Assembly (NCBI GenBank): GCA_020631045.1
Contig: JAHDHZ010000026.1
Span: forward strand, 1-37,267
Source: Flavobacteriales bacterium
GTDB lineage: Bacteria > Bacteroidota > Bacteroidia > Flavobacteriales_G > JALEGO01
Direction: 5' to 3'
Length of the DNA stretch: 37,267 nucleotides
Shown here: positions 1 to 37,267 of the stretch, piece by piece
How positions within the stretch are numbered: position 1 is the stretch's first letter
Layout: every line of letters begins with the position of its first letter
Program-made: the position numbers and the translations under genes
Notes under the pieces: model-generated
Told to the model about the DNA's origin: nothing
What the model saw: the letters and a program-made list of their open reading frames with translations, nothing else
The model's database searches: none

Positions 1-231
1 GCCATGTTTTTTTCCTTTTAAATACTCAATTCTTTCTTTTATTTCACCACTTTTAAAATATCTTACAGCAATTCCAGAGAATGGGCTTTTTTTATAAAAA
101 TATAATCCTTCTGTTGAGTTTAAGTGTAAGTCTGATTTCTCTACAACGAGATTCGTTTTATGATTTCTGCTTGAGCAAGAAAGCAAGAGTAACAAAAAAC
201 CACTAAGAACGATTACTTTATTGAATTCCAT
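1..231 (-). CDS. MORN/YwqK-type lipoprotein, 3' part cut by window edge
   Basis: Reading leftward from an ATG at 231-229 gives 77 codons that stay open to the window edge. The protein begins with a lipoprotein signal (hydrophobic run FLLLLLSC, lipid-attachment Cys at 19). After a polar linker, residues about 44-77 have the pattern FSGIAVRYFKSGEIKERIEY followed by LKGKKHG, which is the MORN-like repeat seen in YwqK-family proteins. The ATG lies inside the last codons of the upstream YHYH gene, so the two frames overlap by 14 bp. This suggests translational coupling and membership of the same leftward operon. Role unknown; repeats of this kind are found in surface lipoproteins and in proteins named as YwqK antitoxins by similarity only. 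The gene is certainly incomplete here. Confidence 0.8.
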   Translation of the reverse strand, partial: MEFNKVIVLSGFLLLLLSCSSRNHKTNLVVEKSDLHLNSTEGLYFYKKSPFSGIAVRYFKSGEIKERIEYLKGKKHG

Positions 232-1042
232 TGGGGGACCCTTGATAATCACCTGCAAAAATCAGATAGTAAGCATTTTGATATGTCTCATTGATAATGT
301 GATAATGATATTCTTCTTCTGACGAATGTTGGGTAATGCTAATATGTCCTCCTGAAGCGTCAAGATCTTGGGGGTAATCATTTACAGAAGCGCATTTTCT
401 TCCATAAATAAAAAAACCATCAGATATGATTCCAACCAATTTATCATCATCATCTGACCAAGCTTTTGGTTCAAGGTGGTAATGATAACTTTGCGGTCCT
501 GTATGTGCAGCAGTGTAATCTAAAGAAGGTACCGCGTCATCTAAAGGAACATTTGGGCCTTCTTGATCATTGTAAATCATTGCACCACTAACGGCAATTC
601 CAATAGCTCCTAAACCAGTTGAGCTTGTATTACTTGCTTTTTGTGGGCTAACCGGTACAGTTAGGGTATAAGATCCTTGAAAATCATCAATATTACCAGG
701 AGCCATAAATTCATAACTAGTAGTTGTTGGCTCAACAAATAAAGGATGATTCTCTGCTGCTGCAGGAGTAACCAATGTGTTTCCCATAGGATCAACTGCT
801 GATCTCGCTGTAGTATTTGACCAATATGGAGAACTGTGATTTGGCAGCCCATTTGATTCTATGACTACCTGATCTCCATCTATAAATATATCTACATTTA
901 TGCTATCAAACGCACTATATGCTTGGTGTAGGTCACCAGTATTTGTATTGCTAGAGTCTTGGCCTTCTTCATTGTTCTTGTTACAAGAAGCTATGAAATA
1001 AAAAGTTATTAGGCTTATTAGTGTTAGATGCGTTGCTTTCAT
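218..1042 (-). CDS. YHYH-domain lipoprotein, copy 1
   Basis: 274-residue lipoprotein (signal peptide ending FIASC, Cys20). The mature part carries the YHYH domain: the tetrapeptide YHYH occurs at 186-189 and again at 245-248, with the conserved blocks GAIGIAVSG, KLVGIISDGFFIYGR and DLDASGG between or around them. YHYH proteins are widespread secreted proteins without an assigned biochemical function; the paired His/Tyr motifs suggest metal binding, which is inference. It lies 15 bp downstream of a close paralogue and differs mainly by an extra segment of roughly 25 residues near 78-120. The ATG at 1042 directly precedes the signal peptide. It is outer-membrane or periplasm anchored and part of the leftward operon headed by the sigma factor gene. 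Confidence 0.88.
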   Translation of the reverse strand: MKATHLTLISLITFYFIASCNKNNEEGQDSSNTNTGDLHQAYSAFDSINVDIFIDGDQVVIESNGLPNHSSPYWSNTTARSAVDPMGNTLVTPAAAENHPLFVEPTTTSYEFMAPGNIDDFQGSYTLTVPVSPQKASNTSSTGLGAIGIAVSGAMIYNDQEGPNVPLDDAVPSLDYTAAHTGPQSYHYHLEPKAWSDDDDKLVGIISDGFFIYGRKCASVNDYPQDLDASGGHISITQHSSEEEYHYHIINETYQNAYYLIFAGDYQGSPNGIQ

Positions 1043-1057
1043 GAGTAGCTATTTAAT

Positions 1058-1807
1058 TTATTGAATTCCATTAGGTGTTCCTTGGTAGTCTCCAGGAAAA
1101 AGTAAATAATAGGAATTACCAAACACTTCGTTTATGACATGGTAATGATACTCTCCATCAGGATTGTGAATGGTTGGGCCAAACTCTCCTCCAGAAGCAT
1201 CAAGGTCTGTAGGGTAAGTTCCATCGGGTTGTCTTCGCCCGTAAAGAAAGAATCCATCTGAAATAATACCTATTAATTTCTCATCGTCATATGATAAACT
1301 TGTGTTTTCAGGAACATTTGCGGCTTCTAAATGATAATGATATCCTGAAGGGCCATTGTGAGCCCCAGCATAATCTAATCCAGTAGCAGTTTGAACATCA
1401 AAGGGTCTATTGGGTCCTTCTTCATCATTAAAAATGGGCACGCCTGAAACAGCTATTCCGATAGCGCCCAAACTTGTTGCTGAACTAGAAGACGCTTTTT
1501 GTGGACTAATTGACACAGTAAGCGTGTAATTTCTCTCTGTTATGAATCCTGGGGTCGTATGATCACCTACTACTTGATCAATATGTAGCGCATGAGATTC
1601 TTCCCAATAAGGAGAAGTATGGTTGGGCAAACCATTTGATTCAATCACTACTTGATCTCCATCTAAATAGATCTCTGTGCTTTCTTGGTTAAATTCTGAA
1701 AAAGCGGGATGCAAGCTTGATAAAGTTGTGGTATCTGAATTGTCTTTACATGCTGCAAAGCAAACTATGCATACAAAGACTATGGCTGTATGTTTTGTAA
1801 GTCTCAT
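1058..1807 (-). CDS. YHYH-domain lipoprotein, copy 2
   Basis: 249-residue paralogue of the neighbouring YHYH lipoprotein. The lipoprotein signal ends CFAAC (Cys20). YHYH motifs are at 156-159 and 220-223, with GAIGIAVSG, KLIGIISDGFFLYGR and DLDASGG blocks in the same order. The N-terminal block DGDQVVIESNGLPNH and the C-terminal GDYQG(T/S)PNGIQ are almost identical in both copies, so the pair arose by tandem duplication. Only 9 bp separate its start from the stop of the EF-hand gene upstream, so it is co-transcribed. Function unknown; a metal- or ligand-binding role at the cell surface is plausible but not shown by the sequence. Confidence 0.88.
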   Translation of the reverse strand: MRLTKHTAIVFVCIVCFAACKDNSDTTTLSSLHPAFSEFNQESTEIYLDGDQVVIESNGLPNHTSPYWEESHALHIDQVVGDHTTPGFITERNYTLTVSISPQKASSSSATSLGAIGIAVSGVPIFNDEEGPNRPFDVQTATGLDYAGAHNGPSGYHYHLEAANVPENTSLSYDDEKLIGIISDGFFLYGRRQPDGTYPTDLDASGGEFGPTIHNPDGEYHYHVINEVFGNSYYLLFPGDYQGTPNGIQ

Positions 1808-1816
1808 TTTTTTATT

Positions 1817-2125
1817 TTATTGTCTGTTTTCTCTTGGTCTTTCTCTTCTTTCTGGTTTTGGAGCATTTTCTAATTCTTCTTTAGAAATAAAACCATTGCC
1901 ATTGACATCTATTTTCAAAAAATCTTTAGTCAGTGGGCCTTTCACTTCTTCAACTGATAATTGATTGTCGGCATTAAGATCAAGTTTTTCAAATAATTCT
2001 TCGATTGAGGGTGGTCTGTTTTGTCTATGGTTTGGTCTTTCTGAATTATTTTGTTGTGCACTACATCCAAAAGATATAAGTGTTAATATAGCAATTGCTG
2101 ATAAGTTTGGGTTTATTATTTTCAT
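1817..2125 (-). CDS. Small EF-hand lipoprotein
   Basis: 102 residues with a lipoprotein signal ending SFGC (Cys21). Two canonical EF-hand loops follow: residues 49-60 (D, N, D, Q, S, E at the coordinating positions) and 73-84 (D, N, N, F, S, E with Gly at position 6). The tail is rich in Pro, Arg and Glu. The protein should bind two calcium ions in the periplasm or at the outer surface. It lies between the Spy/CpxP-like gene and the YHYH pair in the same leftward operon, which links calcium to whatever this locus does. No catalytic domain is visible, so it is probably a calcium buffer, sensor or adaptor. Confidence 0.87.
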   Translation of the reverse strand: MKIINPNLSAIAILTLISFGCSAQQNNSERPNHRQNRPPSIEELFEKLDLNADNQLSVEEVKGPLTKDFLKIDVNGNGFISKEELENAPKPERRERPRENRQ

Positions 2126-2156
2126 AATGTTGTGTGGTTATTGATCTTTAATTGTT

Positions 2157-2648
2157 TTAGACATTTTTATTGGATGATTCCTTCGCTCTTTTCTTGTTTT
2201 TTTTTGCCCTTAACAACAAAATCTGAACAAACTCATCGATGAAAAGCTCAAAATTATCTAATTGATCATCTCTTAAAAGCTTTTTAACCTCTAAAAAATG
2301 CTTATACGTAACCTCTATTTTTTGAGATTCTAAAGCTTTAATGTTTTGCTTTTGTAAAAGCAAATTATGTGCGGTATCTCTTTTTAATGGCTCAAAATAT
2401 TCAGCTAATTTTTGCTTTTGTGTACGTTCAATTTTTAAGATTTCTTGATGATGTTGTTCGGCAAGCTTTTCAAACTGATTTTTTTGTTGGTCGTCTAATT
2501 CAAGAATCTCAAAAGCTTTATTTAAAAAATTTGGCCTCCTATTTTTATGATGATGATTAGGCTTAGAAAAGAAAAAAAAGCAGATTAGCCCAATATTAAT
2601 AAGCAATAAAAACAGTGTGGTGTATTTAAAAAATTGTTCGTTGCGCAT
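2157..2648 (-). CDS. Membrane-anchored Spy/CpxP-like protein
   Basis: 163 residues: one N-terminal transmembrane segment (about 9-27), a His/Lys/Arg-rich stretch (NHHHKNRRPN), then an almost wholly helical, charged domain (about 45-150) beginning LELDDQQKNQFEKLAEQHHQ. This resembles the Spy/CpxP/heavy-metal-resistance helical fold, whose members begin with an LTxxQ-type helix; the match is by layout, not strong identity. Its ATG overlaps the stop of the anti-sigma-like gene (TAATG), showing translational coupling. In Bacteroidota such a protein after a sigma/anti-sigma pair is often a periplasmic sensor arm, so it may modulate the sigma switch; that is inference. Confidence 0.72.
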   Translation of the reverse strand: MRNEQFFKYTTLFLLLINIGLICFFFFSKPNHHHKNRRPNFLNKAFEILELDDQQKNQFEKLAEQHHQEILKIERTQKQKLAEYFEPLKRDTAHNLLLQKQNIKALESQKIEVTYKHFLEVKKLLRDDQLDNFELFIDEFVQILLLRAKKNKKRAKESSNKNV

Positions 2649-2941
2649 TATTCATAAATGTTATAAGATGTTACTACGTTTTGGTACTTTCCAAGATCAT
2701 TCTTTGCTTGAAATCTTGAGTGATTTTCAACTTTGGTTCTGAAAATTAAAGCAGATGTATTGATGATGATCAAAAATGAGGCAGCAACCATAATCCATCT
2801 TTTATTTTGCTGATAAAAAGAATAATTATTCTTCTCATCAATAGCATTAAGGATAGAAGCAAACAATTCATCATTTGGCTTTGCTCTATCTGAGCCCTGC
2901 ATTGAATTAAAAACGTTATTTATCCACTGATCTTTTTGCAT
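2648..2941 (-). CDS. Small single-pass membrane protein, probable anti-sigma factor
   Basis: 97 residues from the ATG at 2941. A longer frame begins at a TTG (2989) inside the sigma factor gene, but the ATG is preferred because it lies just after the sigma stop. An N-terminal cytoplasmic domain of about 48 residues (beginning MQKDQWINNVFNSMQGSDRA) is followed by one transmembrane segment (WIMVAASFLIIINTSALIF) and a short periplasmic tail. It has no zinc-binding HxxxCxxC motif. Position immediately downstream of an ECF sigma gene, size and topology fit an anti-sigma factor, but the sequence itself is not diagnostic. It is translationally coupled to the following Spy/CpxP-like gene. Confidence 0.68.
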   Translation of the reverse strand: MQKDQWINNVFNSMQGSDRAKPNDELFASILNAIDEKNNYSFYQQNKRWIMVAASFLIIINTSALIFRTKVENHSRFQAKNDLGKYQNVVTSYNIYE

Positions 2942-2969
2942 TCTATATATGTTTAGACTCTTACTTTTC

Positions 2970-3524
2970 TTATTTCCTTCGCTCGTCAAACTTTTTTTCT
3001 AAATAAACTCTTAATTTCTTTTTTGCTCTTTGCAACAAAGACTCTACTGCTTTTAAAGACATTTCCATCACATCTGCTACTTGTTGTCTGGGTAAATTTT
3101 CAATAAAGCTCAGTATAAATGCTGTTTTTTGACTTTCTGGCAAATATTCTATTGCCTCAAATAAAGCCAGCGCTTCTTCTTTTTTTTCTAAAATTATTCC
3201 AGGGTGCTTAAAATCCTTTGTGTTCAAACCATTTTCAAACAATCCAATGGAATGATGTTTTTTAAGTTTATTAATGCAGTTGATCGACGTATTTATTGTT
3301 ATTCTATAAATCCAAGTTTCAACCGATGAGTTGCCTTTGAATTTGTGTGCGTTGTCGTAAATTTTTATAAATACATCTTGAGTAACCTCTTCAGCATTGT
3401 TATTGTTTTTCGTATAGCTTAACGCGGTATTGAAAACTTTTGAAGAGAATTTTTTGTACAGGCTCTCAAAAGCTTTTTGATCTTTTTTTGCTATTAATTT
3501 TAAAAGTCCTTTATCTAAATCCAA
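2970..3524 (-). CDS. ECF-type RNA polymerase sigma factor
   Basis: 184 residues with both ECF domains. Region 2 (about 20-95) contains the -10 recognition helix context AEEVTQDVFIKIYDNAHKF and TWIYRITINTSINCINKLKKH. Region 4 (about 120-178) includes LPESQKTAFILSFIENLPRQQVADVMEMS in two adjoining blocks and the helix-turn-helix before LQRAKKKL. The only start in the expected place is TTG at 3524, because no ATG occurs upstream in frame before the promoter region. It heads the leftward operon with its probable anti-sigma factor and is divergent from the CotH gene, so it is the obvious candidate regulator of both operons. Its target promoter cannot be read from one locus. Confidence 0.9.
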   Translation of the reverse strand: MDLDKGLLKLIAKKDQKAFESLYKKFSSKVFNTALSYTKNNNNAEEVTQDVFIKIYDNAHKFKGNSSVETWIYRITINTSINCINKLKKHHSIGLFENGLNTKDFKHPGIILEKKEEALALFEAIEYLPESQKTAFILSFIENLPRQQVADVMEMSLKAVESLLQRAKKKLRVYLEKKFDERRK

Positions 3525-3539
3525 AGAAGTAAAGTAATG

Positions 3540-3564
3540 AAAAAAACTATTAAATAGTTTTTTT
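3540..3564. promoter_or_regulatory. Perfect 25-bp palindrome in the divergent promoter region
   Basis: Arms of 12 bp (AAAAAAACTATT and its exact complement) flank a single central A at 3552. The element lies between the divergent sigma-factor start (3524) and the CotH start (3623). In a divergent region it cannot be the end of either gene, so an operator or promoter-associated cruciform is more likely than a terminator. The A/T tracts make part of the match cheap, but the CTATT-A-AATAG core is also symmetric. Confidence 0.5.
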
Positions 3565-3622
3565 AGTATTTAAGCGAAGGGTTTTTGTTTTTCTGATGTC
3601 TAAGGTAGTAAATGTAAAAAAC

Positions 3623-6028
3623 ATGAAAACAAAACATTACATAACTATTTTGCTAATTTGTCTCAAAGCTGTTGTTTTTGCTCAACAATTGCCTGCAGAG
3701 ATGTATTATTCTCAAGATAGTACAATACTATATACAGGAGGTAAAGAACCTCAAGGCTTGTATGATATTAACACAGTAAGACAAGTAAACTTATATTTTG
3801 ATCAATCAAATTTTTGGACTCAATTAGAGAACAATTATGAGTCTGAAACTCTTTTGCAAGCATCTTTAGATCTTGATGGAGTTTTTTTAGATAGTGTTGG
3901 AGTTCGGTTTAGAGGCAATACTTCATATAGACAAATTGGAACTGCTGAAAAAAAATCTTTTAAAATAGAGACAGATTTCATTGTTGATGATCAAGATTTA
4001 TTAGGGTATAAAAACTTAAAATTCAATAACGCTCATGAAGACCCCTCTTTTATGCGTGAAGTGCTTTATGGAGCAATGGCCAGAAAATATATTCCAATTG
4101 CCAAAGCAAACTTTGTAAAGTTGTATATAAACAATCAAAATTGGGGAGTTTATCCCAATGTGCAGTCTGTTGATAAAACAATGCTTGAAGAGTGGTTTTT
4201 AAGTAATGATGGAGCTCGTTTCAGAGCTACAACTGATGAGAATAGCCCAGGTGGAGGCGGACCTGGCGGAGGAGGTCCAGGCGGAGGAGGCCCGGGTGGA
4301 GGAGGTCCTGGTGGCGGAGGCAATTGGGGCAACGGAACAGCTGCATTGAATTATTTAGGAAACGATACATCAGACTACCAAGAACAATACAGCTTAAAAT
4401 CAAGTGATATATCAAGTCCTTGGCAAAAATTGATAGATGCCTGTCAAGTCTTAGATCAAGCAAGCTCAGTGAACTTGGCTACTGTTTGGCAAAAAATAGA
4501 CATTGACAAGGCGCTGTGGTTTTTAGCTGCCGAGAACATATTTACAGATGATGACAGTTATACTATGAAAGGTGAGATGGATTATATGGTTTATTATGAA
4601 CCCGAAACAGACAGAACCACTCCTTTAGAATACGATGGCAATTCAACTTTTTTAATTGATCAGGCAACCAGTAATGATTGGAGTCCTTTCAAAAATGTAA
4701 ATGATCAAAACTACCCTTTGTTGAATAAATTATTAAATATACCTGAGTTAAGGCAGCGGTATTTAGCTCACTATAGAACTATATTAGACGAATCATTTAC
4801 AACTACTAAAATAACTGAATTGGTTAATTTTTATGATTCATTAATTGGTAGTGAAGTTGTGAGTGATCCAAAAAAATTATATAGTACTTCTGATTATTAC
4901 AATGAGTTACCTGACATTATTTCATTTGTCACGAACAGAAGAAATGCTCTTTTATTAAATTCTGAGGTATCACAAATAGCTCCAACTATATCATCTTCAG
5001 TTTATTATAATAGTCAAATGGAGTTATTCACAAAGCCAGATGAGAATGAAGTGGTGAATATTCAAGCTACTGTTAACTCGTCAACTGGAATCAATGGTGT
5101 TTATCTTTATTATACAAATGGCCTTGTAGGAAATTTTCAAAAAACAGAAATGTTTGATGATGGTTTACACAATGATGAATCGGCAAACGATGGTGTGTAC
5201 GGAGCAAACATTCCAGGTTATCTTTCGGGCAATATTGTGCGTTATTATATTGAGGCAATCTCGGCAAATTCAGCAAATTCTTCAAGCTATCTACCTGTAG
5301 GAGCAGAGCACGATGTGTTTACATATAAAGTGAACGGAACATCTAGTTCACCTAATGGAGTAGTTGTAAATGAACTGATGGCTTCAAATTCAAATACGGC
5401 GACAGATGAACAAGGTGAGTATGACGATTGGATTGAGTTGTATAACACCAATAGTTTTGCAGTTGATCTCAGTGGTTTTTATTTATCTGATGATCCTGAC
5501 AATATTACAAATTGGCAAATTCCACAAGGTACATCAATTGGTCCGAATGAGTATTTAATTTTTTGGTGTGACGATAATACCAATGATGGACCTTTACACA
5601 CTGATTTTAAATTGTCAAGTAATGGCGAGTCTGTCGTACTTGCAAATTCTTCACAAAATATTGTTGATCAAGTTGATTTTCAAGCACAAGATTCAGATAT
5701 TTCATGGGCAAGAAGTCCGAATGGATCAGGACCATTTCTTTTTAAAGAACCAACTTTTGGATTTTCAAATGACAATGTAAATAGTCTAAATTCAATTTCT
5801 TTAGGCCAAGAGTTTATTCAGCTTTATCCTAATCCAGCTAAAGAATTTATACATGTTACAATTAGCCAAAATATAGGTGATGAGTTACTTGAAATATACT
5901 CTTCTACCGGAAGTTTAATTTATCAGTCAGCTATATCTAAAGAGTTGAGAATTAATCTTGAACAATTTTCTGCAGGACTTTATGTAGCAAAATGTGGTGG
6001 CGCATCTCAAAGATTTATTCTTAGATAG
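3623..6028 (+). CDS. Secreted CotH kinase-family protein with lamin-tail and T9SS sorting domains
   Basis: 801 residues from the ATG at 3623. An ATG at 3596 would add nine residues ahead of an otherwise clean signal peptide (MKTKHYITILLICLKAVVFA). The CotH-like kinase domain runs from about 45 to 400: GVRFRGNTSYR, KKSFKIETDF, LLGYKNLKFNN, NWGVYPNVQSVD, then AAENIFTDDDSYTMKG and the probable metal-binding EYDGNSTF. CotH proteins are atypical secreted or spore-coat protein kinases. A Gly/Pro repeat interrupts the domain. About 470-570 is a beta domain (FDDGLHNDESANDGVYGA), about 575-690 a lamin-tail domain (VNELMASNSN, DDWIELYNT), and the last 75 residues (LYPNPAKEF ... GLYVAKCGG) a type IX secretion sorting domain. 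It heads the rightward operon. Substrate unknown. Confidence 0.88.
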   Translation: MKTKHYITILLICLKAVVFAQQLPAEMYYSQDSTILYTGGKEPQGLYDINTVRQVNLYFDQSNFWTQLENNYESETLLQASLDLDGVFLDSVGVRFRGNTSYRQIGTAEKKSFKIETDFIVDDQDLLGYKNLKFNNAHEDPSFMREVLYGAMARKYIPIAKANFVKLYINNQNWGVYPNVQSVDKTMLEEWFLSNDGARFRATTDENSPGGGGPGGGGPGGGGPGGGGPGGGGNWGNGTAALNYLGNDTSDYQEQYSLKSSDISSPWQKLIDACQVLDQASSVNLATVWQKIDIDKALWFLAAENIFTDDDSYTMKGEMDYMVYYEPETDRTTPLEYDGNSTFLIDQATSNDWSPFKNVNDQNYPLLNKLLNIPELRQRYLAHYRTILDESFTTTKITELVNFYDSLIGSEVVSDPKKLYSTSDYYNELPDIISFVTNRRNALLLNSEVSQIAPTISSSVYYNSQMELFTKPDENEVVNIQATVNSSTGINGVYLYYTNGLVGNFQKTEMFDDGLHNDESANDGVYGANIPGYLSGNIVRYYIEAISANSANSSSYLPVGAEHDVFTYKVNGTSSSPNGVVVNELMASNSNTATDEQGEYDDWIELYNTNSFAVDLSGFYLSDDPDNITNWQIPQGTSIGPNEYLIFWCDDNTNDGPLHTDFKLSSNGESVVLANSSQNIVDQVDFQAQDSDISWARSPNGSGPFLFKEPTFGFSNDNVNSLNSISLGQEFIQLYPNPAKEFIHVTISQNIGDELLEIYSSTGSLIYQSAISKELRINLEQFSAGLYVAKCGGASQRFILR
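4250..4321 (+). repeat. 15-bp tandem repeat encoding Gly4-Pro units
   Basis: Five units of about 15 bp encode GGGGP repeats inside the CotH-like kinase domain. Codons vary between units (GGT, GGA, GGC, GGG), so the repeat is not a recent slippage product. The stretch is much more GC-rich than its surroundings. The complementary strand reads as a proline-rich frame, which is an artefact. Confidence 0.9.
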
Positions 6029-6031
6029 AAG

Positions 6032-6724
6032 ATGATTTCAATTAAAAAAAACTATAAGAAATTAGTGAGATTAATATTCGTATTCATCTTACTATGCTCT
6101 AGTTTTCTTGTGTTTTCTCAACAAACATCTATTGGTGTTTGGTCTTCTGTTGACATTAGAAAAAAAATAAACAAAAATTGGATCGTTAAATCTGAATTAG
6201 CTTACAGAAACATTTATCAAAACTCAAAAGATAAATTCTTAGATCTCGCGGTACGCTATAAGCTAAATAAAAAAATAAAAATTGGATTAGGGTATCGGTA
6301 TGGCATTGAACAAAATATGGGGTCACCAATCGAATACAGCAATAGATTAAATGTTGATGTAAAAAGTAAGTTTAAGATTTTACCCAAAACAAAAATTGAG
6401 CACCGGGTTCGATTTCAAAGAAAATACGCTGAAATGTTCACAAGTACTGATGGATTTTTAGCGACTAACACATTGAGAAATAGGATTAAAATAGATCACA
6501 AAACCACTAAAAAAATCAATATCATTAGTAGCTATGAATTGTTCGCAAAACAAAGCTTTAAAGAGGCTTTATTTTTTGCTCGCCAAAGAGCACTTTTAGG
6601 TGTTGATTATCAAATTAGCAAGAAGAGTACATTTAATTGTTCATATATCTTTCAAGAAGAATTGCAAGTAATAAATCCTCTGAAGCAACATATTATATCA
6701 TTCTCATACAGTTTTGAAATTTGA
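6032..6724 (+). CDS. DUF2490-like outer-membrane beta-barrel protein
   Basis: 230 residues with a signal peptide (hydrophobic LIFVFILLCSSFLVFS, mature from about QQTSIG). The rest is built from alternating amphipathic strands (IGVWSSVDIRKKINKNW, FLDLAVRYKLNKKIKIGLGYRYG, TKIEHRVRFQRKY, FNCSYIFQEELQV) and ends in an aromatic C-terminal strand (SFSYSFEI), as expected of an outer-membrane barrel. The pattern matches the DUF2490 family, whose function is unknown. It begins 3 bp after the CotH stop and its stop overlaps the next start, so it belongs to that operon. It could be a pore or anchor for the system. Confidence 0.8.
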   Translation: MISIKKNYKKLVRLIFVFILLCSSFLVFSQQTSIGVWSSVDIRKKINKNWIVKSELAYRNIYQNSKDKFLDLAVRYKLNKKIKIGLGYRYGIEQNMGSPIEYSNRLNVDVKSKFKILPKTKIEHRVRFQRKYAEMFTSTDGFLATNTLRNRIKIDHKTTKKINIISSYELFAKQSFKEALFFARQRALLGVDYQISKKSTFNCSYIFQEELQVINPLKQHIISFSYSFEI

Positions 6725-7470
6725 TACTTGATAAAGACATAGAGCACTTTGAGTCAATTACACTTGAAGAAATGAATCAGGTTAAATTAATGGACCGTAT
6801 TGAAACTAAGTTTGTTTTATCTGTCAATCAAATTTCGAGTCTTTTTCAAACACTAATGCCTTATTATAGAGTTGTTTCTTTTCAAGGAGAAGTCATGCCA
6901 ACATACAATACAGTTTACTATGATACTGAAAATCTATTTTTTTACAGAGAGCATCACCGAAAAAGAAATGATAGATATAAGGTGAGATTTAGAAATTATG
7001 TTGATACTAACATTACCTTCTTGGAGGTTAAGCATAAAAAAAATGGCCGTGTTGGTAAACAGAGAATTCAAGTTGAAAATGAAAATTTTACTTTAAACCC
7101 TGATTTACTTGAGTTTCTTCACCAAAAAAAAATAAACAAGCAGGATTTAAAAATTTCATTAGAAAACCAATATAAGAGAATTACATTAGTCTCAAATTAT
7201 TCTATAGAACGAGTCACCTTTGATTTTGATATTAGATTTAAATATCAAAACAAACAAGCCAATTTAGGCAAGATTGTTATCATTGAATTAAAAGAACCTA
7301 TAAGGTCTCGGTCAAGTAAACTTTATCACAGTTTAAAACAAATGAACGTATTGCCTTACAATCTCAGTAAGTACTGTGTTGGGTTAATAAAAACAAGAGG
7401 TTTAGAAAACCTTAAGTACAATAGGTTTAAAAAAAAATTATTGAAAATTGATAAAATAAATGCCCTATGA
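6721..7470 (+). CDS. VTC-domain protein (polyphosphate-polymerase type tunnel enzyme)
   Basis: 249 residues of the VTC domain, a triphosphate-tunnel fold whose yeast member Vtc4 makes polyphosphate from ATP. Tunnel residues are recognisable: E28-x-K30 (IETKF), K87/R89/R91 (KVRFRNY), E102 and K104 (LEVKHKKNGRVGKQRI), E189 (IIELKEPI) and SKYCVG at 216-221. The start is TTG at 6721, overlapping the preceding stop by 4 bp (TTGA). An ATG at 6772 would remove the conserved SITLEEMNQVKLMDRIETKF-type lead-in. It has no transmembrane segment, and the following DUF4956 protein overlapping its stop is its likely membrane partner. Polymerase activity is inferred from the family. Confidence 0.87.
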   Translation: MILDKDIEHFESITLEEMNQVKLMDRIETKFVLSVNQISSLFQTLMPYYRVVSFQGEVMPTYNTVYYDTENLFFYREHHRKRNDRYKVRFRNYVDTNITFLEVKHKKNGRVGKQRIQVENENFTLNPDLLEFLHQKKINKQDLKISLENQYKRITLVSNYSIERVTFDFDIRFKYQNKQANLGKIVIIELKEPIRSRSSKLYHSLKQMNVLPYNLSKYCVGLIKTRGLENLKYNRFKKKLLKIDKINAL

Positions 7471-8096
7471 ATATAAATTGGTTTGATGAGGATGTATACA
7501 AACTTTTAATGCGATTGTCTATAAATCTTGTATTTATAACAATTATTGTTCGCTATATCTATTATAGAATAACTCAGCGTAAAGACTATTTATTTACGTA
7601 CTATTTGATAGGCTTTATTATCTTTTTTATTTGTTTTTCTTTGAAGAAGCTTGATATAGATACAGGTATGGGGCTTGGCCTTTTTGCTATTTTTAGCATT
7701 ATAAGGTACAGAACAAGTCAAATAGAGATTAAAGAAATGACCTATCTTTTTATTGTAATTGGGCTCAGTGTTGTGAATTCTTTGGCGTCAAATAAAATCT
7801 CTATGACTGAACTTTTAATTGTAAATGGTTTTATGTTGACTCTAACCTATTTACTTGAATATTACTGGCTATTGAAACATGAAACCCGAAAAACAATTGT
7901 CTTTGAAAACATCAAACTTGTGCATCACAATGAAATGCATTTATTAAAAAAAGAAATAGAGAAAAGAACTGGTTTAAAAATTAATCGACTTGAAGTGGGT
8001 AAGATTAATTTTTTAGATGATACAGCTCAAGTTAGGATCTTTTATTACGATGATGAACAGGCTCTTTCAGATTATAATCAAACAAGCCAACAATAA
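7467..8096 (+). CDS. DUF4956 membrane protein
   Basis: 209 residues. Four or five transmembrane segments lie between about 15 and 135 (SINLVFITIIVRYIYY, YYLIGFIIFFICFSL, GLGLFAIFSII, YLFIVIGLSVVNSL, LLIVNGFMLTLTYLL). The family hallmark GLGLFAIFSIIRYRT is at 69-83. The C-terminal 70 residues form a cytoplasmic domain (MHLLKKEIEKRTGLKINRLE). It overlaps the VTC gene by 4 bp (ATGA), so the two are translated together. VTC and DUF4956 genes are frequent neighbours in bacteria, which suggests that this protein anchors the enzyme or moves its product across the inner membrane; the biochemical role is not known. Confidence 0.86.
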   Translation: MNINWFDEDVYKLLMRLSINLVFITIIVRYIYYRITQRKDYLFTYYLIGFIIFFICFSLKKLDIDTGMGLGLFAIFSIIRYRTSQIEIKEMTYLFIVIGLSVVNSLASNKISMTELLIVNGFMLTLTYLLEYYWLLKHETRKTIVFENIKLVHHNEMHLLKKEIEKRTGLKINRLEVGKINFLDDTAQVRIFYYDDEQALSDYNQTSQQ

Positions 8097-8104
8097 AAAT
8101 AGAC

Positions 8105-8506
8105 ATGATGAAAACAGCAAAATACTTACCTTTTACTTTAATTGCTTTTACTTTTATTTCAAGTTGTAAAAAAGGCCCCGGTACTGGTGGTAAAGCAACT
8201 ATAACAGGCAAGGTTTATGAGTACAATTACAATAATGATTTTTCTGAATTACAAGAAGAATATTATAAAGGTGATCATGATGTATACATAATTTATGGTG
8301 ATCAACTTACATTTTCAGATGACCAAAAAACAAATTATGACGGAACTTTTGAGTTTAAATATCTGTTGCCTGGAAAATACACTATTTTCACCTATTCAGC
8401 TGATACTAATTTATCTGCTCACAGTGATATGACGGTTTTAAAAGAAGTTGAATTAAAAAAAGATGAAAGTCTTGATATTGGCCTTTTAAAAGTGTTTGAC
8501 TTATAG
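8105..8506 (+). CDS. Small lipoprotein with carboxypeptidase-regulatory-like beta domain
   Basis: 133 residues with a lipoprotein signal ending FISSC (Cys21). The mature part is a small beta sandwich: ATITGKVYEYNYNNDF at its start and YDGTFEFKYLLPGKYTIFTYS in the middle, the pattern of transthyretin-like or carboxypeptidase-regulatory-like domains. It follows the DUF4956 gene by 8 bp and closes the rightward operon. There are two adjacent ATG codons (8105 and 8108). No catalytic residues are visible; a structural or carrier role at the outer membrane is likely. Confidence 0.75.
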   Translation: MMKTAKYLPFTLIAFTFISSCKKGPGTGGKATITGKVYEYNYNNDFSELQEEYYKGDHDVYIIYGDQLTFSDDQKTNYDGTFEFKYLLPGKYTIFTYSADTNLSAHSDMTVLKEVELKKDESLDIGLLKVFDL

Positions 8507-8513
8507 GTTTAGT

Positions 8514-8551
8514 TGGTTTGATTTTACAACAAAATCTAATTAGCAACCAAA
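8514..8551. terminator. Possible imperfect terminator between convergent genes
   Basis: GATTTT at 8520-8525 and AAAATC at 8531-8536 form a short stem around ACAAC, with TTGGTT and AACCAA further out giving interrupted extra pairing. It lies between the convergent lipoprotein and glycosyltransferase genes. The stem is AT-rich and weak. Confidence 0.3.
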
Positions 8552-9411
8552 ATATAATTCTTATAATACGTATCAATACCCACCTTTTTTAAAAACTGTT
8601 TTACCCGATCTTTAAAAGAAGTGCGGTTAAATCGAATGTCATAGTCAAACGTCCAATTTTTCTCAGCGATGCGTTTTTGCATCACCTTGGGGTGTGATTC
8701 TTTAAATTCATCAAGGCTTGCAATGTGTTTTTCATAATGAAAAACAGGTCCTTTTTCAATGTTTTGATCTAACCATTTTTGATCATGCCAAAGCAAATGA
8801 AAATTCTCTTGCTTTTGTTGCATTGCCTTTGGGTCTTTGACCCATCCATAATGGTAGATCTGGGCATTTGCTTTGGCTACCTTGAGTTTTTGATTGCCTG
8901 TTTTGCGAAACCCTTGTGCATCTCCAAAAGAGTATACACCTCGATTATTTTTGATGATGCGTACTTCATTTTTATACCATCTTGATGAGGTGCCAACATA
9001 GTCGTAAGAGCCATAAAAATGAGTGTAATCAAAAAGCAATCCATCTATTTTTGAGTCATTTAAATGCCTGAGCATCGCATTTTTAATATTTGGGTGAAAG
9101 CGTTCGTGTACGAGCTCATCTCCTTGAATATAAAAACACCAATCGGCTTTTTCAGAAACGGCTTTTAAAGCTTTATTGGTTTCATCTGCCAATACTTTTC
9201 CGCCGGTTTTCAGCTCTTTGTTCCAGGTAGTGTGTATGATTTTAATTTTTTTTGGGTGGATGCCCTTGATCAATTCAAGAGTTTGATCTTCGCTATCTCC
9301 AACAGCAACCACAAAGTCATCACATAAATCAATAATTGAAGTGATGGCCTCAACGATGGGATAATCGTAAAGCAACGCATTTTTAATAAAAGTAAAGCCT
9401 GTTACGTGCAT
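8536..9411 (-). CDS. Glycosyltransferase family 2 protein
   Basis: 291 residues from the ATG at 9411. The GT-A-type layout is visible: MHVTGFTFIKNALLYDYPIVEAI at the N-terminus (shown here over 20 residues only in part in homologues), VVAVGDSEDQT as the nucleotide-binding turn, and CFYIQGDELVHE as the acidic metal-binding region. It is likely a cytoplasmic transferase using a nucleotide sugar for a surface glycan; the acceptor is unknown. A longer frame adds six codons, but these lie in the hairpin of the upstream gene's terminator. The ATG follows directly on the terminator's T tract, so the mRNA must either read through or start essentially at the start codon. Confidence 0.83.
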   Translation of the reverse strand: MHVTGFTFIKNALLYDYPIVEAITSIIDLCDDFVVAVGDSEDQTLELIKGIHPKKIKIIHTTWNKELKTGGKVLADETNKALKAVSEKADWCFYIQGDELVHERFHPNIKNAMLRHLNDSKIDGLLFDYTHFYGSYDYVGTSSRWYKNEVRIIKNNRGVYSFGDAQGFRKTGNQKLKVAKANAQIYHYGWVKDPKAMQQKQENFHLLWHDQKWLDQNIEKGPVFHYEKHIASLDEFKESHPKVMQKRIAEKNWTFDYDIRFNRTSFKDRVKQFLKKVGIDTYYKNYILVAN

Positions 9412-9444
9412 AAAAAAAGCCGTGAACAAAATTGCCCACGGCTT
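9412..9444 (-). terminator. Intrinsic terminator of the MscS-like gene
   Basis: On the minus strand an 8-bp stem (AAGCCGTG with its complement, 9444-9437 and 9424-9417) closes a 12-nt loop and is followed by seven T residues (9418-9412). It lies 26 bp after the channel gene stop. The T tract runs straight into the ATG of the glycosyltransferase gene. Confidence 0.85.
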
Positions 9445-9469
9445 AAAATTATCAAAAATTTGACGTTTC

Positions 9470-10720
9470 TTAGTTCTCTTGCGCTAAAGCTTTTTTAGAT
9501 TTCTTCGCCTTACCATTTAAATTAACTTTTTTAGTTGTATTTAAATTACTAAGTAATGAAGCCACTTGCTTACCTGCGGCATCTCTTCCACCCAAACCAA
9601 AAGCCAGGGCAAAAGCAACAGCAACAGCACCAAGGGTTAAACCAAATGCTAAGTTCACAATGCTATTTGCAATGCCCATAGCGTTTAATGAGATCGCCAT
9701 GAACACACCGATAATTGCAGTTTTAGCGATCATCGCCAATGTATTGCTTACTCCTTTTAAGAAGTTGTTAGAAACAAAGTTTGATATTAAAACACCAGCA
9801 AGCATAATCACCATGCCAAAAAGAATTTGACCTGTTAAGGCATAAATGTTATTCAATGTGGTGGTCAACTGAACCAATCCTAATTTTTCAGTGCCAGAAA
9901 TAATTCCTGTAAACATGATGAAAAAGAATGCAACATTCTTCAATGTGTTTACCACAGAATTTTTGTTGCCTACATATTGTGCAAGACCTGCATTTTTTGC
10001 CCAATTATCAAGGTTAAACCCTTTTAATAACTCGGCTAGTGCATTTGTAACGAATCTTCCGATTACAAAAAAGATACCTACGATTAAACCAGCAGCAATG
10101 ATGTTAGGAATAGCACCAATGAAAGTGGCCAACATTGCCGTAGCAGGCTCAGAAATGGCTTTCATTTCAAGTGCGTCAATTGCTAAGATTAAAATCGGAA
10201 CAAACACAAAAACAAACACAATATTTTTAGCGATAGCCACCAAATCAATATTTTCATTGATGTTTAATTTATTGGCGGTGCGCTCAATCCATCCAGTGAT
10301 TAATCCAACAGTTTCTGAAGCGAGTGTTGCAATAATGTATCCTGCAAATCCGATAATGCCCGCAGCAATGATCTTAGGAATAAACCCAAAGAAGGCAGTA
10401 AGCATCGCGTTTAGCGGCTCAAACACATTTGAGACGCCTAACTTACTTAAAGTAATAATACAAACAAAAGTCAATACTAAATAATAAGCTAGTTTACTGA
10501 TCGTGCGCTCTGCTTTGAAAGCAGTTTTTGTAGAAGTTTTGTTGATTCTTCTATCAAGGCCTACGCGATTAAGTACACGGTAAAGTACACGGCGAATGAT
10601 TCCGGCTGCAAACCAACCTACAACAAAAATTGCTAGAGCGCCTAAAATATTGGGCATTGATCCGCCAAAACTGGCAAACAATGGCTCAAAAAAGTGAGAA
10701 AATGAATTGATGATTTCCAT
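9470..10720 (-). CDS. Mechanosensitive-channel-like membrane protein with TM-helix repeats
   Basis: 416 residues, almost all membrane-embedded. Similar hydrophobic repeats recur: PNILGALAIFVVGWFAAGII, PKIIAAGIIGFAGYIIATLA, PNIIAAGLIVGIFFVIGRFV and QILFGMVIMLAGVLISNFV. These match the conserved TM-helix repeat seen in some MscS-superfamily proteins. Near the C-terminus AFALAFGLGGRDAAGKQVA is the Ala/Gly-rich pore helix and loop typical of MscS TM3. The usual large cytoplasmic vestibule domain is missing; the protein ends in a short basic tail. Its likely role is osmotic protection in the inner membrane, though the actual conductance is not predictable. It is monocistronic with its own promoter and terminator. 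Confidence 0.82.
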   Translation of the reverse strand: MEIINSFSHFFEPLFASFGGSMPNILGALAIFVVGWFAAGIIRRVLYRVLNRVGLDRRINKTSTKTAFKAERTISKLAYYLVLTFVCIITLSKLGVSNVFEPLNAMLTAFFGFIPKIIAAGIIGFAGYIIATLASETVGLITGWIERTANKLNINENIDLVAIAKNIVFVFVFVPILILAIDALEMKAISEPATAMLATFIGAIPNIIAAGLIVGIFFVIGRFVTNALAELLKGFNLDNWAKNAGLAQYVGNKNSVVNTLKNVAFFFIMFTGIISGTEKLGLVQLTTTLNNIYALTGQILFGMVIMLAGVLISNFVSNNFLKGVSNTLAMIAKTAIIGVFMAISLNAMGIANSIVNLAFGLTLGAVAVAFALAFGLGGRDAAGKQVASLLSNLNTTKKVNLNGKAKKSKKALAQEN

Positions 10721-10751
10721 GATGTATAAAATGTTTAATTGTTAATGCGAG

Positions 10752-10759
10752 CAAATTTA
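10752..10759 (-). promoter_or_regulatory. Probable -7 box of the MscS-like gene
   Basis: Minus-strand TAAATTTG matches the Bacteroidota -7 consensus TAnnTTTG and lies about 32 bp upstream of the ATG. No convincing -33 TTG is seen at the expected distance. Confidence 0.5.
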
Positions 10760-10889
10760 AGAGACAAAAGAGGTGAAAACACGTATTTATAAGGCTTTGT
10801 GAGGGTTTTTATGGTGAGGCCCAAATTTTATTTGGCAAACACCCTTATTTTGTCAGTAAATGAAAGAGGATCATTTAAGCAGTTTCTTA

Positions 10890-10897
10890 TATATTTG
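10890..10897 (+). promoter_or_regulatory. Possible -7 box of the M49 peptidase gene
   Basis: TATATTTG fits TAnnTTTG and ends 20 bp before the ATG at 10918. The -33 element is not recognisable, so support is limited. Confidence 0.4.
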
Positions 10898-10917
10898 TCG
10901 CCTAAATATACCATACT

Positions 10918-13014
10918 ATGAAAATTAAACTGCTTACTTTTTTAACCCTAGGGATTTGCTTGACCCTGATTATGTCTTCCTGTTCGTCGAATCAAAATGA
11001 AAATACCCAAGCAGATGAACACAATCAAGGCGCACAGGCTGATGGATTCGCATACATGACTGAGCAGGTAGCAGATTTGAGAATTTTACGTTATGAAATT
11101 CCGGGCTTTGAGTCATTGAGAAAAAAAGAAAAAGAGCTGTTGTATTATTTATATCAAGCCGCTTTATCAGGTAGAGACATGATGTGGGATCAAAACTATC
11201 GTTTCAACTTGGCAGTGAGAAGAACTCTTGAAAATATTCATACTACTTACAGTGGAGATAAAAACAATGAAGAGTACAATGCTTTTACAGAATACATGAA
11301 GCGTGTTTGGTTTTCAAACGGCATCCACCACCATTATCAAAACACAAAGATTGAGCCAGGGTTCTCAAAGGCATATTTTAAAACCTTAATTGAGGGTTCT
11401 GATGCTGAAAAAATGCCTTTAGATCACAATGAAGATTTGGCTGGCTTTACAGAGAAAATAACAGATGTGATTTTCAACAAAGAGGTAGATTATAAAAAGG
11501 TCAATAAGGCTGATGGAGTAGATATGATTCAGGGGTCTGCAGTCAACTTCTATGGTCAAGGGCTCACACAAAAAGAAGTAGAAGATTTTTATGCTGCAAA
11601 GAGAGATGCAAACGATAAAACACCCATTTCATATGGTCTAAATTCGAAGCTTATAAAAGAAGGAGGCAAAATTAAAGAGCAAGTCTGGAAAGTAGGGGGC
11701 ATGTATAATGATGCGATCGTAGAAGTGGTGAAGTGGTTAGAAAAAGCAGTAGCCGTATGTGAGAGTGACAAACAAAAATTGGCCCTTGAAAAATTGGTAG
11801 ATTATTACAAAACGGGAGATTTAAAAACCTTTGATGAGTATAGCATTGCTTGGGTGAACGACACCAAATCACCGATTGATGTAGTGAATGGTTTTATTGA
11901 GGTGTATAACGATCCTATTGGTATGCGTGGATCTTTTGAATCAGTCGTGTCTTTTAAAGATAAAGAAGCCTCAAAGCGTATTGAAACCATTGGCAATGAT
12001 GCGCAGTGGTTTGAAGACAATTCGCCTATTATGGACGAGCACAAAAAGAAAAACGTAAAAGGTATTTCTGCAAAAGTGATTACAGTAGTTGTTGAGAGTG
12101 GAGATGCATCTCCTTCAACGCCTATTGGCATTAACTTACCAAACGCCAACTGGATCAGAGCCAACCACGGTTCTAAATCAGTACAGCTGGGCAATATTGT
12201 ACATGCCTATGAGCAGGCAAAGTCTGGTTCTGGCTTTTTAAAAGAGTTTTGTTATGACCAGACAGAGCTGAACAGAGCCAAAGAATTTGCTGGATATGCC
12301 GATATGCTGCACACCGATATGCACGAGGTGATTGGGCATGCTTCTGGCAAAATCAATGAAGGAGTAGGCACTCCAAAAGAAACCTTGAAGAATTACTCTT
12401 CAACGCTTGAAGAGGGTAGAGCAGATTTGGTTGCTCTTTATTACCTGTTAGATCAAAAATTGATTGATATAGGAGTAATGGAGTCTTTAGAATACGGAAA
12501 AGCAGCTTATGACGATTACATCAGAAATGGTTTAATGAGTCAGCTCACGCGTTTAAAGCCAGGCGAGGTGATTGAAGAAGATCACATGCGTAACCGTCAA
12601 ATGGTGGCACTTTGGGCCTATGAGAAAGGCAAAGCAGATAATGTAATTGAAAAGAAAACACGCGATGGCAAAACCTTTTTTGTGATCAACGACTATGAAA
12701 AATTACGAGTACTATTCGGAGAGTTGCTCAAAGAAGTGCAGCGCATCAAATCTGAAGGTGATTTTAAAGCAGGTAAAGATTTAGTAGAAGGGTACGGTGT
12801 TCAGGTAGACAAAGCCTTGCATGAAGAGGTCTTGGCACGTTATGAAAACTTAAAAATTGCGCCTTATTCTGGGTTTATCAATCCTAAATTAGTGCCTGTA
12901 TACAATGACAATGATCGCTTAATTAATGTGAAGGTAGAATATCCTTTTAGCTTCTCTGAGCAGATGATGGAGTATGCTACAGATTATTCTTTTTTGCCTA
13001 CATACAATAAATAA
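10918..13014 (+). CDS. Dipeptidyl peptidase III-family lipoprotein (M49)
   Basis: 698 residues with a lipoprotein signal (LTLIMSSC, Cys22). The M49 zinc site is complete: HEVIGH at 469-474 (the family's HExxGH with one extra residue compared with ordinary HExxH enzymes) and EEGRAD at 498-503 for the third zinc ligand (family EExxxD pattern). Family members remove dipeptides from peptide N-termini. Lipidation places this one in the periplasm or on the outer membrane, where it would help digest peptides; the two POT peptide transporters further on could take up the products, which is a loose link. The gene is alone, with a strong terminator downstream. Confidence 0.92.
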   Translation: MKIKLLTFLTLGICLTLIMSSCSSNQNENTQADEHNQGAQADGFAYMTEQVADLRILRYEIPGFESLRKKEKELLYYLYQAALSGRDMMWDQNYRFNLAVRRTLENIHTTYSGDKNNEEYNAFTEYMKRVWFSNGIHHHYQNTKIEPGFSKAYFKTLIEGSDAEKMPLDHNEDLAGFTEKITDVIFNKEVDYKKVNKADGVDMIQGSAVNFYGQGLTQKEVEDFYAAKRDANDKTPISYGLNSKLIKEGGKIKEQVWKVGGMYNDAIVEVVKWLEKAVAVCESDKQKLALEKLVDYYKTGDLKTFDEYSIAWVNDTKSPIDVVNGFIEVYNDPIGMRGSFESVVSFKDKEASKRIETIGNDAQWFEDNSPIMDEHKKKNVKGISAKVITVVVESGDASPSTPIGINLPNANWIRANHGSKSVQLGNIVHAYEQAKSGSGFLKEFCYDQTELNRAKEFAGYADMLHTDMHEVIGHASGKINEGVGTPKETLKNYSSTLEEGRADLVALYYLLDQKLIDIGVMESLEYGKAAYDDYIRNGLMSQLTRLKPGEVIEEDHMRNRQMVALWAYEKGKADNVIEKKTRDGKTFFVINDYEKLRVLFGELLKEVQRIKSEGDFKAGKDLVEGYGVQVDKALHEEVLARYENLKIAPYSGFINPKLVPVYNDNDRLINVKVEYPFSFSEQMMEYATDYSFLPTYNK

Positions 13015-13035
13015 GAAACTTTTCTGTTAATTTAG

Positions 13036-13074
13036 GGCCAGTATCTTAAGCTTATTTAGATACTGGCCTTTTTT
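13036..13074 (+). terminator. Strong intrinsic terminator after the M49 peptidase gene
   Basis: An 11-bp perfect stem (GGCCAGTATCT at 13036-13046 with 13058-13068) and 11-nt loop are followed by six T residues (13069-13074). The next base, 13075, is the A of the porQ ATG, so the terminator and the start codon abut. Confidence 0.92.
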
Positions 13075-14139
13075 ATGAAAATACAGGTTTTAATAGCAGT
13101 TTTTTTTGGGTGGATGTGCGCTTGCTCAGCTCAAGTACAAGGCGTGTATAAGTTCTTAGACTTGCCCGGCAGTGCCTACAGCGCTTCTTTGAGTAATATG
13201 CTGTTGAATACGCAAGATTCTTCCATACAAATTGCCTTGAGTAATCCGAGCTTTTTAAATAAAAGGCTGAATAGACAAGCTTTTTTAAACTATAACAAGT
13301 ATGTGGCAGATATTCATGCCTCAGATGTGGCGTATGTGTTTACCCATAAAAAATATGGGGTCTTTATGCCTACTTTGAAAGTAGCCCATTACGGAAAAAT
13401 TCAAGAAACCAATGAATTCGGGGAATTCTTACGCGATGTCTCAGCTTCAGAATTCGCTTTAGGGCTTGCTACAGGCAACACTTTTTTTCAAGATTTTAGA
13501 TACGGAGTGCGCCTAAGATTGATCTATTCTAATTTAATCTACAACAGCTCTTTTGGATTTTCTACTGATTATTACCTCAATTATTCAAAAGATCCAAGCA
13601 ATTGGGGTCTGTCTTTAGCCGTTGAAAATCTGGGCGCCCAACTCAAAAAGTTTGAAGGCAGTGCTGGTACAAGCTTGCCGTTAAACATTCGTCTCTCTGC
13701 TTCAAAACGCCTAGCCCACGCACCCTTTAAGCTTCACATTCAATACGATTATTTGAACAACTTTCAAACCAGAACACGCCCGTTCTACGACCCCACGCAA
13801 AGCACCTCTTTTTTAACCACTACGGTAGATACAACCATCACAACAGCTCAGCACTTTTTAGGCCACCTCACAGCAGGCATCAGCTTTATCCCATCACGTG
13901 CATTTCACGTAAACTTTGCCTACAATCATAAACGTGCCCAAGAAAACAGCGCGCAATTTGCCTCTCGATTTGCAGGATTTTCTTTAGGTTTTCGTCTCAA
14001 ACTTAGAAGACTGGCGATTAGTTATGCACTTTTCGGAAATGCATCTGGCCTTTCATCAAACTTTATCAGCTTAACTTTTTTATCTTTACAGCGCAAAGCC
14101 AAATCCACCCAAAAAAAGCGTGAGCCAAAAACAAATTAA
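13075..14139 (+). CDS. porQ: Type IX secretion system protein PorQ
   Basis: 354-residue outer-membrane beta-barrel protein. The signal peptide (MKIQVLIAVFFGWMCACSA) is followed by the PorQ-like start GVYKFLDLPGSAYSASLS and LLNTQDSSIQIALSNPSFLN, then alternating strands such as YGVFMPTLKVAHYGKIQ and WGLSLAVENLGAQLKKFEG. PorQ works with PorU/PorV/PorZ-type attachment factors in the type IX secretion pathway of Bacteroidota. Its position immediately before cmk is a well-known arrangement in this phylum. The CotH-like protein encoded at 3623 carries a type IX sorting domain, so it is a potential client. The ATG directly follows the T tract of the upstream terminator. porQ overlaps cmk by 20 bp. 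Confidence 0.88.
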   Translation: MKIQVLIAVFFGWMCACSAQVQGVYKFLDLPGSAYSASLSNMLLNTQDSSIQIALSNPSFLNKRLNRQAFLNYNKYVADIHASDVAYVFTHKKYGVFMPTLKVAHYGKIQETNEFGEFLRDVSASEFALGLATGNTFFQDFRYGVRLRLIYSNLIYNSSFGFSTDYYLNYSKDPSNWGLSLAVENLGAQLKKFEGSAGTSLPLNIRLSASKRLAHAPFKLHIQYDYLNNFQTRTRPFYDPTQSTSFLTTTVDTTITTAQHFLGHLTAGISFIPSRAFHVNFAYNHKRAQENSAQFASRFAGFSLGFRLKLRRLAISYALFGNASGLSSNFISLTFLSLQRKAKSTQKKREPKTN

Positions 14140-14827
14140 TATTGCAATTGACGGATACTCTTCATGCGGAAAGAGTACAGTTGCAAAGCTATTGGCCAAA
14201 AGGGTAGGATACATTTACATTGACAGTGGGGCCATGTACAGGGCAATCACTTACTTTGCTTTACAACGAGGCATCATCAAAGACAAGAGCATTTATAAAC
14301 CTTCATTGCTTAAAGCTCTTCCGAGCTTACACATTCGGTTTAAAAACAATGAAAAAGGTCAAGTTCAAACCTATTTAAATGGCGAGAACATCGAGAAAGA
14401 AATTCGCACCATGCACGTCTCAGCACATGTCTCTCAGGTAAGTGCAATTAAAGAAGTTAGAGAAAAATTAGTAGCCCTTCAACAAGATATGGGCAAAGAA
14501 AAAGGGGTAGTGATGGATGGTAGAGACATCGGAACCACTGTTTTTCCTGATGCAGAAATCAAATTTTTCTTAGTTTCAGACTTAGATTTGAGAGTCGAGC
14601 GCAGAAGAGCTGAATTGCAAGCTAAAGGCATTCAGGTGACCTCAAAAGAGGTAGAAGACAATTTAAGAAAGCGCGATTACATCGATTCAAATCGAGAAGA
14701 AAGTCCGCTCACCAAAGCTAAAGATGCCATTGAAATTGACAATTCTGAAGTCAGTTTAGAAGTTTTAGTTGAGCAATTACACCAAATGATTTGTGATAAG
14801 GTAAACGAACTTTGCGTAAAATGTTAG
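14120..14827 (+). CDS. cmk: Cytidylate kinase
   Basis: 235 residues. It phosphorylates CMP and dCMP with ATP in the cytoplasm. The P-loop is GYSSCGKST (12-20), followed by the substrate-site motif IYIDSGAMYRAITYFAL, the GRDIGTTVFPDAE block and the arginine-rich lid segment RRRAELQAKG, all typical of bacterial CMP kinase. The start is GTG at 14120, inside the last codons of porQ, and no ATG precedes the P-loop. Translation is therefore probably coupled to porQ. Confidence 0.95.
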   Translation: MSQKQINIAIDGYSSCGKSTVAKLLAKRVGYIYIDSGAMYRAITYFALQRGIIKDKSIYKPSLLKALPSLHIRFKNNEKGQVQTYLNGENIEKEIRTMHVSAHVSQVSAIKEVREKLVALQQDMGKEKGVVMDGRDIGTTVFPDAEIKFFLVSDLDLRVERRRAELQAKGIQVTSKEVEDNLRKRDYIDSNREESPLTKAKDAIEIDNSEVSLEVLVEQLHQMICDKVNELCVKC

Positions 14828-14870
14828 CTTAAGGCAAAAAGTCGTATATTGTTTTTCATAAATTCAATCT

Positions 14871-15527
14871 ATGGCACTTAGTAAAGATCAAATCGCTCAG
14901 CGCATTGCCCAAGAACTTCGAGATGGTTGGTATGTCAATTTAGGAATCGGAATTCCTACCTTGGTGGCCAATCACATTCCTAAAGACATTAGCGTAGAAT
15001 TTCAATCTGAAAATGGCTTGTTGGGTATGGGCCCTTTTCCGTTCGAGGGTGAAGAAGATGCCGATTTGATCAACGCAGGCAAACAAACCATTACCATGCA
15101 AAAAGGTGCAGTGCTGTTTGATTCTGCCACTTCTTTTGCTATGATTCGCGGGGGGCATGTGCAATTGACCGTTTTGGGTGCGATGCAAGTAGCTCAGAAT
15201 GGCGATATTGCCAATTGGAAGATTCCAGGTAAAATGGTCAAAGGCATGGGCGGAGCGATGGATTTAGTTGCTTCAGCTGAAAACATCATTGTGGCCATGA
15301 CCCATACTAACAAAAAAGGTGATTCAAAGCTTTTAGAAGCTTGCTCTTTGCCTTTGACAGGTGTTGGGTGCGTAAAAAAAATTGTAACAGACCTAGCCGT
15401 TTTGTCTGTTGAGAATAATGCCTTTAGATTACTTGAGCGCGCGCCAGGGGTAAGCGTTGAAGAAATTCAAGAAAAAACACAAGGACAATTGATTGTTGAT
15501 CAGCAAGTTCTTGAAATGAAGCTCTAA
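14871..15527 (+). CDS. 3-oxoacid CoA-transferase subunit B
   Basis: 218 residues, the usual length of the beta subunit of succinyl-CoA:3-ketoacid or acetoacetate CoA-transferase. Visible motifs: NLGIGIPTLVANHIP, SENGLLGMGPFP with the catalytic Glu47, SFAMIRGGHVQLTVLGAMQV, NWKIPGKMVKGMGGAMDLV and VVAMTHTNKKGDSKL-type block. The enzyme moves CoA between an acyl-CoA and a 3-oxoacid in ketone-body or amino-acid breakdown. It normally pairs with an A subunit encoded next to it, but here the neighbours are cmk and an antiporter, so the A gene must be elsewhere. The stop codon touches the next ATG. Substrate specificity (scoB versus atoA type) cannot be decided. Confidence 0.92.
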   Translation: MALSKDQIAQRIAQELRDGWYVNLGIGIPTLVANHIPKDISVEFQSENGLLGMGPFPFEGEEDADLINAGKQTITMQKGAVLFDSATSFAMIRGGHVQLTVLGAMQVAQNGDIANWKIPGKMVKGMGGAMDLVASAENIIVAMTHTNKKGDSKLLEACSLPLTGVGCVKKIVTDLAVLSVENNAFRLLERAPGVSVEEIQEKTQGQLIVDQQVLEMKL

Positions 15528-17696
15528 ATGTTTGCCATGAAGAATTTCTTAAGGTTGATCGGTACTCTTTGTTTACTGTTTAGTTTTCCTGCTCTAGCAT
15601 CAGCAAGCACTGAGGCTTCTTCTGCTCATCATATTGATGCTGCAGTTTATGGCTTGGTGTTTTGTATAGCAGCCCTTTTGATCGGCGCTTTGGTGCGTTT
15701 TTTCTTTCAAAAAACACCTCTGCCTTTTACGGTGATTCTCTTGATGGTAGGCATGGGGCTAGGAGCGCTTTCTCGCGCAGATATTCTAGTTCAGTTTAAC
15801 CTTCAAACCTTTGACAATGCACTGATTTGGGCCTCTGAGATAGATCCTCATTTATTGTTGTTTGTCTTTCTCCCCATTTTGATTTTTGAAGCCAGTTTCA
15901 ACATGGATTTACACACCTTTAAAAAAACAGGCATCAATTCAGCGATTCTAGCCATTCCAGGCATTGTATTGGGGCTTTTAATTGTCGCTGCAATGGTTAT
16001 GAGTGCTGCGCACTTCAATCTAGGATTTCAAACTTGGACTTGGCAAATCGCCTTGATGTTCGGAGCGGTAATTTGTGCAACAGACCCCGTGGCGGTGGTG
16101 GCCATTTTAAAAGAATTGGGCACTTCAAAACGCTTAGGCACTCTAATTGAAGGAGAATCTTTATTGAACGATGGTACTTCACTTGTGATTTTCATGGTAC
16201 TTATGGCCTCTTTAACAGGAGAGGTCAGCAATGCACATCCGATCATACAGTTTTTAATTGTTGCGGGTGGAGGCACCTTATTGGGGGTGTTGATTGGCAA
16301 TCTTTTTTTGGGGTGGATTGCGCGCGTCTTTAGAGATGCATTGATAGAAATTAGTGCGGTCATTGCAGCGGCCTATTTAACTTTTTATTTGGCAGAATAT
16401 GTCTTTCACGTTTCAGGTGTATTGGCTTTGGTGGCACTAGGTTTGTCTATTGGTGGATTTGGTAAAGCAAAAATCAGCCCTAGTGTAGAGCATTTTATGG
16501 AAGAATTTTGGGAATTGGCAGGATTCATGGCCAACTGCATTATTTTCATCATTGTAGGAATCATCATCAGTATGAAGACTGTCTTTACTGTTCAAAGCTT
16601 TTTGTTGTTGTTCTTTATTTATTTAGTGATTCACATAGCAAGGGCTTTGATGATGCTGTTGTTTTATCCGGCTATGAAGAAAATTGGTTATGGCATTTCA
16701 AAGCAAGAAGCGATTGTGGTGTGGTTTGGTGGATTGCGTGGTGCGTTGGCACTTTCTCTGGGCTTGATCTTTTTGGGCATCGACAGTCAATATGTCTCAG
16801 AACAGATTAAAAATGAATTTTTCTTTCTCATCTCAGGTACAGTGGCTTTAACATTGCTTATCAATGCAACAGTTGCAGAACGTTTAATTAAATTCTTAGG
16901 CCTCACCAATACGTCTGCTGCTACGCGTTTGATCAGACAAAAAGCAACACATCACCTAAATGATTCATTACAGTCGTATTTAGAAGAAATGAAAGCAGAT
17001 CGGTATTTGAAAAAAGCCAATTGGGATGTAGTTGCAGATAGTTTGGCAACTTCTAGTGGTCTTTCAGATCATCAGCAAATTGAGTTTGAACAGAAAGTCT
17101 ACCAGACACGCATTCAATTGTTAGAAATAGAGAAGTCAAGCTATTGGAAACAATTTAAAGACGGCCTTTTGGGTGTTGCTGCAGTAAGTAAGCTAAATGA
17201 CACGATCAATCACATCATTGACATGGAAGGCAAGGTAGCGCTCTCTGAGCGTAAAGATTTAGAAATGTCATGGAGCCCACCAAGATTGTACAATTGGTTG
17301 AATCAAATTCCTGTAGCAAGCCTATGGTCAAGTAGACAAATACTCAACAGACTCTACGACAGTTATGATGGAGCGGTAAGCATGATTGTTTCTCAAAAGA
17401 AATGCCTTGAGGTATTAAACTCTATGTTGAGCAGCAAGACCATTTTGGCCTCTGAGTACGAATTGTTAGAATCTGAAATTCAAGACAACATCATTCAATG
17501 CAATACCTTTATTAGAAATTTAAGGCGCAATCACCCTGAGATTTATTCAAAAATTAATACCAAGCAAGCATCAAGGCTTTTGTTAAATAAAGAAAGAAGC
17601 GTGATCAATCAAATGGCCGCTCAAGGCATCATTGACGATAAGACTTCTGATGAGATGCGCCAAGACCTATCCATCCGGGTAAAAAAAGTGGGGTAG
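15528..17696 (+). CDS. CPA1-family cation:proton antiporter
   Basis: 722 residues. A signal-like N-terminus (MKNFLRLIGTLCLLFSFPAL, from an alternative ATG at 15537) precedes about 12 transmembrane segments to about residue 455. The ion-binding region has CATDPVAVVAILKELG and GESLLNDGTSLVIF, hallmarks of Na+/H+ exchangers of the NhaP/NHE type. The remaining 250 residues are a helical cytoplasmic domain of unknown function (includes SYLEEMKADRYLKK, ELLESEIQDN). It exports Na+ (or K+) in exchange for protons across the inner membrane. Its ATG directly follows the CoA-transferase stop, so it is co-transcribed with that gene although the functions seem unrelated. Confidence 0.9.
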   Translation: MFAMKNFLRLIGTLCLLFSFPALASASTEASSAHHIDAAVYGLVFCIAALLIGALVRFFFQKTPLPFTVILLMVGMGLGALSRADILVQFNLQTFDNALIWASEIDPHLLLFVFLPILIFEASFNMDLHTFKKTGINSAILAIPGIVLGLLIVAAMVMSAAHFNLGFQTWTWQIALMFGAVICATDPVAVVAILKELGTSKRLGTLIEGESLLNDGTSLVIFMVLMASLTGEVSNAHPIIQFLIVAGGGTLLGVLIGNLFLGWIARVFRDALIEISAVIAAAYLTFYLAEYVFHVSGVLALVALGLSIGGFGKAKISPSVEHFMEEFWELAGFMANCIIFIIVGIIISMKTVFTVQSFLLLFFIYLVIHIARALMMLLFYPAMKKIGYGISKQEAIVVWFGGLRGALALSLGLIFLGIDSQYVSEQIKNEFFFLISGTVALTLLINATVAERLIKFLGLTNTSAATRLIRQKATHHLNDSLQSYLEEMKADRYLKKANWDVVADSLATSSGLSDHQQIEFEQKVYQTRIQLLEIEKSSYWKQFKDGLLGVAAVSKLNDTINHIIDMEGKVALSERKDLEMSWSPPRLYNWLNQIPVASLWSSRQILNRLYDSYDGAVSMIVSQKKCLEVLNSMLSSKTILASEYELLESEIQDNIIQCNTFIRNLRRNHPEIYSKINTKQASRLLLNKERSVINQMAAQGIIDDKTSDEMRQDLSIRVKKVG

Positions 17697-17760
17697 AAAG
17701 CATTTTTGTACAATAAAGTGAAGAGCCTTTTCGTTAATCAGTAAAAGAATTTATTGACAT

Positions 17761-17928
17761 ATGGCTAAATTTTACTCTCTTTACTTAAAAGAAAATAAAT
17801 CAACTTCACCAAGACTAGAAAAGCAAGTTTTACCCAAGCAATCAACCATTGACTTTATTTTAAAGTATTCAAAGTCTGTTGAATTTCAAAAAAGTGACTC
17901 CAAGCACTATAAGTGTCATTTAAACTAA
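17761..17928 (+). CDS. Small basic protein of unknown function
   Basis: A 55-codon frame beginning ATG (MAKFYSLYLKENKSTSPRLE) and ending SKHYKCHLN-TAA. It fills most of the space between the antiporter and purB and ends 12 bp before an intrinsic terminator on the same strand. The central part (LPKQSTIDFILKYSKSVEF) resembles short uncharacterised Bacteroidota proteins as far as I recall. It has no signal peptide or membrane segment and is basic (many Lys), so it is probably cytoplasmic. It could also be a chance frame, but codon use looks normal and the terminator supports a transcript. Confidence 0.68.
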   Translation: MAKFYSLYLKENKSTSPRLEKQVLPKQSTIDFILKYSKSVEFQKSDSKHYKCHLN

Positions 17929-17940
17929 AGTTTTAATAGT

Positions 17941-17963
17941 ATTCTTAGTTCTAAGAATTTTTT
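17941..17963 (+). terminator. Intrinsic terminator, overlapping the 3' end of purB
   Basis: ATTCTTA and TAAGAAT form a perfect 7-bp stem around the loop GTTC, followed by a T run to 17963. It serves the rightward genes (antiporter and the small ORF) and covers the last codons of purB on the other strand. Confidence 0.72.
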
Positions 17964-19306
17964 AGTGCATCTAAAGAATATCCGGTATAGTTTGTAGCGT
18001 CAAGCTTGAAAAGTTCTTCTTTGATATGCTGTTCAACATTTAGTTGCTCAATAAATATTTTAAGGTCTTCTTTGGCGATGTTTTCATTCTTGCGGGTCAA
18101 TGCTTTAAGCTGTTCGTAAGCATTTTCAACACCCTCTCTTCTTAAAATATTTTGAATGGCCTCTGCAAGTACAATTTGGTTAGATTTTAAATCTTTTGTG
18201 ATTTGATGTTCTTGCACCAAGAGTTTGTCTAATCCTTTTACAAGTGCTTTGCAGGCAATGACAATATGCCCGTAAGGTACGCCAATGTTTCTAAGCACTG
18301 TAGAATCTGTTAAATCTCTTTGCAGCCTTGAAACAGGTAATTTATCTGATAGGTGTGCCAAAAGTGCTCTAGCAATGCCTAAGTTGCCTTCTGCATTTTC
18401 AAAATCAATCGGATTCACCTTGTGGGGCATGGCAGAAGAGCCCACCTCGCCCTGCTTGATTTTTTGCTTAAAGTAGTTCATAGAGATATAGGTCCAAAAA
18501 TCTCTAGATAAATCAATTAGAATGGTGCTGATGCGCATCCAAATTTGAAAGTATTCAGCTAGGCTATCATAATGTTCAATTTGTGTAGTAATCTCTTGTC
18601 TTTTTAGCCCCATTGAGGCTAGAAATATACTGGCTTGTTTGGGCCAGTTGATTTGATTAAAAGCTACTTTGTGCGCATTGAAATTTCCAGTTGCTCCTCC
18701 GAATTTTCCTTCAAATTCAAAGTCGTGTAAGAGCTTGATTTGTTTTTTAAGTCTTGCAACAAATACATAGACTTCTTTTCCCAGGCGCGTTGGGCTTGCG
18801 GGTTGGCCATGGGTGTGAGCGAGCATCGCAATGTCTTTCCATTCTTCAGTTTTTTGCTCTAGGTTGTTTGTGAGCGTTTCAATTTCATTGAGCAAAACAT
18901 GGTGTTGTGCATCTTTCAACATCAAAGGAAAGGCCGTATTGTTGATGTCTTGAGAAGTGAGGGCAAAGTGCACAAATTCTTTGTGTTTTGATAGTTTAAT
19001 TTGGTCAAATTGTTCTTTTAAATAGTATTCAACAGCTTTCACATCATGATTTGTGATTTGTTCAATGGTTTTGATTTTTTGAGCTTCTTGCACATCAAAA
19101 TTAGTAACAATCTTTCTAAGACGAGAGATTTGATCATCAGACAATGATAGTTGTTCAATGGTTTGTGCCAGAAAAATAAAGTACTCAACCTCTATGTGTA
19201 AGCGATATTTAAACAGGGCAAATTCAGAAAAATAATCTTGTAAAGCCACTGTTTTTTTTGCGTATCTTCCGTCTATGGCTGAGATGTTTATCATGTTTTG
19301 ACTCAT
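17951..19306 (-). CDS. purB: Adenylosuccinate lyase
   Basis: 451 residues, normal length. It catalyses two fumarate-releasing steps of purine synthesis: SAICAR to AICAR, and adenylosuccinate to AMP. Superfamily signatures are present: TSQDINNTAF (117-126), AHTHGQPASPTRLGKE (163-178) and the mobile loop with the catalytic serine, GSSAMPHKVNPIDFENAEG (289-307). A second ATG at codon 5 is possible. The gene stands alone, convergent with the antiporter group and divergent from rplS. Confidence 0.96.
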   Translation of the reverse strand: MSQNMINISAIDGRYAKKTVALQDYFSEFALFKYRLHIEVEYFIFLAQTIEQLSLSDDQISRLRKIVTNFDVQEAQKIKTIEQITNHDVKAVEYYLKEQFDQIKLSKHKEFVHFALTSQDINNTAFPLMLKDAQHHVLLNEIETLTNNLEQKTEEWKDIAMLAHTHGQPASPTRLGKEVYVFVARLKKQIKLLHDFEFEGKFGGATGNFNAHKVAFNQINWPKQASIFLASMGLKRQEITTQIEHYDSLAEYFQIWMRISTILIDLSRDFWTYISMNYFKQKIKQGEVGSSAMPHKVNPIDFENAEGNLGIARALLAHLSDKLPVSRLQRDLTDSTVLRNIGVPYGHIVIACKALVKGLDKLLVQEHQITKDLKSNQIVLAEAIQNILRREGVENAYEQLKALTRKNENIAKEDLKIFIEQLNVEQHIKEELFKLDATNYTGYSLDALKNS

Positions 19307-19400
19307 GTCTACAAAGCTAAATATTACGCTTGATAATCAGAAAATTTTAAACAGTTTCTGATTGCATGAGAAAATTATTTTTTATTTCAATCATTTACAT

Positions 19401-19408
19401 TAAATTTG
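19401..19408 (+). promoter_or_regulatory. -7 box of the rplS promoter
   Basis: TAAATTTG matches TAnnTTTG, 22 bp before the rplS ATG. The following bases CGAGCC are repeated exactly after the -7 box of rplM (24648-24655). Confidence 0.6.
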
Positions 19409-19430
19409 CGAGCCTAAAAGAAGAAAAAAG

Positions 19431-19790
19431 ATGAACCCAGTAATCAAAGAAATTCAATCTCAAATCTCTCCAGTAACAGCAAATGTTGACTTTAATGCGG
19501 GTGATACAGTTACGGTAAGTTATGAGATTAAAGAAGGTGAAAAAACACGTGTGCAGCAATTTCAAGGAGTTGTTCTTCAAAGAAGAGGTTCTGGAAGTTC
19601 TGAAACGTTCACAGTGAGAAAAATTTCTTCTGGTATTGGGGTGGAGCGTATTTTTCCTTTGGCATCACCTTTTATCAATAAAATTGAGGTGAATAAAAGA
19701 GGTGTTGTTAGAAGAGCAAGAATTTTCTATCAAAGAGCTCTAACGGGTAAAGCAGCTCGTATCAAAGAAAAGGTTGTTTCAAAAAAATAA
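19431..19790 (+). CDS. rplS: 50S ribosomal protein L19
   Basis: 119 residues. L19 sits at the 30S-50S interface near bridge B8. Diagnostic stretches are [60 protein letters not shown] and the [20 protein letters not shown]-type C-terminus. The gene is placed between purB and an EGF-like lipoprotein rather than with trmD/rpsP as in Proteobacteria. The lipoprotein gene starts 3 bp after its stop. Confidence 0.97.
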
Positions 19791-19793
19791 CTC

Positions 19794-20291
19794 ATGCGTT
19801 TAGCAAGAGTTTATTTCTACTTAATTTTCATTTCATTATTTGCTTCATGTGCAGATCCCTGCCTTGATGTTCAATGTACTAACAATAGTATTTGTCAAGA
19901 TGGATTGTGTGCTTGTGATGTGGGATATGAGGGTGATGATTGTTCTGTAGAAGCCAGAGCTAAATATTTTAAAACTTACACCTACACAGTCATTGAAGAA
20001 ATGTGTGGTAGTAATTTCAATGAAACTTCATCTGTTCAAGCGACTCTTATAGTTTCAAGTGCTCCAGAGGTATTAGATTTAACTATTCAAGACGGCAATC
20101 GTAGTTTTGTAGTGCGCTTAGACGACAATCAATTTGAAGGATCCTCGTTCACAGAAACAGGCATTGATGGCAATAAAACGATTACGCCAAGCGGTTCATT
20201 TTTTAACAATAAGTTGTTTTTGACTTACAATACTGTTGAGCAGGTAAATGGTTCTACCATAAGCTGTGTGGTTGAGATTGAGGCAAAGTAA
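19794..20291 (+). CDS. EGF-like-domain lipoprotein
   Basis: 165 residues with lipoprotein signal ending LFASC (Cys19). Immediately after it come six cysteines (23, 28, 34, 39, 41, 50) in the spacing of an EGF-like module (CxxxxCxxxxxCxxxxCxC...C, with CDVGYEGDDC at the end). The remaining 110 residues are beta-rich and without a recognised domain. Two further cysteines (in EEMCGSN and ISCVVE) may pair. It is a surface or periplasmic lipoprotein of unknown role. It follows rplS by only 3 bp and is probably on the same message, although the functions are unrelated. Confidence 0.78.
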   Translation: MRLARVYFYLIFISLFASCADPCLDVQCTNNSICQDGLCACDVGYEGDDCSVEARAKYFKTYTYTVIEEMCGSNFNETSSVQATLIVSSAPEVLDLTIQDGNRSFVVRLDDNQFEGSSFTETGIDGNKTITPSGSFFNNKLFLTYNTVEQVNGSTISCVVEIEAK

Positions 20292-20383
20292 AAAGGCAGT
20301 TTTGTTTATAACTCCAGTATTCACAAGTTGTTTTCTTGCTTGAATTTTCTGAGCTTTAATGGCTAAATAATCACCTAGGTAAA

Positions 20384-23300
20384 GTGTTTTTAATATTTGA
20401 TACCGAAACAACCGGACTACCTAAAAACTTCAAGGCTCCAGTATCTGACTCAGACAATTGGCCCCGCGCAGTTCAATTGGCCTGGCAGTTACACGACGCT
20501 AAGGGCGAGCTGATCGAGGTTAAAAACTTCATCATACGACCCAACGGCTTTACCATTCCATTTAACGCAGAACAAGTACACGGTATATCCACCCAAAGGG
20601 CAGAGCGAGAGGGCATGCCTTTAGACTATGTTTTTGAGCAGTTTTCAAAAGCTTTAGCACAAACCAAATTTTTAGTTGGCCACAACATTAACTTTGATAT
20701 TAATATTTGTGGAGCTGAATACTTTAGATTGGGCCAGCAGCAAATTTTAGAGCCCTTCAAATCGTTAGATACCGTTCGATTATCAACCGATTACTGCAAA
20801 ATTCCAGGCGGAAAGGGGGGCAAATTCAAGTGGCCTACGTTAACTGAATTGCACCAACATTTATTTGGTCATGCCTTTGAGGCGGCACACAATGCATCTG
20901 CAGATGTTGAGGCTACAGCACGGTGTTTCTTAGAGTTAATTAGAAGAGAAGCCATTAGTTTAAAAGCACTAGACTTTCAAGTACAAGACCTAAAAGCTTT
21001 TCAGGCACAAAACCCTGAAGAAATTCAGTTATTGGGCCTCAACATTGAGCCTTATCATGAAAATAAGCCTAAGCCTAAAGCTGCTGAACAAGTTCAAGAT
21101 AATGCCCCTACTGAGCAGCAAAAAGACTTGAGTGCTTCAGATTTCGTGCATTTGCATGGGCACTCACAATTCTCTGTCTTGCAAAGTACCGCCTCAGTTA
21201 AAGGCATTGTTGAAAAAGCCAAAGAGTTGAATATGCCTGCGGTAGCCATTACCGATATGGGCAATATGTATGGCACTTTTAAGTTTGTCAAAGAAGCATT
21301 AAAGGCGGGCATTAAACCCATTGTAGGTTGTGAGTTTTATTTGGCTGCTGATCATACCAATAAAGAGTTTAAAGACAGTAGTATTCGTGAGGTGTTATTG
21401 GCTAAGAACATAAAAGGGTACCATAATTTGGCAAAACTTTGTTCAATTGCCCACATTGATGGGTTTTACTATGTGCCTAGAATTGATAAAAAGCTGATTG
21501 AACAGTATGCTGAAGGATTGATCGCTCTTTCACTGAATCGTTCAGGAAGCATTTCAGACGCCATTTTAAATGTTGGTGATCAAAAAGCCGTAGAAGAATT
21601 AGAATGGTTTAAAAAGATATTTAAAGATGACTTCTATCTTGAGGTTTGTAAGCATGATTTGCCTGAACAAGCAGTGGTGAATAAAGCTTTTCAAAATTTT
21701 TCTCAATCGCATGGGGTCAAACTCATTGCTAGTAACAACTACTTTTATTTAGACCAAAAAGAAGCAGAAGCGCAAGATATTCTATTATGTGTAAAAGATG
21801 GCGAGCAAAAAAGTACGCCAATTGGTAGGGGTAGGGGCTTTCGTTTTGGCATGCCTAATGATCAGTTCTTTTTCAAGACGGCTGATGAAATGAAGGGCTT
21901 GTTTTCAGACATGCCTTCGGCGATTGAAAATATTAAAGAGCTCATTGATAAAGTCGAGACCTATAAACTTGAGAGAGATGTCTTGCTACCAAAGTTTGAT
22001 ATTCCATCAGAGTTTAACACAGAAGATGATTATCTCAGACACATCACGTATGAAGGGGCTAAAAAAAGGTATGCTGAGCTTACCGATGATATTAAAGAGC
22101 GTTTAGATTTCGAGCTAGAAACCATCAAAAAAACAGGCTACCCTGGGTATTTCCTAATTGTACAAGACTTTACCGGAAAAGCCAGAGAAATGGGCGTTTC
22201 CGTAGGGCCGGGTAGAGGTTCAGCAGCAGGTTCAGCTGTTGCGTATTGTATTGGTATTACCAATGTTGATCCTATTAAGTACGACTTACTATTTGAGCGT
22301 TTTCTAAATCCAGACCGTGTCTCTTTGCCTGATATTGATATTGATTTTGATGATATCGGTAGGCAAAAAATCATTGATTATGTGATCGATAAGTACGGCA
22401 AAAACCAAGTTGCTCAAATCATCACTTATGGTTCTATGGCGGCAAAGTCATCTATTCGAGATGCTGGGCGTGTGCTTGAGCTGCCCTTGAGCGATACTGA
22501 TCGGCTCGCTAAGATGGTACCTGACACACCGGGCATTTCTTTAAGCAAGGCTTTTAAAGAGGTCAAAGAATTAGATTCGATCAAAAAGCAAACTAATTTA
22601 GAAGGAGAGATTCTAAAACAAGCTGAAGTCATTGAAGGCTCTTTGAGAAACACAGGAATTCATGCTTGTGGTGTGATCATTACCCCTGAAGACATCACCG
22701 ATTTAATTCCGGTGACGACCTCTAAAGATTCAGATTTATTGGCAACCCAATTTGACAATAGTGTGGTTGAGTCTGCTGGCCTACTAAAGATGGATTTCTT
22801 AGGCCTTAAGACCTTGAGCATCATTAATAAAGCCATTGAAATCATCAAAGGTAGAAGAGGTGTTGAGATCATAGCAGATGAGATTCCTTTAGATGATCAG
22901 AAAACCTATGAGCTTTATCAAAGTGGCCAAACCAACGGTACTTTTCAGTTTGAGTCTGCGGGTATGCAGCGCTATTTGAAGCAATTAAAACCTGATAAGT
23001 TTGAAGACTTAATTGCCATGAATGCCCTTTATCGCCCTGGGCCTTTAGAGTACATTCCAAATTTCATTGCCCGTAAGCATGGCAAAGAGCCTATTGAGTA
23101 TGATTTGCCTGAGATGGAAGAATACTTGGCTAGTACCTATGGTATTACTGTCTATCAAGAGCAAGTGATGTTGCTTTCTCAAAAGCTAGCAAATTTCACC
23201 AAGGGTCAAGCAGATTTACTCAGAAAAGCCATGGGTAAAAAGATCAAGGCTTTGCTTGATGAGTTAAAACCCAAGTTTATTGAAGGATGTAGTGCGAATG

Positions 23301-24601
23301 GCCATCCAACCGAAAAAGCAGAAAAAATCTGGAAAGACTGGGAAGCTTTTGCAGCGTATGCTTTCAATAAGTCACACTCGACTTGTTATTCTGTGGTAGC
23401 CTTTCAAACGGCCTATTTGAAAGCCAATTACCCTGAAGAGTATATGGCAGCGGTATTAACCAACAACATGAACGACATCAAAAAAGTTACATTTTTTATG
23501 GAGGAGTGTAAGCGTATGGGCTTAGACGTGTTGGGACCTGATGTCAATGAAAGTTATGGTGGATTTTCTGTGAACAAGCAAAATCAAGTTCGTTTTGGAT
23601 TAAAAGCCATTAAAGGAGTAGGGGCTGCGGCCGTACAAAACATTATTGAACAAAGAAAAGCTGAAGGAAATTACGCCTCAGTATTTGATTTGGTAAAGCG
23701 TATTGATTTAAAAGCGGCAAATAAAAAAACCTTTGAGAGTTTAGTTTTGGCTGGAGCTTTTGACGGATTGCACCACAATAGAGCTGATTTTTTCTTCAAA
23801 GAAAGTGAGACTGAATCAACTTTTTTAGAAAAAATCTTAAAGTTTGGCAATAAGTTGCAAAATGAACAAAATTCTTCTCAGGTTTCTCTTTTTGGCGAGG
23901 GGTCTTCTGCAAGTAGTTTTACTGAACCCTCATTTCCTGATGCTGAGCCGTGGGGAGAGATTGAAAAATTAGGCAGAGAAAAAGAAGTGGTCGGAGTATA
24001 CATTTCTGGCCATCCTTTAGATGCTTATCAGCTAGACATTAAAACATTTTGTAACACCACTTTAGGAGCTTTGTCAGAAAGCCTTGAGAAATTTGAAAAT
24101 CAAGATGTTTCTTTCGCTGGAATTGTCTCTGATGCAGCGCACAGAACTTCTAAAAGCGGAAAACCTTTTGGTAATTTTACCATTGAGGGCTATGAAGGGG
24201 CTTTAAATATCTTTTTGTTTTCAAATGACTATGTGAATTTTAAAAACTATTTGAACAAAGGATGGTTTTTATTCGTTAAAGCAAAAGTTCAGAAAAGACC
24301 CTATCGAGAAGATGAATACGAGGTTAAAATCAATCAAATAGAGCTGCTTCAAAATATTAGACAAAAGCTTACCAAATCAATCACGATAAAAATTAAATTA
24401 GATCAGATTACTGAAGGGTTTGTCAAAGAGATTGAAAAGACGGCTTTGAGCTTTAAGGGCAAAACGCGTCTTAACTTTTTAATTGAAGATGCACCCTCAG
24501 AAATTACAGTGCAAGGCTTTTCAAGAAACAGCATGATAGATCCATCAAATGAGTTGTTCGAAGCCTTAAATGCTCTGAATATTCCATACAGACTAAATTA
24601 A
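20384..24601 (+). CDS. dnaE: DNA polymerase III alpha subunit with N-terminal exonuclease domain
   Basis: 1405 residues, the replicative polymerase. Residues 1-190 are a DEDDh 3'-5' exonuclease: DTETTG (D6, E8), HNINFD (D105) and HNASAD (H169, D174). A linker (about 205-250) leads to the PHP domain, which starts VHLHGHSQFS (256-264). The polymerase core has GPGRGSAAGS near 608 and the catalytic PDIDIDFDD near 649. Later come the helix-hairpin-helix region (GLKAIKGVGAAAVQNI) and an OB-fold near 1230. In E. coli the exonuclease is a separate protein (DnaQ); fusion in this form is common in Bacteroidota. The start is GTG at 20384, which gives the expected first residues before the DTETTG motif. 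Confidence 0.97.
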   Translation: MFLIFDTETTGLPKNFKAPVSDSDNWPRAVQLAWQLHDAKGELIEVKNFIIRPNGFTIPFNAEQVHGISTQRAEREGMPLDYVFEQFSKALAQTKFLVGHNINFDINICGAEYFRLGQQQILEPFKSLDTVRLSTDYCKIPGGKGGKFKWPTLTELHQHLFGHAFEAAHNASADVEATARCFLELIRREAISLKALDFQVQDLKAFQAQNPEEIQLLGLNIEPYHENKPKPKAAEQVQDNAPTEQQKDLSASDFVHLHGHSQFSVLQSTASVKGIVEKAKELNMPAVAITDMGNMYGTFKFVKEALKAGIKPIVGCEFYLAADHTNKEFKDSSIREVLLAKNIKGYHNLAKLCSIAHIDGFYYVPRIDKKLIEQYAEGLIALSLNRSGSISDAILNVGDQKAVEELEWFKKIFKDDFYLEVCKHDLPEQAVVNKAFQNFSQSHGVKLIASNNYFYLDQKEAEAQDILLCVKDGEQKSTPIGRGRGFRFGMPNDQFFFKTADEMKGLFSDMPSAIENIKELIDKVETYKLERDVLLPKFDIPSEFNTEDDYLRHITYEGAKKRYAELTDDIKERLDFELETIKKTGYPGYFLIVQDFTGKAREMGVSVGPGRGSAAGSAVAYCIGITNVDPIKYDLLFERFLNPDRVSLPDIDIDFDDIGRQKIIDYVIDKYGKNQVAQIITYGSMAAKSSIRDAGRVLELPLSDTDRLAKMVPDTPGISLSKAFKEVKELDSIKKQTNLEGEILKQAEVIEGSLRNTGIHACGVIITPEDITDLIPVTTSKDSDLLATQFDNSVVESAGLLKMDFLGLKTLSIINKAIEIIKGRRGVEIIADEIPLDDQKTYELYQSGQTNGTFQFESAGMQRYLKQLKPDKFEDLIAMNALYRPGPLEYIPNFIARKHGKEPIEYDLPEMEEYLASTYGITVYQEQVMLLSQKLANFTKGQADLLRKAMGKKIKALLDELKPKFIEGCSANGHPTEKAEKIWKDWEAFAAYAFNKSHSTCYSVVAFQTAYLKANYPEEYMAAVLTNNMNDIKKVTFFMEECKRMGLDVLGPDVNESYGGFSVNKQNQVRFGLKAIKGVGAAAVQNIIEQRKAEGNYASVFDLVKRIDLKAANKKTFESLVLAGAFDGLHHNRADFFFKESETESTFLEKILKFGNKLQNEQNSSQVSLFGEGSSASSFTEPSFPDAEPWGEIEKLGREKEVVGVYISGHPLDAYQLDIKTFCNTTLGALSESLEKFENQDVSFAGIVSDAAHRTSKSGKPFGNFTIEGYEGALNIFLFSNDYVNFKNYLNKGWFLFVKAKVQKRPYREDEYEVKINQIELLQNIRQKLTKSITIKIKLDQITEGFVKEIEKTALSFKGKTRLNFLIEDAPSEITVQGFSRNSMIDPSNELFEALNALNIPYRLN

Positions 24602-24608
24602 TCTTAAA

Positions 24609-24630
24609 AAAAAGCATCAAAGGCTTTTTA
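24609..24630 (+). terminator. Weak intrinsic terminator after dnaE
   Basis: AAAAAGC (24609-24615) pairs with GCTTTTT (24623-24629) around a 7-nt loop, 8 bp after the dnaE stop and before the rplM promoter. The stem has only two G-C pairs. Confidence 0.55.
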
Positions 24631-24647
24631 AATTCAATTATTCGGCT

Positions 24648-24655
24648 TAATTTTG
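24648..24655 (+). promoter_or_regulatory. -7 box of the rplM operon promoter
   Basis: TAATTTTG fits TAnnTTTG and is followed by CGAGCC, the same sequence as at the rplS promoter. It lies 21 bp before the GTG start of rplM. Confidence 0.62.
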
Positions 24656-24676
24656 CGAGCCAAATTGTTTCGAAAA

Positions 24677-25135
24677 GTGGATACTTTAAGCTATAAAACC
24701 AAATCAATCAACAAAGAAAATGCCGGTAAGAAATGGTACATTGTTGATGCAAAAGATCAAATTCTAGGAAGATTGAGTTCTTCTGTTGCCTTCGTCTTAA
24801 GAGGAAAGCATAAACCTTTGTATACTCCGCACACAGACTGTGGTGATTACGTGGTTGTCATTAACGCTGATAAGGTTAAACTTACAGGAAATAAATTAGA
24901 AGATAAAAGATATCTTTCTCATACGACCTATCCAGGTGGTCAGAGGGAAACAAATCCTAGACGAATTCTTGAGAGTAAAAATCCTGAAAGATTGGTTGAA
25001 AAAGCCATTAAAGGGATGTTGCCTAAAAATCGATTAGGAAGAGAGATTTTTAGAAACCTGCACGTGTATGCTTCAGCTGAGCATCCACATGAAGCTCAAA
25101 AACCAGCACAACTAGATTTAAGTAAGATAAAGTAA
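24677..25135 (+). CDS. rplM: 50S ribosomal protein L13
   Basis: 152 residues starting at GTG 24677 (VDTLSYKTKSINKENAGKKW), the length and N-terminus usual for this phylum. A longer frame from a TTG at 24653 would start inside the promoter -7 box and is rejected. Diagnostic blocks: VDAKDQILGRLSSSVAFVLR, GDYVVVINADKVKLTGNK, HTTYPGGQRE and GMLPKNRLGREIFRNLHVYA. L13 binds 23S rRNA early in assembly. It is first gene of the rplM-rpsI-rpsB-tsf group. Confidence 0.97.
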   Translation: MDTLSYKTKSINKENAGKKWYIVDAKDQILGRLSSSVAFVLRGKHKPLYTPHTDCGDYVVVINADKVKLTGNKLEDKRYLSHTTYPGGQRETNPRRILESKNPERLVEKAIKGMLPKNRLGREIFRNLHVYASAEHPHEAQKPAQLDLSKIK

Positions 25136-25142
25136 TCGATAC

Positions 25143-25529
25143 ATGGAAGTAATTAACGTATCAGGAAGAAGAAAAACCTCTGTTGCAAGAGTATACCTGA
25201 AAAAAGGAAAAGGCAACATCGAGGTAAATAAAAAAAACTACACAGATTATTTTGCCACTGACATTTTACAGGGCAAAATCGTTCAGCCTTTTAATTTGAC
25301 AGATACTTTAGGAAAGTATGATGTAAAAGCAAATGTACAAGGTGGAGGTGTTAATGGTCAGGCAGAAGCAATTCGTTTGGCGATCTCTAAAGCCTTGGTT
25401 GAGATTAATGAAGAGTTTAAACCTTCTTTAAAAGTAGAAGGTCTTATGAGAAGAGATCCCAGAATGGTTGAGCGTAAGAAGCCAGGCCAGAAGAAAGCAA
25501 GAAAAAAATTCCAGTTCAGCAAGCGTTAA
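25143..25529 (+). CDS. rpsI: 30S ribosomal protein S9
   Basis: 128 residues with SGRRKTSVARVYLKKGKGNI at the start, VQGGGVNGQAEAIRLAISKA in the middle and the basic C-terminal tail KKARKKFQFSKR, whose last residues reach the P-site tRNA in the ribosome. It lies 7 bp after rplM and 10 bp before rpsB, as usual in Bacteroidota. Confidence 0.97.
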   Translation: MEVINVSGRRKTSVARVYLKKGKGNIEVNKKNYTDYFATDILQGKIVQPFNLTDTLGKYDVKANVQGGGVNGQAEAIRLAISKALVEINEEFKPSLKVEGLMRRDPRMVERKKPGQKKARKKFQFSKR

Positions 25530-25539
25530 TATTACGAAT

Positions 25540-26715
25540 ATGTCAAAAGTTAAGATTGAAAATTTATTAGATGCAGGTGTACACTTTGGTCACCTAAAAA
25601 GAAAGTGGCATCCGAATATGGCTCCATACATTTTTATGGAGAAAAACAATATTCACATTATTGACCTGAACAAGACGGCTGCGAAGATTGAAGAGTCTGC
25701 TGCTGCGATGAAGCAAATTGCAAAGTCAGGAAAGAAAATCTTGTTTGTTGCAACAAAAAAGCAAGCAAAAAAGATTATTGAAGAAAAAGCAAAGTCAGTA
25801 AATATGCCATACGTTACTGAGCGTTGGACGGGTGGAATGTTGACCAATTTTGCGACAGTTAGAAAATCAATCAAGAAGATGTCTCAGATTGATAGAATGG
25901 CTACTGATGGCACATTTGAAACAATGTCTAAGAGAGAGCGTTTGATGATCTCAAGACAGAGAGCAAAGCTTGAAAGAGATTTCGGAAGCATTTCTGATTT
26001 AACAAGATTGCCATCTGCTTTGTTTATCATTGATATTAAAAAAGAACATATTTCTGTTGCTGAAGCAAAGAAATTAAACATCCCTACATTCGCCATGGTT
26101 GACACAAATTCAAATCCTCAAGAGGTTGATTTTGTGATTCCATCAAATGATGATGCTTCAAACTCTATTGAAGTGATTTTAGATTACATCACATCAGCGA
26201 TTGCTGAAGGGTTAGAAGAGCGTAAGTCTGAAAAAGACAATCCTAAGCAAGCTAAGAAAGAGGCAGTTAAAGCTGAAGAACCTGCTGAGTCAAAAGCAGT
26301 AGAAGCTCCTAAAGCTGAAAAAGTTGAGGCCAAAGCTGAGGCTAAAAAAGCTCCAGTGAAAAAAGAAGTTGCTAAAAAGCCAGCTGCCAAGAAAACTGAG
26401 GCTAAAAAAGAAGCAGCTCCAAAGAAAGCAGCCACTAAAAAAGCCGCAAAGAAGTCTGATGCTGATGATTTGAAAAAAATTGAAGGAATTGGTCCTAAAA
26501 TTGCTGAGGTTTTAACAGCTGCAGGAATTGGTACTTATGCAGAGCTTTCAAAGGCAAAGCCTAAGGCTATTACTGAAATTTTAGTTGCAGCTTCTTCAAG
26601 ATATAAGATGCATGATCCTGCGACTTGGCCAAAACAAGCTAAATTGGCTGCAGACGGCAAATGGGATGAGCTTAAAAAGCTTCAAGATGAGCTAGACGGC
26701 GGAAAGAAAAAATAA
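25540..26715 (+). CDS. rpsB: 30S ribosomal protein S2 with C-terminal helix-hairpin-helix extension
   Basis: 391 residues from the ATG at 25540; S2 is usually 230-270. Residues 1-225 are ordinary S2 (LLDAGVHFGHLKRKWHPNM, TERWTGGMLTNFATVRKSI, PSALFIIDIKKEHISVAEAK). About 229-305 is a Lys/Ala/Glu-rich flexible linker. About 306-391 is an extra domain starting DDLKKIEGIGPKIAEVLTAA, a helix-hairpin-helix fold similar to tails seen on some other ribosomal proteins in this phylum. It may contact rRNA or another factor. A frame extending back to 25468 overlaps rpsI and is not the real start. Confidence 0.95.
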   Translation: MSKVKIENLLDAGVHFGHLKRKWHPNMAPYIFMEKNNIHIIDLNKTAAKIEESAAAMKQIAKSGKKILFVATKKQAKKIIEEKAKSVNMPYVTERWTGGMLTNFATVRKSIKKMSQIDRMATDGTFETMSKRERLMISRQRAKLERDFGSISDLTRLPSALFIIDIKKEHISVAEAKKLNIPTFAMVDTNSNPQEVDFVIPSNDDASNSIEVILDYITSAIAEGLEERKSEKDNPKQAKKEAVKAEEPAESKAVEAPKAEKVEAKAEAKKAPVKKEVAKKPAAKKTEAKKEAAPKKAATKKAAKKSDADDLKKIEGIGPKIAEVLTAAGIGTYAELSKAKPKAITEILVAASSRYKMHDPATWPKQAKLAADGKWDELKKLQDELDGGKKK

Positions 26716-26747
26716 TATTTAATTAAGAACGATATTTTATTTAATAC

Positions 26748-27578
26748 ATGAAAATTACAGCTGCTGATATTAACGAGTTAAGAAAGAAGACCGGAGCAGG
26801 TATGATGGATTGCAAGAAAGCTTTACAAGAAGCTGAAGGTGATCATGAAAAAGCTATTGAGTATTTGAGAAAGAAAGGCCAAAAAATGGCTGCAAAAAGA
26901 AGTGATAGAGATGCTGCAGAAGGTGTTGTAATTGCTAAGTCTACTGCTGACAACAAGAACGGAATTATCATTTGTTTAAATTGTGAGACTGATTTTGTTT
27001 CTAAAAATGAAGATTTTGTTGGTTTTGCAACTAAAATTGCTGACATCGCTTTAAACAATACTCCTGCAGATTTAGATGCTCTAAAGGCTTTAGAGTTTGA
27101 GGGTGGTGTTTCAGTAGGCGATAAGATTTTAGAGAACATTGCTAAAATTGGTGAGAAACTTGAGCTTTCTGGTTATGAAAAGGTAGAGGCTGATGCTGTG
27201 TTTGCTTACATTCACCCAGGAAATCAGGTAGGTTCTATTGTTGGTGTAACAAAATCTGATGACCAAGCTCAAGAAGTAGCTAAAGATCTAGCGCTTCAAG
27301 TTGCTGCGATGGCTCCTATTGCATTAGATAAAGATGGTGTACCCACTGATGTAGTAGAAAAAGAAATTGAAATAGGAAAAGAGCAAGCTAGAGCAGAAGG
27401 CAAGCCTGAGCAGATTTTAGAAAAGATTGCTATGGGAAAACTCAATAAGTTTTACTCAGAGGTTACTCTTCTTAACCAATCATTTATTAATGACAGTAAA
27501 AAGTCAGTAAGACAATATTTACAAGAAGTCGATAAAGATCTAGAGATTAAAGACTTTAAAAGATTTGCTCTTGCTTAA
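26748..27578 (+). CDS. tsf: Elongation factor Ts
   Basis: 276 residues. EF-Ts recharges EF-Tu by exchanging GDP for GTP. The N-terminal UBA-like domain and the EF-Tu contact motif are clear: INELRKKTGAGMMDCKKALQ, GDHEKAIEYLRKKGQ and the core DFVSKNEDFVGFA, followed by the coiled-coil and the conserved VAAMAPIALD block. It stands 32 bp after rpsB in the usual order and ends with a strong terminator. Confidence 0.97.
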   Translation: MKITAADINELRKKTGAGMMDCKKALQEAEGDHEKAIEYLRKKGQKMAAKRSDRDAAEGVVIAKSTADNKNGIIICLNCETDFVSKNEDFVGFATKIADIALNNTPADLDALKALEFEGGVSVGDKILENIAKIGEKLELSGYEKVEADAVFAYIHPGNQVGSIVGVTKSDDQAQEVAKDLALQVAAMAPIALDKDGVPTDVVEKEIEIGKEQARAEGKPEQILEKIAMGKLNKFYSEVTLLNQSFINDSKKSVRQYLQEVDKDLEIKDFKRFALA

Positions 27579-27594
27579 GTAAGACAATAAGAAT

Positions 27595-27624
27595 AAAAAA
27601 GGGCCTCAATGGCCCTTTTTTTTT
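27595..27624 (+). terminator. Intrinsic terminator after tsf
   Basis: GGGCC-TCAAT-GGCCC (27601-27615) is extended by A6 upstream and followed by nine T residues, making an 11-bp stem with a 5-nt loop. It closes the rplM-rpsI-rpsB-tsf transcription unit. Confidence 0.94.
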
Positions 27625-27631
27625 GCCTTAA

Positions 27632-28390
<759 letters not shown>

Positions 28391-28395
28391 AGATT

Positions 28396-28962
28396 ATGAC
28401 TGAAGAAGTAACCCTAACACTTGATTTAGCTCGCGAATCAATGGACAGTTCAATTAAGCATCTAGAAACTGAACTTACAAAAATTAGAGCAGGCAAAGCA
28501 ACTCCTTCAATGCTTGATAGTGTTAAGGTTGAGTACTATGGAGGGATGGTGCCTTTAACTCAAGTAGCCACAGTAGGAACCCTAGACGCAAGAACCATTA
28601 CTATTAAACCATGGGAGAAAGATTCTATTGAATTTATCGAGAGGGGCATCATCAATGCCAATTTGGGATTTGCTCCACAAAATAACGGAGAGTCTGTGAT
28701 GATTAACGTGCCACCTTTGACAGAAGAGCGCAGAAAGCAATTGGTAAAACAAGCCAAGGCAGAAGGAGAAAATGCTAAAATAGGCATTAGAAATGCTCGA
28801 AAAGACGCTAATGACAGTATTAAGAAACTTCATAAAGATGATGGATTAGCTGAAGACAATGCTAAAGATGCTGAGGCTCAAGTTCAAAAATTAACTGACG
28901 AGTTTATTGTTAAGATAGATAGTTTTGTATCTGCCAAAGAAAAAGACATCATGACTGTTTAG
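28396..28962 (+). CDS. frr: Ribosome recycling factor
   Basis: 188 residues. RRF splits post-termination ribosomes together with EF-G. Signature blocks: LETELTKIRAGKATPSMLDS, VEYYGGMVPLTQVATVG, TITIKPWEKDSIEFIERGI, NVPPLTEERRKQLVKQAKAE and IRNARKDANDSIKKL. Its stop overlaps that of the convergent radical SAM gene by 4 bp. Confidence 0.97.
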   Translation: MTEEVTLTLDLARESMDSSIKHLETELTKIRAGKATPSMLDSVKVEYYGGMVPLTQVATVGTLDARTITIKPWEKDSIEFIERGIINANLGFAPQNNGESVMINVPPLTEERRKQLVKQAKAEGENAKIGIRNARKDANDSIKKLHKDDGLAEDNAKDAEAQVQKLTDEFIVKIDSFVSAKEKDIMTV

Positions 28963-29981
28963 TCACTCCACACCTTAGTGCCTTCAGAGCAATTGGTACA
29001 AATGTCAATTTCTTTTCTGCTAGTCAAGAGCTTTGATCTAAATGAGTTATAGGTTTTGTTTTTCCATATTACATCAAATGAATGTGTTAAAATATTACCC
29101 ATTTTATGCTTTGCATCTTTATCAAAACAACAAGGAATAATATCTCCATCCCAAGTCATTAAGCAACCCGCCCACATTTTCCAGCATTGGTTTAAGAGCT
29201 TGTTTTTCAACTGATATTTTTCGCCAACTTTTTTATATCTCGAATAATTCTCATTCTCAGGAATCAGTTCATGTCCATGTTCATAATCATATATTTGAGC
29301 AGTTTTAAAGCTGATTTGATCAACACCAATTTCACTAGCTAAGTCTTTAGCTTCTTTGATTTGATGTTCGTTGGGCTTTACAACTAGGTATTGAAATAGA
29401 ATATAAGGAGTGTTAGAGTTTAATTTTTTCTTCCATTTTACTATGTTTTGAGCGCCTTGAATTACTTTTTCTAAGCTCCCTTCACGACGATATTGTTCAT
29501 AGACTTCTTGCGTTGTACCGTCAATTGAGATGATAATACGATCAAGCCCACTTTCGACTGTTTTCTTAGCCATTGTATCAGATAAAAAATGTGCGTTGGT
29601 TGAGGTACTGGTGTAGATTCCTGCTTTACTCGCTTTGGTTACCATCTCTAAGAATTTTGGGTGGATGTAGGGCTCTCCTTGAAAGTAAAAGGTAAGGTAC
29701 ATGGTATGGTTTTTGATTTGATCGATGACTTTTTCAAAAGTACTTACTGAAATATTTCCTGTTGGGCGCGTAAAACTACGCAATCCACTAGGGCATTCAG
29801 GACACCTTAAATTACAAGCTGTAGTAGGCTCAATACCAATGTTCATAGGTTTTGCCCAAAGAAATGGTCTAGAAAACAAACAACTTAGATGATAAGAGGC
29901 AAAGAGTAAAATTGCATTCATCAGTTTTGAGAATGTGATTTTTCTTAACAGATGAAATGTCGGATGTTGACGTATTTGCAC
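28959..29981 (-). CDS. Radical SAM/SPASM-domain protein
   Basis: 340 residues if started at GTG 29981. The frame is open to TTG 29996, but that codon adjoins a probable -7 promoter box; an ATG at 29921 is another option, so the start is uncertain. The radical SAM 4Fe-4S site is CNLRCPEC (Cys near 56, 60, 63), preceded by NIGIEPTTA. Downstream are GLDRIIISIDGTTQEVYEQY and a C-terminal SPASM-type set of cysteines (CWKMWAGCLMTWDGDIIPCC, then CTNCSEG) for auxiliary clusters. Such enzymes modify peptides or small molecules. No precursor peptide or partner is evident beside it, so the substrate is unknown. Confidence 0.88.
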   Translation of the reverse strand: MQIRQHPTFHLLRKITFSKLMNAILLFASYHLSCLFSRPFLWAKPMNIGIEPTTACNLRCPECPSGLRSFTRPTGNISVSTFEKVIDQIKNHTMYLTFYFQGEPYIHPKFLEMVTKASKAGIYTSTSTNAHFLSDTMAKKTVESGLDRIIISIDGTTQEVYEQYRREGSLEKVIQGAQNIVKWKKKLNSNTPYILFQYLVVKPNEHQIKEAKDLASEIGVDQISFKTAQIYDYEHGHELIPENENYSRYKKVGEKYQLKNKLLNQCWKMWAGCLMTWDGDIIPCCFDKDAKHKMGNILTHSFDVIWKNKTYNSFRSKLLTSRKEIDICTNCSEGTKVWSD

Positions 29982-29984
29982 ACT

Positions 29985-29992
29985 CAAAAGTA
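29985..29992 (-). promoter_or_regulatory. Possible -7 box of the radical SAM gene
   Basis: Minus-strand TACTTTTG fits TAnnTTTG. If used, transcription would begin near 29980, at the GTG start at 29981, giving an almost leaderless mRNA. Confidence 0.4.
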
Positions 29993-30026
29993 GCAAAAAT
30001 GAGCCTGATTATTTAACTTAGAAACA

Positions 30027-30509
30027 ATGTCAGAGCTAGATTACGTTTACAAGCTTTTAGATCAGGTATATGATCCTGAAGTTCCGGTATTGACAATTCG
30101 TGATTTGGGAGTGGTACGTAGGGTTGAATTGACTGGTTCAGTGGTTGAGGTGGATATTACTCCGACCTATTCAGGATGCCCAGCGATGGATACTATTGAA
30201 CAAGACATCAAGCAGATTTTTTTAAAAAATAATTTAAAAGTCAAGGTTCAATTAATTTATAAAGAAGCTTGGACAACAGATTGGATTTCAGAAAATGGCA
30301 AAAAAAAGTTGCTTGAATATGGCATTGCTCCACCAAATAAAAAAATAAAAAATAAAAAGTCGCTGCTCGGAGAATTTGAGTCTGTAATTTGCCCGAGGTG
30401 CAAATCAAAAAATACAGAGCTGATTAGTCAGTTTGGCAGCACTGCTTGTAAAGCACTATTTAAGTGCAAGGATTGCCTTGAGCCTTTTGATTACTTTAAG
30501 TGTCTTTAA
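30027..30509 (+). CDS. paaD: PaaD-like protein (phenylacetyl-CoA epoxidase assembly type)
   Basis: 160 residues. The N-terminal MIP18-type domain (YDPEVPVLTIRDLGVV, ITPTYSGCPAMDTIE with Cys51) resembles iron-sulfur assembly proteins. The C-terminal zinc-ribbon-like part has CPRC (122, 125), FGSTACKALFKCKDCLEPFD (Cys141, 147, 150) and a last Cys159. This two-part layout is characteristic of PaaD, thought to help mature the PaaABCE phenylacetyl-CoA epoxidase. None of the other paa genes is present here, where they normally adjoin. It may serve a complex encoded elsewhere or a different iron enzyme. Its stop overlaps that of the convergent hydrolase-like gene. Confidence 0.86.
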   Translation: MSELDYVYKLLDQVYDPEVPVLTIRDLGVVRRVELTGSVVEVDITPTYSGCPAMDTIEQDIKQIFLKNNLKVKVQLIYKEAWTTDWISENGKKKLLEYGIAPPNKKIKNKKSLLGEFESVICPRCKSKNTELISQFGSTACKALFKCKDCLEPFDYFKCL

Positions 30510-31321
30510 AGTTTAGCATAGTATCCGTCAATAATAACTTTGTCAAATACAACAGTCTGATCAAAAATGCTGATTAACTGATCTTTGGGAGCGCTTTTAT
30601 GAATACTTAGATTATTTAGTGTTTTAATTTCAGAGATAATTCTGGTATTCTCTTCTATTCTTGGACCAATATGCCTTTTTAATAGCGGAAGATCATTTCT
30701 AATGATCAATGCAAATCGATCTACACCAGGCACAGGATGTTCTTCTTCTACTACATGATCTCCCTTGTACCCAAATTGAATGGTATAGGGCTGGGTTGGA
30801 GTAGAAAAGTTTGTAGGGCCTGAAGTGGCAGTATGAATTACGCATTCAACGTTGTATCCTTGGTCAATCAAAGCCTGTGCCATTCCAGCTCCGTAAGCGC
30901 TTCCATGAGAATGTGTATAAAAATTGATGGTCTCATTCGGTAAGAGGCCTTGTGTAATGAAGTCTATGTTTTCAATTAGATACTCATAGCCAGCAGCGTA
31001 ACGCTCATAACCTTTAGAAAAAGCATTTTCACCAGCGCCATCAATAAAAATAGATTGTGTTAGGCTTGCTCCGCTGGATTGAAAAATAGTTTTTACATCT
31101 TCAATGATGTTAGGAGCCCAATACGCTTGTTTTTCTTCATGACTCACAACTATTGAAGCTATTGGGTTGTCTACGTGAAAACCATTAACAAAAATGATTC
31201 TTTTAGGGTTATTACCTATATTATCGTAATAAATTACATCGTCAAGAGTTTCTTTTTGGCATCCTTCATTCGAAACCACTATAGACCATAATATTAGAAG
31301 TAAATAGTATGATGTTCGCAT
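30506..31321 (-). CDS. Secreted alpha/beta-hydrolase-like protein
   Basis: 271 residues with an N-terminal signal sequence (LLLILWSIVVSNEGC); Cys21 could be lipidated, though Glu at -2 is unusual. A hydrolase fold is suggested by RIIFVNGFHVDNP near 41-53 and the nucleophile-elbow-like THSHGSAYGAG with Ser138. The usual GxSxG has Thr in place of the first Gly. A candidate acid and His (GDHVVEEEH region, 190-200) lie further on. It may be an esterase or lipase acting in the periplasm; substrate unknown. It overlaps the paaD stop by 4 bp and follows the thioredoxin-like gene by 48 bp. Confidence 0.62.
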   Translation of the reverse strand: MRTSYYLLLILWSIVVSNEGCQKETLDDVIYYDNIGNNPKRIIFVNGFHVDNPIASIVVSHEEKQAYWAPNIIEDVKTIFQSSGASLTQSIFIDGAGENAFSKGYERYAAGYEYLIENIDFITQGLLPNETINFYTHSHGSAYGAGMAQALIDQGYNVECVIHTATSGPTNFSTPTQPYTIQFGYKGDHVVEEEHPVPGVDRFALIIRNDLPLLKRHIGPRIEENTRIISEIKTLNNLSIHKSAPKDQLISIFDQTVVFDKVIIDGYYAKL

Positions 31322-31369
31322 TTAGAAATATTTTAGATGCAATATCTCTAAAAATAAGCTTAGAATCAA

Positions 31370-31948
31370 TTATTTTTTAGATCCTTGAACTTGAGTATTG
31401 GTTTTTTCAACGTATTGCTTGTAACGCAAGTAGTTATTAGAGCCAAAAAAGTTGAGAAGTGAAAACATTTCAGGTGCTTTCATATAACCGGGAATAATGT
31501 GTGAGCGATGCATGTTCTCATCCATAATGACATAAGTAGGGTAGCTCATTTTACCATCTAGTAAAGAAATGGCTAAGGTATGAGATCCTTTTTTGCCCTT
31601 AGGTGATTGATTGAAAAATTTGTGCCCGTCATACTCAATAGTGTCGCGCATTTCAGCGTTGAGTTTTACTGCATAGTAATGTTGATTCATATAGGCTACC
31701 ACGCTCGGATCTTTGAAAGTAGTGGCATCCATTTTCTTACACCATCCACACCAAGATGTGTAGGCATCAATAAATACTTTTTTAGGCACAATTTTACGCT
31801 CTTTAATGGCTTGAGTATTTTCTTGAATAAATTGTTCACGTGCTTGCATGGCTTGCTCAAAAGTTATCCAATTGATTTGCGCGGTCTTTTCTTGACTGTT
31901 TGAAAATAGACTAGAGTGTAGACAGATAAAAAAGAGTAGTTTTTTCAT
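31370..31948 (-). CDS. Periplasmic thioredoxin-like protein
   Basis: 192 residues from the ATG at 31948 (a TTG two codons upstream is less likely). A signal peptide (MKKLLFFICLHSSLFSNS) precedes a thioredoxin-fold domain with active site WCGWCKK (Cys67, Cys70) after VFIDAYTS, and YPTYVIMDE supplying the cis-proline. It probably reduces or isomerises disulfides or handles metal in the periplasm. It starts 18 bp after the POT gene and is likely co-transcribed with the transporters. Confidence 0.87.
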   Translation of the reverse strand: MKKLLFFICLHSSLFSNSQEKTAQINWITFEQAMQAREQFIQENTQAIKERKIVPKKVFIDAYTSWCGWCKKMDATTFKDPSVVAYMNQHYYAVKLNAEMRDTIEYDGHKFFNQSPKGKKGSHTLAISLLDGKMSYPTYVIMDENMHRSHIIPGYMKAPEMFSLLNFFGSNNYLRYKQYVEKTNTQVQGSKK

Positions 31949-31966
31949 AAGCAACTTTTAGACAAT

Positions 31967-33712
31967 TTATTTGACACCATGCATTAAACGATTGAGTACT
32001 GGATTTAATAACGCAATAAGCAAACCTGCAGCAATGGGTACAATTGTGAAAATTAAAAAGAAGGTAGCCATATCGTAGTGCTCTGTGATTTTATCAATTT
32101 CTCCACCTATTTTTCCGGCTAACTTGTTGCCAATTGCAATCGCTAAATACCAAACACCAAACATTAAGGCAATCATTCTTGAAGGCACTAGTTTACTGAT
32201 ATAAGAAAGCCCTAAAGGAGATAGACACAGCTCACCAAGTGTATGAAACAAGTAAGCCATGATTAACCATACCATACTGATAGAAGCTGATTCAGCACCT
32301 TGAGGAATCGCTTTTGATCCGTAGGCTAAAAATCCAAAACCAAGCCCGAGCAACACAAGCCCGAAGCAATATTTCATGGCTGCTGAAGGATTGTATTTGC
32401 TTTCCCACCATTTTGAGAATAATGGCGCTAGGGCAATGATGAAAAATGAATTTAAAATACCAAACCAAGAGGCAGCAACTTCAGTAGAATTGCTTGAGAA
32501 ATAAGCATTAAGTTTTACACCAACCACAATCCAAACTAAAATAAAGGCAATGGCTAAAATGATGTTCGATAGTAAAATTCGCTTATAGGTTTGTTTAAAA
32601 AGTAAATAAAGCACATAAGTGACAATAATAAGTGGTGTGACTGTTAAAATTGTATCACAAATTTTAAAAATGGTAGCGGCGCTCCCATCTAATACTCTGT
32701 TGGTATAGTCTCTTGCAAAAATACCCAGAGAACCTGCAGCTTGTTCAAATGCAGCCCAAAAGAAGACTGTAAAAAATGCAAAGATTGCAACAGCAATCAT
32801 TTTGTCGCGCACTAAAGGAGTGTAGCGAAGAATGCGACTAACTAATAAAATTATAAAAAGAACAAGAGCGGTAATGATGGCAAAAGTTGATCCGTCTGTT
32901 GATGCGATTGAGAAGTTGAATAAATTGATGTTGCCTATTTTAGATAAAGGGTCGTTGATAAGCCAAGTAAAGCCAAGCAATCCAGAAACACTCATCAAGA
33001 TCTTATCTATTAATGTGAATGGATTGAGTTTGTCTCCTTCAGGTACGATAATTTCTTTGGTTGCTTGCGTATTGGGTTTATCACCGATCCCATCAAAAAT
33101 ATCTGCAGCCAACCAGAATTGTAACATACCCAAGAGCATGAAAATTCCTGCTAGACCAAAGCCCCAGCTCCACCCATAGGTTTCAGCTAAATATCCACAC
33201 AGCATGATTCCAAAGAAAGCTCCTGCATTCACGCCCATGTAGAAAACTGTATAGGCACCGTCTTTTTTGTCTTCATGGTCTTGGTACATTTCAGAAATCA
33301 TTGAAGTCATCGTGGGCTTGAAAAAACCAGTGCCTACAACCATGAAAATAAGTCCTAAATAAACAAAAAGAGGAGTTTCAATAGCCATGCAAGCATGGCC
33401 TAAGGTCATGATTAAAGCGCCAATTACGACAGCTAATCTGTAACCTGTAAATTTATCTGCAATGTATCCACCAATGATAGGGGTGAGGTACAGTAATGAG
33501 GCGTAAGTTCCGAAAAGCGCCATGGCGTTTTCTCTAGGCCATTCCCAACCTGGATTGTCGCTTACAAAAGGAGCAGTTAAAAACAAGACCAGTAAGATAC
33601 GCATTCCATAAAATGAGAAGCGCTCCCACATCTCTGTGAAGAATAAGACGAACAGTCCTGAGGGGTGTCCAAGTACTGTGCTTTTAAAAAGGTGATCGAA
33701 TTTACCGCTCAT
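31967..33712 (-). CDS. POT/PTR2-family peptide:proton symporter, long form
   Basis: 581 residues and about 14 membrane segments. The family proton-coupling motif ExxER is at E27-E30-R31 (FTEMWERFSFYGMR), followed by FFKPTMTSMISEMYQDHEDK and the PTR signature (YTVFYMGVNAGAFFGIMLCG). The C-terminal part has FHTLGELCLSPLGLSYISKL. An inserted region of about 120 residues around 220-340 (with LTVTPLIIVTYVLYLLF nearby) makes it longer than its neighbour. It imports di- or tripeptides with protons. It lies 10 bp after the second transporter gene in one leftward operon. Confidence 0.92.
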   Translation of the reverse strand: MSGKFDHLFKSTVLGHPSGLFVLFFTEMWERFSFYGMRILLVLFLTAPFVSDNPGWEWPRENAMALFGTYASLLYLTPIIGGYIADKFTGYRLAVVIGALIMTLGHACMAIETPLFVYLGLIFMVVGTGFFKPTMTSMISEMYQDHEDKKDGAYTVFYMGVNAGAFFGIMLCGYLAETYGWSWGFGLAGIFMLLGMLQFWLAADIFDGIGDKPNTQATKEIIVPEGDKLNPFTLIDKILMSVSGLLGFTWLINDPLSKIGNINLFNFSIASTDGSTFAIITALVLFIILLVSRILRYTPLVRDKMIAVAIFAFFTVFFWAAFEQAAGSLGIFARDYTNRVLDGSAATIFKICDTILTVTPLIIVTYVLYLLFKQTYKRILLSNIILAIAFILVWIVVGVKLNAYFSSNSTEVAASWFGILNSFFIIALAPLFSKWWESKYNPSAAMKYCFGLVLLGLGFGFLAYGSKAIPQGAESASISMVWLIMAYLFHTLGELCLSPLGLSYISKLVPSRMIALMFGVWYLAIAIGNKLAGKIGGEIDKITEHYDMATFFLIFTIVPIAAGLLIALLNPVLNRLMHGVK

Positions 33713-33722
33713 AATATTATGT

Positions 33723-35078
33723 TTAGTGGCCTACAGAAGTTTTCAAGTCTTCAGCTCCATGCGTAAGGCGTTTCAATGGTTTTAGCATTGCAAGAACGAT
33801 AGCCCCGAATATGGCGCAGAAAATAGCAATGCCTGTAAAGACTTGAAATTCACCAGCACCTTCAACAGCGTGTTCTCCTAAAGATCCTGCGATTTTATTT
33901 CCAAATCCGGTTGCAGCAAAGTAAGCCCCCATCATAAAGGCAGCATATTTAGCAGGAGCCAATTTTGTAATAAAAGAAAGTGCAACAGGTGAAGCGCACA
34001 ACTCTCCGATCGTATGAAATAGATAGGCCAATACGAGCCAAATCATAGCAGATTTTGCAGTTACTTCATCGCCTGACATCTGAACTTCAGTTGAAGCTTT
34101 AGACATGAATAAAAACCCTAATCCCATAATGATGAGTCCTAGGGCCATTTTAAAAAGAGAAGAGCTTTCACGGCCTTTCATCTTCCAATTGTGCCAAAAT
34201 CCTGCTACCGGAACTCCTAAGATCATAATGTATAAAGGGTTTAAAGATTGAAACCAAGAGGTTGGCACTTCAAAAGCTCCTAGTAAACGATCTGTTTTCT
34301 CAGAGGCATAAAGGTTCATCAATCCTCCCGCTTGTTCAAAAGCTCCCCAAAAAACAATGATGAGTAAGAACGATAAGAACATCACAAGCATTCTATCTTT
34401 TTCAACTTGTGTTAAGGGTTTTTGAGAAAGATCTTCTCCTGTTGAGCTGTCAGTAGAAAGTAAATTGCCTACTTCTGCTAAGTGCTTTTGACCCATGATG
34501 TAGACCAGTTGCCCGAATAACATTCCGATTCCGGCTAATCCAAATCCGTAATGCCAACCCCAAGCCTCGCCAATGTACCCGACCAATAAGCTCGCAGCAA
34601 ATGCTCCAACATTGATGCCAATATAAAAAATAGAAAATCCTTTGTCTCGACGCTCATCTCCGTCTTTGTACAATCCACCCACCATAGTAGAAATGTTAGG
34701 TTTTAAAAGACCAACGCCCAGAATAATTAATAAAAGACCTGTATAAAAGGCCCATATTTGTTCAACTGCTAAGATACCATGCCCTGCACAAAGTAAGAGC
34801 CCTCCGTACATAACAGCTTTTCGCTGACCAAATAACTTATCGGCAAGCCATCCACCCGGAATACTCATCACATAAACCAGCATAGTATACCAGCCGTACA
34901 ATTCAATTGCTTCAGCTTTTGTCCACCCAAGCCCGGCGTTTGCATCAGTTGTTTTAGCGACCATGTAAAGTACTAGAATCGCCCGCATACCGTAGTAAGA
35001 AAAGCGCTCCCACATTTCAGTGAAAAACAGTACAAATAGCCCGATAGGATGTCCGAAAATTTCTTTTTGATTACTCAT
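33723..35078 (-). CDS. POT/PTR2-family peptide:proton symporter, short form
   Basis: 451 residues, shorter than the usual 490-520 of the family, with about 12 membrane segments. ExxER is at E21-E24-R25 (FTEMWERFSYYGMRA), with LLKPNISTMVGGLYKDGDER and FSIFYIGINVGAFAASLLVG. The pair of extra helices often found between the two halves is missing; a polar linker (LSTDSSTGEDLSQKPLTQVE) occupies that place. It is probably functional as a 12-helix transporter. It is the first gene of the leftward operon with the long form and the thioredoxin-like protein, and diverges from the recombinase gene. Confidence 0.92.
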   Translation of the reverse strand: MSNQKEIFGHPIGLFVLFFTEMWERFSYYGMRAILVLYMVAKTTDANAGLGWTKAEAIELYGWYTMLVYVMSIPGGWLADKLFGQRKAVMYGGLLLCAGHGILAVEQIWAFYTGLLLIILGVGLLKPNISTMVGGLYKDGDERRDKGFSIFYIGINVGAFAASLLVGYIGEAWGWHYGFGLAGIGMLFGQLVYIMGQKHLAEVGNLLSTDSSTGEDLSQKPLTQVEKDRMLVMFLSFLLIIVFWGAFEQAGGLMNLYASEKTDRLLGAFEVPTSWFQSLNPLYIMILGVPVAGFWHNWKMKGRESSSLFKMALGLIIMGLGFLFMSKASTEVQMSGDEVTAKSAMIWLVLAYLFHTIGELCASPVALSFITKLAPAKYAAFMMGAYFAATGFGNKIAGSLGEHAVEGAGEFQVFTGIAIFCAIFGAIVLAMLKPLKRLTHGAEDLKTSVGH

Positions 35079-35147
35079 AATTCTTTTTTGTGATCGGCTA
35101 ATTTAATGAAAATAAGGTAGAATGTCTCATTGCAATTTTCTAGAGCT

Positions 35148-35187
35148 TAAACGTTTATAAACGTAAGTAAACGTTTAATGAACGACT
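35148..35187 (+). promoter_or_regulatory. Three-and-a-half 10-bp palindromic repeats (operator candidate)
   Basis: TAAACGTTTA (35148-35157), TAAACGTAAG (35158-35167), TAAACGTTTA (35168-35177), then a degenerate ATGAACGACT. Their AACG cores are spaced 10, 10 and 11 bp, that is one helix turn. TAAACGTTTA is its own reverse complement. The array ends just upstream of the recombinase -33 element and lies 70-110 bp upstream of the divergent transporter start. Confidence 0.7.
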
Positions 35188-35213
35188 TGGGGTCTTTTGA
35201 GTAGGTAATTTTG
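35187..35213 (+). promoter_or_regulatory. Probable promoter of the recombinase gene
   Basis: TTG (35187-35189), 16-bp spacer and TAATTTTG (35206-35213). The ATG at 35218 is only 5 bp beyond, so the transcript would be leaderless or nearly so. Confidence 0.5.
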
Positions 35214-35217
35214 AAAT

Positions 35218-36294
35218 ATGCATTCGGTGAAATTATACTGTTATCAAAAGAATCGTTCTGTCGCTTATTTAGAATGTCCTTTTGAAGAACCTTACTTAAA
35301 TATTGTGAAAGCCATTCCGTATTCTCAATGGCAAATAGGGCCAGTCGATCGTTTGAAAATTAAAAACACGCCTGATTTATTGCCTGTCATCTTCAAGGTT
35401 TTTAAACATGTTGCATGGGTAAACATTGATCGTTATCTCACTGCTCGAGATCCTGTGCATGAATCAAAAAATACGAGAAAGTATTTAAAAAAGCTCGTCT
35501 ATTTAAAGTACAGTAAGGCAACGATTCTTACTTATATGTATTTTTTTAGGTTGTTTGACATTCATTTCAAAGAGAAAATTGATCAATTAACTCAAGAAGA
35601 GGTAGAGGATTTTCTTTTATTCACCAGCAAACAAAGAAATTATGTTTCTTCAACAACCAATCAAATGATTAATGCAATCAATTTTTACTATACGCAAGTT
35701 ATTCAAGATGAAAGAATTCCATTTTTTTTAAGAAGGGCAAAAAAGATGCCAACTTTGCCAAAAGTACTAACCAAGCAAGAGGTGAGGCTGGTACTTTCTA
35801 GAACCTTGAATTTAAAGCATCGCTTAATTTTATCTTTAATTTATTCTGCAGGTCTAAGAGTAGGAGAGGTCTTGAAACTAAAGATCAAAGATGTTGATTT
35901 TGAGCGTTGTACTTTAAATATTACAGCCTCAAAAAACAATAAAAGTAGAACTACTATTTTTTCTAGAAACCTTGTTACCGATCTTAAAAAATATTTATCA
36001 GTTTACAGGCCAAATGTATTTCTATTTGAGGGTTTTTACCAAAGACCTTATTCTGCAACAAGTGTGCGGTCTATTTTAAAAAAATCTTTAAAAAAAGCAC
36101 ACATAAAACAAACAGGGATTACAGTACACACACTAAGACATAGTTTTGCGACACACCTTTTAGAGTCAGGAGTAAACTTGAGATACATTCAAAAACTTCT
36201 AGGCCATTCAAACATTTCTACCACTCAAATTTACACTCATGTTACAACCCAAAAACTTATTGATATCACAAACCCTCTTGATTACCCAATTTGA
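35218..36294 (+). CDS. Tyrosine recombinase/integrase
   Basis: 358 residues. The C-terminal catalytic domain (about 178-350) has a full set of residues: R214 (SAGLRVGE), K239 or K242 (ASKNNKSR), H304-xx-R307 (HTLRHSFATHLLESG), H330 (LLGHSN) and Tyr339 (TTQIYTHV). A SAM-like core-binding domain spans about 85-170. The first 75 residues form an additional domain (IPYSQWQIGPVDRLKIKNTP, VAWVNIDRY) found, as I recall, on some Bacteroidota recombinases. It lacks the roughly 20-residue insertion near the HxxR block that marks integron IntI, so it is Xer/integrase-like rather than canonical IntI. Downstream lies a gene bracketed by inverted repeats, so it may act on those. Confidence 0.92.
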   Translation: MHSVKLYCYQKNRSVAYLECPFEEPYLNIVKAIPYSQWQIGPVDRLKIKNTPDLLPVIFKVFKHVAWVNIDRYLTARDPVHESKNTRKYLKKLVYLKYSKATILTYMYFFRLFDIHFKEKIDQLTQEEVEDFLLFTSKQRNYVSSTTNQMINAINFYYTQVIQDERIPFFLRRAKKMPTLPKVLTKQEVRLVLSRTLNLKHRLILSLIYSAGLRVGEVLKLKIKDVDFERCTLNITASKNNKSRTTIFSRNLVTDLKKYLSVYRPNVFLFEGFYQRPYSATSVRSILKKSLKKAHIKQTGITVHTLRHSFATHLLESGVNLRYIQKLLGHSNISTTQIYTHVTTQKLIDITNPLDYPI

Positions 36295-36540
36295 ATTTCT
36301 TTGCCTTTTAATTGTTTTCAGTATTTGCTTATGTGGATGTTGAGGTTTTTTATAGGTGTTCAAGGTTTATTTCTAGTGAGATTTTCGTATAGTTTAAATT
36401 AGTGAAGTGCCACTATACTTTACTAGTTTGAATAAATCAATTAATTAAACCTTTAGTATTTGATAAAAGAATTTTTTTGAAAAAAATATTAGGCAGACAA
36501 TCTTCGATATTTTATTGTTATTATTGTAAGTACATTTGTT

Positions 36541-36567
36541 TGCTAAAAACAATAACGTTTTTTAGCA
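36541..36567. repeat. Imperfect hairpin next to the left cassette boundary
   Basis: TGCTAAAAAC (36541-36550) pairs with GTTTTTTAGCA (36557-36567) with one bulged base and a 6-nt loop. It is not followed by a T run, so it does not look like a terminator for the recombinase gene. It ends 2 bp before the 12-bp boundary repeat and could be part of a recombination site. Confidence 0.55.
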
Positions 36568-36569
36568 AG

Positions 36570-36581
36570 TAGTTGGGGCAC
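36570..36581 (+). repeat. Left boundary repeat of the cassette-like unit
   Basis: TAGTTGGGGCAC. The exact inverse, GTGCCCCAACTA, lies at 37190-37201 just after the following gene. The internal GTTGGGG differs at one position from the integron core site GTTRRRY. Confidence 0.8.
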
Positions 36582-36601
36582 ATTTTCTTCCAGAACTTGA
36601 T

Positions 36602-37183
36602 ATGATTAAAAAAAGTACATCTCCTGTTTTATTAGTTCTTTTCTTTTTCTTCTCTTGCTCACAGGATAAAAAAATAGAATTAGATTATACTCCTTATTAC
36701 GATATCTATTCATTAAGTCAAATTAATGACTCAATTTGGAAAGACACGCTATTATATGGTTCAAAAACAGATCCATATAATAGATTTATTTCACCAATGC
36801 TTTTAGACATTAAAGACGATTATGGACATAGAGATAGTTTATTTCCAGAAAGTACATTATCTAAAGTAGAATATTCTAAATCACCTTCTATATTTTCAAA
36901 ATCTCTTTCAATCAATCAAATAAATAATCTACTTGAAACAATTAATAATCCAATAAATTTAGGATGGGGTGAAACTACATATCAAGCTGAAGGAAAGTTT
37001 AAGTTTTATAACACAGAGAATAAACTAATTGCAGTTCTATCTCATATGAGCAATAATTATATAAAAGTCGAATATATAAAAGATCAGAAAATTTCTAGAA
37101 ATTTTGAATATAAAAAATTCAAATTTGGTGAACTAAGAGGTAAAGGCGTTACTCAGTTTAACAATGTATTAAAAGAATTATAA
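36602..37183 (+). CDS. Lipoprotein of unknown function, cassette-like gene
   Basis: 193 residues with lipoprotein signal VLLVLFFFFSC (Cys19). The mature part is polar with regular beta segments (WGETTYQAEGKFKFYNTENK, IKVEYIKDQKISRNFEY) and no domain I recognise. The gene is noticeably richer in A and T than the core genes, suggesting horizontal acquisition. Its ATG is 20 bp after one boundary repeat and its stop 6 bp before the inverted copy, so almost no non-coding DNA lies between them. That packing is typical of integron gene cassettes. Whether the protein does anything for the recombinase or merely travels with it cannot be told. Confidence 0.78.
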   Translation: MIKKSTSPVLLVLFFFFSCSQDKKIELDYTPYYDIYSLSQINDSIWKDTLLYGSKTDPYNRFISPMLLDIKDDYGHRDSLFPESTLSKVEYSKSPSIFSKSLSINQINNLLETINNPINLGWGETTYQAEGKFKFYNTENKLIAVLSHMSNNYIKVEYIKDQKISRNFEYKKFKFGELRGKGVTQFNNVLKEL

Positions 37184-37189
37184 AACAAC

Positions 37190-37201
37190 GTGCCCCAACT
37201 A
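37190..37201 (-). repeat. Right boundary repeat of the cassette-like unit
   Basis: GTGCCCCAACTA, the exact reverse complement of 36570-36581, preceded by ACAAC directly after the gene stop. In an attC-like reading this would be the first arm of a longer imperfect palindrome whose second arm lies beyond the window. Confidence 0.8.
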
Positions 37202-37225
37202 GCTGTAAAATTCATTAAGCCAGCT
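37201..37225. repeat. Small hairpin within the right site
   Basis: AGCTG (37201-37205) and CAGCT (37221-37225) form a 5-bp stem around 15 nt. It follows the right boundary repeat and fits the nested-arm layout expected of a folded recombination site. The remaining bases to 37267 are AT-rich without a visible gene. Confidence 0.4.
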
Positions 37226-37267
37226 CTTTACGTAATTCATCAATTTTTACTTATCTTTATTCAAAAT

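Follow-up and report, generated by a model that had tools for sequence, protein, structure and literature searches.

A putative integron-like cassette array beside a tyrosine recombinase without the IntI insertion at a contig end of a Flavobacteriales bacterium

Organization of the contig end

The stretch of DNA analysed, hereafter the window, is the whole contig JAHDHZ010000026.1 (37,267 bp) from a 2.34-Mb assembly of 86 contigs. Its 3' end carries the following features.

35218-36294, plus strand: complete tyrosine recombinase of 358 aa (PF00589, E=8e-40; PF13495, E=3.6e-10)
36540-36568: candidate attI, an inverted repeat with 10-bp arms around a 9-bp loop, separated by 3 bp from the first GTT
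36572-36584, plus strand: putative cassette start GTT-GGGGCAC-ATT, an R'-type arm with the pattern of 51 cassettes from relatives
36602-37183, plus strand: 193-aa ORF, gene of the putative first cassette
37187-37199, plus strand: R''-type arm with the sequence AAC-GTGCCCC-AAC, which complements the cassette start
37187-37267, plus strand: attC-like site, of which only the first half precedes the contig end; the only match to the covariance model R1 in the window
About 37202-37220: L''-type arm GCTGTAAAATTCATTAAGC, within the half-site
37252-37259, plus strand: TATCTTTA, similar to the -7 box of Bacteroidota promoters and situated in the attC loop; a lead only

Just upstream of the recombinase, two neighbouring genes coding for POT-family (PTR2) transporters lie on the minus strand (31967-35078).

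The first-pass annotation had described a 12-bp sequence and its inverse around a single gene, downstream of a complete recombinase and on the same strand, and all of these elements were located. TAGTTGGGGCAC occurs at 36570-36581 on the plus strand and its exact reverse complement at 37190-37201, the 193-aa ORF lying between them with 20 bp ahead of its start codon and 6 bp past its stop. The boxes CCCCAAC/GTTGGGG differ, as had also been noted, from the canonical RYYYAAC/GTTRRRY at the outer base. The 193-aa protein matched no protein family and had a single weak homologue among 395 genomes; a signal peptide and a lipobox read by eye at its N-terminus indicate that it is probably a lipoprotein. 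The inverted repeat at 36540-36568 has a parallel in about ten relatives, in which a repeat of 8-14 bp is followed by the first GTT within about 5 bp. The repeat together with the GTT (36540-36574) would act as the attI, and the crossover of the first cassette would take place at G^TT, between 36572 and 36573.

Only 68 bp remain between the R''-type arm (37199) and the contig end. The half-site gave a weak, 3'-truncated match to R1 of 12.3 bits (E=0.24 over the window and 0.0062 over 36295-37267), and its stretch GTAAAATTCATT is identical in a site of locus L106. Folding of the truncated 98 nt at the contig end alone was uninformative (z=-0.07), and Rfam gave no match in the window end or in the arrays of relatives, one tRNA excepted. 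R1 detected no full-length site in the rest of the assembly. A genome of the same genus (G001) contained neither the recombinase nor the sites, therefore the element is at least not fixed. The contig shows one cassette and half an attC, and the array would presumably continue past 37267 in this genome.

Taken alone the 12-mer is unremarkable in 37 kb, at least two matches with up to 2 mismatches being found in 39 of 100 shuffles. No further copies with up to 2 mismatches were present in the window, and elsewhere in the assembly only five copies, each with one mismatch, were identified. When the 973 bp located 3' of the recombinase were shuffled by mononucleotide, the full signature GTT-N7-AT ... 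AAC-N7'-AAC with complementary N7 appeared in 1 of 20,000 cases; in the window a cassette with such ends (36572-36583 / 37187-37199) lies directly 3' of the recombinase on the same strand.

Cassette arrays and attC-like sites in relatives

Of 59 other near relatives, 14 encode a homologue of the recombinase with roughly 35-48% identity; counting the own genome, the figure is 15 of 60. In the class, presumably Bacteroidia as judged from named Bacteroidota relatives, 57 of the 396 genomes carried one, the own genome again included. A search of genome contigs with the single recombinase protein retrieved distant recombinases only. The surroundings of the homologous recombinases were searched for GTT-N7-AT ... 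AAC-N7'-AAC with complementary N7 at a distance of 150-4500 bp, and 51 cassettes were recovered in 25 loci, all of them downstream and on the recombinase strand; the same signature yielded no cassettes on the opposite strand and none upstream of the recombinase. The cassettes measured 246-3448 bp (median 813), and in 44 of 48 the longest ORF was encoded on the strand of the array. In L109, a locus from a single-contig genome, seven cassettes follow each other head to tail, the first one 48 bp past the matched recombinase region. Genes in the arrays include those for a streptomycin adenylyltransferase-like protein, an NB-ARC/TPR protein and an HTH protein.

The arms are 10 bp long and cassette-specific, matching within a cassette and differing between cassettes (44 distinct among 51). 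The first-pass annotation had expected the 12-bp motif itself to recur downstream; such recurrence is not to be expected, and since arms differ from cassette to cassette, literal recurrence of the 12-mer is the wrong test and a lack of further copies does not speak against the cassette reading. A search within an array for perfect R''/R' hairpins recovered next to nothing, R' being part of the following cassette; pairing the start with the end of the same cassette was the search that worked. The tandem cassettes, paired arms and attC-like hairpins of the relatives support the earlier proposal that the first site of the window is an attI/cassette-start junction and the second the start of an attC.

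Comparisons among the arrays of relatives suggest that cassettes move as units bounded by GTT. L102 and L108, from two species of one genus, have first cassettes with 97.5% identity, which begins exactly at GTT while the preceding sequence and the next cassettes differ. Near-identical duplicate cassettes in L113 (734 bp, 99.7%) and L103 (2926 bp, 99.6%) likewise began at GTT within one base. In the arrays downstream of the recombinases of L113 and L044 the identity of some duplicates stopped just past R'' and the remaining attC differed, as if exchange had happened at the R'' side too.

A repetitive array 3' of the recombinase would be expected to break contigs on that side. Among 46 contigs shorter than 1 Mb that carry the recombinase, the nearer end was on the 3' side in 40 (binomial p=3e-7), and 23 ended within 3 kb 3' of the recombinase versus 2 within 3 kb 5' of it.

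Between cassettes, sites of about 64-207 nt have the order R''-L''-variable loop-L'-R'. In an alignment of 25 sites, 16 of 18 inner-stem pairs had changes on both sides, and stem covariation was 0.488 versus 0.114 in shuffled alignments and no more than 0.113 when the partner was slid, some of these sites having been selected for complementarity. A.C mismatches of the top strand, which are T.G wobbles on the bottom strand, were conserved in the stem, at one position in 21 of the 25 sites and at another in 13; most sites had these mismatches and no bulge in the stem columns, and a few had bulges of 1-2 nt. In a set picked with A.C allowed, the bottom strand gave the more stable fold in 37 of 44 sites (p=6e-6); for sites picked by cassette ends only, the count was 11 of 13 (p=0.01). 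In canonical attC sites extrahelical bases are present and the bottom strand is the one recombined (PMC2727003). The sites described here differ from them in their R boxes, the R'' arms fitting RYYYAAC in 4 of 51 cases, and in having symmetric A.C (top) or T.G (bottom) mismatches and mostly not extrahelical bases.

The -7 box-like motif TANNTTTR was present in 14 of 38 attC loops, versus 4.6 in shuffles (maximum 10 in 500 shuffles), and was enriched on the top strand only; a cassette may therefore supply a promoter to the gene that follows it. A search of the attC loops for a complete Bacteroidota promoter, with both the -33 and the -7 element, found none.

The model R1 was built from attC-like sites, some of which were selected for complementarity. 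Around the recombinases it detected 114 sites in 54 loci and 110 of these, as read from the table, were downstream on the recombinase strand, the exceptions being L110 and one weak match in L047. L110 breaks the general rule, with sites on the strand opposite to the recombinase and on both sides of it. At E<=1e-9, R1 sites were found in 266 of 396 sampled genomes of the class, and 61 of 118 genomes sampled across the phylum, other classes among them, also carried sites. No sites were detected in 100 kb of E. coli or near 12 canonical IntI genes. Among 15 genomes picked for their sites, 13 had a match to the recombinase profile, most with sites on the same contig. The order of recombinase followed by same-strand sites was also found on plasmids of Chryseobacterium sp. 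SNU WT5, Rufibacter tibetensis, Pontibacter kalidii and Persicobacter sp. JZB09. Single-contig genomes contained up to 40 sites. In three of these (G366, G334 and G163) sites also cluster far away from all recombinases of this family, which recalls the CALIN of canonical integrons, clusters that lack an integrase.

In 79 viral contigs with a scorable recombinase, R1 sites accompanied 8 of 25 insertion-less enzymes versus 0 of 54 enzymes with a split match, the insertion type (Fisher p=4e-5); the site type therefore tracks the enzyme type. Eight putatively viral IMG/VR loci (L138, L142, L154, L157, L160, L186, L204 and L129) have short insertion-less recombinases lacking the N-terminal domain, with the sites on the opposite strand at the 5' side of the recombinase, a divergent layout as in canonical integrons. 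Two of the eight contigs are 114 and 170 kb long, and L157 carries about ten sites in 3 kb. Two cellular contigs from other classes of the phylum (G447:C33 and G453:C44) are divergent too, with the recombinase on the plus strand and the sites on the minus strand to its left.

Relation of the recombinase to IntI and Xer

The catalytic residues R214, K239, H304, R307, H330 and Y339 are intact and occupy columns that are invariant in 40 homologues, and from these residues (R, K, H/R, H, Y) the enzyme is predicted to be active as a tyrosine recombinase. The first-pass annotation held that it lacks the IntI-specific insertion and has an extra N-terminal domain, and both statements were borne out. 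The insertion (I2, about 42 residues, near patch III) is absent, the region having 45 residues versus 87 in IntI, and the N-terminal domain comprises about 85 aa. This domain showed a weak profile likeness to the HARP domain of SMARCAL1 (best PDB match 4O66, E=0.092; Pfam HARP, E=7.8e-4 in 1 of 40) and to DUF5710 (best E=2e-6, 8 of 23), neither similarity being significant for the window's own protein. One may speculate that it binds folded or forked DNA. Short relatives without the domain also accompany such sites, often in divergent orientation, therefore the domain is not needed for site use.

The recombinase scored below the cut-offs of TIGR02249 for the integron integrase (190 versus 265 bits), of NF040815, named tyrosine recombinase/integron integrase, and of the curated XerC and XerD models (168 and 159 bits versus 330 and 335). 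The nearest solved structure by sequence was the XerC-like 4A8E, ahead of IntI4 (2A3V), and IntI4 aligned to the recombinase in two pieces. XerC/XerD and XerA have the same catalytic fold and are likewise without I2. An AlphaFold2 model from the single recombinase sequence (mean pLDDT 36.5) was discarded. The phylogenetic tree, to be read with caution because of its long branches, placed the family of the window recombinase together with IntI against XerC/XerD (support 100/99). IntI formed a single branch (100/100) and the family was not resolved as a clade, so that IntI may be a sister group of the family or a lineage within it. The genome's own XerC and XerD are separate genes located elsewhere, 32-37% identical to the recombinase, and fell outside the clade of the family and IntI.

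Canonical IntI above the cut-off was found mostly outside the class of the window (38 of 39 genomes), and in the IntegronFinder 2.0 report (PMC9024848) Salinibacter ruber was the only member of Bacteroidetes proper with a complete integron. The part of PMC8138268 considered here notes incomplete conservation of the insertion within the tyrosine recombinase subgroup that it calls 'integron-like', and describes no cassette arrays or attC-like sites for insertion-less members.

Proposed system and its implications

We judge it very probable that the contig end covers the 5' portion of an integron-like cassette array. The recombinase (35218-36294) would act on the adjoining attI, that is, the inverted repeat plus GTT at 36540-36574, and would integrate and excise circular cassettes, each consisting of one gene and one attC-like site, whose outer arms (GTT-N7 ... 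N7'-AAC) would pair within the same cassette. The 193-aa gene would be cassette 1, its own attC beginning at 37187. The folded bottom strand would be the substrate, presumably through the single-strand mechanism of canonical integrons, and the adjacent enzyme would perform the recombination. Canonical integrons, such as the Vibrio superintegrons and class 1, likewise combine a recombinase with tandem single-gene cassettes on one strand, and share the better folding of the bottom strand, chromosomal and plasmid arrays and integrase-less clusters. Canonical attC sites have the same R''-L''-variable loop-L'-R' order as those of the relatives, with the GTT/AAC core and mutually complementary arms per cassette. 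As judged from sequence, the system seems to act like an integron and yet to stand outside the canonical IntI/attC family: its recombinase lacks the IntI insertion, has an additional N-terminal domain and stays below the TIGR02249 cut-off, and the array is usually downstream of it and co-directional with it. The separate integron-like lineage suggested by the first-pass annotation agrees with the insertion-less homologues that precede same-strand tandem cassettes in relatives.

That the locus is a canonical integron with a merely diverged IntI might be argued from the mixed best curated names (NF040815 and TIGR02249, both below cut-off), the grouping of the family with IntI against XerC/XerD and the identical R-L-loop-L-R layout. 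This is very improbable and largely refuted by the insertion, which was missing in 46 of 46 homologues (45 versus 87 residues; one outlier of 52). The few R'' arms that fit RYYYAAC, the lack of R1 sites near the 12 canonical IntI genes and in the 54 insertion-type viral loci, and the co-direction of recombinase and array also speak against it. A further alternative, in which XerC/XerD move cassette-like modules similar to pdif modules and the neighbouring recombinase is a bystander, would accommodate short paired arms, enzymes that likewise lack the insertion and those site clusters without a recombinase nearby. We give it just as slim a chance, as the sites track the recombinase family in orientation and distance through dozens of genomes and plasmids, the genome has its own XerC and XerD elsewhere, and the arms vary with the cassette and belong to a long hairpin, whereas dif sites are fixed sequences and not cassette arrays. 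A chance arrangement, or an ordinary transposon-like gene that carries terminal inverted repeats beside a recombinase, is scarcely credible, for although the window alone shows just a gene between inverted 12-bp repeats that are themselves not rare, the full signature almost never arose in shuffles, the unit has no transposase, and in relatives tandem arrays with arms differing per unit follow the recombinase on one strand.

Beyond this locus, we lean towards a second integron lineage across Bacteroidota chromosomes, plasmids and some viral contigs, without I2 and with folded single-stranded attC sites from which extrahelical bases are mostly missing. According to PMC7790495, I2 docks the extrahelical bases and makes single-strand recombination possible; as the insertion is missing here and most sites are without such bases, recognition must differ from that of IntI. 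No published description of such an insertion-less integron-like system was found in the open-access PMC literature, the scope of which does not include bioRxiv.

If true, the second lineage would represent either the condition that gave rise to IntI or a solution reached independently, and it would manage without I2, which is thought to have made the use of folded single-stranded attC possible. The sites in two thirds of the sampled genomes of the class and in other classes would represent a large mobile gene pool, apparently not annotated as such, with the streptomycin adenylyltransferase-like gene among its genes. The array 3' of the recombinase may explain why many draft genomes break just past the recombinase gene. 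Such a lineage would make it testable whether the I2 helix is required for single-strand attC recombination, and whether it came before or after cassette systems.
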